Shown here one piece after another: positions 1-64,000 of a stretch of 64,000 nt of DNA; positions within the stretch are counted from its first letter, which is position 1; the number at the start of each line of letters is the position of its first letter. The translations under genes and the position numbers were made by a program. The stretch spans positions 1,302,001 through 1,366,000 of the forward strand of contig NZ_CP051514.1 of assembly GCF_012689525.1 (NCBI RefSeq), given 5' to 3'. The notes beneath the pieces are model-generated. The model saw only the letters and a list, made by a program, of their open reading frames with translations. It did not search any database and had not been told where the DNA came from. This DNA comes from Paraburkholderia aromaticivorans (GTDB lineage: Bacteria > Pseudomonadota > Gammaproteobacteria > Burkholderiales > Burkholderiaceae).

Positions 1-1
1 A

Positions 2-448
2 AACCTGATCATGTCCGCAGGCCGGCCGGTGTTGCTGGTGCCGTACGCCAGCAGCGTCACGTCGCCCGGTGCGCATGTGATGGTCTGCTGGGACGGTAGC
101 CGCGAAGCCACCCGTGCGGTGCACGACGCGCTGCCATTCATGCGCGCGGCGAAGACCACCACGATCGTCACCATCAACGGCGCGCGTGACGAGCCGCGCC
201 CGCGCATTCCGGGCGCGGATATCGCGACGCTCATCGCACGGCACGGCGTCAACGTCGAGCTCAAGGATGTTGAAGCCTACACGGACACGTTGATCGGCGA
301 CGCGCTGTTGTCGCAGGCATCCGCGATCGGCGCAGATCTGCTCGTCATGGGTGCTTACGGGCACGCTCGCTGGCAGGAACTGGTGATGGGCGGAGCGACC
401 CGCACGATCCTCAAATCAATGACCGTGCCGGTACTGATGTCGCATTAA
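2..448 (+). CDS. Universal stress protein, C-terminal part (cut by window edge)
   Basis: This is the last 148 codons of a universal stress protein whose beginning lies before the window; the frame is open to the first bases. It aligns by eye with the second half of the tandem Usp at 991-1818: both share the xSAGRP/xASGRP start, a CWDGSRE/AWDGGRE stretch and the same ending SMTVPVLMSH. The nucleotide-binding loop reads GAYGHARWQELVMGG, a slightly altered form of the G-x2-G-x9-G(S/T) motif of ATP-binding Usps. Such proteins are cytoplasmic and accumulate during growth arrest or oxygen limitation. The next Usp gene starts 42 bases downstream, so the three genes are probably one transcript. Confidence 0.9.
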   Translation, partial: NLIMSAGRPVLLVPYASSVTSPGAHVMVCWDGSREATRAVHDALPFMRAAKTTTIVTINGARDEPRPRIPGADIATLIARHGVNVELKDVEAYTDTLIGDALLSQASAIGADLLVMGAYGHARWQELVMGGATRTILKSMTVPVLMSH

Positions 449-490
449 TGAACTGAGGCTTCGAGTCCGGTCCATTCAGGAGAGTTCACC

Positions 491-994
491 ATGTATCAAC
501 AGATTCTGGTTGCCGTCGACGACAGTGAAACGTCCGCGCACGCCCTTGACGCAGCATTGCAGCTCGCGCGCGATGCAGGCGCAAAACTACAACCTCTTTT
601 TGTCGTGGACGTCCCGATGCTGGTATATGACTTGCCCGGTTCCGACCTGACCCATGCCCGCGATGCGCTATTGGAGCAAGGCGCAAGTGTGATCGAGGAC
701 GCCGTTGCGCGCATGAAGCTGGCCGGCCTGCAGGGCACGCCGCGCATCGCCGAAACCGACCAGGCGGGTAACGACATCGCCCATTGCATACTGCGCGCGG
801 CAAGCGAGTTCAAGGCTGACCTGGTGGTAATGGGCACGCACGGGCGGCGGGGGGTCCGGCGGCTGGTGCTCGGCAGTGTCGCCGAACGTTTTCTGCGCAT
901 CGCGCAGTGTGCCGTACTGATGATCCCGGCGCACAGCGCCAAACCTGTGACAAGCGACGCACAGGCAACCGAACCGATCAGGGAACCGTCATGA
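491..994 (+). CDS. Single-domain universal stress protein, ATP-binding type
   Basis: A 167-residue UspA-fold protein. It opens with the usual first strand (MYQQILVAVDDSETS) and carries a perfect ATP-binding loop, GTHGRRGVRRLVLGS, fitting G-x2-G-x9-G-S. The ATG is preceded by AGGAGA at about 478-483, which fixes the start. The stop codon overlaps the ATG of the next Usp gene (ATGA at 991-994), implying translational coupling. About 20 residues after the Usp fold (HSAKPVTSDAQATEPIREPS) look like a disordered tail. Usps of this kind bind nucleotides and support survival in stationary or anoxic conditions; the exact role here cannot be read from sequence. Confidence 0.93.
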   Translation: MYQQILVAVDDSETSAHALDAALQLARDAGAKLQPLFVVDVPMLVYDLPGSDLTHARDALLEQGASVIEDAVARMKLAGLQGTPRIAETDQAGNDIAHCILRAASEFKADLVVMGTHGRRGVRRLVLGSVAERFLRIAQCAVLMIPAHSAKPVTSDAQATEPIREPS

Positions 995-1818
995 ACTGCA
1001 AAACGTTGCTGGTGCATCTCGACGACAGCACCCATAGCGCCGCACGGATCGAATTCGCACTTGAACTGGCCCGCCGGCACGACGCGCATCTGATCGGGCT
1101 GTACGTCGTTTGTCAGGATCTGACGCAGCCGAAGTTTCTTCACGGCGAACGCGCGTGGTTCGCGACTCGCGAAGCGCAACACGATGCCAACCTGAAAGGC
1201 GCGCAGACGCGCTTCCTGGCGGCAGGAGAACGAGCCGGGCGCAGCGTGGAATGGCGGGCGCCGGAAGGGCCTGCGATAGAAGCCGCGATCCTGCACGCAC
1301 GTCATGCCGACCTCCTGATCCTCGGTCAGGATGATCCGGACGACTCTTCGTCCTATATCGCGCGCCACTTTGTCGAGGACGTGGTGATGGCCTCGGGCCG
1401 CCCCGGCATCGTGCTGCCCTATGCCGTGACTGTCCGTTCGTTCGCCGAAAACGTGCTGATCGCGTGGGACGGTGGCCGCGAGAGCGCCCGGGCAATGGCC
1501 GATGCCTTGCCGCTGATCAAACGCGCGAAATTCGTTACCGTGATGACCCTGCAGCGTCACCCGGATAGTGAAGCGCCAGCCGGCATCGACGTCGCCGCCT
1601 GGCTTGACCGGCACGGCATCCAGGCGGGATTTACGGCCGCGCCCAAGGTGGCCGGCGTCCCCACAGGCGCGCTGCTGCTGAACATGCTGGCCGATCGTCA
1701 TATCGATCTGCTGGTGATGGGTGCGTATGGACATGCGCGCGTGCAGGAACGGCTGCTCGGCGGCGTCACACGAACCATGCTTGAGTCTATGACCGTGCCG
1801 GTGCTGATGTCGCATTAA
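991..1818 (+). CDS. Tandem-domain universal stress protein
   Basis: A 275-residue protein with two Usp domains in tandem (roughly 1-145 and 150-275). The first begins MNCKTLLVHLDDSTHS and lacks a recognisable glycine-rich ATP loop. The second carries GAYGHARVQERLLGG, nearly the canonical loop. The start is the ATG that overlaps the stop of the preceding gene. The protein is a close relative of the truncated gene at the window edge, so this is a local duplication. Tandem Usps with one degenerate site are common in proteobacterial hypoxia clusters. A hairpin with a T-run follows the stop by about 45 bases. Confidence 0.92.
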   Translation: MNCKTLLVHLDDSTHSAARIEFALELARRHDAHLIGLYVVCQDLTQPKFLHGERAWFATREAQHDANLKGAQTRFLAAGERAGRSVEWRAPEGPAIEAAILHARHADLLILGQDDPDDSSSYIARHFVEDVVMASGRPGIVLPYAVTVRSFAENVLIAWDGGRESARAMADALPLIKRAKFVTVMTLQRHPDSEAPAGIDVAAWLDRHGIQAGFTAAPKVAGVPTGALLLNMLADRHIDLLVMGAYGHARVQERLLGGVTRTMLESMTVPVLMSH

Positions 1819-1863
1819 TCTGACAAGTCGCGAATTGCGCGAAAAAAGCCCTCGCGCAAATTA

Positions 1864-1894
1864 AAGCGCCCAGTTTTCAGGGCGCTTCTTTTTT
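1864..1894 (+). terminator. Rho-independent terminator after the Usp operon
   Basis: An 8-bp stem AAGCGCCC / GGGCGCTT closes an 8-base loop and is followed by C and a run of six T (1889-1894). A second hairpin lies just upstream (TTGCGCG at 1835-1841 with CGCGCAA at 1853-1859). On the other strand these could also help to end the convergent Usp gene at 1930. Confidence 0.85.
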
Positions 1895-1929
1895 GGGAGC
1901 CTCGGTTTCCCGGGCGCGCCACCGCACAA

Positions 1930-2403
1930 TTACAGGTATGACGGTATTTCGTCGATGTCGCGTTCGCGCCGAACCACCAGAACAGGCATCCCGGCCCGCC
2001 GTAAAAATGCCTCGGCAACACTACCGAGCAACATCCGGCCGATGCCTTGACGCCCGTGCGTGCCCATTACAACGAGATCGGCCTCGCACTCTTCTGCCAA
2101 TCGGCAGAGGACGGTGACGATGTCTTCGCCGTAGGCGTCAATCGTCCGGGTCAATCCACGCACGTTGCACTGTTCAAAAAGCGCGCGGGCGTCTTCGAGC
2201 GTCGCCATCGCTGCTGCAACCGCTGTACTGGTTGCCTGCTCCTCGACCAACCCGGTTCCTACGTCGACCATTTGCGCAACATGTTCGTCGACAAATACCG
2301 CCGTCACCGTCGCTTGCGCGGCTTGGGCGATTTTCAGCGCTTCGCCGAGCGCGAGTTGCGCGGCCTGGCTGCCATCGATTGCTACGAGAATCCGTTTGTA
2401 CAT
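1930..2403 (-). CDS. Single-domain universal stress protein, ATP-binding type
   Basis: A 157-residue Usp starting MYKRILVAIDGSQAAQ. The ATG at 2403 is preceded on the minus strand by GGAGAAGGTC; longer readings upstream have no such site. The ATP loop GTHGRQGIGRMLLGS fits G-x2-G-x9-G-S exactly. The gene is convergent to the Usp operon on its left. A perfect FNR-type palindrome is centred about 98 bases upstream of the start codon, so induction under low oxygen is likely. Confidence 0.93.
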   Translation of the reverse strand: MYKRILVAIDGSQAAQLALGEALKIAQAAQATVTAVFVDEHVAQMVDVGTGLVEEQATSTAVAAAMATLEDARALFEQCNVRGLTRTIDAYGEDIVTVLCRLAEECEADLVVMGTHGRQGIGRMLLGSVAEAFLRRAGMPVLVVRRERDIDEIPSYL

Positions 2404-2494
2404 GACCTTCTCCTTCATTCGCCCCCGTCCCGAATGGCTGCGACTATCAGGCGGCGGCACACTTTCAGTCTGCGATTCGCAGCCCAGAATGCGC

Positions 2495-2508
2495 TTGATA
2501 AGGATCAA
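2495..2508 (-). promoter_or_regulatory. FNR-type box upstream of usp at 1930-2403
   Basis: TTGAT-AAGG-ATCAA matches the FNR/ANR consensus TTGAY-N4-RTCAA. The symmetry extends to nine-base arms (GCGCTTGAT / ATCAAGCGC, 2491-2512). The centre is 2501.5, so a class II arrangement would start transcription near 2460 on the minus strand, inside the gap before the Usp gene. A weak -10 (CAGACT, 2467-2472 complement) is in place. Confidence 0.75.
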
Positions 2509-2727
2509 GCGCCGACGGCTCGCTATCCGTCAACATTCGTGCACGGCGAGGCTTCCGGGGTGAGCTGGCTGCACTGGCACGATCCGTGCGTATCGCGCAC
2601 AATAGGCGGCGCACGCCTTGTTCCGGCTGGCCGCAATTAATAAAGATCACGGTGATGTTTCCCGATCCGCGCCGCACCAGCTCCATCTGCCAGGGTGGCG
2701 GATTGCCCACCATCCAATGAGGCGCAC

Positions 2728-4830
2728 ATGCCCTTTCGCGGTAAGACGCCCGTCGCCAGGAAATCTCTTTCGCCCATGCGGGTTGTCCCACCTGAGCGAC
2801 GTGCTGTGCTTGTCGTGGCGGTCACATTTGCGGTTGTTCTTGCGGCTGCGCTCGGTGCGTGGCGCTGGGTCGGCGAGCAGTCATTGCGCGCCGCCAACAG
2901 CCGCTTTGATCAGAATACTGTGCGTATCACCGCTGATCTGCAGCGCGAGTTCGCCACCGGCGGATCGCTGCTACGCGGCGCGCGCGGTTTGCTCTCCGTC
3001 GCGCCGGTGGTTGATGCCGACGCCTGGCGCCGATATGTCGCGCAACTCGATCTGGACGAAACGTCATCCGTGGTGCGCGCGCTTGGCTATGCTGATGCTG
3101 ACGCCGCCGGTATCCCCCGCCTGACGGGCGGCACCGGTAACGTGGCCGGACAAGCCGCTGCGCCGCGACCGGTCGCGCCGGTGACCCAGATGGCGCCGGC
3201 CACCATCGATGCGATGCCAGTCGGCTATGTCCTGGCTAGCGCTCCCGCGAGCCGTACGGCGTTGCTGGACGCCATCGATACGGGAGCAGGCGCGCTCGAC
3301 GCCGACACAGCGCCGTTCGGCGATATCGGCTCGAGCCCTCACGCTCGTCTTTACCTCTATTTTCCGGTGTATTCGGACGCCGGATTGCCGTCGACTCCGC
3401 AAGCGCGCCGCGCGGGCATCAAGCGGCTGCTGGTAGCGGCGCTGGACTCCGGCCGTGTTTTCGATAACGCCCTCGCCCCGCAACGGCACATCGATCTGCA
3501 GGTGTTTAGCGGAACCCCTGCCACGCTGCTTTATTCGTCCGCTGCGGGAGACGACGACCTGGTGGACACGGCCCCGGTCATCCGTAGAACCGATACCTTG
3601 CGCGTCGGCGGGGTGCCTATCACGCTTTCCTACACGGCGAGCGGTCGCTATCTGCGCGCCGGGGAAGAATTTGCAGAAACCACGGTGCTGATCGCCGGCG
3701 TTGCGGCAGCATGCCTGTTCGGCGCCATGGCTTTCCTGATAGCCCGCGAACGCGGCGGCGGATCTGTAGCGACGAGCAAGGCGCGCAGCCAGTCGACCCT
3801 GAACGAGGCACGCATGATGGGCATCATCCGCTCTTCGATGGAAGCCATCATTACCGTCGACGAACGGCAGAACATCGTCATCTTCAATCCAATGGCTGAA
3901 CAGGTTTTCGGATGCTCCGCGATGGACGCGGTCGGCGCCTCGCTCTCGCGATTCATTCCCGAGCGCTTTCGCGCAGGACACCAGCGGCATGTCGAACAGT
4001 TCGGCGTGACCGGTGTTTCCGACCGGCAGATGGGCAAGCAGCGTGTGCTGTTCGGCTTACGGAGCAACGGCGAAGAGTTTCCTATCGAAGCGTCGATTTC
4101 GCAGATCCACGACGGCGATGGCAAGCTGTACACGGTCATGCTGCGCGACATCACAGAACGGGTAAAGGCGGAAAATGCGCAGTGGCAATCGCGCGAGGAA
4201 GAGAAAACCCGCATCGCACGCGAGCTGCACGACGACCTTGGGCAGCAATTGACCGCCCTCAAGATGGACATCTCTTCGGTCGAACAGGAGCTTGAAACCA
4301 CGGCTGAAGCGCGCCTGCTGCAGCAACTGCGTGGGATGCGCCGGCTGATCAATGCGACGGTCGCCTCGGTGCGCCGGATCGCTGCCGATCTGCGCCCGGT
4401 CATGCTCGACGATCTCGGTCTGATTCCAGCGATCGAATGGCTCGCCAATGACTTTACAAACCGCTACGGCATCGACGTGGAACGCCGAATCGAAGTCGGC
4501 GACACCAGCTTTACGCCGACGGGCGCAACGACGCTATTTCGTATCGTGCAGGAAGCGCTGACCAATGTCGCCCGGCATGCGGAAGCGACGCTCGTCACGC
4601 TAACGGTGCACGTCGAAGGGGGCGTTTGCGTGTTGCAGGTCGCGGACAACGGCCATGGCGCGAACCGCTCACCGAACCCCGGCGAGAAATCGTTTGGCCT
4701 TCTCGGTATCCGCGAGCGTGCACACATGCTGGGTGGCACCGTCGAAATCCATACTTCCAATGACAAGGGCTTTGCGCTGACCGTTACTTTTCCGGTACTG
4801 GCGGTGCAACAGCAGGAGATGCAAACATGA
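2728..4830 (+). CDS. CHASE-PAS sensor histidine kinase (HisKA_3 / NarX-type)
   Basis: A 700-residue membrane sensor. In order it has: a transmembrane helix at about 26-47; an extracytoplasmic CHASE-like domain at about 50-315; a second transmembrane helix at about 320-340; a PAS domain at about 365-480 (SSMEAIITVDERQNIVIFNP...); a HisKA_3 dimerisation helix with phospho-accepting His near residue 501 in ELHDDLGQQLTALK; and a C-terminal HATPase with N-box IVQEALTNVARHA and a GLLGIRERA G-box. I chose ATG 2728 because GAGG lies five bases upstream; a GTG at 2695 has no such site. It overlaps the response regulator by four bases, so the two form a two-component pair. No haem- or Fe-S-binding residues stand out, so the signal is unknown. 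Confidence 0.92.
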   Translation: MPFRGKTPVARKSLSPMRVVPPERRAVLVVAVTFAVVLAAALGAWRWVGEQSLRAANSRFDQNTVRITADLQREFATGGSLLRGARGLLSVAPVVDADAWRRYVAQLDLDETSSVVRALGYADADAAGIPRLTGGTGNVAGQAAAPRPVAPVTQMAPATIDAMPVGYVLASAPASRTALLDAIDTGAGALDADTAPFGDIGSSPHARLYLYFPVYSDAGLPSTPQARRAGIKRLLVAALDSGRVFDNALAPQRHIDLQVFSGTPATLLYSSAAGDDDLVDTAPVIRRTDTLRVGGVPITLSYTASGRYLRAGEEFAETTVLIAGVAAACLFGAMAFLIARERGGGSVATSKARSQSTLNEARMMGIIRSSMEAIITVDERQNIVIFNPMAEQVFGCSAMDAVGASLSRFIPERFRAGHQRHVEQFGVTGVSDRQMGKQRVLFGLRSNGEEFPIEASISQIHDGDGKLYTVMLRDITERVKAENAQWQSREEEKTRIARELHDDLGQQLTALKMDISSVEQELETTAEARLLQQLRGMRRLINATVASVRRIAADLRPVMLDDLGLIPAIEWLANDFTNRYGIDVERRIEVGDTSFTPTGATTLFRIVQEALTNVARHAEATLVTLTVHVEGGVCVLQVADNGHGANRSPNPGEKSFGLLGIRERAHMLGGTVEIHTSNDKGFALTVTFPVLAVQQQEMQT

Positions 4831-5474
4831 TTCGAGTGCTAATTGCCGACGACCATGCCCTCGTACGCGACGGTCTGCGCCATATCCTGCAAAGCACCAG
4901 TGGCTTCGAGGTGGTCGGCGAGGCCAATGACGGCGTCAGCACGATTGCACTGACCCGCTCGAACGCGGCCGACGTGCTCGTGCTGGATCTGTCGATGCCG
5001 GGACGAAACGGCGTCGAGCTGATCAAACAGATCAAGGAGGAAAAGCCGGCGCTGCGGATCCTCGTGCTCACCATGCATGCGGAGCAGCAGTATGCGGTAC
5101 GCGCTTTCAAGGCGGGAGCATCGGGATATTTAACCAAGGAAAGCGCCAGTGCCGAACTGGTCACTGCGGTCACCAAAGTCGCATCCGGGGGCGTCTATGT
5201 GAGCCTCGCGATGGCCGAGCGTTTCGCCCAGAGCCTGAACGAGCCTGCCGACACGTTGCCTCATCAGCGCCTGTCCGACCGGGAGTTCGATGTGTTCCGC
5301 CGCATCGCCGCAGGGCAGACCCTGACCGGAATCGCCGCGGAGTTGTGCGTCAGCAGCAAAACGGTGAGCACCTATAAAACTCGCATCCTCGAAAAAATGC
5401 AGATGCCACACGAAGCCGCGCTGGTGCGCTACGCGCTGCGCCACAAGCTGCTCGGGGAAGACGACGAAATCTAG
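4827..5474 (+). CDS. NarL/FixJ-family response regulator
   Basis: A 215-residue regulator. The receiver domain has the acidic pair D8-D9, phospho-acceptor D54 (VLVLDLSMPG), T82 and K104 (YLTKES). A LuxR-type helix-turn-helix follows at about 148-207 (LSDREFDVFRRIAAGQ ... SSKTVSTYKTRILEKM). The start overlaps the stop of the kinase (ATGA at 4827-4830), so the kinase is its partner. Regulators of this type next to Usp genes in Burkholderia low-oxygen loci control persistence genes. The target genes here are inferred from position only. Confidence 0.94.
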   Translation: MIRVLIADDHALVRDGLRHILQSTSGFEVVGEANDGVSTIALTRSNAADVLVLDLSMPGRNGVELIKQIKEEKPALRILVLTMHAEQQYAVRAFKAGASGYLTKESASAELVTAVTKVASGGVYVSLAMAERFAQSLNEPADTLPHQRLSDREFDVFRRIAAGQTLTGIAAELCVSSKTVSTYKTRILEKMQMPHEAALVRYALRHKLLGEDDEI

Positions 5475-5659
5475 CTCCAAGGCGGTGCCCGGGCCGCAGA
5501 GCCCGATCGAATCGTCACATCAATTCACCGGTCGCGCTGCTAGATCCACCCTCCCATTCGCCGCGTGTAGGAAATTCCCTACACACCTTCGTGCTCGCCT
5601 ACCCGAAGTTCGTTCGCCGCCGATTTTATTTTGAGACGGCGCGGCCGATACTTCGAGCC

Positions 5660-6090
5660 ATGAACTCCAGCCTGTCCCAGCAAGCACTGCGCGTTTTCCT
5701 CGTTGAAGACACGATCCGATCAGACAACGGATGGCGGCCCGCTTAGGCGCAATCGATGGTGTCGAGATCGTCGGCGAGGCTGAGGAAGCAGGCGCCGCGC
5801 TCTCCGGCATCGACACCACCAGAGCCGACGTCATGGTCCTGGATTTGCGCCTGACTGTCGGCACCGGTATCGAACTGCTGGTTAGTATCGCGAAGATCAT
5901 GTCGCCGGCGATCACGATCGTGCTGACGAATCACTCAAGTATGTGGTTCAGGCAGGCATGCCTCGCGGCTGGCGCACAGTACTTCTTCGACAAGACCAGT
6001 GAGTTCGATCTTGCATGCGACACGATCACGCGGATTCCCCACGCGCGTTGTGCACGTGGCCTCAATTACACAGGAGCACATCATGTCTGA
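5660..6090 (+). pseudogene. Stand-alone receiver (CheY-like) gene, frameshifted
   Basis: Translation from ATG 5660 gives MNSSLSQQALRVFLVEDT, a normal receiver start, but runs into TAG after 29 codons. The rest of the domain continues in another frame from about 5731: GAIDGVEIVGEAEEA, phospho-acceptor region VMVLDLRL, then a conserved switch region ending FFDKTSEFD. A single indel near 5715-5730 explains the break. No DNA-binding domain follows, so the intact gene would encode a receiver-only protein. The last codons overlap the start of the fnr-like gene. A sequencing error is possible; the neighbouring fnr gene has the same kind of defect. Confidence 0.72.
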
Positions 6091-6860
6091 CGTCGCCGAA
6101 TATTCTGAAATCATGCCGCTGCAGCGTGCCCCACTGCCGGCCTCAGGCCATTCCGCGCTCGCACCGTCAGTACCGGCCCGCCCCGCGCTGCTCGAGCTGC
6201 TCGCTGCGCTCGATCTGCATGCCACAAGGCTTAACGCCGGCAGAACTGGAGCGCATGGAGTCGCTGATGTGCGTTTCCCGCACGATCAAAACCGGTGAAT
6301 CGCTATACCGCGCCAACGATTCATTCCAGAGCATCTATGCGGTCCGCGCCGGCTCGTTCAAGACCGTCGTCATGCATCGCGACGGCCGGGAACAGGTCAC
6401 CGGCTTTCATCTGGCCGGTGATTCACTCGGTCTCGACGGCGTCTGCTCAGGGCAGCACAGTTGCGACGCGATCGCCATCGAAGACAGCAACGTCTGCGTC
6501 ATCCCGTTTCATGTGCTCGAAGCCATGTGCCGCGAGGTGGAAGTCGTGCAGAAGCATGTCCATAGTCTGATGGGCGGTGAGATCGTTCGCGAGGCGACAC
6601 TTATGATGCTGCTCGGCACGATGTCCGCCGAGCAGCGGGTCGCCGCATTCCTGCTGAACCAGTCAGGAAGGCTCAAGACACGCGGCTGCTCGCCGGCAGA
6701 ATTCAATTTGCGCATGACGCGCGAGGAGATCGGCTGCTACCTCGGGATGAAACTCGAAACCGTCAGCCGCATGTTTTCGAAGTTTCAAAAAGACGGTTTG
6801 GTCGACACGCGTGGCAAGCAGATCAGGATTCTCGACCTCGAAGGCCTCGCGCGCGTGTAG
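6083..6860 (+). pseudogene. fnr: FNR-type oxygen sensor regulator with an N-terminal frameshift
   Basis: The start MSDVAEYSEIMPLQRAP (ATG 6083, preceded by CAGGAG) and the body lie in different frames. The body carries the [4Fe-4S] cysteine cluster CSSCSLRSIC, the C-x2-C-x5-C spacing of E. coli FNR C20/C23/C29. It also has the equivalent of C122 (SNVCVIPF), a cyclic-nucleotide-type beta-roll with ITGFHLAGD-like VTGFHLAGD, a dimer helix, and a Crp-type helix-turn-helix (MTREEIGCYLGMKLETVSRM). The frame change falls around the C-rich run at 6176-6184, just before the first cysteine. In the body frame no good start with a ribosome site exists. The protein would bind the TTGAY-N4-RTCAA boxes nearby. 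It is either a pseudogene or a one-base sequencing error. Confidence 0.82.
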
Positions 6861-6946
6861 TCCCGGACGTGAAATGCATGGTGCCAGACGCGGCAGCTTC
6901 AGTTGACAAGGCGTTTTACGAGCGAACCCTCGGAAGAGGCGTGCTC

Positions 6947-6973
6947 AGGCGGCGCAGTTAGCCGCCTTTTTTT
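6947..6973 (+). terminator. Rho-independent terminator after fnr
   Basis: A perfect 7-bp stem AGGCGGC / GCCGCCT with a 7-base loop, followed by a run of T to 6973. It sits about 85 bases after the fnr stop and before the next promoter region. Confidence 0.85.
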
Positions 6974-7050
6974 CGCGCTGCTGCAGCGTTTAGCGGATCG
7001 ATAGCACCGAGGTTCCGTCATTTATTTAACCGCAGTATCACCACCAGCGC

Positions 7051-7064
7051 TTGATCTGAGTCAA
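7051..7064 (+). promoter_or_regulatory. FNR-type box upstream of the Acg-like gene
   Basis: TTGAT-CTGA-GTCAA fits TTGAY-N4-RTCAA. A class II promoter would start near 7099, 69 bases before the ATG at 7168. The candidate -10 (CACGAT, 7086-7091) is weak. Confidence 0.65.
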
Positions 7065-7167
7065 GCCATGCATAAAGTCATCTGACACGATGGCTTAACG
7101 ACGTGACCCGACAACCGGCAGCGCATGCCCGGTTCGATCGATCCGGAAAAAGCGCAGGAGGCCCCGA

Positions 7168-8199
7168 ATGAACGCACTTCCCCAGAACACGGCTTGGTCC
7201 ATCGACGAACATCAACTGGACCCGAATGCCGACGTCGAAGAAAAACTGCGGTTTGCACTGCGATACGCAGTGCTGGCGCCATCCAACCATAATACGCAGC
7301 CGTGGCACTTCATCGTCGACGGTGACTGCGTCACGCTGTGCGCGGACCGTATGCGGGCGCTGCCGGTGGTCGATCCGTTTGACCGCGAGCTGATCATCAG
7401 TTGTGGCGCGGCGCTGTTCAATCTCCGCGTTGCGCTGAGCCGCTTCGGTCTGGCTTACGCGATTACGCTGTTTCCCTCGCCTGCGGACGTGGACGTGCTG
7501 GCGCATCTGCGGATCCTGCGCGATGGCCATTGCGACGCCAGCCTTGCACCGCTATTCGACGCAATGCCGCGGCGCGTGACGACCCGTGAAACCTTCGTCG
7601 ACGAGCCCATCCCGGTCGAACTCCAGTTGCGGCTCGAGGAAGCGGGCGCCGCCGAGGGCGCGGATATCGTCTGCGCCGGAAATACGGTCATCCGCGAGCG
7701 CCTCGCCACGCTGATCGCTGAAGCCGATCAGGCGCAATTCCAGGATCCGCGCTTCAGGCGCGAACTCGCGAGCTGGATTCATCCGAAACGCGGTCAGGAT
7801 GGCATGCCGGCGTTCTCGCCGGGAATGCGCGTCCTGCTCGATCTCGCGGTGCCCTTGGTAGGTTCGGTGATTCGCACGTTCGACCTGGGTGGCGGCATGG
7901 CGGCCGCCCATCACACGCTGGCCGCCGGCTCGCCGCTACTTCTGTGTATCGCCACCGGAGCGGACGATGCCGTTGCGTGGCTGGTGGCAGGTCAAGCGCT
8001 TGAACGGGTGCTGCTTACCGCGACGGACGAGGGTATTACGGCATCCTATCTGAATCAGCCGATCGAAGTGGCTTCACTGCGCGACACATTGCGTGCCGCC
8101 CTGAATCTGGACGGCGTGCCGCAATTGCTGCTGCGTATCGGCCGCGGTCGGCAAGCTGCTCATTCGCGACGGCGTCCGCTGGCCGAAGTCGTGTCGTAG
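7168..8199 (+). CDS. Acg-like FMN-dependent nitroreductase-family protein
   Basis: A 343-residue protein of the nitroreductase superfamily, Acg subgroup. The diagnostic flavin-binding stretch APSNHNTQPW is at residues 37-46, and a second nitroreductase half runs to the C-terminus. The ATG is preceded by AGGAGG at 7156-7161. In Mycobacterium tuberculosis, acg (Rv2032) belongs to the hypoxia-induced DosR regulon, and similar genes occur in Burkholderia low-oxygen loci. This agrees with the FNR-type box about 100 bases upstream. The substrate is unknown; Acg proteins have been proposed to sequester flavin rather than reduce nitro compounds. Confidence 0.88.
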   Translation: MNALPQNTAWSIDEHQLDPNADVEEKLRFALRYAVLAPSNHNTQPWHFIVDGDCVTLCADRMRALPVVDPFDRELIISCGAALFNLRVALSRFGLAYAITLFPSPADVDVLAHLRILRDGHCDASLAPLFDAMPRRVTTRETFVDEPIPVELQLRLEEAGAAEGADIVCAGNTVIRERLATLIAEADQAQFQDPRFRRELASWIHPKRGQDGMPAFSPGMRVLLDLAVPLVGSVIRTFDLGGGMAAAHHTLAAGSPLLLCIATGADDAVAWLVAGQALERVLLTATDEGITASYLNQPIEVASLRDTLRAALNLDGVPQLLLRIGRGRQAAHSRRRPLAEVVS

Positions 8200-8226
8200 G
8201 GACGAAGCGGCCCACTGACGGCCGCT

Positions 8227-8502
8227 TCAGTCGCAAAAGCGGAAGTAGCCGCTGTGCAGCATGACCGGCTTGCCGCCCACTTCGTCCAGCAAACGCCGCG
8301 CGGCCTGTTCGATCGGATAACGATGAGTATCGAACGCGGCGATCAGGTCGTCTTCACGTAACGATGCTGCGCCAAAGTGATCTTCGAGCGCCTCCGCGGT
8401 AATCGCGCACTGAACCCGCACGCCGCCGATCTCTGCTGGAAAGGCGATGACCAGATCGCGAGCGCAATATTCCGGACGTTCCTGGGGAAAATGAATATTC
8501 AT
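8227..8502 (-). CDS. DUF1488-family small protein
   Basis: A 91-residue protein starting MNIHFPQERPEYCARDLVIAF. The N-terminal MNIHFP and the pattern of a strand-rich first half followed by FDTHRYPIEQAARRLLDE resemble DUF1488 proteins, which are common in Burkholderia. No function is known. It is convergent with the Acg-like gene, 27 bases away. Upstream (minus strand) lie two FNR-type boxes at 8664 and 8734. The ribosome site is weak. Confidence 0.75.
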   Translation of the reverse strand: MNIHFPQERPEYCARDLVIAFPAEIGGVRVQCAITAEALEDHFGAASLREDDLIAAFDTHRYPIEQAARRLLDEVGGKPVMLHSGYFRFCD

Positions 8503-8663
8503 GACCGCAGCCTGAAGATAGGCGTGGCTCTTAAGGCGCCGTCATGCGAGCGACTGTAATGCCCGCGGCGGCAAAGCGAAGAGAGTGCCGCCACGCGTGG
8601 CACCCGTCTGTGAACAGAATAGGCGCCGTTTGCGCGCCGCCATATTTTCGCCAGCGATCTGGC

Positions 8664-8677
8664 TTGACTCAGATCAA
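8664..8677. promoter_or_regulatory. FNR-type box in the divergent 8503-8956 region
   Basis: TTGAC-TCAG-ATCAA fits the FNR consensus. It lies 162 bases upstream of the DUF1488 gene on the minus strand. A minus-strand AATATG (8641-8646) could serve as -10, with spacing slightly short of the class II ideal. Confidence 0.6.
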
Positions 8678-8733
8678 GTGACCTCGTCGGCCGCGCGCCG
8701 GCAAGCCAACGTCTGCGCGCATGAGAAAGGCGA

Positions 8734-8747
8734 TTGATTTGAGTCAA
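8734..8747. promoter_or_regulatory. Second FNR-type box in the divergent region
   Basis: TTGAT-TTGA-GTCAA fits TTGAY-N4-RTCAA. It sits between the boxes at 8664 and 8886 and may serve either neighbour or a transcript not recognised here. Confidence 0.58.
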
Positions 8748-8885
8748 GCATCGAATATGACGGAAGCGCACGATGACGCTGCGCAGTCGCCGTCCTGGCT
8801 TGCATTACCTGATTCCGCCTAGCTCGTATGAGGCTGGAAAGCAACTGACCATGGCGGACAGTCGAACGCAAGGCGAATCATGGGC

Positions 8886-8934
8886 TTGATATGAGTCAAT
8901 CGCGCGGGCGGCACTGACCCTACACTGAACTCAG
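8886..8934 (+). promoter_or_regulatory. Class II FNR-type promoter of the cytochrome c gene
   Basis: The box TTGAT-ATGA-GTCAA (8886-8899) is centred at 8892.5. The -10-like TACACT is at 8921-8926, which puts the expected start at about 8934, 41.5 bases from the box centre. That is the classical spacing for FNR activation. The cytochrome c start codon follows 23 bases later. Confidence 0.72.
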
Positions 8935-8956
8935 CACCTGTACTGGAGTGTGTCTC

Positions 8957-9295
8957 GTGAATGCCCCGCACCTGCACTACCTCACTGTAAGAGCACTTGC
9001 GCTGCTGCTGGCAAGCGGCTCAGCGCTTGCCCAGTCCGAACCGACCGCGCTAGTCGATCAACAACATTGCATGTTCTGCCATACCCGAGACGCGCCTTTC
9101 CTCGCGCCTTCGTTCCAACAGATTGCGGACCGTTATCGCGACGTGCCAAACGCCAGCGTGATGCTCGAGCACAAGCTGCGACTCGGCGGCAAGGCCCACT
9201 GGGGCGACATGTCAATGCCGCTGCCCGCGGATCGCGGCGGTCCGTTGACACCAGAAGATGCTCACACGTTGGTCCAGTGGGTTTTGAGTCAATAG
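8957..9295 (+). CDS. Secreted class I cytochrome c
   Basis: A 112-residue protein with a signal peptide (residues 1 to about 25, cleavage after ALA) and one covalent haem site C38-M-F-C41-H42. Met87 in DMSMPLP is a likely distal ligand (Met85 is the alternative). The fold resembles small c551/c5-type electron carriers that act in the periplasm. I chose GTG 8957 because GGAG ends eight bases before it; an earlier GTG at 8948 overlaps that site. The FNR-type promoter 20-70 bases upstream suggests service in a low-oxygen respiratory chain. Confidence 0.88.
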   Translation: MNAPHLHYLTVRALALLLASGSALAQSEPTALVDQQHCMFCHTRDAPFLAPSFQQIADRYRDVPNASVMLEHKLRLGGKAHWGDMSMPLPADRGGPLTPEDAHTLVQWVLSQ

Positions 9296-9341
9296 CCACC
9301 CAGTTCGTTTGCACATGTTCCTGGAATGTACGGAGAACCTC

Positions 9342-9716
9342 ATGCGCCTCACCATCCATCTCGACACGTTCGATCGTGTCAATCCGATGGCATTCGCCAT
9401 CCTGTGGCTCGACAATGAAACACGTCAATGGTCACGCGAGGGGCATATGGGGCTCGAACTGCCCGAATGGGGCGCCTTGCACGTCGATTGCGGCAACACG
9501 CTCATCTGCGGACCGCACGATTCGACGCCCTGCTGCGTACTTGAAGGGCTCGATCTGAACGTCACGTCCGGGCCATTCGAGGGCGAAACCGGACGCGCAC
9601 AATGGTGCTCCGATGCGGGCAGATCGCTGATGGCAGGCCATTGGCACGTGCAATGTGTCGACAACGAGAACACGGAGCCGGAAGACGGCATCTTCGCCGC
9701 CGACGACAACCCGTGA
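9342..9716 (+). CDS. Hypothetical protein in the FNR cluster
   Basis: A 124-residue acidic protein starting MRLTIHLDTFDRVNPMAF. ATG 9342 has GGAG six bases upstream; an in-frame ATG at 9309 has none. It contains six cysteines (for example CGNTLICG and TPCCVLEG), no signal peptide and no membrane helix. I do not recognise a family. It lies 46 bases after the cytochrome c gene on the same strand, so it is probably co-transcribed with it and with the next unknown gene. Confidence 0.7.
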   Translation: MRLTIHLDTFDRVNPMAFAILWLDNETRQWSREGHMGLELPEWGALHVDCGNTLICGPHDSTPCCVLEGLDLNVTSGPFEGETGRAQWCSDAGRSLMAGHWHVQCVDNENTEPEDGIFAADDNP

Positions 9717-9752
9717 GGCTTGTCGACACTGCCACCGGTATGAGGTGCTACT

Positions 9753-10229
9753 GTGGGAATGACTGTCAATCTTGACGGCGTGCGTCACGCGTATGGACTC
9801 TGCTTCGTGCGCGCTCCCTGGGCCTATTTCACGCGTATGACGCTCGACCAGCAATGGGGCGATGGCTGGGAACGCGTGCCTTATGAACAGCACGCCGGCC
9901 CCCCTTATACCAACAGTCCCGAGCAGATCCTGACCGTCGCCTTCGATGGTCCGCTGTATACGCCCGATCTCGGCTACGACGGCAAGGAGCGCAGTGTCAA
10001 CGAAATCAATCGCGGCGAGATGCCCTGGCTGCGTACACAAAGTTTTGTCGGCAATGCACCGATTCACATCATGGCGGGCATCACGCTCGAGTCATTTGTG
10101 GAGCAGGTCGAACTCGCGGGCGGCCACGTGTTTGCGCCGCTCGGCTGGGGCGCTTTGCGGCTCGAACCGAGTGAGCGCGCGGCGTCATCAGATACGCCGG
10201 CTCGGGCATGCGGCACGGTCAAAGCCTGA
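9753..10229 (+). CDS. Hypothetical protein in the FNR cluster
   Basis: A 158-residue protein rich in aromatic residues (ALRFVRAPWAYF-like CFVRAPWAYFTRM, NRGEMPWLRTQSF). The GTG start at 9753 has GAGG seven bases upstream. There is no signal peptide or membrane helix, and I do not recognise a family. It is 36 bases downstream of the preceding unknown gene and likely shares its transcript. An IS6-family element begins 30 bases after its stop, so any further operon genes may have been lost. Confidence 0.68.
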   Translation: MGMTVNLDGVRHAYGLCFVRAPWAYFTRMTLDQQWGDGWERVPYEQHAGPPYTNSPEQILTVAFDGPLYTPDLGYDGKERSVNEINRGEMPWLRTQSFVGNAPIHIMAGITLESFVEQVELAGGHVFAPLGWGALRLEPSERAASSDTPARACGTVKA

Positions 10230-10259
10230 AGCGGGCAACAACACCGACGTAGGCACGCG

Positions 10260-11102
10260 GGCTCTGGCGCAAATAGCGCGGGGGCGAATCGGTTAAGGTG
10301 TCGGTCTGAACGAATTGAGAACCGCCGATGAGTAAGCTGAAGAGTCTGGAGGAACTGCTCGCGGGCCGTCATTTTGACCGCGATGTGATCATTCTGGGTG
10401 TTCGCTGGTACCTGCGCTACAAGCTTAGCCTGCGCGATCTGGTCGAAATGATGGCGGAACGGGGTCTGTCGCTGGCGCACACGACGATCCTTCGCTGGGT
10501 GCGTCGCTTTGCGCCGGAATTCGTCAAACGGTGGAACCGCTTTTGCAGGTCCACCGGCCAGTCGTGGCGTGTCGACGAGACTTACCTCAAGCTGCGCGGC
10601 AAGTGGGTCTATCTTTATTGGGCGGTGGATCGGGCTGGTCAGACGGTCGACTTCATGCTCAGCGCCAGGCGCGGCGTGAAGGCGGCAAAGGCGTTTTTCA
10701 GGAAGGCAATCAAACATCAAGGCCAGCCACTGAAGACTATCATGCTCGTTGGCTACGCCGCCTCGCACCGCGCCGTGCGCGAAATGAAGGCCGATGGCTT
10801 GCTGCCGGAGGACACGAAGGTCCGATCCTCGAAATATCTCAATAATATGGTCGAGCAGGACCACCGCAACATCAAGTCCCGGACGAAAGTCATGCTCGGC
10901 TTCAAACGTTTCCGGAACGCGGCGATCACTCTCTCCGGTATTGAACTGGTACAGCGTATTCGCAAGGGCCAATTCAGCCTCGCGAAACTCCGCCTCAAAG
11001 ATACCGCTGCGCCCGCAGTCAGGGTGGCCGTCCTGTCTGCCTGATCAGGTGTCCTTTATATAACAAAATATCTCGTCCATATCGCCTATTTGCACCAGAG
11101 CC
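10260..11102 (+). mobile_element. IS6-family insertion sequence, 843 bp, copy 1
   Basis: The ends are 17-base inverted repeats differing at one position: GGCTCTGGCGCAAATAG at 10260-10276 and the complement of GGCTCTGGTGCAAATAG at 11086-11102. The element contains one DDE transposase. The eight bases on each side (GGCACGCG and TATGGTAG) differ, so there is no target duplication. That suggests a deletion next to the element or cointegrate resolution after insertion. Confidence 0.9.
10328..11044 (+). CDS. IS6-family transposase with a mutated catalytic Asp
   Basis: A 238-residue IS26-like transposase. The first catalytic Asp ([10 protein letters not shown]) and the Glu (NNMVEQDHR) are present. 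The second Asp, in the block that reads TLDGYAASH in the copy at 34279-34761, is Val here ([10 protein letters not shown], codon GTT for GAT). [11 protein letters not shown] in place of [10 protein letters not shown] is a further change. The element is therefore probably unable to move by itself. A helix-turn-helix lies at the N-terminus ([14 protein letters not shown]). Confidence 0.9.
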
Positions 11103-11216
11103 TATGGTAGCGCCTTTCCCGGTCGACCGCTGAACGTCGTGAGCACGTTGACCGAACTGGAGCCGATCAACCCGAACTCGCAAAACAGCGCGCGTGACCT
11201 TTCGTGGCAGCACTAA
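11103..11216 (+). pseudogene. C-terminal remnant of an unidentified gene cut by the IS6 element
   Basis: From the right end of the insertion sequence a frame stays open for 37 codons, ending NSARDLSWQH and TAA at 11214. Its codon use looks coding. The upstream part is not found on the other side of the element, which fits a deletion. No family could be assigned. Confidence 0.4.
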
Positions 11217-11272
11217 GAAACGCGCACCGGCGGCGCTCGACGCATCCGAAGCAACGATAAGCAGGAGACAGC

Positions 11273-12508
11273 ATGTGGTACGCGTGGCTGGACGCAGAAC
11301 GCAACCTGATGCAGATGCTCAGTGAGTGGGCGACACGCGCTCAAAGTGGCAGCGCACCGGCGCAATCGCGAGATTCACGGGTGGCCGCAGCCGGTTGGGA
11401 CTGGATATACCGTCTGATTCAACCGCCTCTGGAGCCACCGCCTTTCGGCATTTCGACCGTTCAGATCGCTGGCGAGGAAGTGCCAATCGTCGAACAGGTG
11501 GTCGATAGCACGCTGTTTTGCGCACTGCGCAAGTTCACGCGCGCACAGCCCTCTGCCGCGTCGACAACTACGCTCCGCGCTCCGGTGGCTCCGGAGATAT
11601 TTCTCTGTGCGCCGCTCGCCGGGCACCACGCCGTCATGTTGCGAGAAACCGTTGAAACACTGCTGCAGGACGGCAACGTGTACGTCACCGACTGGGCCGA
11701 CGCACGCGACGTGCCGGTTGCAGCAGGTTCATTCGGACTCGACGACTACGTTCTCGCCATCCAGCGCTTTCTGCGCACCGCGGGCAGTGTCAGCCTGCAT
11801 GTCGTTGCGGTCTGCCAGGCAACCGGACCCACGCTTGCGGCGACAGCAATCTCGGCGAGCGCGGGCGAAGCTCCTCCGCGCAGCGTGACTCTGATGGGAG
11901 GACCTATCGACGCTCGTCTCAATCCGACCGCGATCGACCGGTTTGCTCAAACCCATAGCCGCGACTGGTTTCGCACCACGGTGATCGACACAGTCCCGTC
12001 CCCCCACCCTGGCGCCGGACGCCGCGTGTATCCCGGGTTCGTCCAGCATGCAGCGATCGTCGCCGCGCACCCCCATCGCCAATGGGCACTCGAATCCCGC
12101 TACTGGGCGAGCCTGTGTTCGGGCGATGCACAAGCGATCGCCGGTGATTTGCGGCGGCTTAACGAGTATTCCGCGGTACTCGACATGGCCGAAGACTACT
12201 TTCTCGACACGATTCGCGTGTCGTTTCAGGAACACAGGCTTGCCTGCGGAACCTGGAAGGTCGGCACGAATCCCGTCCGGCCGCAGGATCTCTCGTCTAC
12301 GGCGTTGTGCACCGTTGAGGGCGCTCGCGATGACATCACCGGAGCCGGTCAAACCCATGCTGCGCAGACACTCTGCAGCGCGGTCCCGGCGGCCCGGCGG
12401 CAAATGTTGACGATCGCGGATTGCGACCACTATGACCTGTTCACCGGACCGAGATGGCAGGAGGTCATCCACCCTGCACTCGCCGCTTTCTGGCGCGCTT
12501 CCGGCTAG
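11273..12508 (+). CDS. phaZ: Intracellular polyhydroxyalkanoate depolymerase
   Basis: A 411-residue alpha/beta-hydrolase of the intracellular PHB depolymerase family. The nucleophile elbow is a cysteine type, VVAVCQATGPTLAA (VCQPT in Ralstonia PhaZ). The C-terminal PHB_depo_C region has VEGARDDITGAGQT and ends IADCDHYDLFTG, with the catalytic His. The ATG is preceded by GCAGGAGA. The enzyme breaks down storage polyester granules in the cytoplasm, a use of carbon and reducing power that fits a dormancy cluster. The gene directly follows the IS6 element and a gene remnant, so its original promoter may have been altered. Confidence 0.88.
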   Translation: MWYAWLDAERNLMQMLSEWATRAQSGSAPAQSRDSRVAAAGWDWIYRLIQPPLEPPPFGISTVQIAGEEVPIVEQVVDSTLFCALRKFTRAQPSAASTTTLRAPVAPEIFLCAPLAGHHAVMLRETVETLLQDGNVYVTDWADARDVPVAAGSFGLDDYVLAIQRFLRTAGSVSLHVVAVCQATGPTLAATAISASAGEAPPRSVTLMGGPIDARLNPTAIDRFAQTHSRDWFRTTVIDTVPSPHPGAGRRVYPGFVQHAAIVAAHPHRQWALESRYWASLCSGDAQAIAGDLRRLNEYSAVLDMAEDYFLDTIRVSFQEHRLACGTWKVGTNPVRPQDLSSTALCTVEGARDDITGAGQTHAAQTLCSAVPAARRQMLTIADCDHYDLFTGPRWQEVIHPALAAFWRASG

Positions 12509-12554
12509 CCGTGCTTACGCGCTCTGCAGACAAGGATATGGCAGCAGAGCGATA

Positions 12555-14807
12555 TCAATGTCGCGAACGCGCCACCGCCGCGAGCGCTGCCTGATAGCCG
12601 CGCTCCTGCAACTGCTGCACGGTGGTCGTCGAAAAGTCGTAGTCCCGCGCGAACGAGGTTGACGCTCCCTCGCACAATTCGATTCTTGAGACGTGGATCG
12701 GCACGCGGTTTCCCATCAAGCGGATGTAACGCGGATTCTGGCGGATCCGCCGGGCCTCAAGCGGATCGACATGGCGCAGGATGTCCTGAACCAGTTCGCT
12801 GAAATCGTTCGCGTATTCCTCGAAACGCAGGTCGTTGCGCACGCGATCCGTATAGACAATCTCATCCCGCCTTAGCATAACTTCGAGGAGGTTGGCAGGC
12901 ATCGCCCTCCTACCGGAAAACAGGTCGACCGCGAATACGCGCTTGCCGATTGAGCCGCATCGCTCGATCACGAGATCGAGCGGTGAATTGCTCACAATCC
13001 CGCCATCCCAGTACTGCTTGTCGTCGACCGTCGTCCAGGGCAAACCGGGCGGCAGACTTCCACTGGCGAGCAGATGCTGCGGCGTCAGCCGGTCGACGTA
13101 ACTGTCGAAAATGCGCCGTTCTCCCGTTGCCACATCCACTGCGCTCAGCAACAGGCGCACCGGACTTTGGCCAAGCGACTCGAAATCCACGTAGCGCGTG
13201 ATCAGCCGGGTAATCGGCGCCGGGTCGTAGAAACTGGTCCACCACGGAACGAATGCCTCCCGGCCGATCTGCGAGTTCCACCAGCGCGGCTGAAAAAAGT
13301 TGGGCACGCCCATGCACAGCACGTACCATGACAACAGCGCCTGATGAATGCACGGATCGGGCATGGCCGGCAGCGCGATCGAGAGTTCGCGCCAGAATTC
13401 GGCAAGGGGCGCCGCCGCATTGCCCGGATGGCTCGCGACGATCGCACCGTTGAACGCGCCGATCGACACCGCCGCCACGACGTCCGGATGCACCCCGCGC
13501 TCCTCGAGTCCGCGCACCGCACCGCATTCAAACGCGCCGAGTGCACCGCCGCCCTGCAGGATCAGCACGGTTTGCGACGGCAGCGTATCGAGCAGGAACG
13601 CCTCATCGCGCAGGCGCGCCTTCGACGCATGCAGGTTGACCCGCCGCCGAATCAGTTCTTCGGCCGCCGCGGTTTCTTCCGCGGTGCGGCCCACCGAGAA
13701 CATCGCCTGCAACACGTCGTTTTTCAGATAGAGCAGCGAGTAGCAGTGTGAGTCAAGCGTTCCCCGCTCGACCGTCTGCGTGATGTCTTCCGCGCGGCCG
13801 AGAAAATTGTATGAAACGTCGAACACATCGCCATAGAACATCGACACGTCCCGGTACGGAAAACTTCCGCCCACCATATTGCGCGCGGCGACCCGTCCCT
13901 GCCGGATCGCGTTGTCCCAATGCTCGATGCGCCGGCGCACGCCAAATACCGCATCGGGGAAACTCGCCACATCGCCAGCGGCGAACACGTCGGGGTCGCT
14001 CGTGCGCAAGAACTCGTCGGCAACGATGCCGCCTTCGAGCACGAGGCCACTGTCGCGCAGAAACTCGCAGTTAGGCGTGACACCGATCGCCACCACCACG
14101 AGGTCGCATAGCATCGATTCGCCGCGGTCGGTCATGACCGCTTCGACGGCACCGCTCCCCACAAACTCGCGAATGCTCCGATCGAGCAGCACTTCGATGC
14201 CCCGCTCAACGCATCGATGCATGAAGTAGTCTGACAGGATTTGCGTGCCTAGCAGCGGTAAAACCCGCCGGCCACGCTCGATCACCGTGACGTTCAACCC
14301 TAGCGTCCGAAGAGATGCCGCCACCTCCAGTCCGATAAAACTCGCACCGAGTACCACGGCGCGCCCGGCACCTGCGGCGGCTTCGCGAATCGCCGCAGCG
14401 TCGGCGACGCTATGCAGACAATGGACCCCGCGCAGCGTCGCGTTCGGCAAATCCGGCACGCGCGCGGATGCCCCGGTGGCGATCAGCAACTTACGGTAGT
14501 GGAATGCGCGCGCGTCGGAGGTATGCACGGTGTGGGCGGCGAGGTTGACGCTGACGGCGCGCGCGCCGAGGAGAAGCTCGATGTGGCGCTCCGCGTAGAA
14601 CCCCGGCGCATGAATCGCCATCTGTGATGCGTCAAGGGTGCCGCCGAGGAACCCTTTTGTCAGTTGCGGGCGCTGATAAGGCGCGAGCATCTCACCGCAC
14701 AAGATCGCAATTCTGGCCACCGCGTCTTCGCTGCGCAGCACACGAGCCGCAGTTGCGCTGGTCGCGCCCCCACCAAGCAGCAGATAGTCGATATTGCGCG
14801 TCGTCAT
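12555..14807 (-). CDS. Fusion of FAD/NAD(P)H oxidoreductase and patatin-like phospholipase
   Basis: A 750-residue two-part protein. Residues 1 to about 405 form a ferredoxin/rubredoxin reductase-like flavoprotein: FAD motif YLLLGGGATSATAA, NAD motif VVLGASFIGLEVAA, second FAD motif VFAAGDVASFPD, and a reductase C-terminal domain. Residues from about 415 to 750 form a patatin-like lipase: oxyanion loop LQGGGALGAFECG, nucleophile AVSIGAFNGA and catalytic Asp WDGGIVSN. The join (LRDEAFLLDTLPSQTVLIL) is in one uninterrupted frame. It may link membrane-lipid hydrolysis to electron transfer, but the function is not known. It is convergent with phaZ. The ribosome site is weak (GGGGC). Confidence 0.88.
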   Translation of the reverse strand: MTTRNIDYLLLGGGATSATAARVLRSEDAVARIAILCGEMLAPYQRPQLTKGFLGGTLDASQMAIHAPGFYAERHIELLLGARAVSVNLAAHTVHTSDARAFHYRKLLIATGASARVPDLPNATLRGVHCLHSVADAAAIREAAAGAGRAVVLGASFIGLEVAASLRTLGLNVTVIERGRRVLPLLGTQILSDYFMHRCVERGIEVLLDRSIREFVGSGAVEAVMTDRGESMLCDLVVVAIGVTPNCEFLRDSGLVLEGGIVADEFLRTSDPDVFAAGDVASFPDAVFGVRRRIEHWDNAIRQGRVAARNMVGGSFPYRDVSMFYGDVFDVSYNFLGRAEDITQTVERGTLDSHCYSLLYLKNDVLQAMFSVGRTAEETAAAEELIRRRVNLHASKARLRDEAFLLDTLPSQTVLILQGGGALGAFECGAVRGLEERGVHPDVVAAVSIGAFNGAIVASHPGNAAAPLAEFWRELSIALPAMPDPCIHQALLSWYVLCMGVPNFFQPRWWNSQIGREAFVPWWTSFYDPAPITRLITRYVDFESLGQSPVRLLLSAVDVATGERRIFDSYVDRLTPQHLLASGSLPPGLPWTTVDDKQYWDGGIVSNSPLDLVIERCGSIGKRVFAVDLFSGRRAMPANLLEVMLRRDEIVYTDRVRNDLRFEEYANDFSELVQDILRHVDPLEARRIRQNPRYIRLMGNRVPIHVSRIELCEGASTSFARDYDFSTTTVQQLQERGYQAALAAVARSRH

Positions 14808-15236
14808 CCAGGATGCCCCGTGTAACTTTCAGCATTGCTCACTGCCGTTATCCGGCTCGTCCCGCGCTCTGGCTAGCCGCTTGACGACGTCGACGTCAAG
14901 CCTCAAGGGGCGGCACAAAGAACGCGCTGTGGCAGCGCTGCCTCTTGCGAGCGATGCCAACCGAGTGAAGTCCTGCCTAACCCGCATGCTCCTATCGCAA
15001 CAGCCATCGCGCCCACCCTTAAAGCCGCCTCTCGACCGGTGCCTCCCATTTTGTGCAAACTCGCCGCCCTGTGGACTGGCATCTTGCCGAGCCGGGTGCC
15101 CCTTTGCGCGAAACGGCGCCTGCCGGATGATTTCTCGACCCACGCGTGCCTGATTCCGACTTACCGCGGATACGCCGTTCCGGCACAGCCGTCGACGTAC
15201 GTCGAAACATGGCCAGCGGCAGCACGAGTTTCGGGC
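14808..15236. other. Intergenic stretch, nothing recognised
   Basis: Several short frames are open on both strands, but none has a ribosome site, domain or consistent codon bias. A loose inverted repeat, CTTGACG / CGTCAAG, lies at 14880-14900; its arms are too far apart for an FNR box. Confidence 0.5.
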
Positions 15237-15506
15237 CTAGACCTTGAGCGACTTCGACATCTTCAGCTCAATCCACACCATGCCTTCACGCAAACCAGCG
15301 AGAACCGCTTCGCGCTCGGTCGCAAAAATGCTGCTGTGTTTGAATTCATGCTCAAACGGACCTTCTGGCGCACTGTGGTGGATGTGGATCCGGCAGTCGA
15401 AGCCGCCAACCGCCTGGTTCGTTTCTACCGAAACCGACCAGTCACCTTCGCAAACATCACTCGATACGTTGATGACAATTACCTCGCTGCGATATTGATC
15501 GATACA
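15237..15506 (-). CDS. Conserved small protein, start codon unclear
   Basis: On the minus strand a 90-codon frame between TGA (15507-15509) and TAG (15237-15239) reads convincingly as protein: RSEVIVINVSSDVCEGDWSV, then a histidine-rich IHIHHSAPEGPFEHEF, ending LREGMVWIELKMSKSLKV. No ATG or GTG lies before this sequence, so the N-terminus is either started at a rare codon or damaged. The opposite strand also has a 200-codon open frame, but it lacks protein-like features and I treat it as a shadow. It may belong to the same low-oxygen cluster. Confidence 0.55.
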   Translation of the reverse strand, partial: CIDQYRSEVIVINVSSDVCEGDWSVSVETNQAVGGFDCRIHIHHSAPEGPFEHEFKHSSIFATEREAVLAGLREGMVWIELKMSKSLKV

Positions 15507-16583
15507 TCATGGTGGCTGGACACAACTCGCGCGACAGGATATCGCCCGCATAACATTCAGGCCCCGGGTTATGCCCTATTTACCCAGATCGATGCCAATT
15601 GCTCAGATGTGAATCAGCGACGCTCTGATCCCCACCCGTAGTGCGTCGACCTGATGTGACAACAGGCTTGCCGCTTTCATACCCAAGCTCCTCGATTTCG
15701 CCATCCCCCCTATTCACCTTGCGTCTCCATCTTGCCATCGCTTCTCACCAGCCGAGTGATGTGAATCAAGGTTTCATCGTAGTGCCGTGCTGCCACGAGT
15801 GGGCCGCTCCGAAAACAATGAACCGGAACGCAATTGCATAGATAAATGAGATGGTCGACGTCTTGATGGACGAATCCCGCCATCGCCGTGACCCGGGATG
15901 CGGATGAACTGGGATAAACCGCCTCATCAGCGCACTTCCTATTGCTCCTGGCGGTTACCTCGCATTTAGCGATACAAGAGCGCAGGCATGGCCAGCTCAT
16001 TTTGAATCGGATGGGATCAACACCCGGAGGGGAACGTAGCGCATGCAGTTTCTTCTCAACCTGGCGGGCAACGTCGCTGCCCGCAAACCGCGCGAGCAAC
16101 AGGTAACGTGCTGGACCCAAATCCTGAAGCTGTTAGTCCCTTGATCAGCGTCAATGTGAAGAAAGTTAAGCGTGACACCCTCGTTCATGGACGATTGGAA
16201 TGCAGACACACGAGAAGGCCACAACCTTCATTCGTTAGACGATTTTATTCAATCAGGCACACTCCTGGTCATAGGCACGCGTCGCGAACGGAGATGTTCA
16301 GCGAATCGATTTGCGGTCCAATCTAACGTCGCTCACCGCCTTCGCCCTGAAGCTGTTGTCCGAAGCAGAGTATTCGTGTTCGTTCCAAACCACCCGATGC
16401 GAGGCCATTGCGTACCACCCACCATGCCGATGACACGGTTATGCCAGCGTGGATGTCTGAAGCCCTGGTCAATTCGAGTCGACGTATCGAAAAATCAGGA
16501 GCTTAGAGTGAAAGTCAATGAGATCCATAGTCCACGCTAACGCGCCCCGGTTTCTTGCGCCACCTATCGGTGGCACGCGTCTA
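15507..16583. other. Long stretch without a convincing gene
   Basis: Several frames of 60-137 codons exist on both strands, but none shows a ribosome site plus a recognisable domain. The base composition is more even than in the neighbouring genes. One FNR-type box is present at 16141. It may be decayed cluster DNA. Confidence 0.45.
16141..16154. promoter_or_regulatory. Orphan FNR-type box
   Basis: TTGAT-CAGC-GTCAA fits TTGAY-N4-RTCAA. No good -10 and no clear downstream gene were found in either direction, so it may be left over from a lost target gene or may drive an unrecognised small transcript. Confidence 0.45.
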
Positions 16584-16756
16584 TCACCACAGTCGCATCT
16601 GATCTAGCCGCTGATCTTCCTGCTCCTGATGCTTGATGTACTCGCGAATCAGCTGCTCGTCTCGTCCCACCGTGGACACAAAATACCCACGCGCCCAGAA
16701 ATGTTGACCCACGAAGTTCTGCTTGCGCTCGCCATATACCCGAGCCCGGTGGATCG
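16584..16756 (-). pseudogene. IS200/IS605-family TnpA, C-terminal fragment
   Basis: The frame reads IHRARVYGERKQNFVGQHFW, ARGYFVSTVGRDEQLIREYI and ends in a glutamate-rich HQEQEDQRLDQMRLW. This is the C-terminal part of an IS200-type Y1 transposase (FWxRGYFVSTVG block). The N-terminus, with its HUH metal site, is missing: the coding sequence stops exactly where the IS6 end begins at 16757. The missing part is not found beyond the other IS6 end, so a deletion accompanied the IS6 insertion. Confidence 0.8.
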
Positions 16757-16812
16757 GGTTTTGTCGCGATAAGGAAGACGAGTCAAACAAATGTCGATAT
16801 GATGAGGACTAC

Positions 16813-16989
16813 TCATGCGACCAAAGAGTAGAACTGTTGGGCGGGAGTTTGCGCGATGCCCCCGTCCTTCATCTGGCCTTTGACGATCATGTGCATGAAC
16901 TCGCTGCCGCCAAGAATGATGCGTGCACAACGAAAATTCTTGAAGCCCAGCATCGGTCGGGTGCGACGCTTGATGGCACGGTGGTCCTG
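16813..16989 (-). pseudogene. IS6 transposase, C-terminal exon after the group II intron
   Basis: The frame reads QDHRAIKRRTRPMLGFKNF, then ARIILGGSEFMHMIVKGQMK, and ends AQQFYSLVA. It continues exactly from the codon for Glu at 26784 once the intron is removed. The 177 bases here and 543 bases upstream sum to 720 (240 codons). If the intron still splices, a complete transposase mRNA could in principle form, but the intron protein is itself broken. Confidence 0.85.
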
Positions 16990-17064
16990 GTCGGGTAGCA
17001 GCAGCGCATTGCTGCGCTGCTGCCCCCTAAGAACCGTACGTGCGCCTTTAGGAGCATACGGCTC
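16990..17064 (-). ncRNA. Group II intron domains V and VI with 3' splice site
   Basis: Positions 17031-17064 read on the minus strand as a classical 34-base domain V, starting GAGCCGTATG (with the catalytic AGC) and ending GTACGGTTC. Domain VI is the hairpin at about 16993-17028 (arms rich in GCAGCAGCGC / GCGCTGCTGC), with an unpaired A near the 3' side as the likely branch point. The intron ends at 16990. Confidence 0.88.
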
Positions 17065-17106
17065 AAGCCTCTGCAAAGGCATCTGTCGACACCCGGTAGT
17101 ACAACT

Positions 17107-18060
17107 TCATTTTCCGGCGTACTGTGGATTTCTACGGCAATTGAGATGGTTAACCTGGAGGTTGCTTGCTGCATCCGTGCCGCCGTCAGTTTGCTTCACA
17201 ATATGCGTAACATCCCAGCGGGTGTTCATTGTGATGGGCTGCTGACAGTTGGAACACATGCCATCTTGCCTTACCCAGACACGGTACAGCTTACGGCGAC
17301 CGCGCGTCGAGTTCAGTATCTTCTGGCCCCATCGGGATTCGAAGTATGGTGCCCATTGCGGATCGTGCGGATTTGCGCCCGCTCGGATCTTGATGTGCCG
17401 TTTTATTGGCGTGTCCGATTCCTTCAGCAAGGTGACCTCTCTTGTCGTGCCATCCTCTTTTTTTTCTGTGGCGGCAAATACCCAGTCCCGCAGACCTTTG
17501 GCCCTGAAGTATTTGCTTTTTATCCATGGGGCGCCTTTTTTGGGGTGCCTTCTGGCCGCCCATCGCCATAGCATTGACCAGACCTCGTGATCAACCCGAT
17601 CGAAGGCTTTCTTGGCGACGACATGGCTATGGTAATTCGCCCATCCTCGTAAAACAGGATTGAGCAGCTTTACCAGGTTCGCCTGTTTAGCCGTCTTGTT
17701 GGCCTTGATGATTTCACGAATTTTGTCAAGATGTGCCTTGACGTTCGCTTTCGACGGCTTCATCAATAGCTTGCCGTTGTACTTGCGAATGTTCCATCCG
17801 AGGAAATCAAACCCATCCTTGATGTGCGTTATCCTGGTCTTTTCTGGTGATAGGACCAGCCCGCGTTCCGCCAGGAATTCAGCTACTGCCGGCCTGACTT
17901 CATGTTCCAGCCACTCCTTCGAGTGGCCGGTAATAATGAAGTCGTCCGCGTAACGCACCATGTTCATTTTCAGTCCTCTCTGCTTCGCTCGCGGGAATTT
18001 TTCCGCGAGCATAGCTTCGAGGCCATCGAGCGTCATGTTGGCTGCCACCGGGGAAATAGC
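17107..18060 (-). pseudogene. Group II intron protein, C-terminal piece (RT, maturase, HNH)
   Basis: 317 codons, from AISPVAANMTLDGLE after the first cut to the stop at 17107. It contains the RT active site MVRYADDFIITGHS, the thumb and maturase (X) domain (NPVLRGWANYHSHVVAKKAF), and an HNH endonuclease at the end: MCSNCQQPI ... THIVKQTDGG ... NHLNCRRNP. This is the LtrA-type multi-domain protein that splices and inserts the intron. Joined to the middle piece at PQGG/AISP, the polymerase motif PQGGAISP is restored in frame. Confidence 0.9.
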
Positions 18061-20077
18061 TCCGCCAACAACATAGCAAACTCGCGAGTAAAATGGGGTC
18101 TGCGCATTTCAAGGGAGTGTCTGGCGCCGTGGTCCAGAGGATGTCCTGACGTCGATGCGGTTCTCGTCCTTGAGACCATCGCTCCCGCGGACAGGGAGGC
18201 GCGACAATGACCCGAGGACGACGTAAGAACTGGCGTGTCCGTCTTGCCTTTGAACCGAACCGATATGCCGGCGAACAGCTGCAGAAGGCGTACGAGCAGC
18301 TCAGTCCGATAGATTCACGCGCTACGGCACAGCCATCCGCTGTTCGGCCCGTGGAGACACGGCGAGCGGCTATCAAGCGAGGTAAGCGATGAGCAACGCT
18401 GCAATGGTCGCGCTCTACGCGCGGGTGTCCTCCGAACAACAGACCAAACGCGGCACCATTGAAAGCCAGATTGCCGCGCTGAGGGAGCGCATTGCGGCTG
18501 ACGATGCGCAGCTTGTCGACGACATGTGCTTCATAGACGCCGGGATAAGCGGCGCGACGCTGATCAGACCGCAGCTAGAGCGACTCAGGGATCGTGCTGC
18601 ACTCGGGCTGGTTGATCGGCTGTACATCCTGTCTCCCGACCGGCTGGCGCGCAAGTATGCACACCAGGCATTGCTGATGGAGGAGTTCTCTGCGTGTGGC
18701 GTGCAGGTGGTGTTTCTCAATCATGAGATTGGCACGACACCGGAAGAGTCGCTGCTGTTGCAGATGCAGGGCATGATTTCGGAGTACGAACGGGCAAAGA
18801 TCACCGAGCGTAATCGACGCGGTAAGCTTCATGGCGCAAAGCGTGGAAGCGTGAATGTGCTATCAACGGCTCCCTATGGTTACCGTTATATCCGCAAGCA
18901 GCTCGATGGGACACCGGCCCAGTACGTGATTGAACTGCCGCAGGCGGCGACGGTAAAGACTATCTTCCAGTGGATCGGGATGGACCGGCTGAGCATAGGC
19001 GAAGTGGTTCGTCGTCTTGCCGAGGCGGGCACGGTGACGGCATCCGGCAAGCTGTACTGGGACCGTAGTGTGGTATGGGGAATATTGCGTAATCCCGCTT
19101 ACATGGGGCGAGCGGCATTCGGTAAAACCCAGTCTCGTGATCGCCTGCCGCATGTCCGCGTGCGTACCCAACGCCACAGCGCCGAAGTGCCCAGGAGGAC
19201 ATACTCGACAACAAGCACAGACCCGCAGCAGTGGATCGAAATCCCGGTGCCGGCGATTGTCAGCGAAGTGATGTTCCATTCAGTCCAGGAGCAGCTTGCC
19301 GAGAATCGCAAGCTGGCGCGCCAACGCCGCCAGAACGCGCCGCTCTACCTGCTTCAGGGGCTGACTGTTTGTGGGCAATGCCGTTACGCGTACTACGGCA
19401 AGAAAATCAGCAAGGCGGCGGCCAAGGGGCATCAGCGAGATTATGCTTATTACCGCTGTGTCGGAACCGATGCCTATCGCTTCGGTGGTCAACGCATCTG
19501 CGACAACCTGCAAGTGCGAACGGATCGGCTCGATGACCTCGTATGGCAGCAGGTCGCGGATCTGTTGAGGCATCCAGGTCGGCTGAAGAAAGAATACGAA
19601 CGACGACTGGAGACGATGGAACGCAATGAAAAGAGTGGCTTCGACACAGCCAGCCTGGAAAAGCAAAGGTTTCAGTTGGAGAAAGGCAAGTCGCGGCTCA
19701 TCGACAGCTATGCCGACGGTATCATCGACAGGACGGACTTCGAGCCGAAGATACAGCAGTTGAAGAACCGGCTAGAGCAGGTCGATCAGCAGATCCAGGA
19801 ATCCCGGCAGCACGGGGTGGCTCAAAGTGAACTGTTTCTGGTCATCAACCGGCTGGAGGAATTTGCAAGTGCCGTTACGGACAAACTCGCTACGATCGAT
19901 CTCGAAACGAAGCGCAAGATCGTACTGGCTCTGGTCAAGCGTGTCGAAATCCACAAGGATGAAATCCTCGTCGTATTCCGGATCGATCCGCAGCCCGGAG
20001 GTCTTCTCGCAGGCGAGAATTCGAATGATTCAGACGATGGAGTGAAAAGTATGCAACATTGTAGGCGGCGTAATAAT
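18061..20077 (+). mobile_element. Serine-recombinase element b inside the intron RT gene
   Basis: 2017 bp bounded by a TCC direct repeat (18061-18063 and 20078-20080). Its removal restores PQGGAISP in the intron protein. It carries a small basic protein gene and a large serine recombinase, both on the plus strand, and no other cargo. No terminal inverted repeats are seen, as expected for serine-integrase elements that recombine at a 2-3 bp core. Confidence 0.82.
18207..18392 (+). CDS. Small basic protein encoded next to the recombinase
   Basis: 61 residues, strongly basic (MTRGRRKNWRVRL ... RRAAIKRGKR). The ATG overlaps a TGA at 18208-18210, and its own stop overlaps the ATG of the recombinase (ATGA at 18389-18392), so it is translationally coupled on both sides. 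Its position and charge suggest a DNA-binding accessory or directionality factor; no family is recognised. Confidence 0.65.
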   Translation: MTRGRRKNWRVRLAFEPNRYAGEQLQKAYEQLSPIDSRATAQPSAVRPVETRRAAIKRGKR

Positions 20078-20155
20078 TCCCCCTTGCGGGGTGCCGGCGT
20101 CAGTGGGGAAGAGTTCGTTTTGATACACGTATCCCGCTTTGAGCCACTTCTTTAG
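18389..20155 (+). CDS. Large serine recombinase of element b
   Basis: 588 residues as read in the integrated state. The N-terminal resolvase domain has the nucleophile region LYARVSSEQQTKRGTI and the DRLARKYAHQALL block. A recombinase domain follows (APYGYRYIRKQ), then a zinc-ribbon (LTVCGQCRYAYYGKK ... YYRCVGTD), then a long coiled coil near residues 400-500. The last 25 codons lie beyond the proposed element end (20077) in intron sequence, so the C-terminal tail is supplied by the target. In a circular form the frame would run instead into 49 codons at 18061-18207. Confidence 0.9.
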   Translation: MSNAAMVALYARVSSEQQTKRGTIESQIAALRERIAADDAQLVDDMCFIDAGISGATLIRPQLERLRDRAALGLVDRLYILSPDRLARKYAHQALLMEEFSACGVQVVFLNHEIGTTPEESLLLQMQGMISEYERAKITERNRRGKLHGAKRGSVNVLSTAPYGYRYIRKQLDGTPAQYVIELPQAATVKTIFQWIGMDRLSIGEVVRRLAEAGTVTASGKLYWDRSVVWGILRNPAYMGRAAFGKTQSRDRLPHVRVRTQRHSAEVPRRTYSTTSTDPQQWIEIPVPAIVSEVMFHSVQEQLAENRKLARQRRQNAPLYLLQGLTVCGQCRYAYYGKKISKAAAKGHQRDYAYYRCVGTDAYRFGGQRICDNLQVRTDRLDDLVWQQVADLLRHPGRLKKEYERRLETMERNEKSGFDTASLEKQRFQLEKGKSRLIDSYADGIIDRTDFEPKIQQLKNRLEQVDQQIQESRQHGVAQSELFLVINRLEEFASAVTDKLATIDLETKRKIVLALVKRVEIHKDEILVVFRIDPQPGGLLAGENSNDSDDGVKSMQHCRRRNNSPLRGAGVSGEEFVLIHVSRFEPLL

Positions 20156-20400
20156 AATCACCTTGTCCGTGGGGATATTGGCGATCATCCAGTCGTGGGA
20201 AATTTTGTCGAAACAGCCTTGGATGTCGGCCTCCAGCACCCATTCCGCACTCGCCTTTTTTGCCAGAGAAATGAAGCATTGTCCTCCAGCGTCAGCAGTA
20301 GAGCGTTCCGGTCTGAACCCATAAGAATTCAGATCGGCGGTGGTTTCCGCAACGGGTTCCAACGCCAGCAGATGTAACGCCTGCATGGCGCGGCATTTCA
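20078..20400 (-). pseudogene. Group II intron protein, middle piece (RT domain)
   Basis: 323 bases of the same reverse transcriptase: KCRAMQALHLLALEPVAE, then NSYGFRPERSTADAG, WVLEADIQGCFDKISHDW (RT motif with catalytic Asp), and GTPQGG at the cut by element b. Upstream it joins GIPTV of the N-terminal piece. With the other two pieces the total is 1653 bases, exactly 551 codons. Confidence 0.9.
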
Positions 20401-20445
20401 TCACGGGGACGGTTAGCGCGAACTGCACCAGCGCTCAACGAGTAT

Positions 20446-20733
20446 TTGGGATGGGCTGAGATCTGCCATCCATTCCATCCGTTAAAAGGTCAACGTTTTC
20501 CAGTACTGAAGACCCGGCGCGTCGGCGGGGTTGATACGCTGCTTCTGGGTCATGCAGAACGCGGCAGCTTCAGCATTGCCCGCGAATGGACCGACTGGGG
20601 CATGCCCTCTGTTCACGACGGTGCTGGCGTCACCGCGTGCCGCTTCGATCTGGACATGCTGCTAGAGCTGATCGACCTGATCGACCAGCTTGCCGTTTCG
20701 GCCTCGAAGAAGTCATCCACCAAAGGAGCTTGA
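20446..20733 (+). CDS. DUF5372-like small protein
   Basis: 95 residues from a TTG codon; the true start is uncertain. The core CHPFHPLKGQRFPVLKTRRV, then HAERGSFSIAREWTDWG, resembles small proteins annotated DUF5372 that sit at the head of recombinase operons in proteobacterial mobile elements. Function unknown. It begins 45 bases inside element a. Confidence 0.6.
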   Translation: MGWAEICHPFHPLKGQRFPVLKTRRVGGVDTLLLGHAERGSFSIAREWTDWGMPSVHDGAGVTACRFDLDMLLELIDLIDQLAVSASKKSSTKGA

Positions 20734-20785
20734 TCAATGGATATTCTTGACCTAGTATCAGACCAGTTAGATACGTGGTCTGATC

Positions 20786-21118
20786 ATGCAAGACACACCA
20801 TCGTCGACTTTGCGCAGGCGTCGTGCCCAGTTGCTGCGGCAAATGCCGGCTCTGGACACGCTGCTCAGGGGCTCGCTCATCGAGCGCTACAAGCGCTGCG
20901 GCAAACCTGGCTGCAAATGTGCCGACGGCCCCGGTCATGGCCCCAAGTATTACCTGTCGGTGAGTTTTCCCGGCCGCCGGCCACAAATGGACTACGTGCC
21001 GCAAGACGATTACGCCGACGTCACCGAGCGCCTGGCGAACTATCACCGGGTTCGCGAGATCATCGAGGAGATCTGCGAGATCAACCGCGAACTACTGCGC
21101 CGCCGCGAGGCGATCTAA
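20786..21118 (+). CDS. DUF6788-like protein
   Basis: 110 residues. A basic N-terminus is followed by a short cysteine pair in CGKPGCKCADGPGHGPKYYL, then YLSVSFPGRRPQMDYVP and a helical C-terminus. Proteins of this type usually accompany DUF5372 and a serine recombinase. A short frame from GTG 21128 (about 40 codons, SLTDCIDPHLAGVLIANMLE) that runs into the recombinase start may be a third small gene. Confidence 0.65.
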   Translation: MQDTPSSTLRRRRAQLLRQMPALDTLLRGSLIERYKRCGKPGCKCADGPGHGPKYYLSVSFPGRRPQMDYVPQDDYADVTERLANYHRVREIIEEICEINRELLRRREAI

Positions 21119-21251
21119 GGGACGTCGGTGAGCCAGACGCCATCGCTCACCGACTGCATCGATCCGCACCTGGCCGGCGTACTCATCGCCAACATGCTCG
21201 AGGCCTGGCTCACCGCCGGGTCCGCGCTGGAACCGAGTGAGGAGGCCGTCG

Positions 21252-21625
21252 ATGAACCCCAAGATCACCCCGCAACATCTGGGCAAGCCGGCGTACATTT
21301 ATATCCGCCAGTCGACGCAAGCCCAGGTGCTGCACCATCAGGAGAGCACCGAGCGCCAGTACGCGTTGAAGGACAAGGCGCTTGCATTGGGCTGGACCGA
21401 AACGGCGATCCGTACGCTGGACCGGGACCTCGGTCACTCGGGCGCGCAGATGACGGGCCGCGAGGACTTCAAGACGCTGGTGGCGGATGTCTCGATGGGG
21501 CAAGTGGGTGCAGTACTTGCCCTGGAGGTGTCACGCCTGGCACGCTCGAACCTGGACTGGCATCGCCTGCTCGAACTGTGTGCGCTCACTCATACCCTCG
21601 TGATCGATTCCGATGGTTGCTACGA
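21252..21625 (+). pseudogene. Serine recombinase of element a, N-terminal piece
   Basis: ATG 21252 is preceded by GAGGAGG (21238-21244). The piece carries the resolvase catalytic region AYIYIRQSTQAQVLHHQEST, LALEVSRLARSNLDWHRLLE, and stops at DSDGCYD where element c is inserted. The sequence resumes at 24101 with PGDFNDGLLLG. The restored gene would be 689 codons if one deleted base (see the C-terminal piece) is replaced. Confidence 0.88.
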
Positions 21626-21643
21626 TCGGTCATGTTGATGCCC

Positions 21644-23707
21644 TCATGTGTTTGCTCGCGGGGCGATAACGAGATGGTTTCGCACGCCCGATTTGAGCTC
21701 ATGGAGAGCGGATATGCTCTCCGGGGTATTGGGAAACAGGAAACGTTTGTCATGCGAATCGCGCTGGACACAGATGACGCCGTCGCGGATGCGTCGCTTG
21801 ATCCACGAGGTCGAAACCTGCAGGGATTGCGCGACATCGGCAACGGTCAACCATCCAGAGATGTGCCGCGCACGCATTGATCTGGCGTCGTGCAATACAC
21901 GATGACGCTGCCGGATGAGCTGTACGGTCCGTGCCGGGACATGGCTGCATCGGGCCGAGTGATACCCCTCCTGGGACAGTATTCCGGCTATTGTGGCATC
22001 GTCGATGCCCTGCCGGGCAAGTTCAAGCACGCGGGCTTCCATCTCGGCGCCCCTGGTGAGTGCCCGCGCGGCATGCACACGCGGCTCGACCTCCAGTTGG
22101 GAGATCTCACCACCTCGCCAGACAACACGGATTGCGATCCGATCACGCGTTACCCGGTGCAGGATCACTTTATCAATCAGGGAACGCAGCAGGGCCTTCT
22201 TGCTCTCGCGATTGACTTGCGGTCGCTGCCAGATTTCCGGTAGCTGGGTACCGAGCGCAAGAAAGTCATTTTGCTCTTCAGCACTGAGCGCCTCCGGTTT
22301 GCATGCCTCAACCTGATGACGGGCAAGCGCATCCTCCGCCTGTCGCAGTTCGCGCAGCGCCGTTTCCCACCGCCGTTCAAGCTCGGCAGCAATCAGACGG
22401 TTATCCGGATCGACGCGATTGTATTGGCGCTCGGCCAGGAGCGCCTGATAGCGTAGCCGTTCGACCTGCTGCACCTCTGCCCGGTTGGCGGCATCACGGG
22501 TCTGCTGTCTTGCATGGTTTGCACCCGCCCACGTTTCGAGCTCCGCGGGTCCAACTGCCGCGAGGAAGGCCTCCACGACCCGCGCATCAATAAGGTCAGC
22601 AGGGAGGTGCTGGCATAGTTGGCCACCCTGACTACGCAGCAGATAGTTACAGACGTACCTGTTCGCATTCTTGTACTGCACCGCCATCTTGTGACCGCAT
22701 TGCCCGCACCAGACGATGCCCTGGAGCACGGCTGCACCGTCGCGGGGTATCCCGCGCGTCTGGTTTCGCTGATATTCCGCATGGTTATCGCGCAACATGG
22801 CCTGGACCTGTTCGAAACGTTCCCAGTCGAGGTAGACAGGATAACGGTCTTTCACGACGATTTTCCATTCTGACATAGGACAGCGTTCTGTGATGAGCTT
22901 GCCGTTGGCATAAGTCGAATGGCACGACCGGGTTCGACCATAGACGAACGCACCCGCGTAGGCAGGATTCTTCAGAATCGCCGTGAGCATATTGGCCGTT
23001 GGTGAACGCCAGATGATGTCGCCAAACCGGTCGCGCCGCGGCAAGGTCAGCGCGTGATCGCGGAAGCGGCGCATTACTTTGCCCACCGACCCAAGACCCA
23101 GAAACGTCGTAAAGATCAGCGATACCCGATCCTGCACCTCCTGGTTCGGATCTTTATGCACCATGCCGTTGGTGTCGCGCTCGAGTCCTGCGGGTAGCAG
23201 CAACGCCAGTTCACCGCGCTTTGCCTTGTTCAGCAGTCCGGCCGTCAGGCGGCCACGCAGGGTGTGCAACTCGACCTCGGAAATCGTGCCCTTCAAACCC
23301 AGCAAAAGGCGTCCGTTCGCAGAACCCGGATCATATACGCCATCGCGATCGCCGATAAGACATTGGCGAAACCCACACAGATCCAGCAAGGGATACCAGT
23401 CCGTGCAATTACGTGCAAGCCGGGTTACTTCGTACGAGAGGATGATGCCGACCTCGCCCAGGGTCACGCGGGCAATCACATCCTTGAAGCCCTCACGATG
23501 CGAAAGCGTCGAGCCACTTAGGCCAAGATCCATGTCGACCACCTCGATATTCGCATCATCCCAGCCCAGATCGCTTGCCCGCTGGCGCAGCGCATACTGC
23601 AATCGCAGGCTTTCCTGATTGGTTACTACCTGGTTCGGAGTGGATTGCCTGATATAGATTATTGCCTTACGGCACAGATGTCGGGCCGTTACAAGTTCCG
23701 ATGTCAT
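21644..23707 (-). CDS. Large serine recombinase of element c
   Basis: 687 residues from ATG 23707, which overlaps the stop of the upstream small gene. The N-terminal domain contains IIYIRQSTPNQVVTNQESLR and SYEVTRLARNCTDW. The block equivalent to its own target reads DGVYDPGSANGRLLLGLKG. A zinc-ribbon follows (GIVWCGQCGHKMAV ... RYVCNYLLRSQGGQLCQ), and a C-terminal helix-turn-helix (WLTVADVAQSLQVSTSWIKR). It is homologous to the recombinase of element a that it interrupts. The gene appears intact. Confidence 0.92.
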   Translation of the reverse strand: MTSELVTARHLCRKAIIYIRQSTPNQVVTNQESLRLQYALRQRASDLGWDDANIEVVDMDLGLSGSTLSHREGFKDVIARVTLGEVGIILSYEVTRLARNCTDWYPLLDLCGFRQCLIGDRDGVYDPGSANGRLLLGLKGTISEVELHTLRGRLTAGLLNKAKRGELALLLPAGLERDTNGMVHKDPNQEVQDRVSLIFTTFLGLGSVGKVMRRFRDHALTLPRRDRFGDIIWRSPTANMLTAILKNPAYAGAFVYGRTRSCHSTYANGKLITERCPMSEWKIVVKDRYPVYLDWERFEQVQAMLRDNHAEYQRNQTRGIPRDGAAVLQGIVWCGQCGHKMAVQYKNANRYVCNYLLRSQGGQLCQHLPADLIDARVVEAFLAAVGPAELETWAGANHARQQTRDAANRAEVQQVERLRYQALLAERQYNRVDPDNRLIAAELERRWETALRELRQAEDALARHQVEACKPEALSAEEQNDFLALGTQLPEIWQRPQVNRESKKALLRSLIDKVILHRVTRDRIAIRVVWRGGEISQLEVEPRVHAARALTRGAEMEARVLELARQGIDDATIAGILSQEGYHSARCSHVPARTVQLIRQRHRVLHDARSMRARHISGWLTVADVAQSLQVSTSWIKRRIRDGVICVQRDSHDKRFLFPNTPESISALHELKSGVRNHLVIAPRANT

Positions 23708-23991
23708 GGCTTGTCCCTCGAGGCAGCAACCGTATTCTGTAAATCGCAATTCCCATCTATTATCAAGCACTCCTTATTTAAATAGAAGACTGATCCATGA
23801 TTTTCTGGTGACTCCAGCTCTCTGGCCACACGAACCAGTTCCCGGACGCTATCGGCCGATAGTTTGCTCGATGGTAGACGCTCAGACGTCGGACGGAGAG
23901 AAGTCGCCACCACCGGAATTTTTAACAGGACGTCGTCCCGATAAGCGACGGTGACTTGACCATATGCGCCGACCGTGGCCGCCGATGCCAC
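23704..23991 (-). CDS. Small protein upstream of the element c recombinase
   Basis: 95 residues (MASAATVGAYGQVTVAYRDD ...), coupled to the recombinase by an ATGA overlap. A strand-rich first half is followed by an amphipathic helix (SADSVRELVRVARELE). No family recognised; the position suggests a regulator or accessory factor of integration. Confidence 0.6.
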   Translation of the reverse strand: MASAATVGAYGQVTVAYRDDVLLKIPVVATSLRPTSERLPSSKLSADSVRELVRVARELESPENHGSVFYLNKECLIIDGNCDLQNTVAASRDKP

Positions 23992-24100
23992 GACAGCAAA
24001 GGTGCGGCCATACAGCGGATGGGCGGGATCAGTGACAGTTACCTGTTCCAGCCGCCCTGTTGGCAGCCGAACAGGGGTACCAAGATGTGTCCTCGTACGA

Positions 24101-25792
24101 CCCGGGCGACTTCAACGACGGCCTGCTTCTCGGTCTCAAAGGCACGATGGCTCAGGCCGAACTCCATTTTCTGCGCGGGCGCCTCCAGGGCGGCAAGCTC
24201 AACAAGGCGCAGAAGGGAGAGTTGCGCTTTCCGCTACCAGTCGGCCTGTGCTATGACGGTGAAGACCGCATCGTCCTGGATCCTGATGACGAAGTGCGCG
24301 GCGCCGTGCAACTGGTATTCCGTCTGTTCCGCGAAACCGGTAGTGCGTACGCTGTCGTCAAGCGGTTTGCCGAAGACGGGCTACGCTTTCCGAAGCGCGC
24401 CTACGGAGGAGCCTGGGCGGGCAAACTCATCTGGGGACGACTGAGTCACGGACGTGTGCTCGGATTGATCATGAATCCGTCGTATGCAGGCGTCTACGTC
24501 TTTGGGCGCTATCAGTACCGCCAGCGCATCACACCACAGGGAGAGGTGCTCAAGCGCGTGCAGCCGGTTCCGAAGACCGACTGGCGCGTCCATCTGCCCG
24601 GGCACCACGAAGGGTACATTACCCCGGAGGAGTTTGAGCAGAATCAGGCCCGCCTGGCGCGCAACCGGACGAACGGTGAAGGTACCTGTTGAGTGGCCCG
24701 GCGCGCGAAGGGCTCGCGTTGCTGCAGGGACTGCTGGTGTGCGCACGCTGTGGCCGGGCAATCACGGTACGCTACCAGGGTCACGGCGGCATCCGCCCGA
24801 TCTATCTGTGCAGCAAGCAGCGCCACCAAGGTTTGGCGACCAGGGATTGCGTGTATGTGCGCAGCGACCTGCTCGACAACGTGATCGGCGAAGCGGTGCT
24901 CACGGCGCTGCGCCCGGCCGAACTCGAACTCGCCGTCACGGCCCTGCAGGAGCTTGAGCAACGCGACCTCGCCATCATGCGTCAGTGGCACATGCGCATC
25001 GAGCGCGCCGAATACGAGACTGCCCTCGCCGAACGGCGCTACCAGGAGTGCGACCCCGCCAACCGGTTGGTCGCAGGCACCCTCGAACGACGCTGGAACG
25101 ACGCGTTGCTTCGTCTCGAATCGATCAGGACGGAAGCCACCCAATTCCAGAGCCAGAAGGCGCGCGTCGTCACGGCGGAGCAGAAGGCCCAGGTCCTCGC
25201 ATTGGCGCGCGATCTGCCACGCCTGTGGCGAGCTCCGACCACCCCGGCGAAGGAGCGCAAACGTATGCTGCGACTCCTCATCAAGGACATCACGGTGGAG
25301 AAATTGCTCGACCAACGGCAGCTCGTTCTGCATGTGCGCTGGCAAGGCGGTGCCTGCACCGACATCACTGTCAATCTGCCCAGGCCGGCTCCCGAAGCGA
25401 TACGTTGTCCGGCGGAAATCGTCGAGCAGGTCCGCAGACTGTCTCAGCAGCTGTCCGATCTGCAAATCGTCGCACACCTCAATCAGGAAGGGCTGCGCAG
25501 CCCCCATGGCAAGCCTTTTACGCTCGCCATGATCAAATGGATCCGCTACAAGTACGCCATTCCAGCGACTTGCCTGATACGCCCTGACGAACTCACCGTG
25601 CAGCAACTCGCCGGGCGCTTGCGGGTCAGCATGCACGTCGTCTATTACTGGATCGAGCGCCGTATCGTCGAAGCACGTAAGCTTGATGATCGGAGGGGGT
25701 GGTGGATTGCGCTGGACAGCACCAAGGAACAAGAACTTCGAGACTGGGTGCGTACTTCAGCGCATCTGAAGCCGCAACATTCCAACACTTAA
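24101..25792 (+). pseudogene. Serine recombinase of element a, C-terminal piece with frameshift
   Basis: It continues the recombinase domain (PGDFNDGLLLGLKGTMAQAE, NPSYAGVYVFGRYQYRQ), then meets TGA at 24690-24692 after NRTNGEGT. In the next frame the protein goes on without loss: LSGPAREGLALLQGLLVC with zinc-ribbon CARCGRAITVRY, a coiled coil, and a terminal helix-turn-helix (LTVQQLAGRLRVSMHVVYYW). One missing C near 24686 explains the shift (ACCTG for ACCCTG). Element a is thus immobilised both by element c and by this deletion. Confidence 0.88.
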
Positions 25793-25816
25793 CTGTGAGA
25801 GTGCATTATGAAACCA

Positions 25817-26192
25817 CCGTCGGTATGCCGAGCGGCCTCGTCTTGCCGTTTTTCTTCAGAATAAAAACTCTCCGAAGTGGAAGGGGCGAATAATCCCGCC
25901 TCTTCAACGACGCAATCGCGTTGGCCTTTGCCGCCGGTGTTTTCCACGTTACCTTGTCCACACCGGGGGTGTTCCTGCCTTTGTTTTCAGTCACCCGCTT
26001 CACGGCTAATGCACGGCCGCTGAACGAATGGGTCAGCAGCCATTGCAGTGCTTTCACCCTGTTATGGCGGCCGGCCTGTACCGCCTTCACCATACGCGAT
26101 TGCAGCCTCCTTACCTGACGTTGAACATCGGCCCAATTGATGCCGTTCCACGCCACGCCCGAAGGTGCACGCGCCCGTGTTGCTGCGCTCAT
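25817..26192 (-). pseudogene. Group II intron protein, N-terminal piece
   Basis: Starts at ATG 26192 with GGAAGGAAAGC upstream on the minus strand. It carries the N-terminal RT domain: INWADVQRQVRRLQSRMVKA, then GRNTPGVDKVTWKTPAAK and LPLRRVFILKKNGKTRPLGI. It ends at GIPTV where element a begins. Confidence 0.9.
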
Positions 26193-26783
26193 TTGCTTTC
26201 CTTCCGTTTGGATGGTTCTGCAAACTCTCTGGTGAGGAGAGACCACGAGGAAGTCTGCCCGCTGTCGCGTCGGGTGATGTTGCAACCCGTATCCCGTCCA
26301 TTACAGCCGGGCATTCGCTTTTTCCCCGATCCTGTGCCCGCACCGCCATGGGCAGACCTCGCAGCCTGCTGTCCCGAAGGGAGCGATACGGGGTTTCCAC
26401 GTTCCGCTTATGGAAGTACGTCGGGTTAGGTGCCTGCTCTGGGCCGGGAGGTATGCGGGTCACGAACGCGTAATCGAAAGACGCTGTTCCCACCTCCAGT
26501 ACCGTTTGGTTCGAGCGCAATAGCCATTTCCGCTCGTTCAACGTAACGACCCTACTGCAGATTCAAATGTTTTCACCATACCGACTATCTGGCACTCATC
26601 CGGCGTATGGCTGCCAGAAGGGTACGCCTCTCGCGATTGATACCCCGCGCCTTGCGGCGCTTCGTTACGTTGTCAGAGCCGCTCTTGATTCAGGCCCCTA
26701 GATTCACCGGGTGACACCGGTGGTTCTCTCCTTCGATACGGCGAGAAGGGAGAACAACTTCTGTAAGCGACCTCGTGTCGCAC
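26193..26783 (-). ncRNA. Group II intron 5' RNA (domains I-III and part of IV)
   Basis: 591 bases between the 5' splice site (GTGCGAC at 26783) and the start of the intron protein. No coding frame fits. This is the usual length and position of the structured 5' half of a bacterial group II intron. CAACGT in the 5' exon could pair with ACGTTG inside the intron as an IBS2/EBS2 contact; IBS1/EBS1 was not resolved. Confidence 0.75.
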
Positions 26784-27326
26784 TTCGACCACGTTGTTCA
26801 AATACTTGACTTGGCGAATCTTGATGGGCGTCTCGCGCTCGGCATTCACCGTATGAAGCGCGGCCAGATTGGAACCGCTCTTGTCGATGGTCACCGTCTC
26901 GGGCGAGCCGTTCTGACCGATTGCCTTCTCAAAAAACCGCCAGGCAGCAGCCTTGTCGCGCTTGGCTCTGAATAGAAAGTCGATGGTGTTGCCAGCCTTG
27001 TCCACGGCGCGATAGAGATATTTCCACGAGCCCTTGACCTTGATATAGGTTTCATCCATGCGCCAACTCCTGCCCACCGGGCGCTTGTGCTTGCGAAACA
27101 TCTTCTCGAACAACGGCACCAACTTGATGACCCAACGATGCACTGTTGAATGATCCACGCCAATGCCGCGCTCAGCCATCATCTCCGCAAGATTCCGAAG
27201 ACTTAGCGAATAGGCCACATACCACCGCACGCACAACGACATCACGTCCAGCGGATAGTGCAACCGCTGCAGCACCTTGGCAACGCCAGCAGCAAGGGCC
27301 GTTCGTGGTGTTGCAGTCTTCTTCAT
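26784..27326 (-). pseudogene. IS6 transposase, N-terminal exon before the group II intron
   Basis: 181 codons from ATG 27326 (MKKTATPRTALAAGV). The DDE residues are SWRMDETYIKV (first Asp), VTIDKSGSN (second Asp) and the Glu of LNNVVE, the very last codon before the intron. The helix-turn-helix (VDHSTVHRWVIKL) is intact. The intron insertion therefore falls directly after the catalytic Glu codon. Confidence 0.88.
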
Positions 27327-27390
27327 CGTGGGCCCAAGCAAAGTTTTGGCAACCCGAACTTTACTGCAGCATCGCTAATGCGACAAAACC

Positions 27391-27791
27391 GTTCAATTGA
27401 AGTTGATGGTCGATATCCCTTGTCTGCCCCTGACCGTCGGCCGCGCTGCTGACATTGACTCTCCCGCCCAAGGTGGTCCGTTGACCATTTGTTCTATCAG
27501 TCACCGGTACACCTGTCACAGGGCTATTTCGAACTTTTTGTCTCCGCGTCGGGCTGAGGCTAGAAAAGGGCCCCTCGAGCGTGACCCCTGCTTCTTGTAA
27601 AGAAGAGCGGCTGAGCGACCACACGCGGTCGAATCCCAGTCCGCATCTGGATATCGCTTTCCTCATCGTGAGCATGTCCTGCGTATTCGAGATGCCGTAG
27701 ACTTGTCGGCATGCGCGCATCAAATGCGCTGATGAGAGTGGCAAAGCGCGCAAACGCGATGCGTGAGCATCGTTACAACTGGAGGACGGCA
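27391..27791. other. Flank of the IS6 element, nothing recognised
   Basis: About 400 bases with scattered short frames on both strands. None has a domain or ribosome site. It does not contain the missing half of the IS200 transposase. Confidence 0.5.
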
Positions 27792-28316
27792 ATGCCATTT
27801 ATATACATGTGTGCATATCCGCGCAGCCAAGGCCGAACACAGGTCATCGTCGGCCTTTCAGTTCTGCTCAGTCTCATGTCAGCGCCGTCATTCGCGGACG
27901 ACGCGCAGAACTGTTCTGCAGCTGGCGGGAAAATGCTCGTCGGCCAGGTTGTTTCCGCTCCGAGCTTCAAGGACGGCATGTTCCGGAAGGGTGTAGAGCT
28001 ATCGCACACGCAGTTGTCGCTGAAGGGTGAAGACGGGAACACGTACGACGTCGCGATTGATAACGTCTTCGCTTCCGGCTACCAGCGCAACACGAAAGGT
28101 GTACCCGCACCACTGAACGCAATCGCGGTCGGCGACAAACTCGAACTCTGCGGCATACCGTTCAGCGGCGGCATTCATTGGGTTCACAATAACTGCGGGG
28201 ACGCGCCGACTGCATCGGATCCAAATGGATGGCTCAAGATCATACAACCGGGCGGGACTGTCGGACCGAACCTCGAAGCTAGCCAGAAGTACTGCTATCT
28301 CTGGCCACGCAAGTGA
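27792..28316 (+). CDS. Secreted protein of unknown function
   Basis: 174 residues. ATG 27792 has GGAGG six bases upstream. A signal peptide (IVGLSVLLSLMSAPSFA, cleavage near residue 37) is followed by a mature domain with four cysteines (QNCSAAGG, LELCGIPF, NNCGDAP, KYCYLW), probably two disulfides. The mature part is rich in strands (TQLSLKGEDGNTYDVAIDNV). Similar secreted proteins occur in Burkholderia, but I know no function. Confidence 0.75.
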   Translation: MPFIYMCAYPRSQGRTQVIVGLSVLLSLMSAPSFADDAQNCSAAGGKMLVGQVVSAPSFKDGMFRKGVELSHTQLSLKGEDGNTYDVAIDNVFASGYQRNTKGVPAPLNAIAVGDKLELCGIPFSGGIHWVHNNCGDAPTASDPNGWLKIIQPGGTVGPNLEASQKYCYLWPRK

Positions 28317-28595
28317 GGTGCTCTTTGGCGTTACGGTCCCTCGGTCCAAGTTGCGTGCTGCAGATCCATCCATGGGGCTGCTGAAGACATTATTTCGAGC
28401 GGGCATCGGTGATTGCAACCATTCCGCTATCGGCGTTCTTCGGGCTGTGATGGATTGCTTACCAGGCGGTCTCACACTTGCGGTCGCGGATTTCCGGTCT
28501 CAGGGAAAAGAGACGAATTGACCTGAGTTTTCAGCAGCAACAATCTGACGTGGCACGAGCGCGGGTCCTCGGTGCCGTACCCCAGGCCACGGTTA
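28317..28595. other. Gap before the IS5-family element
   Basis: No gene recognised. A TA dinucleotide at 28594-28595 is repeated after the insertion sequence at 29459-29460. Confidence 0.5.
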
Positions 28596-29458
28596 GAGCG
28601 TGTTAGGAACTCTGAAGTACTGGCACCGCGTGAACGAGCATGAGCATTGCGAAGACCACGAAATGAAGCCCGGCAAGGGTTTCGGGTAGCCGCTCATAAT
28701 CACGTGCGAGACGACGGAAACAGTTGAGCCAGCCGAAGCTGCGCTCGACCACCCACCGCCGGGGTAGCAGTACAAAGCCCTTTTTCGCTTCCTCCAGCTT
28801 GATCACCTGCAGTTCAATGCCTTCGTCGAGTGCGGCCTGCGCTGGGTCCTTGCCCGTGTATCCCTGATCCGCAAATGCTATCTTGACGGTGTGTCCCGTT
28901 ACCTGCTGAACCTGACGTGCAAGCTCTGCTACTTGCGCGCGCTCCTGTTCATTGGCCGGTGTTACGTGCACCGCCAGCAACTGCCCCAGGGTGTCCACCG
29001 CAATGTGGACTTTGCTACCGCGTTTGCGCTTATAACCGTCATAGCCCGCGCGTGGACCACTCTCGCAGGTTGACTGTAGCGTGCGACCGTCCAGAATCAC
29101 GGCGCCGGGTTGTCCTTGCCGACCCTGCGCCACGCGTATCACCGAGCGCAAGTCGCAGACCATGTGCTCAAAGCAGCCTGCCTGTAACCAGCGTTGAGTT
29201 TGCTGATACACCAGCTCCCAAGGTGGGAAATCATGGGGCAGCATCCTCCAGGGCGCGCCGGCCTGAGCCATCCAGCGCAACGCATCGAACATGTCGCGCA
29301 GTTCGTATTTGCGCTGCGGCGCCGTGACGTCCATCAGCGTCAAATAGGGAGCCGCGAAGCTCCATTCTTCGCCGGATACATCGGTCGGATACCCTTTGCG
29401 GTCTGCTCTTCTCATCCCGCCAGGATACCAGGTCTCACACAAAGTGCCTAACACGCTC
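28596..29458 (-). mobile_element. IS5-family insertion sequence, 863 bp
   Basis: The inverted ends are GAGCGTGTTAGGAACT (28596-28611) and the complement of GAGCGTGTTAGGCACT (29443-29458), with a TA duplication outside. The single transposase gene is complete. The ends and the TA target resemble the IS427/IS402 side of the IS5 family. Confidence 0.9.
28603..29415 (-). CDS. IS5-family transposase, apparently intact
   Basis: 270 residues from ATG 29415 (MRRADRKGYPTDVSGEEW). An N-terminal DUF4096-like domain (LRWMAQAGAPWRMLPHDFPP) precedes the DDE domain: Asp in VILDGRTLQS, Asp in IAFADQGYTG and Glu in VVERSFGWLNCFRRL. The frame is open to 29454, but upstream codons lie in the terminal repeat. 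All motifs are present, so the element may be active. Confidence 0.92.
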   Translation of the reverse strand: MRRADRKGYPTDVSGEEWSFAAPYLTLMDVTAPQRKYELRDMFDALRWMAQAGAPWRMLPHDFPPWELVYQQTQRWLQAGCFEHMVCDLRSVIRVAQGRQGQPGAVILDGRTLQSTCESGPRAGYDGYKRKRGSKVHIAVDTLGQLLAVHVTPANEQERAQVAELARQVQQVTGHTVKIAFADQGYTGKDPAQAALDEGIELQVIKLEEAKKGFVLLPRRWVVERSFGWLNCFRRLARDYERLPETLAGLHFVVFAMLMLVHAVPVLQSS

Positions 29459-29483
29459 TAATGCAGCGTTCATCGCGTGCCCC

Positions 29484-30056
29484 TCAGCCGGAAATCACCG
29501 GAATCGGTTCGGGACTGTCACCGGGAAGCAGCAGTTCGCACACCTGGCTGAATCGATAGGCGTCGCTGGTCGCGTTCAGATCGAACACCCATACCACGTC
29601 GAACCGGTCAACGGGCCACGTTTGCGGTGCGCTTGTATTGCCGAGTATGGCGTTGGCGATCAGCGGAATATGCTTGTGCTCCCAACCTATCAGCACCACG
29701 CCGCTGCATGACATTGCGGCCGCCGCGAGTTGTGGCTCCTGACCGACCGAATAGGTCGTGTCGACCTGAAGCTTCAACTTCTGCGCGACGACGCTCACTG
29801 TCTCTTCTGGCCGTTTGCTCGACTTGCCCGCATCGTCCGATGCTGCAAAGACGGTTTGTGGCTGTGCTAGCTCCGGGCTTTGCAGTGCGCCGCGGCTCGG
29901 CGCGAACAGCACGGCAAGCGCGCCGGCGCGGGTCCAGCCCGCAACGAGCAACGAATTGACGTCCTGCTCACCGTCGACCGTGACGCCGTATGGCGGTATC
30001 GCACCTTGAGGCTTTTCGCCGTGGCGAACCACCATGATTTTTTGCGCACTTGCCAT
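29484..30056 (-). CDS. Histidine phosphatase-superfamily protein
   Basis: 190 residues from ATG 30056, which has AGGAGG upstream on the minus strand. The catalytic RHG motif is at the start (MVVRHGEKPQG). The second catalytic His is probably in IGWEHKHIP, and the Glu in SKRPEETVSV. The size and motif placement fit a small branch-2-like or atypical phosphoglycerate-mutase-fold phosphatase. It is the last gene of an operon with two secreted-type peptidases, 29 bases after the sedolisin gene. Substrate unknown. Confidence 0.75.
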   Translation of the reverse strand: MASAQKIMVVRHGEKPQGAIPPYGVTVDGEQDVNSLLVAGWTRAGALAVLFAPSRGALQSPELAQPQTVFAASDDAGKSSKRPEETVSVVAQKLKLQVDTTYSVGQEPQLAAAAMSCSGVVLIGWEHKHIPLIANAILGNTSAPQTWPVDRFDVVWVFDLNATSDAYRFSQVCELLLPGDSPEPIPVISG

Positions 30057-30085
30057 GTTTTCCTCCTGACGGTTGATGATGACAG

Positions 30086-31771
30086 TCATGAAGTCGCCAC
30101 AGGCGATGCAGAGGACACGGACGCTACAGGCGATGGTGCACCTGTCGACGGCGACAGGGTTGCCATGATCGCATCGAGCAGGGCCTGCCCATCAGGCGTG
30201 CCCCAACCCGATACCGCATCGTATCTGGGGCCGGCGCTATAACCGCCTACAGCCGCCGTATTGTTGTTGCCCGAGGTCACGTCGGTACAGCCAACCGCAC
30301 CGACCGTTTGTCCCGCCGCAGAACCCGACGCCTGATACAGCATGGGCGTCAGATAACCGACGCGCTGCCCGCTGCCGAGCTGGCCGTTCATCAATGCGAT
30401 CAACGCCGCCCACAGCGGGCTCGCCGCGCTGGTTCCGCCATTGGGCTCGGCGTGGTTATCCACGACGAGCAGATAAGGCGAGGCAACCCAGTCCGCGTTG
30501 GCAGCGACGTCGGGTATGCACCGGCCAGTGATCGCGCCCGGATTGACTGACTGGATCGTGATAGTGCTTTGCCAGTCAGGGCGCTGAAATACGTCGCTGA
30601 CCGCGCCACCCGTGCTTCCACCGGAGTCGGCCCGCAAGCCGTCTCCCTCCATCCATACGACGTCCGCCTTCGTGCCCTCAATATCGACGATCGTCGTTCC
30701 GCCCACAGAGAGGACGTAGGGACTCGAGGACGGAAAATCGGCGTGCGCGTGGCCATCGGCGAGTCCATCGCTCGAACCATCGTCGCCCGCGGCGACGCAT
30801 ACCGTAATGCCGAGGTATGCCGCCTCTTTCAGCGTTTCGTTGATCTGCGACATCGCCTGATCGGACCAGATATCAGTGCCCTCGGGCGCGCCCCAACTGA
30901 TCGACAGCACGCCGGGATTGTTGGTCTTGTCCTGCATCGCGGCGTCCAGCGCGCCAATCATCCCCTGCTCTGTCCACGCGGCGAAATAGACCACGATGCT
31001 GGCGCGCGGACACAAACCCGCCACGACTTCGATGTCGAGCATTACTTCGCCTTCGGCGCCGTCCTTGCTCTCGGTCGATGTCCCGTCCGTGCTGATTGCC
31101 GTGACCTGCGGTGCAGTCACTTCGGCCTTGGCGCAGAATTTGGTCAGATCGTTCGGGAAATACCCACCGCCAAATTCGAGTATGCCGACCGTCTGGCCCG
31201 AGCCGTCGCCAGATGGAAAGTGATAGTGCGCGCCAAACTGCTGAGGCAGATACCACTTCGGCGTCGACGACGAAAGCGCCTGCCGCTCGCCCGTGTCGCG
31301 AACCGGCTGACGACGACGCCTCAGGGTGCGTCGATTGTCGAGTCCGAACACGCCCTGCACCACATCCTTCAGTTCGTCGGGGACGAACAGATAGCCGACG
31401 CGCCCGCGATAATTCCCGCTCGCGTGCGAGTAATTAAAAAGCTTGACGTTGAATGCGGACTCCATCGCGCTGACCGGTCCCGACAATCGGACCGCGCGCG
31501 CGCCAGCGCTTGAACTGACCGTCTTGATGCCGAAGCCCGACATGACCCGCGTCACCTTGTCGATGTCGTCCTGGGACGCACCGTAGCGAGCCGCGAGTTC
31601 GTCCCGGGTCAGCGGGTTCGTTGGGCGCGCTTCCAGTTCCGGCAGCGCCTGCTTGCGTCGGAGCTTCAGTGTCACTTCGATGACACCGTGCAGATTGGCC
31701 TGCCCCAGTACTTTTGCACCCGGCATGGCGCGTCTCAGGCTGCCGGGCAGCTTACGATGCGATACGTTCAT
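30086..31771 (-). CDS. S53-family peptidase (sedolisin/kumamolisin) with pro-domain
   Basis: 561 residues. An N-terminal pro-kumamolisin activation domain occupies about residues 25-150 (LTRDELAARYGASQDDIDKV). The sedolisin domain has Glu and Asp of the triad in EGEVMLDIEV, an oxyanion Asp in VCVAAGDDGSSDG, the nucleophile Ser in GGTSAASPLW, and the C-terminal Ca site (DVTSGNNN ... DAVSGWGTPDG). These are acid-active endopeptidases. No Sec signal is visible, so export, if any, uses another route. GAGG precedes the ATG. It lies between an S10 peptidase and a phosphatase in one operon. Confidence 0.93.
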   Translation of the reverse strand: MNVSHRKLPGSLRRAMPGAKVLGQANLHGVIEVTLKLRRKQALPELEARPTNPLTRDELAARYGASQDDIDKVTRVMSGFGIKTVSSSAGARAVRLSGPVSAMESAFNVKLFNYSHASGNYRGRVGYLFVPDELKDVVQGVFGLDNRRTLRRRRQPVRDTGERQALSSSTPKWYLPQQFGAHYHFPSGDGSGQTVGILEFGGGYFPNDLTKFCAKAEVTAPQVTAISTDGTSTESKDGAEGEVMLDIEVVAGLCPRASIVVYFAAWTEQGMIGALDAAMQDKTNNPGVLSISWGAPEGTDIWSDQAMSQINETLKEAAYLGITVCVAAGDDGSSDGLADGHAHADFPSSSPYVLSVGGTTIVDIEGTKADVVWMEGDGLRADSGGSTGGAVSDVFQRPDWQSTITIQSVNPGAITGRCIPDVAANADWVASPYLLVVDNHAEPNGGTSAASPLWAALIALMNGQLGSGQRVGYLTPMLYQASGSAAGQTVGAVGCTDVTSGNNNTAAVGGYSAGPRYDAVSGWGTPDGQALLDAIMATLSPSTGAPSPVASVSSASPVATS

Positions 31772-31814
31772 GATTGCCTCACCCTGCGATGCTGCTGACT
31801 GTTCTGTGAAAGGT

Positions 31815-33425
31815 TCAGTACGGCGTGCGGCTCGAACGTTTGCGATATTTTGCTGCGCCCGTTATGGCCTTCTGCTCAGGCTTGATTTTTGCCTTGATCG
31901 CCTCTACATGCGCCTGCGCATTCCCATAGAACGACGAGAGATCGGCCTTCATGGCCGTTCGTGATGCATTGTCGAGATAGACCATATGGCCTGAGGGATA
32001 TTTGTTGAAGGTCAGATTGCTCTGGATCTGTGCGCTATCGAGCGGCATGTTCTGGAAATTGATCAGGGTCTGGAAGAATGGCGTCACCGCATCGTAATAG
32101 CCATTCGCCGAAAACACCCTCAGGTAAGGATTGACGGCCATCGCAGCGGCCAGATCGCCGGCGGTATAGAGACTTCCGGCACCGCCCCGTTCCGCGCCCG
32201 TTGGATCGACGTGGCTGAAGTCCCAGTTTTCGAAAGCCTGGTCATTCAGGTCCATGAACGGCGAAATCGATGTGTATTGCAGTTCGTCGTTGAGGTACAC
32301 GTTCCACATCGCCGTATAGACGCCACTCACGGCCGCCATCGTGGGATCGTTACCGCCGGAGTCGGGCGCGATGAACTCGGCAATGCCCGTGTCTTCGCCC
32401 GTCACGCGTCCGTCATAAGCGCCGACGGCCAATCCTTCGTCCAGCAGCAGACTCGTCAGGAACGCCGAGCCATTTCCCATTGACGGATTGAGCTGCCAGT
32501 ACTTCAGAACCATTGGTGGAATGCCAAGCATGTCACTCATCTGCTGGAGGACGTCAGGCGCGACATTGGGGAAGTCATTCAACGCATTAACATAAGGCCC
32601 CGTCGCGAATGCCCCTACCTGCTCCATGAAGCCGGGCAGATCCGCCGGAGCGGGCGACACGGTTACCTTTTTGTGGAACAAGGCATCGGCTGCAAACGTC
32701 GGCAGGACGCCAATCGGGTTGCTCGCCTGCGAATAATCGAGAATCGACGATTGCAGGACGATTCCGTTCAGATCTACGCCGTCTTCGTGCAGCATCCATG
32801 TGAGCACGCAGGTACGCGGTGTTCCATACGATTCCCCAAACAGGTACTTCGGAGAATTCCACCGGTTGAAGACAGTCAGATAACGCTTGATGAACTGCTT
32901 GATACAGCCTGCGTCTTCATCGACGCCCCAGAAATCCTTGTTGGTGTGTGGCTCGATCGCGGTCGAGTAGCCCGTGCCAACGGGATCGATGAACACCAGG
33001 TCAGTGTGATCGAGCAGGCTGTCCGGGTTGTCTTCCAGCGTGTAAGGCGCTGGCGGCGTGAAGTCCGGCATGCTCGTTTTGATCCGCCTCGGTCCGAAAG
33101 AACCCAACAGCAGAAAAACTGACGACGAGCCTGGGCCGCCGTTATAGAAAAAGGTTACCGGTCGCGTCGATGGCGTCGCATCGTCGGCCGTGAACGACAC
33201 GTAGAACAGTTTCGCGCCTGATCGCGAGCTGTAGGTATCGGTCGTCACAAGGTGACCGGCCCGCGCCGTGTACGCAATCGACTTTCCATTGAAATTCAGT
33301 GTGTGGTGCGTGGTCGCGGCGTTTTCAGTGGCATCGCTGATCGAATCGTCCGGACCGTACCCGTAAGGGGTGGTGTCGGCAAGGGGTTCATCGGGAGGGA
33401 CTTCATTCTTCGCACCTGTGCTCAT
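31815..33425 (-). CDS. S10-family serine carboxypeptidase
   Basis: 536 residues. The oxyanion site is TFFYNGGPGSSSVFL, nucleophile Ser in LFGESYGTPR, catalytic Asp in SANGYYDAVTPF and His in YPSGHMVYLD. Bacterial S10 enzymes are uncommon and usually secreted, but the N-terminus (MSTGAKNEVPPDEPLADT) is not a signal peptide. Together with the adjacent S53 enzyme it forms an endo- plus exo-peptidase pair that favours acidic pH. It is the first gene of the operon, 43 bases before the sedolisin. Confidence 0.92.
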   Translation of the reverse strand: MSTGAKNEVPPDEPLADTTPYGYGPDDSISDATENAATTHHTLNFNGKSIAYTARAGHLVTTDTYSSRSGAKLFYVSFTADDATPSTRPVTFFYNGGPGSSSVFLLLGSFGPRRIKTSMPDFTPPAPYTLEDNPDSLLDHTDLVFIDPVGTGYSTAIEPHTNKDFWGVDEDAGCIKQFIKRYLTVFNRWNSPKYLFGESYGTPRTCVLTWMLHEDGVDLNGIVLQSSILDYSQASNPIGVLPTFAADALFHKKVTVSPAPADLPGFMEQVGAFATGPYVNALNDFPNVAPDVLQQMSDMLGIPPMVLKYWQLNPSMGNGSAFLTSLLLDEGLAVGAYDGRVTGEDTGIAEFIAPDSGGNDPTMAAVSGVYTAMWNVYLNDELQYTSISPFMDLNDQAFENWDFSHVDPTGAERGGAGSLYTAGDLAAAMAVNPYLRVFSANGYYDAVTPFFQTLINFQNMPLDSAQIQSNLTFNKYPSGHMVYLDNASRTAMKADLSSFYGNAQAHVEAIKAKIKPEQKAITGAAKYRKRSSRTPY

Positions 33426-33724
33426 CGCAGCTCTCCGTATTCACGCCCGTTTTCGGCCTGGAGCGAAAAACGGACGTCCGAACACATACCGGGTTATCGA
33501 CGAATTCGCGTCGAAACCCTCTCCTGCGTCATCAGTGACACGACGTGCATTGAGCAATGCGACGGGTTCTCCCCCTGATCGCGATGATCCGTGACTCGCC
33601 GTTGCGACGTTGCCTTTGACGTACAAGTCGGGGCGATCTGGATTCAATTTATTGAAGGTTTTTCTATTGTGGGAATGTCCCAAAGTATAGGAAAGCGCGC
33701 GTCGATTCCAAGGGGATTTTCGTC
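33426..33724. other. Promoter region of the peptidase operon
   Basis: About 300 bases with no gene. The promoter for the S10-S53-phosphatase operon should be here on the minus strand, but no clear -35/-10 pair could be picked. It ends at the IS6 terminal repeat at 33725. Confidence 0.5.
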
Positions 33725-33976
33725 GGTTCTGTTGCAATAGCGGAGGCTGGTATGCTGCGATACCTTACAAAATGATGTGAACGACAATGAAACGTTGAGT
33801 CCGACGGTAGCTAAAGTGCTGAAGCGGTTGCACTATCCGCTGGAGATAATGTTGGTGTGCGTGCGTTGGTACGTTGCCTACCCGCGGAACTTGCGCAATC
33901 TCGAGGAAATGATGGCCGAACGCGGGATCACAGTCGATCATTCGACCGTGCACCGGTGGGCCATCAAGCTTCTGCC
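33725..33976 (+). mobile_element. Truncated IS6-family element (left end and transposase start)
   Basis: Begins with the IS6-type end GGTTCTGTTGCAATAG at 33725. A transposase N-terminus follows from about 33777 (SPTVAKVLKRLHYPLEIMLV, DHSTVHRWAIKLLP). It resembles the transposase at 26784-27326. The gene is cut at 33977 by another IS6 element, and the remainder is not found on the far side. Confidence 0.82.
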
Positions 33977-34815
33977 GGCTCTGGTGCGAATGGCGATGTG
34001 AAATCAGTTAAGGTGTAGGACTGAACGAACTGATGGTCGCCGATGAGTAAGCTGAAGAGTCTTGACGAGTTGTTCGATGGGCGACACTTTGATCGCGAGA
34101 TCATCATTCTGAGTGTCCGCTGGTACCTGCGCTACAAACTCAGTCTGCGGGATCTTGTCGAGATGATGGCTGAACGCGGATTGTCGCCCGCACACACGAC
34201 GATCCTGCGCTGGGTGCCGCGCTATGCGCCAGAGTTCGTCAAGCGCTGGAATCGTTTTGGCACGTCTACGGGACAGTCGTGGCGCGTCGACGAGACCTAC
34301 CTGAAGATTCGCGGCGAGTGGGCGCCCTCTACAGGGCGGTTGACCGGGCTGGTCAGACGGTGGACTTCATGCTGCGCGCGAAGCGCGACGTGAAGGCGGC
34401 CAAAGCCTTTTTCAGCAAGGCCATCAAACATCAGGGCCGACCTGCGAAGACCATCACGCTCGATGGTTATGCAGCCTCGCACCGCGCGGTGCGCGAAATG
34501 AAAGTCGACGGCCTGCTGCCAGGTGATACCGCGATACGATCCTCGAAGTATTTGAACAATGTGATCGAACAAGATCATCGTAACGTCAAGTCCAGAACGA
34601 ACGTCATGCTCGGCTGCAAACGTTTCGGGAACGCTGCGAGCACGATTTCAGGGATAGAGTTGATGCATCGCATTCGCAAAGGACAATTTGGTCTTGCCAG
34701 CTTGCGACTCAAAGATACGGCTGCTCCCGATGTCTGGAATGCCGTCCTCTCTTCTCAATAAGATATCCTATCTATAGACATAAGATCGTCCCCACCGGCT
34801 ATTTTCACCGAAACC
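33977..34815 (+). mobile_element. IS6-family insertion sequence, copy 2, degenerate
   Basis: Left end GGCTCTGGTGCGAATGG at 33977-33993; right end (34799-34815) is the complement of GGTTTCGGTGAAAATAG, 11 of 17 positions matching. About 839 bp, same type as the element at 10260. Inserted in the older IS6 remnant, with no target duplication. Confidence 0.78.
34043..34761 (+). pseudogene. IS6 transposase, frameshifted
   Basis: The first part from ATG 34043 (MSKLKSLDELFDGRHFDREI ... [14 protein letters not shown]) loses frame near 34320. The second part continues as [20 protein letters not shown], with catalytic Asp in [11 protein letters not shown] and Glu in NNVIEQDHR. One missing base in GTGGGCGCCCTC explains it. 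All three catalytic residues are present, unlike the copy at 10328. Confidence 0.88.
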
Positions 34816-34926
34816 ACTTGGTTCGGTTCAACGGCAGCGGCGCGTCAGGCAGTGAACCGGTGGACGAAAACTGACTGGTGGACGTCGACAAATGATAGGT
34901 GCAATCGCTTGGTGACGATACGAACA

Positions 34927-35401
34927 ATGACAAACCTGCCATCTGAACAATATTTTTATTTGCGCATGAGGCATGCCGCATGTCCGGCCACTTCTTTACT
35001 GGTGAGCGCGGCGATATCGATATGGATGGCACATCGCAGCGAACTATTTTTTTTGCAGAATTTTCTAATTTATTGGCTGCCTCAGGCGTTTGCGATTGGT
35101 GTTTTCGTTTCGCAGAGGAGCCAATGGGCCGTGACGAGCGGCGCATCGACAGCTCTCGCATGTCTTCTAGCACTGTGTGCGTTGCGGTTTCAGCACGCAG
35201 ACGACTGGCTGCTCTATCTATATGCCGTCGGCGGAGCGACTATCAGCGTATTAGTCGTGGTTCGCCTCGGCCCCGCTCAATTGGCCGGCTCCATCTGGGG
35301 GGTTCATCCTCGGATTTTTGGCAGTAATCCTGGCCTCCATGGTGCTTGTGCTGATCATTTTCGGACAGGTTATGCTGGGCACCATGTATACAAGTCGTTA
35401 G
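34927..35401 (+). pseudogene. Small membrane protein, frameshifted in a G run
   Basis: From ATG 34927 the protein has hydrophobic segments TSLLVSAAISIWMA, FLIYWLPQAFAIGVFV, GASTALACLLALCAL and LYLYAVGGATISVLVVV. At TGGGGGG (about 35294-35300) the frame is lost, and the fifth segment continues in the next frame as FILGFLAVILASMVLVLIIF, ending at TAG 35399-35401. Removing one G gives about 158 residues with five helices. Family not recognised. The shift in a homopolymer may be real or a sequencing error. Confidence 0.65.
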
Positions 35402-35859
35402 ATTATCTTCAGCCCGATACGCCAACCGCGCACTTGTTACCAATTCCTGAGCATCGATCGAATGTCGCCTGTTGGCCGGCAATACGCGTTCACCCAACCC
35501 GCCGGAAAGCTGCCGTTGAAGACTCCACCGTGCGCTCTGTAGCACGTTCATCGAACTGGTGCTATCGGCCACAACCTGCCGTTCAGCGAGCGGGGAAACC
35601 GGCCGTTGGAATGGCTGCATTACTCCGGAACCTGACGGACGAGCTCCGCGCACGATTCGGCCATTGCGGTCGTTGGACGACCTGTTACTTCGAATTCCAG
35701 CTTTTCGCCCTGCCAGAAGACCGCACTCAAGCGAGAACGGTCACATCAAGGGCTCGGCGCATCCCCAACGGGCTGTGGATGTGTGGCCCTATCCATCCTC
35801 CGATTCGCAAAACATCAAGGGTTTGCGATCAGCGTACCATCCCGCTTAAGCCTAATAGG
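35402..35859. other. Gap before the glucoamylase remnant, nothing recognised
   Basis: Several frames are open, but no domain could be read in any. It may be the strongly decayed 5' part of the glucoamylase gene. Confidence 0.4.
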
Positions 35860-36914
35860 CGCAATGCGGAGACGGCGTCGCATCGGCCTCCTATGTCTGC
35901 ATCAATCCGGCGAACATGAGCCAATCGGGAAGCGGTCCGCAAGTGTACGATCCGAGCAGCTATCCGGATTCGGGACAGAGCTTTCCGGTGAAAAACGGCG
36001 GCGGGACCCAGGACGAGCGGGCGGTAGTCGACGGCGGGTTGCTTGAACTGGTGCGCATGGGCGTGAAAAGGGCCGACGACCCACAGTCGCCGATACGATA
36101 GCCGCCTACGACACCATCCTCGCGACGACTATCAAGAACGGCAATTAGGCCTGGTTCCGCTACAACTACGACGGCCACGGCGAACACAATGACGGGAGCA
36201 ACTTCGACGGCACCGGTGTTGGCCGCGCATGGCCGATCTTTACCGCCGAGCGGGGCATGTACAGCATTGCGAAGAGCGGCCGGGCAACAGCGGCGCCCCT
36301 TACCTCGCTGCCATCAAGACTTACGCGACGCCGGAGGGCTTCATCCCCGAGCAGATCTGGACTCCGACCACCACGTTGCCCGACAGCTGGCAAGTCGTGA
36401 CTCCGCCACCCTTCACTTTCGGTACGCCGACCAAATCGATGGCGCCGCTAAACTGGGCGATGGGCGAGTACATCAGTCTGCTGGCGTCGACCCAGGCGGG
36501 CAAGGTGGTCGATATTCCGTCCATCGTGTGCGCGCGTTATAGCAACTGCGTGATAAAACCTGCCGCCGGGCAGGTCGGCGTCACGATCAGCGTCAACGCA
36601 AAGACGCAGCCCGGGCAGTACATGTATGTGATAGGTAGCACCGACGCCCTCGGCAACTGGAACACCGATCTTGGCTTGCCAGTGGACTCCGCCAACTATC
36701 TGGTGTGGAACAACACGGTCAATCTACCGGCGAGCGGCAGTGTCCAATACAAGTACTACCGCAAGAATGCGGTCGGCAGCGTGACGTGGGAGAACTTGCC
36801 GGGCAACGGCAATCGCACGCAGAATGTGCTGCCTTCGGGCAGCACTGCGTTGAATGATACAGTGGGCGGGCAAACGCTGCGCTCGGGCGCGAGTCTCGTA
36901 TCTGGTTGCGGACG
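35860..36914 (+). pseudogene. GH15 glucoamylase with CBM20 starch-binding domain, decayed
   Basis: Pieces of one secreted amylolytic enzyme lie in several frames. SYVCINPANMSQSGSGPQVY and QDERAVVDGGLLELVRMGVK belong to the GH15 catalytic domain. After a frame change and an in-frame TAG (36146-36148, after IKNGN) the WFRYNYDGHGEHNDGSNF block follows. A further shift leads to GAPYLAAIKTYATPEGFIPE. The end is a CBM20 domain (VGVTISVNAKTQPGQYMYVI, STDALGNWNT). The N-terminal half of the catalytic domain is missing. At least three frame changes and a stop make this a genuine pseudogene. Confidence 0.82.
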
Positions 36915-37330
36915 CCGGAAGCTTCATAGCCCTCCTTTCCCGGCGGCGAGCCTCTTCTCCGACGCAACGAATACAATGCGCAAAGAAGGATTTTCCGCAC
37001 TTGCGCGCCCGGGTTTCGAAACGGGAACGGCCTTCGACAGCCACCTCAGACGGCGCGACCTCTCCTATTCAAAATCCACAGCCCGCGCCGTCTTGTCTAA
37101 AGGAGTGCGGCACCCCGCTGCACTGGCCATGCGGCAACCCACATGAAGCAATCCATCCGTGACTGACTCGCTGCGAGACAGGCGTCGCAGAGCGTATTCG
37201 CCTGCGGTACATCGTAGACAGTCCCCAAATCCATCATGCTGCAGATATCCAACTCGTTGGTGCCGCACAACGGGAGCATCCCGCCGTGGTGCCGCGTGCT
37301 TGTCGTAACGTTGATAAACAGGAGGCACTT
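36915..37330. other. Gap, nothing recognised
   Basis: No gene with a ribosome site. The glucoamylase reading frame runs on into this stretch without further homology. It ends at the GGAGG of the gene at 37331. Confidence 0.45.
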
Positions 37331-38164
37331 ATGTTGGCAACAAAAGTTGGACTCGTCGATACGACGGGCGAGGTGGATTCACAAACGATGGCGGCGGTGG
37401 CCGCGGCCATCAATGTCCAGGTGACGAGGGACTTGCCGCAATTCTGGTCGGTGAACGCGACGGTCTCGTATCTCACCGACCCCAGAAAAATCCCGCAGGG
37501 CGTATGGCCGGTTCAGCTCGTCAAGTCCCTGCCGCCAGGCGAGGGCGGCTTCCATATGACGCGTCATAACCAGCCCTACGCAAAAGTGATCGCCACCCCG
37601 AACAGTGAAGAATGGGCCGTCGACGCAAGCCATGAAATCATAGAAATGCTGGTCGACCCGAACGGCAACCGGCTCCAAACCTCGACCTCGATCGGGATCG
37701 TGGACGGCCGGATCCAGGACGGCACAGGCCGCTTCGAATACCTGATCGAGGCCTGTGACCCGTGCGAAGCCGATCCCTATACCTATACGATCGACGGGAT
37801 ATCGGTGTCCGATTTCATCACCCCGCACTTCTACGACCCGCAGGTCACCGCCGATGCGCGCTACAGCTTCACGGGCGCGGTCAAAAAACCGCGCGAGATC
37901 TTGCCTGGCGGGTATATCAGTTGGATCGACCCGAGTACTGACATGATGCAGCAGATTCTCTGGGTCGACCCGAGCAAGCCACCGGTTCAGCGCAATCTCG
38001 GACCCGCATCGAGCGGCAGTCTGCGTCTTTTTGTCGAATCAAAGACGTACCATCTCTCACGTCAAGACCGGAAGCCACCGACGGAAGAAACAAAAGCGAA
38101 GAGGGCAGCCTATCGCGAAGCGTTGGCCGCAGCGGCCGCGAAGCGTGCCCAATACTATAAATAG
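37331..38164 (+). CDS. Protein of unknown function with an HEIIEM motif
   Basis: 277 residues from ATG 37331, with GGAGG five bases upstream. The region WAVDASHEIIEMLVDPNGNR contains HExxE, which could be a metal site. Further acidic and cysteine residues follow (YLIEACDPCEADPYTY). The C-terminus is a lysine/alanine-rich helix (KAKRAAYREALAAAAAKRAQ). There is no signal peptide. Similar proteins with SHEIIEMLVDP occur in Burkholderia and other soil bacteria, but I know no function. It could be a metalloprotease-like enzyme. Confidence 0.7.
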   Translation: MLATKVGLVDTTGEVDSQTMAAVAAAINVQVTRDLPQFWSVNATVSYLTDPRKIPQGVWPVQLVKSLPPGEGGFHMTRHNQPYAKVIATPNSEEWAVDASHEIIEMLVDPNGNRLQTSTSIGIVDGRIQDGTGRFEYLIEACDPCEADPYTYTIDGISVSDFITPHFYDPQVTADARYSFTGAVKKPREILPGGYISWIDPSTDMMQQILWVDPSKPPVQRNLGPASSGSLRLFVESKTYHLSRQDRKPPTEETKAKRAAYREALAAAAAKRAQYYK

Positions 38165-38549
38165 GGCTGCTCCGGCCTGACGATGATGAAGCCTGGTGAC
38201 GCAGGCGCCTGGTGGTGAAGAAGAATCTAACGAACGACGCACCAGCAACATGGCTGAATGTCACGACGGTGCGGTGGTCACCGTCGATCTTTAGTATTGT
38301 AGAGAAGGCGCTGCGTACTCTGCGTTGCGCAACACCCGCAAAAACATGGCCATTAAGATCCTTCCTATCACGACAGCGGAATTGTGTGGCGTAACTCGGC
38401 CGATTCAGTCGGCTCTGCGTAGCGCGCCCGCGTGGGCGACCATCTTTGAGACGGGCGCAGGACCGGATGCATTGTCATCTATTTATGGATGACGTCATCT
38501 GGCCCATCTTCCGGTTGCTGCTCGTGACGCATCGCCGCATTACGCGCAT
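38165..38549. other. Gap, nothing recognised
   Basis: No supported gene. Short frames only. Confidence 0.5.
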
Positions 38550-38640
38550 GACTCGCGCTGGTTGGCGAAAGAAAGACCACGTTTGAGAATTACCGCTAGG
38601 AAGTCGAGCGGTTGCTGCTCTGGGCAATCGTTCAACTGGG
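38550..38640 (+). pseudogene. Tyrosine recombinase N-terminal scrap
   Basis: One frame reads KTTFENYR, a TAG, then EVERLLLWAIVQLGR. This is the SAM-like N-terminal DNA-binding segment typical of phage-type integrases (xTFxxYRxEVERLLLWA). The rest of the gene is missing; the next gene starts in another frame right after it. Confidence 0.55.
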
Positions 38641-38721
38641 CAGAGAGAAAATAATCATCCCCCAACGGCCGAAGTCCAGCAGGGCAAGCGCGGCCGGGGA
38701 CGGCCAAGGAAAGAAAATGCG

Positions 38722-39111
38722 TTGACCGGCGCGCAGCGGCAAGCAGCTTACCGGCAGCGTAAGCTCGTCGAATCGATAAAAGTCACCGTAGCGGAAAATA
38801 GCGACTACACAGAGAAGGCAGAGAGCCTGCGCGAACCGCACGCGCGCCAGGTTTCGGCGCTGCGAAAGCAACTTGCGAAGCTCGAGGCAGAATTGAGTGC
38901 ACTAAGGGCTGCGACAGCGAATCAAGAAGGTGCGCCCCACTTTGAGGTAATGCTACGCCTGCTGGCCATGGCGTCCGCCCGTAAGCCAGTCAAGGCCCAG
39001 CTTGCCATCCGCGAGTCTGACCTGTGGCGCGATAACGTGGCTCGAGCATCTGACGTTTCGGACAAACAGATGAAGCGCATTGTTGCGGCTCTAGCCGGTA
39101 GACTGGTCTAG
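38722..39111 (+). CDS. Small coiled-coil protein of plasmid/island type
   Basis: 129 residues from TTG 38722; the frame is open further upstream (GKRGRGRPRKEN), which suggests the true start was lost with the integrase deletion. It has a basic AT-hook-like GRGRPRK just upstream, TGAQRQAAYRQRK, a coiled coil (HARQVSALRKQLAKLEAELS) and a C-terminal block ARKPVKAQLAIRESDLWRDN. Similar small proteins are common on Burkholderia plasmids and islands. Role unknown, possibly DNA binding. Confidence 0.6.
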   Translation: MTGAQRQAAYRQRKLVESIKVTVAENSDYTEKAESLREPHARQVSALRKQLAKLEAELSALRAATANQEGAPHFEVMLRLLAMASARKPVKAQLAIRESDLWRDNVARASDVSDKQMKRIVAALAGRLV

Positions 39112-39879
39112 CCACGCGACTCTCGCTTCCGTTGCCATCAAAATGAGACTGTGTGGCGAGTGGCCAGAGCCTCGCGCCATGCCTTGCATGGATCAGTCTT
39201 CATCAGGCCAAACGTGCGAAATCTGATGCCTGTCTCGTGCGGGTCGCTGCCCGCCTGGCCTCGTAAATTGGCGTCCGCGACACCAGGCCCCGCCCGACAA
39301 ATAGGAAAATAATTAGGTATCTTTATAAAATCGCTGGATTTTGCGTTGGCATCGGTTCAGGGCAGGACAATTAATGTGTCTGCTCTACCCATGAATGTTC
39401 CATGTTGCGAGTCCCCTGCTCGAAGAGGGATAGCAGAAAGTCTGTCTTCTGTTCGAGTCTGCTCAACGCCTGGTTCTGCGCAACCTCGCAGGCATCCGCG
39501 CCCGGTGCCGGACGCAATTCTCTGGATCATCGCTATTCGCTAAAAATAGCATCGACTTCAGTCCACGTTTCGCCCGAGTCAGCCCTGTTATGCAAAGTGG
39601 CTTGAATGGAACCGCGACGGCATCATCCGGAATATTCTGATCGAACTGGGTCCCGTTTGTCCGACGCTGCAAGGCCGGTAGTCCATCCGGGGAACGTGCT
39701 GTTCTGGCTGAACGTTGACGACCACAAAGTTCGGCGCGGGACCGGGACACATCAGCGACCGCCTGGTAGGTTTTTTGATCGCTTTCCGCTATGCGCGCCG
39801 CCAGTCAAGCATCCATACTACGGATCGATCGTTGGGTTTGTTCTTGTTTGTCGTCAACCGTGGTTGCCAAAATTGGATG
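39112..39879. other. 768-bp gap, nothing recognised
   Basis: Frames up to about 95 codons exist, but without domain, ribosome site or consistent codon use. The base composition is lower in GC than in the flanking genes. Confidence 0.5.
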
Positions 39880-40329
39880 TTACGGAATGGGAGAACTCGA
39901 CGTTCCCCTCAGGAAGGCAGCGAGCCTTTGCTCTGCATCGAGAACTGCATGCAGTGGGGCATTGGCAAGCTGTAGATCGTAAAGTGCCAGCAATGCCTCA
40001 AAATCGGCGACCGTGTCGGCTGGCAGCGTCCACTGCCCAGATTCGTGAGCGTGCATCAATGTCGCTTCGACCGCGCACTCGGCGATCTTGAATTGCTCGA
40101 CCGGACACGACCCGTAACCGGCGCGCTGCAAAAACCAGCTGACATACACCACGCGCATCAATTCGTTGATGAGATGTCCGCTGCCATGGCCACTGCGACA
40201 CGCGACCAGCGTGAGATGATTTGCGAGAGATTGATCGCGAGCCGTCGTCCGGTCCATCGGCAGTAAAAGTGTCTTGGTTAGCGGCCTGAAAGGGCGTCCG
40301 CTGCGCGATTTGCTTTGTCTGGACGACAC
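39880..40329 (-). CDS. Conserved hypothetical protein
   Basis: 149 residues from GTG 40329. The N-terminus is basic (MSSRQSKSRSGRPFRPLTKT) and the rest mainly helical (HLINELMRVVYVSWFLQRAG, HAVLDAEQRLAAFLRG). It resembles small Burkholderia proteins that are sometimes labelled Fis-family regulators without good evidence. No helix-turn-helix is obvious by eye. It occurs typically on islands and plasmids. Confidence 0.65.
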   Translation of the reverse strand: MSSRQSKSRSGRPFRPLTKTLLLPMDRTTARDQSLANHLTLVACRSGHGSGHLINELMRVVYVSWFLQRAGYGSCPVEQFKIAECAVEATLMHAHESGQWTLPADTVADFEALLALYDLQLANAPLHAVLDAEQRLAAFLRGTSSSPIP

Positions 40330-40832
40330 AGATGTGGAATTGATGAAAGTTGTTGAATGACGCAGGAATTATAGGCGAGGCACACACGCCACTCCTGATT
40401 GTTCTCGGGGAAATTGCAACGGCGTCTGCTCTTGGCATGCGCAGGATCAGGGAGATTGGTATCCGGCAGGTGAACGACAAACCTATGTTTGAATCGAAAT
40501 CAATGACGGGTAAACGACCTGCACCGGGCGAATTTCTCATAGCTGCTTCGGCGATCGCGGTCAGTGGCACCTGGCGGCCCCTGGACATTTCCCTGGATGA
40601 GTCGCCCGGCGCCAGTCCTTGCAGATGGATCCCGCAGATCCCTTCGAGCGGTTCGTTCACGTGATGGATGCGGTGATTGCGATCAAACGGGAGAAGACGC
40701 AGTCATAGGCGCGGTCGATGTTGGCACAAAGCGTTATGCAACGGCTGGAGCATTGCCTGCGTGCAGCCATTAATGCCCCCAGACAGGCCAGCGAAATACG
40801 TTGCCCCTGCGCATCAAGTGGTTCGATCAAAA
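40330..40832 (+). other. Region with gene fragments before the AbiE operon
   Basis: A plus-strand frame from 40350 to 40664 (104 codons) has no ribosome site or known domain. A short frame at 40626-40709 reads MDPADPFERFVHVMDAVIAI and looks like the C-terminal end of a small island-type protein. Neither is a confident gene. Confidence 0.35.
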
Positions 40833-40910
40833 TTGTCCGAAATTTGTTAACATTTTTCGGACACAAATCGTTTGCAATTTGTCCGAAAAGCATATACAAA
40901 TATCGGACAA
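40833..40910 (+). promoter_or_regulatory. AbiEi operator: four TTGTCCGA-type repeats in two inverted pairs
   Basis: TTGTCCGAAA (40833-40842) faces TTTTTCGGACA (40853-40863). TTTGTCCGAAAA (40878-40889) faces TATCGGACAA (40901-40910). The last copy ends where the ribosome site begins (AGGAG). AbiEi antitoxins are known to repress their own operon by binding inverted repeats through an N-terminal winged helix, so this array is very probably the autoregulatory operator overlapping the promoter. Confidence 0.8.
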
Positions 40911-40920
40911 GGAGTTCTTT

Positions 40921-41643
40921 ATGTCCGACGCAAGCGCCCGCATCATGTCGCTCATTTCCGCCGCCGGGCCAGCCGTCGTCTGGGTACCCACCGATTTTGC
41001 CCATCTTGGCTCGCGCGATGTGATCGACAAGACATTGCAGCGACTCGTCTCAAGCGGAAAACTGCGCCGGATTGATCGTGGCCTTTACGACCTGCCAGCG
41101 ATCAACCGCCTGACGCGGCGGCCGACCGTGCCCGATTACCGCGCCGTGATCGATGCCCTCGCCCGACGCGATCAATTGCGGCTCCTGGTCGACGGCATAA
41201 CTGCCGCCAACGATCTTGGTCTGACTGACGCAGTGCCAGCACGGGTCACCATCCATACCGATGCGCGACGCCGCTCGATCCAGCTGGAAAATCTCCTGAT
41301 CGAGTTCAGGCAGACTGCGCCGAGCCGTCTTTACTGGGCGGGGCGACCCGCCATGCGTGTCGTCCAGGCTCTTCACTGGCTCAAGGACACATTGCCGGGG
41401 GACGCAGACCGGATCCGCCAGCGTCTCCACAATGTACTGACCGACCCGAACCAGGGATCCGCCATTATCGAGGACCTGATCCAGGGTTTTTCGCACCTGC
41501 CGATCTGGATGCAGGCGTTCCTGCGCACTATTCCGGGGTTTGACCCAAGCGTTGTCGATACAGATACTCCGCGCCGGTTCAAAAGCGTCGCGGGGACTGA
41601 CATGGGTGTGCTCAAAAGCCAACCGGGACGGAGATCACGATGA
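40921..41643 (+). CDS. abiEi: AbiEi-family type IV antitoxin
   Basis: 240 residues from ATG 40921, preceded by AGGAG. An N-terminal winged-helix region (VVWVPTDFAHLGSRDVIDKT LQRLVSSGKL in two parts) is followed by an AbiEi/DUF6088-type domain (RIDRGLYDLPAINRLTRRPT). In AbiE systems the antitoxin counteracts a nucleotidyltransferase toxin without touching it and represses the operon. Its stop overlaps the original toxin start (ATGA at 41640-41643). The gene appears intact, while the toxin gene downstream is interrupted by IS21. Confidence 0.88.
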   Translation: MSDASARIMSLISAAGPAVVWVPTDFAHLGSRDVIDKTLQRLVSSGKLRRIDRGLYDLPAINRLTRRPTVPDYRAVIDALARRDQLRLLVDGITAANDLGLTDAVPARVTIHTDARRRSIQLENLLIEFRQTAPSRLYWAGRPAMRVVQALHWLKDTLPGDADRIRQRLHNVLTDPNQGSAIIEDLIQGFSHLPIWMQAFLRTIPGFDPSVVDTDTPRRFKSVAGTDMGVLKSQPGRRSR

Positions 41644-41754
41644 ACGACTGTTTACGCCGACCGAAAATTAAGCCACTTGTAGGGATCGCGCCGACTGAAA
41701 ATTGAGCCGGGCAATCAACCTATCCTGCTAGTTTTTCTGGCAGGGTGTTTGGGG

Positions 41755-43287
41755 ATGATCCCGATGACGATGATTGGCAAGGTGCGGCGGATGTTCCACC
41801 GCCAGAACAAGTCGGTACGCGAGATAGCGCGTCTCACAAGCCTGTCGCGCAACACGATTAGTAAATATCTGAACATGGATGTTCAGGAGGAGCCGAAGTA
41901 TCAGCGGCGCTCGCAGCCGACGCGGTTGACGCCGTTTCATGAGGTGCTGGTGCAGGCGCTCAGTGTCGACGCGCGGCGACCGAAGAAGGAACGCCGCACC
42001 GCCTGGATGCTGTTCCAGGAGATCAAGGCTGGCGGCTACGACGGCTGTTACTCGCGGGTGACCGATTTCATCCGGGCCTGGCGGCAAGGCGAAGGCAAGG
42101 CGGTTTCGAAGTCGGCGTTTGTGCCGTTGCGATTCGAGCTGGGCGAGGCATTCCAGTTTGACTGGTCCGAGGAAGGACTGGTTGTCGGCGGCATTTACCG
42201 CAAGCTCCAGGTGTCGCACATGAAGCTGTGCGCGTCGCGGGCGTTCTGGCTCGTGGCCTACCCAAGCCAGGGTCACGAGATGCTGTTCGACGCCCATACG
42301 CGCTCGTTCACGGCCTTCGGCGGGGTGGCCCGCCGGGGCATCTATGACAATATGAAAACGGCCGTAGACAAGGTGCACAAAGGCAAGGGTCGCACAGTCA
42401 ATCCGCGTTTCGCAGTGATGTGTTCGCACTACCTGTTCGATCCGGACTTCTGCAATGTCGCCAGTGGCTGGGAGAAAGGCGTCGTCGAGAAGAACGTGCA
42501 GGACAGCCGCCTGCGTATCTGGATTGAGGCGCGTGGGCAACGCTTCGGCAGTTTCGCTGATCTGAATGCATGGCTGGCGAGCCGGTGCCGGTCGTTGTGG
42601 GATCAGGTGAAGCATCCGGACTATCGTGAGCTGAGTGTCGCCGACGTGTTCGAGCAGGAACGCGCCCATCTGATGCCGATGCCAACACCGTTTGACGGTT
42701 ATGTTGAGCGTGCGGCCCGGGTGTCGTCGACCTGCCTGGTGGTGATCGGACGCAACCGCTACTCCGTGCCATGCGAATTTGCCGGCCAGATGCTCAGCAC
42801 GCGGCTCTATCCTGGCCGTGTCGTGGTGGTTGCCGACGATGCCGTGGTGGCCGAACACGATCGACTGGCCGACGAAGGACAGGTGCGATACGAGTGGCAG
42901 CATTACATCCCGCTGATCCAGCGCAAGCCAGGAGCCCTGCGCAACGGTGCGCCGTTCCAGGATATGCCCGAGCCGCTGCAACGGCTGCGTCGGGCGTTAC
43001 TACGCGAGCCAGGTGGTGACCGGGTAATGGCGAAGGTTCTGGCGCTGGTCCCGGAAAGCGGTCTGGATGCCGTAGTGGTTGCAGTCGAACTCGCATTGGA
43101 GCAGGCGCCGCCCTCCGGGCGCGTGAGCGTCGAGCATGTGGTGAACGTGCTGTCGCGCATGCGCAGCGTGCAGATGCCGCCGAAGATCGATACTGCGCTA
43201 CAACTGACGACACCGCCGCTGGCCGACACCTCGCGCTACGACGGGCTGCGCCCGGCACTGCAACAGCCGGAGGCCGGTCATGCGTGA
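41755..43287 (+). CDS. istA: IS21-family transposase IstA
   Basis: 510 residues from ATG 41755 ([17 protein letters not shown]). A helix-turn-helix ([20 protein letters not shown]) precedes the DDE domain: Asp in FQFDWSEEG, Asp in [10 protein letters not shown] and Glu in [11 protein letters not shown]. The stop overlaps the start of istB by eight bases, the usual coupled arrangement. The element looks functional. Confidence 0.93.
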
Positions 43288-44080
43288 TCTGATTGTCGAA
43301 CTCAAACACTTGCGGCTGCACGGCATGGCTGCCGGCTGGGCCGAACTGCTCGAACAGGTGAATGTCGAGGCGGCGTCTTCGCAATGGCTGCTCGAACGGC
43401 TGTTGCAGGCCGAGGTCGCGGATCGGGCCGCGCGTTCGGTCAGCCACCAGATGAACGCGGCGAAGTTCCCGGTGCATCGCGACATCGCGGGCTTCGACTT
43501 CGATGGCTCGCCGGTCGACCGTCAGCTCGTCACGCAACTGGCCGGCATGACGTTCACCGAGGGCGCGCACAACCTGGTTCTGGTCGGCGGCCCGGGCTCG
43601 GGCAAGACGCATCTGGCGACCGCCATAGGCGTGTCCGGCATCATGCACCACGGCAAGCGGGTGCGCTTCTACTCGACCGTGGATCTGGCCAACGCACTGG
43701 AGCAGGAGAAGGCGCAGGGACGCGCCGGGAGGATCGCGGCGAGCCTGCTTCGCCTCGACCTGGTCATTCTGGACGAACTCGGATATCTGCCCTTCAGCCA
43801 GGCCGGCGGGGCGTTGCTATTCCACCTGCTGAGTCGCCTGTACGAGCATACAAGCGTTGCGGTGACAACGAATCTGGACTTTGCCGAATGGTCCAGTGTG
43901 TTCGGCGACGCGAAGATGACCACGGCATTGCTGGACCGGCTGACGCATCACTGCCACATCGTGGAAACCGGCAACGAAAGCTACCGTTTCCGCCATAGCA
44001 GCGCCAGTGCAAAAAAGCGTATTCGCACGCGCGAAGCAGCGCGCAGAGTCGACGGTGCGAGCGCGAACGAATCGGCCTGA
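43280..44080 (+). CDS. istB: IS21-family helper ATPase IstB
   Basis: 266 residues. AAA+ ATPase with Walker [15 protein letters not shown] and Walker [12 protein letters not shown], sensor region [10 protein letters not shown] and an N-terminal IstB-type domain. It assists IstA in target selection. Apparently intact. Confidence 0.95.
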
Positions 44081-44279
44081 TCGTCGCTTGCCGCGCGGCG
44101 GAAGCAGCTACGGGCTACGCCCTTCGCAGCTTCCGCCGCGCAATGAGGCCTCACACGAAGGAGGACAAGCACTCTCGAAACCCATACACTTATCCACACC
44201 CGGTCCTGCTGCAGACCGGTCTCCACCCCGGCTCAAAACTCGATCGGCGCGGTGGCTCAAAATTCAGTCGGCGCGGACA

Positions 44280-45312
44280 GAACGACGCTTTCAGGGAGGT
44301 CATTGAAGCCAGGGAGAGCGATCGGCGTGACCTCTTCGTTGCGACCGCCGCACGCCTCGGTACGGCCGTGCAGAACGTCGAGAAAGACTTCTGGGTCTGC
44401 TGGACCCTCGACGCACTGTTCAACGGACTGCCTCCAGAGGGGCCCCGCCTTCTCTTCAAGGGCGGGACTTCCCTGTCCAAGGCGTTCGGACTGATCTCCC
44501 GTTTTTCGGAAGACGTCGATATCACGGTCTTTCGTGACGACCTCGGCCAGCACGCAGAGCCCGCTGAACTGGAAGCACTAACCGGCAAGAAACGCCGCGG
44601 TCGGCTCGACGCAATACGAAACGCCTGTTCAGCGTTCATTCAGGGCGAATTCACTACCAGGCTGAGGGCGTGCGCGAGCGAATGTATCCCGCAAGGTTTC
44701 AGGCTCGAAAGCGATCCTGACGACGCAGATGGTCAGAGCCTTCTGCTATGGTATCCAACCGCTACGGCACGGGCTGATGAGTACATCCGGTCTGCCGTCA
44801 AGATTGAGTCTGGTGCGAAGTCGGCGCTTGACCCGCATACAGCAGCAATCGTCACACCCTACCTGGCGGACGACTTGCCTCATCTGGACTTGCGGGTCAG
44901 GAATGTCACAACTGTCCAGCCCGAAAGAACCTTGTGGGACAAACTGATCATCCTGCACGGGTTGCGCCAATGGTACGAGCGGCGCGGCGAGCTGCGTCAC
45001 GGTGGCCAACGGGTTTCAAGGCATTACTACGACGTTCATCAACTACTGCTTAGCGCAAACGCAGCCGACTGGTTGGCGAACAGGGCGTTGGCTGAAGATT
45101 GTGCGCGCCACGCGCGGTTGTTCTTTGGCAGCACGGACCTTGGACTGGATCTGGCCAAACCTGAAACCTTTACCCTGATGCCCTCGCTCACGATGCTTGA
45201 CGCATTGAGGCGCGACTATACGGCCATGGCCGGGATGGTTTTCAACGACGTGCCCGCATTAACCGACGTCCTCGCGAGCGCTGAGCGAGCCGAGGCCACG
45301 ATCAATACCTGA
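44280..45312 (+). pseudogene. abiEii: AbiEii nucleotidyltransferase toxin, cut off from its start by IS21
   Basis: The body carries the AbiEii/AbiGii nucleotidyltransferase core: LLFKGGTSLSKAFGLI, then SEDVDITVFRDD, and later VQPERTLWDKLIILHGLR. The original start is the ATG at 41640-41642, which overlaps the antitoxin stop: ATG AAC GAC, then IS21, then GCT TTC AGG. The frame stays open back into the IS21 end to an ATG at 44143, so a fused product of 389 residues could be made if the element drives transcription outward. Otherwise the toxin is silent. Confidence 0.88.
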
Positions 45313-45787
45313 GGCCACGAGCATTTGCTGTGGCGTCTATTTAGTGCTAGCCCGTGCGGAAATTGCTGCGGTTGAATTTTTGCTCACTCGCCAGGAAACC
45401 GGTTCAGCGTTCAACTGACGAACAGCTGCAATCAATCTGTTATGAGTCGCCGAGTCGGGACTGACCGTTATCCGACTGCGGAGTCAACCAGGCGTGCCTT
45501 CGAATGCATCTGGCAAGGTTTCGCCCGAACCTGATAGCAACACAAAACCGCGGCACTGTCGTGTTCCCCCAGCATGTGGAAGCCGCGGTCGAACGGTGCG
45601 CTCGCGAAAACCAGCGCGCGTGAGACGTACTGTGCGAAGATGCGCGTCCGGACGCGGCACCTTTCGGAGCCGCAATCATACGGTTCGCAGTTTATCCGCG
45701 AGGTCAAGCGCCGCCCTTCTGTGTCATTTTTTTTGACATCTAGCCCGGGTTATCTCCGGATAATCCGATTCGCTTTCGGCCGCAACC
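45313..45787. other. Gap, no confident gene
   Basis: A minus-strand frame at 45468-45707 (79 codons, with CEPYDCGSERCRVRTRIF) could be a small cysteine-containing protein, but it has no ribosome site or known family. Otherwise empty. Confidence 0.35.
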
Positions 45788-46192
45788 ATGAATCACCGCG
45801 AGATCACACAGGTCAGGTTCGGAACCATCGAGGCTTATGCAAAGCGGCGCATGCGCGCGGTAGCATTGCCAGGCAGGCCGATTACGCTGTCGCTGCAGGA
45901 ACCGGGCGATGAGCGTTCGCATTCTTCACCTCTTCTTTTTCTTGAGGAAGGAGACACGTTGAGCGTCGACATGCTGGACGCAATCGTGCCGTCGCTTGGT
46001 TCCGTCGTCTGGACTTTCAGCCAGTCAACGCCTCACACCTACAGACTGACGACGATCGCCGACAACATCGAAGTGACATTAGCGATGCCAGCCGCCGACG
46101 GTGGGACCGCATTTGAGATCGAGGGTGTACTTCGCGGGATTGCCGCGCGAATCGTTGTTGCAATCGGCTACGTCTCCCAGCACTACGAGTAA
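45788..46192 (+). CDS. Hypothetical protein
   Basis: 134 residues (MNHREITQVRFGTIEAYAKR). It has a strand-rich middle (LSVDMLDAIVPSLGSVVWTF) and ends VVAIGYVSQHYE. No signal peptide or membrane helix, no family recognised, and the ribosome site is weak. Its codon use is like that of the neighbouring genes. Confidence 0.5.
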   Translation: MNHREITQVRFGTIEAYAKRRMRAVALPGRPITLSLQEPGDERSHSSPLLFLEEGDTLSVDMLDAIVPSLGSVVWTFSQSTPHTYRLTTIADNIEVTLAMPAADGGTAFEIEGVLRGIAARIVVAIGYVSQHYE

Positions 46193-46341
46193 AAATCGGC
46201 GTCCTGTTTTCCTGAGGAGCCAGAAGATAGGTCCGCCCACGGACCTTGCGCACGGGCTTGGGCGTCGTTGCGTTGGGTCCTCAGACCGTTGCCGGGTATC
46301 CGGTCATACTCCCTGCCTTGTCGCGATAGGTTCCGGACCTT

Positions 46342-46692
46342 CTACCGGGCTACGTGGACGGGTGCTTCACGTGCGCCGACACGCAGAATATTTCCCTCGG
46401 GAGTTATCTGTCGCGGAATATCTGTCACCTCGGGTTCGGTCGTTTGCAACCGGTCTTCAACCTTGCCGTGTCACGCTGTCAGTTTCGGCAACGGTACAGC
46501 ATGCCGTCGCGTGTGAAACCGGATCGGCCGCGGCGAAGCGGCACGGGGCATTGATCTTCTACGCAACGGTGCGGCGTGCTGCCCGGCACCCCGCGCTTCA
46601 GGCGGATTCCAGACTTTAATATAGCGCTCACCAGCCATCACCGACGAAGCAAACATCAGCAGAACTGCCCCCGCTCCCAGAAATCGACGCAT
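46342..46692 (-). pseudogene. Small secreted protein with an in-frame TGA
   Basis: It starts MRRFLGAGAVLLMFASSVMA, a clear signal peptide, followed by GERYIKVWNPPEARGAGQHA. After VPLPKLTA comes TGA (46471-46473), but the same frame goes on with protein-like sequence, VTDIPRQITPEGNILRVGAR, to TAG at 46342-46344. Related Burkholderia proteins have both parts in one chain, so a nonsense change split the gene. Confidence 0.62.
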
Positions 46693-46827
46693 GCATTCTC
46701 CAGAGTTGTCGTTCGAGTTACGTCTTGCACGAATTCGCTGTGCCTACGCACGAGCCATCGCAGCCGGCGCAATAGTGCCGGTCACGTAAAGAACAATCAA
46801 CTGGCCAGATGTTGGTCCGATGAGGCG

Positions 46828-47010
46828 TTAGCGTCCCCACGGTAAGGCCGTTTTCACGCGCGTAGACGTCGGTTCCCCCGCCTTGCCGCGGCGAATTGCG
46901 TCGTCAATTTCTCTTGCGCCAAACGCCGCCTTCATATCCGCGACAAACTCCGCAATCTCTGGCATGGGATGCCCCACAGGCTTTCGCACGCGTACTTGCA
47001 TTCCGCCCAC
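46828..47010 (-). CDS. Small conserved hypothetical protein
   Basis: 60 residues from GTG 47010. The core MPEIAEFVADMKAAFGAREI, then DDAIRRGKAGEPT, resembles a small conserved Burkholderia protein often found next to DNA-repair or plasmid genes. The internal ATG before PEIAEF (about 46965) may be an alternative start. It diverges from the imuA cassette, whose LexA site lies about 45 bases upstream. Confidence 0.6.
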   Translation of the reverse strand: MGGMQVRVRKPVGHPMPEIAEFVADMKAAFGAREIDDAIRRGKAGEPTSTRVKTALPWGR

Positions 47011-47054
47011 CTGTAAATAAGTGTCTGTTCATCGCTACGGAAAACCGTGTAGGA

Positions 47055-47074
47055 TACTGTATATATGTACAGGT
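47055..47074 (+). promoter_or_regulatory. LexA (SOS) box of the imuA-imuB-dnaE2 operon
   Basis: TACTGTATATATGTACAGGT contains CTG-N10-CAG, an excellent match to the proteobacterial LexA consensus. It is placed 13 bases before the imuA ATG at 47087, so LexA bound here would block transcription. Known imuABC cassettes are controlled in this way. Confidence 0.92.
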
Positions 47075-47086
47075 ATTTCCACAAAC

Positions 47087-47794
47087 ATGAACTCCGCCGC
47101 ACCACCTCCGGAAGCCATTCACCCGTCCCTGTGGCGGGCGTCGCAGCTTGCCCGCGGCCGGGGACGTGTCGTCGATACGGGCTATCCGGCCCTGTCAGAG
47201 GAACTGCCAGGTGGTGGCTGGCCGGTTGGCGCGCTGGTCGACCTGCTGGTGCAGCAGGCCGGCGTGGGAGAGATGCGCCTGCTGCGACCCGCGCTCGGCA
47301 CGTTAGGCAAACGGCCGGTTGCCATGGTGCAGCCGCCGCATGTTCCAAACGGGCTCGGTCTTGAGTACATCGGGCTGGCTCCGGAACAATTGCTCCACGT
47401 CCGCGCTCTGAAGACCGCGGATGCATTGTGGTCCGCAGAGCAGATTTTGCGAGCCGGCAGCTGCGGCGCCCTGCTCTTCTGGTCCCAGTACGTCCAGGCG
47501 TCCTCACTGCGACGGCTCCATCTGGCCGCGCAGTCGTCCGAGACACTGTTTTTCATGGTGCGGCCGCTGGCTGCGGCACAGGATGCATCGCCTGCCGTCT
47601 TGCGGCTGGCGCTACGACCAGAGCGCGACGGCTTAACCGTCGACATTGCGAAGCGACGAGGTCCAGCACGCGCAGAACCTCTGTCCATTCCCCTTCAACC
47701 GACACCTGTCCTGTTTTCGCACCATGCGCGTATTTCTCGCCGTCCACCTGCCCCGGTTGCAACTCGAGGTCTTCCGGCCAGGGTGGCTGCCTGA
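47087..47794 (+). CDS. imuA: Mutasome accessory protein ImuA
   Basis: 235 residues from ATG 47087 (MNSAAPPPEAIHPSLWRASQ). RecA/SulA-like fold of ImuA: LPGGGWPVGALVDLL, then ALLFWSQYVQASSLRRLHLA. It lacks a strict Walker A, as ImuA proteins do. It works with ImuB and DnaE2 in damage-induced translesion synthesis. An in-frame ATG at 47021 lies upstream of the LexA box and is therefore unlikely. The gene overlaps imuB by 71 bases. Confidence 0.9.
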   Translation: MNSAAPPPEAIHPSLWRASQLARGRGRVVDTGYPALSEELPGGGWPVGALVDLLVQQAGVGEMRLLRPALGTLGKRPVAMVQPPHVPNGLGLEYIGLAPEQLLHVRALKTADALWSAEQILRAGSCGALLFWSQYVQASSLRRLHLAAQSSETLFFMVRPLAAAQDASPAVLRLALRPERDGLTVDIAKRRGPARAEPLSIPLQPTPVLFSHHARISRRPPAPVATRGLPARVAA

Positions 47795-49193
47795 ACCCGC
47801 GCACGGCAGCGTCGTCCTCGACAGGGACAAGGTACTCATCGCGGACGGAGTCGCAAAAGCCGCCGGCGTGCGGGTTGGCATGAAGCGCGGCGGCGTCCTG
47901 ACGCTGGCACCCGAGATTGAGATGTATGAGCGGGATGCCGGGCGTGAAGACGCAACGCAACGCGAGGTTGCGGTGGCGCTCATGCAATTCTCACCGGACG
48001 TTGCCTTGCTGGATGAGGCCGTCGTGGTGGCGGACATCGGCGCCAGCCTGCGGCTCTTTGGCGGACTGCTCGGAATTTGCCGTCAGGCCAAAGGAATCCT
48101 CAAGGCGATTGGACTCACCGCGCGGATAAGCGCCGCCCCAACTGGCCAGGGTGCGTGGCTGCTGGCGAAAAATCGTAGCCGGCGCGTACTCAAGCTTGAT
48201 TCACTCGAGCGACAATTGTCAGTATTGCCCTTGCTATCCGTACCGGAAGTCCGGCGATTCGCCGACTGGTTCACGGGGCTTGGCTGCGAGACGATTGCCG
48301 ACATCCGGCGGCTGCCAAGGGCCGGACTCCAGCGCCGGTGCGGCGAGCACCTGCTCGATTCACTGGACCGGGCGTTTGGTACGGCGCCCGAGCTTTTCGA
48401 CTGGCTGGAACTGCCGGCGACATTTTCCGCGCGTATCGAAATGCCGGATCGCGTTGAGCACGCGGATGCAGCGCTCTTTGGTGCCCACCGTCTCATCGTG
48501 CAGCTATGCGGTTGGCTGTGTGCGAGACAATTGGCGCTGACAGGCGCAACCCTCTCGCTCGAACACGAGCGCGGCAGGCTCGCCATCGAGCCGACCGCCA
48601 TTCTCATTGCTCTGGGCGAGGCGACATGGCGGGAAGAGCACCTTGTGCGTCTCGTCAGGGAGCGGCTTGGCCGGATCGAGCTGACCGCGCCTGTCATCGC
48701 GTTGCGACTTGATGCGACTAACGTCCAGCCAGCAACCCCCGCATCTGACACGCTGTTCCCGGAACCCGGCGGAACTGTCGAAGACCACGCGCGTCTGCTT
48801 GAACTGCTTGTCGCCCGGCTCGGCGAAGGAAACGTTCTACGCCCTGCCCCGACCGCGGATTATCGCCCTGAGATCGCAAATCGCTGGTTGCCGGTCGCGA
48901 GTGCGTCGAAAAGCACCGTGCTGCCTGAGAGACTTCCGCGACCGACCTGGCTGCTGGAGAAACCTGTGCGGCTCCTGATGCGCAAGCATCGGCCGTTTTA
49001 CGGCTCGCCGCTGCGTATGGTGTCGCCGGGCGAACGGATTGAAGCCGGCTGGTTTGATGGTGAACTGGTGACGCGCGACTACTTCGTCGCACAGGGTGAA
49101 GACCAGAGCTGCGTCTGGATCTACCGCGAGCGAGTCAGCAGTCGGGACGCTGAGGACGACCAGAGGTGGTTCCTCCACGGCCTGTTTGGATGA
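47724..49193 (+). CDS. imuB: Y-family-like mutasome protein ImuB
   Basis: 489 residues from ATG 47724 (MRVFLAVHLPRLQLEVFRPG). It is homologous to Y-family polymerases, with a palm/finger region and a helix-hairpin-helix area (LSVPEVRRFADWFTGLGCET), but it lacks the catalytic carboxylates, as is usual for ImuB. It acts as a hub that binds the clamp, ImuA and DnaE2. The start lies inside imuA. The next gene follows after six bases. Confidence 0.92.
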   Translation: MRVFLAVHLPRLQLEVFRPGWLPEPAHGSVVLDRDKVLIADGVAKAAGVRVGMKRGGVLTLAPEIEMYERDAGREDATQREVAVALMQFSPDVALLDEAVVVADIGASLRLFGGLLGICRQAKGILKAIGLTARISAAPTGQGAWLLAKNRSRRVLKLDSLERQLSVLPLLSVPEVRRFADWFTGLGCETIADIRRLPRAGLQRRCGEHLLDSLDRAFGTAPELFDWLELPATFSARIEMPDRVEHADAALFGAHRLIVQLCGWLCARQLALTGATLSLEHERGRLAIEPTAILIALGEATWREEHLVRLVRERLGRIELTAPVIALRLDATNVQPATPASDTLFPEPGGTVEDHARLLELLVARLGEGNVLRPAPTADYRPEIANRWLPVASASKSTVLPERLPRPTWLLEKPVRLLMRKHRPFYGSPLRMVSPGERIEAGWFDGELVTRDYFVAQGEDQSCVWIYRERVSSRDAEDDQRWFLHGLFG

Positions 49194-49199
49194 TGCGCG

Positions 49200-52100
49200 A
49201 TGGACGCCACCTTCTCCACGCTGCCGGATTACGCCGAGCTGTTCTGCTTTTCAAATTTCACGTTTCTGCACGGCGCCTCGCATGCGGAGGAGCTCGCTGA
49301 GCGCTCAGCACAACTGGGTTATTCAGCGCTCGCGGTCACGGACGAATGTTCTCTCGCTGGTGTCGTGCGCGCGCACGTCGCGGCAAAAAAGGTCAAGCTT
49401 CCGTTTATCGTCGGTTCATACTTCAGACTGGTGAACGCCGACGGCTTGCCCGCGTTCGGACTGATCCTGCTCGCCAGGAATCGCGAGGGGTACGGCAACC
49501 TGTCCGAACTTATCACGCTCGCTCGCACGCGTGCGCCGAAAGGCGAATACCGGCTGACACCACAGGACCTATCCCGCCCTGAAAGGGAGTATCGCCATCT
49601 GCTCGGCATGCCGGACTGTCTCGCGATCCTGGTGCCCGACTTCCCCGCCAGAGAGGAGGTGCTGGACGCACAGGTCGACTGGCTCGATGACACGTTCACA
49701 GGTCGGGCATGGGTCGGTCTGGTGTTGCATCAACGGGCCATGGACGACATTCATCGCGGCGCGGTCGAATTTATCGCGCGTAACCGTGAGGTGCCGGTGG
49801 TTGCGCTTGGCAATGTCGTCATGCATGTGCGCTCGCGCAAGCCGCTGCAGGACACCATGACCGCGATCCGGGTCGGCAGACCGGTTCACGAGTGTGGCTA
49901 TGATCTCGCGCCCAATGCTGAACAGCACCTTCGCTCGCGACTCAGACTCGCCAACCTGTACCCGGACGACGCGCTCGACGCTACCGTCGACATCGCCGCC
50001 CGCTGCACGTTCTCGCTGGATGAACTGCGCTACGAATATCCTGACGAACTGGTGCCGGCGGGCTTCACGCCCGCTGCGTATCTTCGCCAGGAAACGTACA
50101 TTGGTGCACAGCGCCGTTTCCCATCCGGTATTCCGCACAAGGTCCAGGAACAGATTGAACACGAACTGGAGTTGATAGCGGAGCTGCAGTACGAGCCATA
50201 TTTTCTGACGGTGTATGACATCGTGCGCTTTGCCCGCGGTCAGCACATCCTCTGTCAGGGGCGCGGCTCGGCGGCCAATAGCGCGGTCTGCTATTGCCTT
50301 GGAGTCACGGAGGTCGACCCCGCACGCGGCAATATGCTGTTCGAGCGCTTCATTTCAAAGGAACGGGGAGAACCACCGGACATCGACGTTGACTTCGAGC
50401 ACCAGCGGCGTGAAGAAGTCATCCAGTACATCTACCGCAAATATGGCCGGGACCGGGCAGCCATTGCGGCGGCCGTGTCGACCTATCGGCCACGGGGCGC
50501 GCTGCGGGAGACGGGCAAGGCGCTGGGCGTCGATCCGCAGATCGTCGACTTGGTGGCGAAGTCGCATCACTGGTTCGACACAAGCCAGGACCTGCTCAAG
50601 CGCTTCGCGGAATCCGGCCTTGACCCGGAGAAGCCGCTGATTCAGGCCTGGGCCAGGCTCGCCTCGCAGTTGCTGAACTTCCCACGCCACCTGTCGCAAC
50701 ACTCCGGCGGTTTCGTCATCAGCCGCGGCAAGCTCACACGGCTGGTGCCCGTTGAAAACGCGGCGATGGCAGACCGCTCAGTTATCGAGTGGGACAAGGA
50801 CGACCTTGAATCACTGGGTCTGCTCAAGATTGACGTGCTCGCACTTGGCATGCTGTCGGCCATCCGACGCACGCTCGACCTTGTTTCGGAACAGCGTGGA
50901 GAGCGCTTCGAAATGCAGGACATCCCCGCCGAAGACGAGGCCACGTACGACATGATTTCGGCGGCGGATACCGTCGGCGTCTTCCAGATCGAATCGCGCG
51001 CGCAGATGAGCATGTTGCCGAGGATGCGGCCACGGACTTTCTACGACCTGGTCATCGAAGTTGCCATCGTGCGGCCTGGTCCGATTCAGGGCGGAGCCGT
51101 CCATCCCTATCTGCAACGTCGGCAGGGATTCGAACCGGTGACCTACCCGAGCGACGCACTCAAAACTGCCTTGGGACGAACGCTGGGTGTGCCGATCTTC
51201 CAGGAGCAGGTGATGCAGGTGGCCATCCTGGCCGCCGGGTTCACTGCCGGCGAGGCAGACCAGTTGCGCCGAGCCATGGCTGCATGGAAACGCAAGGGCG
51301 GCCTTGAAAAATACTATGACCGGATCGTGCTCGGCATGCAGGAGCGCGGCTACCATCTGTCGTTCGCAGAGGCCATCTTCGAGCAGATTAAAGGTTTCGG
51401 TGAATATGGTTTTCCGGAGAGTCATGCGGCCAGTTTTGCCCTGCTCGTCTACGCCAGCAGTTGGCTCAAATGTCACGAGCCCGAGGCGTTCCTGGCGGCA
51501 ATGCTCAATAGCCAGCCAATGGGTTTTTATTCACCCTCGCAACTGGTGCAGGACGCGACGCGGCACGATGTCAAGGTAATGCCCGTCGATGTGACGATCA
51601 GCGGATGGGATTCGGCACTTGAACGGAACACTGATTCGCGCCGACCCGCCGTCCGGCTCGGCCTATCGCTGCTTCGCGGCATGAAGGATGGTGCTGCAGA
51701 AAGGATCGAGAACGCCCGGGCCGTGCGGCAGTTCGATAGCGTGAATGATCTCGCACGCCGGGCGCAACTCGACAGGAAGGACCTGCAGGTACTGGCGGAT
51801 GCCAACGCGATGGTGTCACTCGCGGGGAACCGCCGCGAGGCACTCTGGCAGTCTGTCGCAGCCGTACCCGACAGGGACATGCTTGCGCCAGCGGCTATCC
51901 AGGACGAAACGCCCGAGCTTGGCGCGCCGACTGAAGCACACGACATCGTCGCCGACTACCGTTCGGTCGGGCTAACGCTTGGCCGACACCCCCTTGAACT
52001 GCTCAGGCCTCGGCTAAACTCGAATCGGCTGATGCCGGCGTCGACATTGCGCACCTATCGCGATGGGCGCCTTGCCCGAGGCTGCGGACTGGTGACGGTC

Positions 52101-52349
52101 CGTCAGCGCCCAGGAACGGCCAAAGGCGTCATGTTTATGACGCTCGAAGATGAGACTGGCAACGTCAACGTCATCATCTGGCCGAGTCTGCTTGAGAAGC
52201 AGCGAAAAGAGGCGCTTGGGGCTTCCCTGCTAGCCGTTTATGGAACATGGCAGTGTCAGGGAGAGGTCCGGCATCTCGTGGCACAGCGGCTTGTGGATAT
52301 GTCACACCTTCTGGGCGGTCTGATCACAGCGAGCAGGGACTTTTGCTAA
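49200..52349 (+). CDS. dnaE2: Error-prone DNA polymerase III alpha subunit DnaE2 (ImuC)
   Basis: 1049 residues. N-terminal PHP domain (YAELFCFSNFTFLHGASHAE), polymerase core with catalytic Asp residues in PPDIDVDFEHQRREEV and IGLLKIDVLALGML-like LESLGLLKIDVLALGM, then GQGRGSAANS-like CQGRGSAANSAVCYC, and a C-terminal OB fold (GVMFMTLEDETGNVNVIIWP). It performs translesion synthesis in the SOS response with ImuA and ImuB. The length is normal for DnaE2 and the gene is intact. Confidence 0.95.
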   Translation: MDATFSTLPDYAELFCFSNFTFLHGASHAEELAERSAQLGYSALAVTDECSLAGVVRAHVAAKKVKLPFIVGSYFRLVNADGLPAFGLILLARNREGYGNLSELITLARTRAPKGEYRLTPQDLSRPEREYRHLLGMPDCLAILVPDFPAREEVLDAQVDWLDDTFTGRAWVGLVLHQRAMDDIHRGAVEFIARNREVPVVALGNVVMHVRSRKPLQDTMTAIRVGRPVHECGYDLAPNAEQHLRSRLRLANLYPDDALDATVDIAARCTFSLDELRYEYPDELVPAGFTPAAYLRQETYIGAQRRFPSGIPHKVQEQIEHELELIAELQYEPYFLTVYDIVRFARGQHILCQGRGSAANSAVCYCLGVTEVDPARGNMLFERFISKERGEPPDIDVDFEHQRREEVIQYIYRKYGRDRAAIAAAVSTYRPRGALRETGKALGVDPQIVDLVAKSHHWFDTSQDLLKRFAESGLDPEKPLIQAWARLASQLLNFPRHLSQHSGGFVISRGKLTRLVPVENAAMADRSVIEWDKDDLESLGLLKIDVLALGMLSAIRRTLDLVSEQRGERFEMQDIPAEDEATYDMISAADTVGVFQIESRAQMSMLPRMRPRTFYDLVIEVAIVRPGPIQGGAVHPYLQRRQGFEPVTYPSDALKTALGRTLGVPIFQEQVMQVAILAAGFTAGEADQLRRAMAAWKRKGGLEKYYDRIVLGMQERGYHLSFAEAIFEQIKGFGEYGFPESHAASFALLVYASSWLKCHEPEAFLAAMLNSQPMGFYSPSQLVQDATRHDVKVMPVDVTISGWDSALERNTDSRRPAVRLGLSLLRGMKDGAAERIENARAVRQFDSVNDLARRAQLDRKDLQVLADANAMVSLAGNRREALWQSVAAVPDRDMLAPAAIQDETPELGAPTEAHDIVADYRSVGLTLGRHPLELLRPRLNSNRLMPASTLRTYRDGRLARGCGLVTVRQRPGTAKGVMFMTLEDETGNVNVIIWPSLLEKQRKEALGASLLAVYGTWQCQGEVRHLVAQRLVDMSHLLGGLITASRDFC

Positions 52350-52396
52350 CCAGGCAGAAGAACTGCGTATCATCGGAACACCAAACGGAGGCATGC

Positions 52397-52940
52397 ATGT
52401 GCTACTCGGCCCAGATCCAAGCTGACTACCGGAAATTAGTGCGTACCTTCGGCGCCATTATCGACTTGGACGAATTCGCGCGGCTATTTTTTGAGCGTGC
52501 CGAGGGTGTCAGCAAGGCGAAGGAGCCCAAGGCAATGGAAGATGCGTTTGCCGACCCGCAATCTGACGCCGAACGGGAAATCAAAGCCACCATCGACCGG
52601 TTCAATGCAATTCAGAGTTCGAAGCTTGAGCAGGATCTGTTCAAACAACGTAAGCGACTGGCCGACGCTGAACGCGCGCTTCAAACGAAGGTCACAAAAG
52701 CGGCCACAGAAAATCAGCGAATCGCAACCGACAAGATTGCCTGGAGTCTCGGCAAGCTCGAGGACATGCAGCGAACCGTGCCCAAGCCACGCGACTCGCG
52801 CATTTTTCCGGGTCACTACGCGCCTGTGATGGTCGTGGAAAACGGACAGCGCGTTGTCAGGCCTGCGATATCAGTGCCGCGTTGCTGGCAAGCCTGCGAG
52901 CCATGATGTGAAGTACCCGGGCACCTACAATGCTTTGAGA
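52397..52940 (+). pseudogene. SRAP (SOS response-associated peptidase, YedK/HMCES-like), frameshifted and truncated
   Basis: ATG 52397 is preceded by CGGAGG. The protein starts MCYSAQIQADYRKLVRTFGA; Cys2 is the catalytic residue that crosslinks abasic sites in single-stranded DNA. The frame is normal to GHYAPVMVVENGQRVVRP, then shifts. The expected continuation YQCRVAGKPA ... KYPGTYNA is in the next frame up to about 52940, after which homology ends. Full-length relatives are over 300 residues, so most of the C-terminal half is lost. Its position behind dnaE2 suggests an SOS function. Confidence 0.78.
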
Positions 52941-53217
52941 ACGTTACTAACAGTTAGGGCCGTAAATTTCCCTTCATATCAGGCACATAAGCCAGCTAAG
53001 TCTTTTTTGGCATTTCATCGTTGACTTGTCATCTTGCAGCATTGAAAGCATCCGTGATGCAACGGGCTGCCAGGTGTCGCAGTACGGCAAGTGCGGCCAG
53101 AAGGCGACAGTCGCCAAGCGCTGCCGAATGGCCGGTCGTGGCATCGTCTACTGAAAGGCAGTGATGTCTCGAGATCAGCGGGAGAGGTAATGAATTCTTC
53201 GTTTGATGCTCAAAGTG

Positions 53218-53907
53218 CTAATGATCCGCAAGCTTGATAATTGTCCTCTCAACGCCAGACGCGTTTTCGTCGCACGCTAGAGAAACAATGTAGGCAGTGA
53301 GACGCTTCTCGATAACGGTGCTAGATTCCTGAAAACTCTTATCAGCCAATGCCACTATTGAATAACCACGAGCAAAATCTGCTACCTCGATACGATAGGA
53401 ATGAGCCCAACTCCCCGCGTCTTCGAACCACACTACATTATTGTTGGAATCGGTGAACAGCCGCACGGTATCAACATTCCCCGTCTTCGTATCGAAATCA
53501 ACAAAGGTTTGCGAGCCTCCCAACGCTGATTGAAAGACGTAGTTTCTAAACATTCCTGAGAGCAGAGCTTGCGCTCTAGTGCTTCGTGGCGGACGTGGTG
53601 AAGGGCTGAGCCAAACGGGAATTGCGGGCGCCTTGAGAGCCGAATTGGCATGCAATGCCAATTCGGAATACGGTATTGCAAACCGCACGGCGTCGCCTCC
53701 CGCAGGCTCTGGATATAGTTTTGGCGGAATACAAAACGATGAGCTTTTCGACCCTTTGACGATACGTTCGAACGGCATGCGTGTTGCCACCGAGCATTTG
53801 TGTTCGAGGACAGCTATGCAGGCGAGCAAAGCGGCCAACCAAGCTATCGACATAACCTTGTGCAAGATATTAATCCCTGGGCGGTTGCGACCGGATAAGA
53901 TCGACAA
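53218..53907 (-). CDS. Membrane-anchored or secreted protein of unknown function
   Basis: 229 residues. One hydrophobic segment near residues 17-34 (VMSIAWLAALLACIAVLEH) is followed by a soluble domain with FRNYVFQSALGGSQTFVDFD and TGNVDTVRLFTDSNNNVVWF, a strand-rich, periplasm-like composition. The base composition is lower in GC than in the genes around it, pointing to recent acquisition. No family recognised. Confidence 0.65.
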   Translation of the reverse strand: MSILSGRNRPGINILHKVMSIAWLAALLACIAVLEHKCSVATRMPFERIVKGSKSSSFCIPPKLYPEPAGGDAVRFAIPYSELALHANSALKAPAIPVWLSPSPRPPRSTRAQALLSGMFRNYVFQSALGGSQTFVDFDTKTGNVDTVRLFTDSNNNVVWFEDAGSWAHSYRIEVADFARGYSIVALADKSFQESSTVIEKRLTAYIVSLACDENASGVERTIIKLADH

Positions 53908-54342
53908 TCGTATGCGTTGAACGAATCACGCGCCTTCGTACCCGTCCCGCATTCGACCTCCATGCATTAACGGCGCGTTCCGTGTATTCCTTTAACGACG
54001 GGTGACACATATTGCTTTATCGCCCCGACTGATTCAGGGAGCAAGCAAATTAGATTGATGCTCCTTTCGGGCGGAGCAACCGGCTTGCTCGGCAAGCGGA
54101 CGTTCCAACGTGATCTGCAATCGTCCGAGATGGGTCGCTATGCAAAGCTTTACATAGTGCAGAGGGTTTTTTGATTGGCGATCGCGGCCCCTCACGCGTG
54201 AGCAGGCCGGTCGGGGCCAGTCCGCGAGCGGTAATCAAAAAACCCTCTGCAAAATGTGCCTGCCGAACGATCCAGCTTAGCGCGCCCATCTTTTGCAACG
54301 CGGCAGAGAACGTCCGACATCAATCAGAAAATGCTGAACCCT
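53908..54342. other. Gap with a long inverted repeat
   Basis: No gene supported. The stretch contains the 18-base inverted repeat at 54159-54250 and ends at the recombinase-associated small gene. Confidence 0.5.
54159..54250. repeat. 18-bp perfect inverted repeat around a 56-base centre
   Basis: GCAGAGGGTTTTTTGATT (54159-54176) is repeated inverted at 54233-54250. The centre holds a second, GC-rich symmetry (GGCCCC ... GGGGCC) and CACGCGTG. It lies just beyond the 3' end of the recombinase gene set and may be a recombination site, an element end or a structured RNA. Confidence 0.7.
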
Positions 54343-54747
54343 TCAGCTTCGTTCGTGTATCGGCACCACCTGAGGGTCGCCTAACCTAGCTCGCAGCACG
54401 GCGTTCTCAGCCAGCAAAACCTCATTGATCGACGCGAGTCGACTCACATCGGAGCGGAGGCTCGCGGTCTCCTGGCGAAGGTCGCGGGTCTTATCGCGCT
54501 CTGTCTTGAGTTCCAGTCGCTTTGCGTCCCGCTGTGCCGGGCTGCCGCGCCCCTGGGCGAGGCGGATTGCCTCGGCGATGTCTGGATAATGGTTGTGGAT
54601 CAAGGAAGCAGAGATCCCAGCCTCCCTGGCAACGGAGGAGATACTAAGCTTCTCCACGTCGGTGTGCGCCCGGCCTCGCTGGATTCGGAACATCGCCAGA
54701 CGCAGGTCCTTCTCTCGTTGGTCGGCTGGTTTCCGTTGTTTGCTCAT
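54343..54747 (-). CDS. Helix-turn-helix/coiled-coil partner of the tyrosine recombinases
   Basis: 134 residues from ATG 54747, which overlaps the stop of the preceding recombinase gene (ATGA). A TetR-like helix-turn-helix (ISSVAREAGISASLIHNHYP) is followed by a long coiled coil (LRQETASLRSDVSRLASINE VLLAENAVLRARL in two parts). This layout matches TnpC of Tn554-type elements (DUF6262-like) and the small third protein of other recombinase trios. It probably helps the recombinases to choose or bind DNA ends. Confidence 0.78.
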   Translation of the reverse strand: MSKQRKPADQREKDLRLAMFRIQRGRAHTDVEKLSISSVAREAGISASLIHNHYPDIAEAIRLAQGRGSPAQRDAKRLELKTERDKTRDLRQETASLRSDVSRLASINEVLLAENAVLRARLGDPQVVPIHERS

Positions 54748-56617
54748 ACTGTCGTGGGCTCTTCCGAAGCATTGTGGCCCAGCATCACCAGGACATCGCG
54801 GCAACGCTGCATGTCTCGACGAACCAGGTTTCGCCCGCCTTCACCGATGTCATCGCAGGCTAACACCTCGTGCAGATGGTCATGAAGCCCATGATAGAGT
54901 GGCGCGTGCTGAGGCCCGATGACTGCGTTGTCGCAGCCGCTGCAACGCGTGCGCTCAAGGTCGTTACCGATACAATTGTTGTCCTCGGCCGTGCACCACG
55001 CATGACCATTGCTACGAATGGATGCGCTCTCTGCCAGGGACCGCACCATCTGTCGATGATCCTTGAAGATCGTCACGGCATGGCTGCCGCGCCACTTCGC
55101 AATGTTTTCGCCATAGCCGCCGGCTAAGGCGGCTCCGGGTTGTAGCCAGCCGTCTACCACCTCTTCTTTGATATCGTCGAGTTCTATCTGGATATCGGCG
55201 TAAAGCGCAACCTCCTGCGAGGCGTTCAAAGCGTAACCCAAGGTCATGTCCATCGACCAGTGTTTGAAGTGAGAGCGCAAGTACCGAAGATCTCCGAAGT
55301 GACTACGAGCGGCATAGTTCGCAAACTTACGGCGAAAGTGATGGCTGGCAAGGTCCCACTGCAATCCGCAGTTCCAGGTAAATGTCTTCAACGCCTTGTT
55401 CCACATTTGACCCGACATCGTGCGCACTTGGTTGCCCTTGTTCGGCGTCATCGCTAGGAAAACCGCGTTTAGGTGAAGTTGCGCCTCGGCAATCTCCGGA
55501 TCCGACGGGTTCTCGGCGACACGGGTTTCGATCTCGGCCTCGATCAGGGCTCGATAGGGGGACGACCACCGCTCCATGACCTTCAGCGCAACCGCCACAG
55601 CTTCAGGAACCACCCACTCTGTATTCCCTTCGCCTGTCTTCGTAGACTGCGAACGCATCCACCAGTAGGTATTTGTCTCGTCATCGTTATCCACGGCTTC
55701 TTCCGTGCAATAGCAAGCCCCCCTTTGTACGAAACCAAGTTCATGGTTGCGGCACCCAGAAAGGGCCGCCGCGACGATGTAGCAAGCCGTTCGCAACTCG
55801 AGCACTGCTTTGTTGAACTCGAACATGTTTGCCCATCCTCGACTCCGTACGTAGACGGCTTCGGCAGAAGTCTTTCCACCGGCGGCACGGCGGAGTATGA
55901 GGATCTCATCACGAACATCAAGGACATCATCTGCTGCTTCAACCAACGACCACGCGCGCTGAAAGAGAGTGATGAGCACCTCGTCAGGCATAAGCGGAGT
56001 TTTGCCTCCCCGATATCCAGTTCCGTGGCCCGTCAAGCCGGCCAAGTGAGTAGCTGACGTACCGGGCCAGGGATGCACGAGCATTGGATCGTCCGTGTAC
56101 TGACTCAGCTCGTGGAGCGCCTCGACAGCGCCGAACAGGTGTCCGAGCGACGCTGCTTGCAGCGGCTTGCCCGCTCTGGCGGAGCCCCGCTGCCGGTGTT
56201 GTCTGCAGAAGTCGACGAACGACGCACACACGAAGGGCGTGACATCGGCCAGTCTGGTGATGTTCAATCGTCCCAGGTGCTGCAGGAATGGTTGGCGTCG
56301 CCAAGTAGCTTTACCACCGCGCGACACGACGGCCGCTTCTTTCCCTCGCGTCCGCGGAGCATGTAGTGCTACAAGAGCGCCTTCATCGTTGTCTGCCAGC
56401 AGGTCGGTATCGGATTGAAGTCCACGCAATGTTCGGATGCCCCTTTGTTCGTGGGCTGCCCGACGAGACGCCACGTCGGGTCGCCGTATCGACTAAGAAT
56501 GACGATCTGACCATTGATCTTGCGCGGCGAGATGATGGTGGTCGCGAGATTCTTGTGGGCGAGGACAGGATGGTCATCAGGCTGCTGCGCTGGTGCACGC
56601 AAGGGTACGGACTTCAT
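54744..56617 (-). pseudogene. Tyrosine recombinase 3 (TnpB-like), nonsense codon and frameshift
   Basis: ATG 56617 overlaps the stop of recombinase 2 (ATGA). The protein begins MKSVPLRAPAQQPDDHPVLA and meets TAG (56369-56371) after TTMKALL, where related proteins continue HYMLRGREGKKRP. That continuation is readable past the stop and then shifts frame near 56276, joining LQHLGRLNITRLADVTPFVC. The catalytic domain is present: ALSGCRNHELGF, SHHFRRKFANYAA (HxxR) and YADIQIELDD with the likely Tyr. A cysteine cluster follows near the end (WCTAEDNNCIGNDLERTRCS). One base added back gives 625 codons. Confidence 0.82.
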
Positions 56618-58112
56618 GCCAGTGAGTTCAGTTCGTCAATGATGGTGGTACTTGCCCAAAAGGGATGAGGATCGAGCCGCGCCCGTTCCCTGGCTGCGTT
56701 CACCTGCTCAGGCTTGAAGAGCTTTCGGCGAAGGCCAGCCTGCACGACATCCCGCTCGATCAGGCGAGGAATGTGGGCGAGATGGCGATCCCACCGGCGC
56801 TTGTCCACGCGCGGCCGCTCGCGCAAGATGCGGAAGTAAAACGAGAACAGCCGCCACAGGTCGTCACCGGTCACCGCATAACTTCGGCAGCGAAGACAGT
56901 TCAAAAAACTCTGGCAAATATCGCCATTTCGCTTGGGAGCATACTCGCCGGCTGTGGTGTCCGAGCATCGGCCAACCGGTGTTCGCTCAGATGCCCCGAG
57001 CGTGTTCGTCAGCAGTTCCTCTACGAGCAAGATACCCATAAAACGCCAGTTTTTGCGGGTCTCCTCGCTGGGTCGCAAGTAATTTCGCATAGTTACGACA
57101 GCGGAATTCCCGGCTGCCGTCGCAGTGGCGACAACGTCGCCGTCCAGGATCTCGTACACTCGGTTGACGAAGGTCTTGCGCAGCCGGCTAACGTTGACCC
57201 GCATCGGATCGCCGTTATCGCCGCGCAGATCGTAAGTTTTGACCAGCTTCTTAATCGCCTCCTCGAGCGTGCCATATGTCAGTGCACTGACCCGGCGCTC
57301 ACTGTCTCTGCTTCGCCGATACAGCCATATCCGATCACGAATGTCGGCCGGCGCCTCACGGCGCAAGTCAGCCGTCAGATCGACAACACGACGTATCAGT
57401 TGTGCCACTGTGGCGCGCAGTGTTGGCATGGATTCCACGATAGGATTCACGGAGCTGGAAGTCCGAAGAGCCACTTTGCTTGAGGTAAAGCCTCTGCGCT
57501 TGAACACCACCAGGAATTCGATTCCCTCCTTTGGATGAGCGCGAAGGCAGTCCGTTCGCATCTCCAGCAGCGGGGTGGTGTTCCGGCCAGTATGCAAAGC
57601 CACGACCAGTAGGGCGTATGCCGCTAGCGTCGCTGAGGGTTCCTCGTCCGTTCCAAGCAGTGGTCGCACCGCCGCTCTCACGGCAAACGTGAAGGCCCTC
57701 TTCTCAGTGACAGAGAGTGGTCGCACCCCCTTGTCATGGCGGGGCGAACCTGGAAAGGGGTTCCTGGGGAAAGTGGCTTCACTGCCGCGCTCGATCACGT
57801 GAAGTAGACCCCTTCGTCCCAACGCTTGCAGGACAGACTTCGTGTAGCTGTAAGCCGTTCGCTGCGAGTCTGTGGCGATCCCTTGGTCGCGCAGGAAAAG
57901 CAGATAGCTGTCTATGGTTTCGCGAGTGACGTCGTTGAGATGCATCGGTCGGCCGACTGCAGCACTGAGCATGGTCATGTGCGTCAAGAATTTCGCGAGA
58001 CCTTGCGTGCAGTACCCCACCACAGTCGTCGGCTGCACATCGGCGTCTTGCTTGTCGAGAAAGCGTTCAATCTGCCGCTGGCATACGTATGTGAGCGGAT
58101 CAATACCGAACC

Positions 58113-59536
58113 GAGTTAAAGTCAAATGTGGTGTACGGGCGGCAGGCATGATCAGGCGGCCAACGGTTGCTGGGCCGGTGTGCTGTCGGTCACCGGTACG
58201 CCATCCTTGAAAGGGATTCCTTCAAGCAGCGAGGCGATCTTCTCTGGTGCGCGAATGCGTCGCCACGATTGCTCGGCCGACTCGATCAGCTTGAATGCCA
58301 GACCGAGAAAGGTCGCTCGCGAAACACAATTGCGCGTGCGCGTCGTGCGATGCCGGACGGTTGCAAACGTCGATTCAATGGGGTTTGTGGTCCGCAAGTG
58401 CTGCCAGTGCTCCCCGGGAAAATCGTAGAAGGCCAGCAACTCATTGCGATCGTTTGTGAGCTTCCCGGCGGCTTTCGGATATTTGGCCGAATAGACGTCG
58501 ACGAAACGGTTGAAGGCCGCGAGCGCGTCTTCGCGCGTGGCGGCTTGCCAGATTTCCTGTAGTCCTTCCTTGGCCCGGCTGTGCTGCGATTTCGGTAATG
58601 CGTTGAGCACGTTGCCGGTCTTGTGAAACCAGCAGCGCTGGTGCCGCGTCTGCGGGAACACTTCGGCCAATGCTGCCCACAACCCCATGGCACCGTCCCC
58701 GCTTGCCAGCATCGGGCCGCCTTGCAGGCCACGCGCCTTCAGATCAAGCAACACGTCGCGCCACGCGTCCTTCGATTCGCGATAGCCGTCGGCGATCGCC
58801 ACGCGCTCCTTCGTTCCGTCCGGCTTCACGCCGATGATCACCAGCAGGCACTGGCCCTCGGAATCGTCGCTGCGCAGTCCGGTATGAATGCCGTCAGCCC
58901 ACCAGTAGACCCAGCGCGCGTCTGCTAGGTCGCGTCGGTTCCATAACAGGTGCTCCTCGGCCCATTGCGCCTTCAGGCGGCTGACTACGTTCGGCGAAAG
59001 CCCTTTCGCCTGCTCGCCCAGCAGCACGCTGAGCGCCTCACTCATGTTGCCGGTCGACACGCCGCGCAGGTAGAGCCACGGCAGCGCCGCCGACACCCGT
59101 GGTGACTTGCGGATGTAGGGCGGCACAATGTTCGAATTGAACTTCACGCCCGAGCCTGAGCGGTCGCGTACCTTCGGCACTTTGACTGGGACCGGACCGA
59201 TCGCCGTGACGACCTCACGCTCCGGCAGATAGCCGTTGCGCACCACGGCGCGCCGGCCGTCGAGTGTCTTCACGTTCCCGTACTGTTCGAGCAATGTTGC
59301 CAATTCTGCCTCGATCGCCTGCTGGATGATCTGTCGCGCGCCTTGCTGGATCAGCTCATCAAGGCTACCAACGCTTGCTGCTGCTTTACCGTCGTTCGTT
59401 TCTTCCGTAAACTTCTTCATGGTGGTGGATTCCGGTTCGCTGGTTCGTTACTCTCGACAAGCAACATTCTCAGCTAACCGCCGCCGCCTTCTCAAATCCC
59501 CGACTCATCCCCGTACACCACTTCTGACGATAACTC
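58113..59536 (-). mobile_element. IS256-family insertion sequence, copy 1, 1424 bp
   Basis: Inverted ends GAGTTAAAGTCAAATGTGGT (58113) and, from 59536 on the other strand, GAGTTATCGTCAGAAGTGGT, both followed by GTACGGG. A perfect 9-bp duplication TACCGAACC flanks it (58104-58112 and 59537-59545). It contains one intact transposase gene. Confidence 0.95.
58152..59420 (-). CDS. IS256-family (mutator-type) transposase
   Basis: 422 residues (MKKFTEETNDGKAAASVGSL). DDE residues: Asp in YWWADGIHTGLR, Asp in MLASGDGAMGLW and Glu in TTNPIESTFATVRHRT. C/H signature QRCWFHKTGNVLNALPKS. All typical motifs are present and the gene is uninterrupted, so the element may be active. A second, apparently identical copy starts at 63339. 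Confidence 0.95.
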   Translation of the reverse strand: MKKFTEETNDGKAAASVGSLDELIQQGARQIIQQAIEAELATLLEQYGNVKTLDGRRAVVRNGYLPEREVVTAIGPVPVKVPKVRDRSGSGVKFNSNIVPPYIRKSPRVSAALPWLYLRGVSTGNMSEALSVLLGEQAKGLSPNVVSRLKAQWAEEHLLWNRRDLADARWVYWWADGIHTGLRSDDSEGQCLLVIIGVKPDGTKERVAIADGYRESKDAWRDVLLDLKARGLQGGPMLASGDGAMGLWAALAEVFPQTRHQRCWFHKTGNVLNALPKSQHSRAKEGLQEIWQAATREDALAAFNRFVDVYSAKYPKAAGKLTNDRNELLAFYDFPGEHWQHLRTTNPIESTFATVRHRTTRTRNCVSRATFLGLAFKLIESAEQSWRRIRAPEKIASLLEGIPFKDGVPVTDSTPAQQPLAA

Positions 59537-59688
59537 TACCGAACCCATACCAGGGTGCGAAGTCGAAGGTTCGGTGTTTGGTGGTGTTCCGACCGAACTT
59601 TACTTCGGTGCAGGCCGGCGGCATCACCGCAGCGATGACGATCTCTCCCTTGGCGTCGCGCTCGTAGTCCACCTGAGGCGTTGTCAGG

Positions 59689-59931
59689 TCAGTCTTGGTG
59701 AAGATCTTCCGCTTGCCCATTCAATTTGTCTGCCAGATCATTAAGCTCGTCGTCATATGTCAGCACGGCGTCATCCGCCAACTCGTTGACCAAGTGCAGG
59801 TACACCATCGTGGTCTGCACCGATGCATGCCCGAGTTGTCGCTGTAGGAACACCAGAGGTTCGATTCGGTAGCGATCTCGCGATCGCTGAAGCGCGACTA
59901 GGGTATGAGTCGCGTAGGTATGCCGCTTATA
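59689..59931 (-). pseudogene. Tyrosine recombinase 1, C-terminal fragment
   Basis: The frame reads YKRHTYATHTLVALQRSRDR, then QRQLGHASVQTTMVYLHLVN with the catalytic Tyr, and ends at TGA 59689-59691, overlapping the start of recombinase 2. This is the end of a XerC/D-like enzyme, the first of the recombinase set. Everything before the conserved RHT box is missing, replaced by a divergent fragment of another recombinase. Confidence 0.78.
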
Positions 59932-59945
59932 TCGCCGAGTAGATA

Positions 59946-60169
59946 AGCGTCACACCACCGCGACGGCGCTGCTACGGGCGGGCGTCGATATCAACACGAT
60001 CCGCGGCTGGCTGGGCCACGTCTCACTTAACACGACGAACATCTACGCCGAAATTGATCTGGAAACCAAAGCGAGAGCGTTGGCGACTTGTGCTCCCGCC
60101 GATAGCGGCAAATCCAGAAAGCCCTGGCGAGAACAGCCAGGATTGATGGAGTTCCTGCGTGGACTATAG
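59946..60169 (+). pseudogene. Second tyrosine recombinase C-terminal fragment, opposite strand
   Basis: It reads RHTTATALLRAGVDINTIRG, WLGHVSLNTTNIYAEIDLET and ends PWREQPGLMEFLRGL with TAG at 60167-60169. This is typical of recombinases found in trio (RIT-type) elements. It also begins exactly at the RHT box, back to back with the fragment on the minus strand, with only about 15 bases between them. Confidence 0.75.
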
Positions 60170-60176
60170 CGGGAAA

Positions 60177-60291
60177 TATATGTGGTGGCCGATCCGACAT
60201 TCTGCCCATTTCAACGGTGTACCGAGGATCGGCGCCACATATGGACGACCGCCACATTCCGCACTGTATGTGGGTAAGCACATACAGTGCG
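60177..60291. repeat. Palindromic sites after the recombinase fragment
   Basis: An imperfect inverted pair is formed by TATGTGGTGGCCGATCC (60179-60195) and GGATCGGCGCCACATA (60228-60243). A perfect 13-bp pair follows: CGCACTGTATGTG (60260-60272) and CACATACAGTGCG (60279-60291), with a 6-base loop GGTAAG. The position behind a RIT-type recombinase suggests an element end or a recombinase binding site. Confidence 0.7.
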
Positions 60292-60421
60292 GTGAAAGTC
60301 GCATGCTGCGTTCTTCGGGGGCCGCGTTTCCGAGAGGGAATGTGGCTACCCTCTAAGGCCGCCGCGGGACGGGCGAGCTCCGCTGGGGCAAACACAACGC
60401 GCCGACGCGCGGGTCTATGGC

Positions 60422-62420
60422 TCAATGTTCGAGAAATTGCCGTAGCTTCTCGGCGCGACTCGGGTGCATCAGTTTTCGCATCGCCTTGCTTTCGAGCTGC
60501 CGGATCCGTTCGCGCGTCACGTCGAACTGTTTGCCCAGCTCCTCGAGCGTATGGTCCGACGCGGTATCGATCCCAAAACGCATCCGCAGCACCTTCGCCT
60601 CACGTGGCGACAGCGCATCCAGCACGTCATCGATCGCGGCGCGCAGGTTCGCATGCACGGCCGCGTCCGCGGGCGATGCCGCCATTGGATCTTCGATCAT
60701 GTCGCCAAGCGTCGCGTCGGCGTCCTCGCCCACCGGCGTTTCGAGCGACACGGGTTGCCTCGCGACCTTCAACATACTGCGAACCTTCCCTTCCGGCAGT
60801 TCCATGCGCTGGGCGAGTGCCGCGGGGTGAGCCTCGCGTCCGGTCTGTTGCAGAATCTCGCGCGAAATCCGGTTGAGCTTGTTGATCGACTCGATCATAT
60901 GCACGGGCACGCGAATCGTGCGCGCCTGATCTGCAAGCGAACGCGTGACGGCTTGTCGCACCCACCACGTCGCGTAGGTTGAAAACTTCAAGCCGCGTCG
61001 ATATTCGAATTTGTCGACGGCTTTCATCAGGCCGATGTTGCCTTCCTGAATCAGATCGAGAAGATGCATGCCGCGGTTCACGTACTTCTTCGCGATGGAG
61101 ATCACGAGACGCAGGTTGGCCTCGATCAACTCGCGCTTCGCCTGCCGCATTTTCGACTCGGCCGCCATCATCCGCCGGTTGATCTTCTTCAACTGTTGCA
61201 GCGGCAGTCCCACATTCGCTTCGATATCGATCAGCTTTTGCTGTTCGGCCTGAATGGCGGGCAGACTGCGTTCGAGCGCGGCTCCATACTTGCGCGACAC
61301 CGCGGCGGCTCGGTTGGTCCAGCCGGGATCGGTTTCGTGCCCCGGAAACGACTCGATGAACTTCTCGCGCGGCATCGCGCAACGGTTAACGGCAATCTGC
61401 AAAATACGCCGCTCGACCGCGCGCACCTGCGCCAGCTCTTGCTGAACGCCGGCACACAGCCGATCGATGGCTCGTGCTGTGAAGCGAATTGGCGCCAGTT
61501 CGCGCTGGATTGCTTCGCATATGCGTGCGAAGGCGACCTGCCCCTTGCCTTGCGCGGCGTCACCACGCGGAATCTGAGCGAACAACTCGCACACTCGAGC
61601 AAATATCGCGAGGCTGTCGCTCGTGAGCTGTTTCAGACGCGCCTCGTTGGCCTTCGCCGGGTTCCCCTCCTCGACCCCGCTGTCGTCATCGCCCTGCCCG
61701 TCGTCGGCGGCGGTGTCCGCGTCGATATCCGGTGCATCATCTGAGTCCGGCACCGACAGCCCGGCCTCTGCGGAGTCGTCGTTGAGGCCGTCGACCAGTT
61801 CGTCGATGCGCAGTTCGCCGGCTTCGATCTGGTTCGCACTCGCAAGGATCGCGGAGACAGTCGCCGGGCTGGCCGCAATCGCCTGGATCATTTCGTGAAG
61901 GCCGTCTTCGATGCGCTTTGCGATCTCAACCTCACCCGCGCGCGTCAACAATCCGGTCGCGCCCATTTCACGCATGTACATCCGTACGGGATCGGTGGTG
62001 CGCCCGATTCGGAATCGACCGTGGAAAGCGCGACTTCCGCTTCCTCATCGGCCTGGTCGTCCGACACGGCTGCCGGCGCAGCATCGTTCAGGAACAGCGT
62101 CTCCGCATTGGGCGCCTGCTCGTAGACCGCTACGCCCATGTCATTGAAGGTGACGACAATGGTCTCGATGGCCGCGGTCTGCGCGAAGTTGTCCGGCAAG
62201 TGATCGTTGATTCGGCGTGAGTCAGGTAGCCGCGCTCCTTTCCTAACTGGATGAGTGCGCGCATCTGACGCTGCCGCTCTTCGTCCTGCAACGCGACAGA
62301 CACTGTGTCGATCGACAGCAAGGCCGCGGTAGCCTTGCCCTTCATTGCGCGTCGACCCGCAGCTTTCGGCGCGGATGCGACGGTGTTTAGCCTGGAATCT
62401 TCCCGATCAGAACGTGTCAA
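60422..62420 (-). pseudogene. rpoD: Extra primary sigma factor (RpoD-like) with two frameshifts
   Basis: The N-terminus (MTRSDREDSRLNTVASAPKA ... LGKERGYLTHAE) shifts near 62215, where INDHLPDNFAQTAAIETIVV continues in another frame. A second shift near 62020 leads to [14 protein letters not shown] (region 1.2). Regions 2-4 are complete: [33 protein letters not shown], and a region 4 helix-turn-helix [20 protein letters not shown]. Each shift is explained by one missing base (AAA to AA, TT to T). The sequence is divergent from a housekeeping RpoD and probably accessory. The frame from 61981 down is intact and lacks region 1.1. Confidence 0.85.
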
Positions 62421-62832
62421 TAAATTTTTCTTGACAGACTTGCCCAGCGATAGCGAGACCAGCGGCTACCCGCACTGCGGCCGGCGAGCCACGACATGGA
62501 TGGCTGAAGGCGAACACGAATGATAGATCGCAGCGAGCAAAAGACGCGGCCTGCCTGAATGGGCGGACCGGTTGGAACAGCGCGAGAAACAGCGCATGGA
62601 AACTACAGTCTGACACTATAACACCGATTGCTGCACCGCATCAATCCAACCCATTCGTCCCGCTTCCCGCCGGCGCGGTCTGCGCCCCAGATCGCCGCTG
62701 AAATCCAGGAAGCACTTTGGACATTCGCGGAATGGTGACCGGCAAACACACGGGTGCAACTCATGCACGAATAGACCAGTCGCAGTGTTGCGATAAACTG
62801 TCCCTCACACAATTCGAAAAAGTAAAAAGCAC
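62421..62832. other. Divergent gap between rpoD and the lipoprotein gene
   Basis: No gene supported. It should contain promoters for both neighbours, but no clear pair of -35 and -10 elements was identified. Confidence 0.45.
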
Positions 62833-63123
62833 ATGAAAACAAAAATAGCGTTCGTTGGACTGACCATCCTCGCTGCATGCACAACAGTCTCCGAAGTTAC
62901 ACCTGCCGGCGACGGACACTACACTGTTACAACACACATCCGCGGCGGGATGACGCCATGGGGAGAAGTCAAGGCGTCAAGCCTCAAACGTGCCGATGAA
63001 TACTGCACACAACAGGGCAAGCAAATGCATCAGGTCGAGATGCAGACGCATGGTGTTCGCGGGTGGACGCCGCAGGAGGCTGAGCTCACGTTCGGGTGCA
63101 AGGATACCGTGGCAGGAAAGTGA
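62833..63123 (+). CDS. Small lipoprotein
   Basis: 96 residues. Signal sequence MKTKIAFVGLTILAACTT has a lipobox LAAC with Cys16 as the lipidated residue. The mature part (YTVTTHIRGGMTPWGEVKAS, ADEYCTQQGKQMHQVEMQTH) resembles small outer-membrane lipoproteins of Burkholderia with two further cysteines that may form a disulfide. Function unknown. Confidence 0.82.
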   Translation: MKTKIAFVGLTILAACTTVSEVTPAGDGHYTVTTHIRGGMTPWGEVKASSLKRADEYCTQQGKQMHQVEMQTHGVRGWTPQEAELTFGCKDTVAGK

Positions 63124-63254
63124 CGGTCACGTACCACACGCTCGTCGGAGGTTACAGTGACGGAAAATCACGCTGAATGATCCGCTGAGGACCGCTGTCA
63201 GGCAGCGGCCGTAATTGACGAAGGACGTAGCCCGCAATCCGCTTTTGCGCCACC

Positions 63255-63338
63255 ATGATGGATGCGGCCGACACCATCGACGCATATGACGAACTGTGTG
63301 AGATTCGGGAAGCCATCTTGCGGCTCCGTGTAGATGCC
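63255..63338 (+). pseudogene. N-terminal fragment of a small gene cut by IS256 copy 2
   Basis: Starts MMDAADTIDAYDELCEIREA and continues ILRLRVDA up to the element end at 63339. The frame ends 12 codons later inside the insertion sequence. The ribosome site is weak, but the helical, acidic composition looks coding. Confidence 0.45.
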
Positions 63339-64000
63339 GAGTTAAAGTCAAATGTGGTGTACGGGCGGCAGGCATGATCAGGCGGCCAACGGTTGCTGGG
63401 CCGGTGTGCTGTCGGTCACCGGTACGCCATCCTTGAAAGGGATTCCTTCAAGCAGCGAGGCGATCTTCTCTGGTGCGCGAATGCGTCGCCACGATTGCTC
63501 GGCCGACTCGATCAGCTTGAATGCCAGACCGAGAAAGGTCGCTCGCGAAACACAATTGCGCGTGCGCGTCGTGCGATGCCGGACGGTTGCAAACGTCGAT
63601 TCAATGGGGTTTGTGGTCCGCAAGTGCTGCCAGTGCTCCCCGGGAAAATCGTAGAAGGCCAGCAACTCATTGCGATCGTTTGTGAGCTTCCCGGCGGCTT
63701 TCGGATATTTGGCCGAATAGACGTCGACGAAACGGTTGAAGGCCGCGAGCGCGTCTTCGCGCGTGGCGGCTTGCCAGATTTCCTGTAGTCCTTCCTTGGC
63801 CCGGCTGTGCTGCGATTTCGGTAATGCGTTGAGCACGTTGCCGGTCTTGTGAAACCAGCAGCGCTGGTGCCGCGTCTGCGGGAACACTTCGGCCAATGCT
63901 GCCCACAACCCCATGGCACCGTCCCCGCTTGCCAGCATCGGGCCGCCTTGCAGGCCACGCGCCTTCAGATCAAGCAACACGTCGCGCCACGCGTCCTTCG
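63339..64000 (-). mobile_element. IS256-family insertion sequence, copy 2 (runs off the window)
   Basis: It begins GAGTTAAAGTCAAATGTGGT, as copy 1 does at 58113, and appears identical to it over the 662 bases present. Same orientation as copy 1, so the two flank 59537-63338 as direct repeats. Confidence 0.93.
63378..64000 (-). CDS. IS256-family transposase, C-terminal part (cut by window edge)
   Basis: Same protein as that at 58152-59420 from VLLDLKARGLQGGPMLASGD to the stop, including catalytic Asp (MLASGDGAMG) and Glu (TTNPIESTFA). No differences were seen in the part covered. Confidence 0.93.
   Translation of the reverse strand, partial: KDAWRDVLLDLKARGLQGGPMLASGDGAMGLWAALAEVFPQTRHQRCWFHKTGNVLNALPKSQHSRAKEGLQEIWQAATREDALAAFNRFVDVYSAKYPKAAGKLTNDRNELLAFYDFPGEHWQHLRTTNPIESTFATVRHRTTRTRNCVSRATFLGLAFKLIESAEQSWRRIRAPEKIASLLEGIPFKDGVPVTDSTPAQQPLAA

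Follow-up and report, generated by a model that had tools for sequence, protein, structure and literature searches.

The locus analysed here, in a window of 64,000 nucleotides of Paraburkholderia aromaticivorans DNA, raises the question of whether mobile elements that lie one inside another came together by chance or by insertion into conserved motifs of each other's genes. A first-pass annotation had described five stacked elements, and all five were found, in the proposed order, from Pfam and Rfam domains and from alignments of the joined proteins. An IS6-family element (16757-27390, minus strand) contains a group II intron (16990-26783, minus strand), whose reverse transcriptase (RT) gene is interrupted by two elements, b and a, with a third element, c, inserted in the recombinase gene of a. 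The nested DNA within the intron amounts to 7.4 kb in total.

The IS6 element was characterized by a DDE_Tnp_IS240 domain (26673-27341) and by short terminal inverted repeats, GGTTTTGTCGC, which start at 16757 and finish at 27390. The flanking 8-mers, GTGGATCG and GTTCAATT, differ, so that no 8-bp target duplication is visible; such duplications are often missing after replicative events in this family. Its transposase gene is present on the minus strand as a first piece of 543 nt ending with the catalytic Glu codon (26784-27326) and a second of 177 nt starting with QDHR (16813-16989), which together give the expected 720 nt. The joined protein showed 85% identity to the uninterrupted IS6 transposase of Caballeronia SBC1, with five gap positions near its end. 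The intron (GTGCG...CCGAC) directly follows the Glu codon, as read at the junction, and carries the ribozyme 5' part (26723-26592) and 3' D5-D6 part (17066-16990), both on the minus strand (Rfam RF02012 and RF00029), GUGYG/AY ends and an RT-maturase in between, interrupted twice. The same position in IS6 was occupied in all six copies of this intron lineage with a readable 5' junction; a site shared by several IS6 genes would be consistent with retrohoming. No other RT of the lineage was found in the genome, the next one, on C3, being 52-62% identical over the later pieces; as the intron's own maturase gene is broken as well, little or no splicing is predicted.

The RT/maturase gene is divided into three pieces on the minus strand, at 25824-26192 (RVT_N, matched by Pfam at 25806-26285), 20076-20407 (N half of RVT_1, matched at 20030-20428) and 17107-18058 (C half of RVT_1 and the GIIM maturase domain, matched at 17107-18048, and a weak HNH). 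Once joined, these pieces encode 550 amino acids and a stop, or 1653 nt as calculated in the first-pass annotation, and the product aligned without any gap over 549 aa to the intact LtrA of Caballeronia SBC2 (77% identity). Comparison with intact relatives moved the annotated boundaries of b by 2 nt (to 18059-20075) and those of a by 7 nt (to 20408-25823), leaving the length of a, 5416 bp, unchanged; those given for c are equivalent to 21623-24097 within a shared TACGA. The Resolvase, Recombinase and zinc ribbon domains that define large serine recombinases were identified at 18389-20155 (b) and 21644-23770 (c), both intact, and in pieces at 21237-21638, 24060-24692 and 24689-25792 (a, for which intact relatives were aligned).

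Element a (plus strand; 2941 bp without c) interrupts the LGIP motif of the RT, with a core GG, as delimited from its attL and attR and from empty sites at loci L010 and L011. From left to right it carries a small ORF (20446-20733), a DUF6788 protein (20786-21118; PF20586, E 9.6e-35), the recombinase piece preceding c (21237-21622; Resolvase positions 1-96 of 145) and the piece following it (24098-25792; Recombinase and Zn_ribbon_recom), all on the plus strand. The small ORF, when the DNA is aligned to the Cupriavidus copy L008, occupies the place of a DUF5372 gene; the Pfam match is to the ORF of L008 and not to that of the window. Among the 97 a-type (A-type) records, DUF5372-like ORFs were found upstream of the recombinase in 48 and DUF6788 in 21. 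Removal of c leaves a break in the recombinase reading frame near residue 320 (near 24690; tblastn frames 1 and 3), which the first reading had missed. This break is common to the second copy of a with c in this genome (L169), which is 99.9% identical and lies in another RT, on C3; beyond the element, the pieces of that RT show 52-62% identity to those of the window. Given the frameshift and the insertion of c, the a of the window is predicted to be unable to move by its own enzyme. Because two sites carry the broken form and the best 3 of 39 candidates in the source genome included no intact a, mobilisation in trans or recent decay has to be assumed.

The attP of a is symmetric and nearly constant (CACCGTC-GG-GACGGT), whereas attB is variable. 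The ends could be read at 11 a-type loci, and at 8 of these the joint is in frame (GKTRPLGIPV, GEFRNLGIPS, GGTRKLGIPT, GGTRKLGVPT and KGRRPLGIPA, among others); L053 has a core AG and a right side without RT, and L046 lacks one flank. Locus L169, whose copy is 1 nt longer, is in frame only if a run of G is read with one base fewer. The asymmetric core GG was inserted one way in all 11 two-sided close relatives, and the other orientation was seen at three of eight more distant two-sided LGIP loci (L057, L061 and L065). Both halves of the RT broke at LGIP (profile positions 112-128) in 19 of the 97 A-type records, in addition to the window and L169, and a one-sided break was observed in nine further records; the 97 records correspond to 93 loci, as some recombinases are in pieces that gave two records, and a few loci nearly duplicate each other. 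Most of the remaining A-type records come from different lineages, whose targets differ or are unassigned. The interrupted RTs are themselves diverse: those with enough sequence (23 of 30) formed 17 clusters at 80% identity and 10 at 60%, and the two-sided ones (19 of 21) formed 14 and 8 clusters, respectively.

Element b (2017 bp, plus strand), which was delimited from the empty sites L010 and L011 and from copies elsewhere, interrupts the PQGG/IISP motif of the same RT, and its junctions share the bases AATA (18055-18058 and 20072-20075). Its recombinase is an intact ORF on the plus strand (18389-20155; Resolvase, Recombinase and Zn_ribbon_recom), with 562 codons in the element and the last 26 running into the RT gene. 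Of 24 B-type records, window included, 17 were at the PQGG site on both sides and four on one side, one (L120) was ambiguous, with RT fragments flanking in opposite orientation, and two lay elsewhere. All three relatives from Cupriavidus KK10, Pseudomonas putida pWW53 and Stutzerimonas were in an RT, at PQGG. In the source genome, copies of b were 99.5-99.9% identical, with one in another RT and one at a further site. The copy at L170 lies outside any recognised mobile gene, the distant record L118 is without RT, and the distant relatives L239 and L240 lie outside RT and recombinase genes. The att arms appeared symmetric by eye, and 3 of the 12 loci tried showed end motifs. The crossover was narrowed to the shared AATA; no core dinucleotide was obtained, the L170 copy lacking the same two bases.

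Element c (2475 bp, minus strand) interrupts the DGxY(D/N)P motif of the recombinase of a, with a core TA, as judged from empty sites (L008, L009 and L012) and a third copy (L168). Its own recombinase is intact (21644-23707, minus strand; identified by Pfam) and open upstream to 23770. At seven loci, c and its relatives of about 70% identity were found inside other serine recombinases at one motif. All five of these relatives, from plasmids of Mesorhizobium, Rhizobium, Rhodovastum and Sinorhizobium, lie within a recombinase, the first half of which stops at profile positions 123-125; the second half starts at 121-122 in four, and the recognised part starts at 217 in L229. No split recombinase was seen at three more distant relatives (L233-L235), which are not in RT genes either. 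A copy elsewhere in the genome, 99.96% identical, is oppositely oriented within another recombinase. The core TA is palindromic, c lies in both orientations, and its arms are only weakly symmetric. An iterated profile matched the ORF upstream of the c recombinase as DUF5372-like; we make no such claim for c because Pfam gave no match.

Stacking by chance was rejected because the relatives of each element share one codon position across divergent genes. The proposal that mobile elements insert systematically into conserved motifs of others was supported by comparison with relatives at all four joints. Empty sites had been set beforehand as the refuting test, and relatives without a and b, without c, and without the intron were all found, with junctions as predicted.

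More distant relatives of a and c interrupt, with exceptions, IstA, IstB, IS4 and IS66 genes. Both halves of the target were matched for IstB (L096, L195, L196, L197 and L206) and IstA (L184 and L188); for the IS4-type target L084, Pfam supports one half and the frame spans the joint. One of the exceptions, L200, a relative in the IS3 clade, lies in a gene for a DnaE2-like DNA polymerase III alpha. Target labels follow the recombinase tree, requiring 16 changes versus a mean of 27.4 after shuffling, with none of 200 shuffles as low; this tree comprises 76 recombinases, 22 of them unlabelled, and several labels are based on one half. Duplicate or broken records (L169, L072, L073, L186, L043, L049 and L206) and records shorter than 540 profile positions were left out beforehand. 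The labels ISL3 (L070), IS5 (L074) and IS630 (L103) and the targets of L069 and L071 are weak, because the transposase may merely adjoin the element; those of L070, L074 and L103 were kept in the tree. For some loci, represented by short metagenome contigs, the assigned organism may be wrong. In the clade that contains the relatives of a, 25 of 28 rows carried the RT-LGIP label, and L066, L074 and L080 had no RT label. The presence of L074 in this clade counts against a clade-wise reading of targets.

Near-identical further copies of a with c, of b and of c are present in the same genome, and the distribution is patchy (42 and 10 of 299 family genomes). Since the best three or four candidates per genome were scored, the copy numbers are minimum values.

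Taken from these sequences, a, b and c are very probably small serine-integrase elements, each lineage being specialised on codons conserved in a gene that belongs to another mobile element. They would be autonomous and site-specific, with one large serine recombinase each and, in the a type, one or two small proteins. The attP of an excised circle would recombine with an attB consisting of a short coding motif that is conserved: for a, LGIP in the RTs of group II introns; for b, PQGG-(I/V)(I/V)-SP in the same RTs; for c, DGxY(D/N)P in other serine recombinases; and for distant relatives of a and c, conserved motifs of IS transposase genes. The carrier intron is of a lineage that follows the codon for the catalytic Glu in IS6 transposase genes. 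The junctions, the att symmetry of a, the empty sites, the additional copies in this genome and the target specificity of the clades are seen directly in sequence, whereas we infer this chemistry of integration and excision, as well as present activity. As each target would be functionally conserved in many divergent, multi-copy genes dispensable to the host, free sites would nearly always be at hand, the cost to the cell would be low, and the element would travel with its carrier.

That dispensability could by itself produce a similar picture if integration were fairly free and insertions survived only in dispensable mobile-element genes, and insertions outside mobile genes do exist (L170 and L200). 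This account is nevertheless improbable, being contradicted by the precision of the sites: the crossover is at one codon position of genes differing in up to about 70% of residues, and this position differs from clade to clade, whereas free insertion would scatter along dispensable genes. Nor do we give much credit to domesticated switches that hosts would keep for the silencing of IS elements and introns, comparable to skin or fdxN excision elements. Taking out b, c or the unit of a with c does restore RT or recombinase frames, and among NCBIfam models that of XisF, which excises the fdxN element, comes nearest to a and c; however, the three recombinases scored 66.2, 80.8 and 113.3 bits, well below the 375-bit cut-off of this equivalog (NF041201). 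Copies repeated within one genome and the patchy distribution also speak against host switches, as does the fact that the interrupted genes themselves belong to selfish elements; any regulated excision would be putative.

Large serine recombinases typically belong to phages and ICEs, and a, b and c might accordingly be remnants of such larger elements after loss of cargo. For a, this reading is disfavoured by the constant compact length, 2937-2955 bp without c and with the same att ends in all nine copies measured, and the annotated copies L008 and L009 have only three genes between the ends; we consider such an origin very improbable.

Beyond the specialised elements of this locus, it seems reasonably likely that they represent a broad class of hyperparasitic serine-recombinase elements, with one mobile-gene motif per lineage, targets that switch along the tree and chains that stack on themselves, limiting the spread of IS elements and introns. 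The targets listed for such a class are RT LGIP, RT about 190, RT PQGG, recombinase DGxYDP, IstA, IstB Walker A, IS4, IS66 and probably IS3, and its chains include a recombinase element preying on recombinase elements of the same clade. If true, bacterial mobile elements have specialised parasites of their own, which recognise functional codons, as homing endonucleases do, and which stack. Insertion by these elements would then be an overlooked route for switching off IS elements and introns. The recombinases would offer a natural series in which the genetic code has shaped attB over many targets, so that changes of specificity in large serine recombinases become directly testable; integrases of known target would be a possible use.

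Searches of the open-licence PMC literature, at the level of titles and opening lines of abstracts, gave no account of serine-recombinase elements inside group II RT genes or transposase motifs. Twintrons are nested like the present elements. IStrons, in which a group I intron and an IS are joined, likewise combine a ribozyme element with a DNA element; they form a single unit, whereas here separate elements each occupy a motif of the next (PMC4227781). The group II intron RmInt1 similarly lies inside an IS transposase gene, that of ISRm2011-2, whose expression needs splicing; this IS is of the IS630-Tc1 family, unlike the IS6 interrupted here after the catalytic Glu, and the portion of that report considered mentions no nested serine-recombinase element (PMC4238363). 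XisF/fdxN and skin-type elements also place a serine-recombinase element in a conserved gene that is restored by excision (PMC4853749), and differ from a, b and c in target and with respect to the compact size of the latter. For site-specific large serine recombinases with inferred attB, different enzymes are likewise reported to hit one conserved site inside a coding sequence, as in magnesium chelatase/protease, prolyl isomerase and competence genes (Durrant et al. 2022, PMC10083194). The terms group II, reverse transcriptase and insertion sequence do not occur in its main text; the targets named in the passages considered are host genes, whereas those at this locus are motifs in the genes of other mobile elements.

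The best 16S rRNA matches of the source genome (10.84 Mb, four contigs) were Paraburkholderia sp. PGU19 (97.7% identity), Caballeronia (96.9%) and Burkholderia (96.2%), which makes the organism Paraburkholderia-like. The first-pass annotation had described five mobile elements stacked in one locus, and all its named parts were recovered by Pfam and Rfam: an IS6 element (window 16757-27390) holding a group II intron (16990-26783), whose reverse transcriptase (RT) gene is interrupted by the serine-recombinase elements b (18059-20075) and a (20408-25823), with a third, c (21623-24097), inside the recombinase gene of a. The existence and nesting of the stack were confirmed, with small corrections to its borders. 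These came from relatives carrying empty sites: the intron lacks a and b in PGU19 and Caballeronia SBC2, and a lacks c in Cupriavidus P-10, P. phymatum and PGU19. The RT of PGU19 is out of frame by 1 nt close to the b site. When the inserts were removed in silico, the joined proteins aligned to intact relatives: 549 of the 550 RT residues aligned without gaps to the LtrA of SBC2 (77% identity), and the 239-aa IS6 transposase matched that of a Caballeronia SBC1 IS6 copy without inserts at 85% identity, with five gap positions. The recombinase ORFs of b and c are intact. At window 10328-11044 lies another IS6-type transposase ORF, which is uninterrupted and belongs to a different subtype, and an IS5-type transposase ORF adjoins the stack (28603-29454); similar places are annotated as IS5 in plasmids.

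In the IS6 transposase gene, the codon for the final Glu of YLNNVVE, the catalytic residue of the DDE family, is followed immediately by the intron start GTGCG; the intron ends in CCGAC, after which the transposase resumes with QDHR. The intron 5' end (224 nt), used as a query, was found at seven places in 5 of 299 genomes. Five of these, including the window, had the intron start and two did not; in all six cases formed by these five and PGU19, the start followed KYxxNxxE of an IS6 transposase. Among more distant introns, those whose ends were read (SBC2, P. fungorum and contig C3 of the source genome) showed no IS6 sequence there. A second partial intron 5' end, 90% identical, lies at G000:C2:658127-658306 of the source genome (L226); here, too, an IS6 transposase Glu codon precedes it, and that transposase contains stops.

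Relatives of the recombinase of a (A-type) were collected from a genome scan, in which 80 of 166 confirmed loci were kept, and from a second scan of 299 Burkholderiaceae genomes, 42 of which had a match at E 1e-20; the loci were then scanned with an RT profile. Among the resulting 97 records (93 loci), 19 were flanked by RT halves both breaking at profile positions 112-128, the LGIP motif, as were the window and locus L169, and nine more records had one such half. A break at about position 190 was seen with both halves in three records and a single half in one. Of the 30 LGIP loci, 23 had enough RT sequence for clustering, which gave 17 groups at 80% identity and 10 at 60% (14 and 8, respectively, for the 19 usable two-sided loci). 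Their record titles named Cupriavidus, Paraburkholderia, Caballeronia, Glomeribacter and, one-sided, Neorhodopirellula, as well as metagenome bins of Acidobacteriaceae, Planctomycetales, Hydrogenedentota, Dormibacteraeota, Wolbachia and Bacillota, the bin names of short contigs being uncertain. Of 19 loci searched by pattern, 11 gave readable element ends, with a nearly constant attP and a variable attB that encoded an in-frame L-G-(I/V)-P across the joint in eight; the remaining three were L046, where one flank is missing, L169, whose frame is shifted by one base within a run of G, and L053, which has RT sequence on a single side. Upstream of the A-type recombinase, iterated profiles detected DUF5372 (48/97 records) and DUF6788 (21/97) genes, whose products are candidate accessory or directionality factors; the corresponding stretch for the two in the window is 20446-21118.

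Among the 24 B-type records (b and its relatives, window included), both RT halves broke at about positions 232-274 (PQGG/SP) in 17, and one half did so in four; one record was ambiguous and two lay elsewhere. Nine of the 17 two-sided elements were oriented along the RT and eight against it. Of five plasmid relatives examined among 41 records, the three at 77-84% identity were in an RT at PQGG, and neither of the two at 44-47% was.

For c, eight plasmid relatives of 423 records were examined. All five at about 70% identity were inside another serine recombinase, in both orientations, and none of the three at 53-57% was in a recombinase. The host halves met at profile positions 121-125 in four of the five; in the remaining one, L229, the first half stops at 124 and the second is recognised from 217 onwards. 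The Pfam Resolvase domain was cut at 90-92 of 145 in L168, L229 and L230; in L168 and L230 the rest of it was matched across the insert, at a score under the cut-off. Adding L168 and the window brings the loci with a c-type element in another serine recombinase to seven.

Further copies occur in the source genome. Element a carrying c is repeated on contig C3 (99.9% identical, 1 nt longer) in a different group II RT, 52-62% identical to that of the window over the pieces after the element, again at LGI/P. Element c also interrupts another serine recombinase at DGV/YNP (99.96% identical, opposite orientation), and b another group II RT at PQGG (99.5%); a further b copy (L170:5158-7175, 99.85%) lies in a stretch without a recognised RT, possibly a pseudo-site. 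Besides the c insertion, the recombinase of a has a frame break at window 24690, common to both copies. Since this enzyme is broken in both, and no intact a was found among the best 3 of 39 candidates scored, the composite would either have moved with help in trans or have decayed very recently.

Stacking was also recurrent. Two serine-recombinase elements in one RT were observed in Rhizobium terrae (L078), an Acetobacteraceae bin (L098), Ktedonobacter (L090, a-type joint visible from one side) and P. putida plasmid pWW53 (L237), where a group II RT between xylS and benABC carries a b-type insertion at PQGG and, further upstream, an a-type one. A Chloroflexi bin contig (L085) shares the order seen in the window (b-type element, middle piece of the RT, a-type element) and seems to carry the window's combination of a b-type insertion at PQGG with an a-type one adjoining the LGIP end.

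Recombinases of the wider a/c clade interrupted IS21 IstA (L184, L188) and IstB (L195, L196, L197, L206, L096), the latter at its Walker A motif. An IS4-type transposase was assigned as the target from a reading frame continuing across the joint in L083, L084 and L107, with Pfam recognising one half in L084; L198 (IS66 transposase) likewise had such a frame and one Pfam-matched half. A single half supported IS66 TnpB (L193) and IS3 (L105, L199, L201). As an exception to the targeting of mobile genes, an element of the IS3-targeting clade lay in a DNA polymerase III alpha (DnaE2-like) gene, with both halves present (L200). On a recombinase tree of 76 rows (14 target labels; 22 rows unlabelled), the labels needed 16 changes, with a minimum possible of 13, against a mean of 27.4 after shuffling and 0 of 200 shuffles as low, a contrast inflated by near-copies. 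The clade of a was labelled RT LGIP in 25 of 28 rows; the RT-190 and IstB labels each appeared at three separate places. The earlier suggestion that insertion into conserved motifs of other mobile elements is systematic was supported.

As read from the sequence, the junctions are precise, a has att symmetry, and empty sites and multiple copies exist; c and the close relatives of a are oriented in keeping with the symmetry of their cores. The elements would leave as circles and integrate by double-strand exchange, and may be mobile today. The evolutionary reason may be that protein function holds the motif constant in genes that are dispensable and present in many copies, which would make it a plentiful, harmless target.

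We found no description of this element class in the titles and abstract openings of PMC papers under open licences. Because the enzymes of a, b and c are ordinary large serine recombinases, the class is not categorically new; the novelty lies in its systematic specialisation on conserved motifs of other mobile elements. The nearest works are a recombinase survey (PMC10083194), in the available part of which the named targets are host genes, and, for the IS-borne intron, an account of RmInt1 in ISRm2011-2 (PMC4238363).
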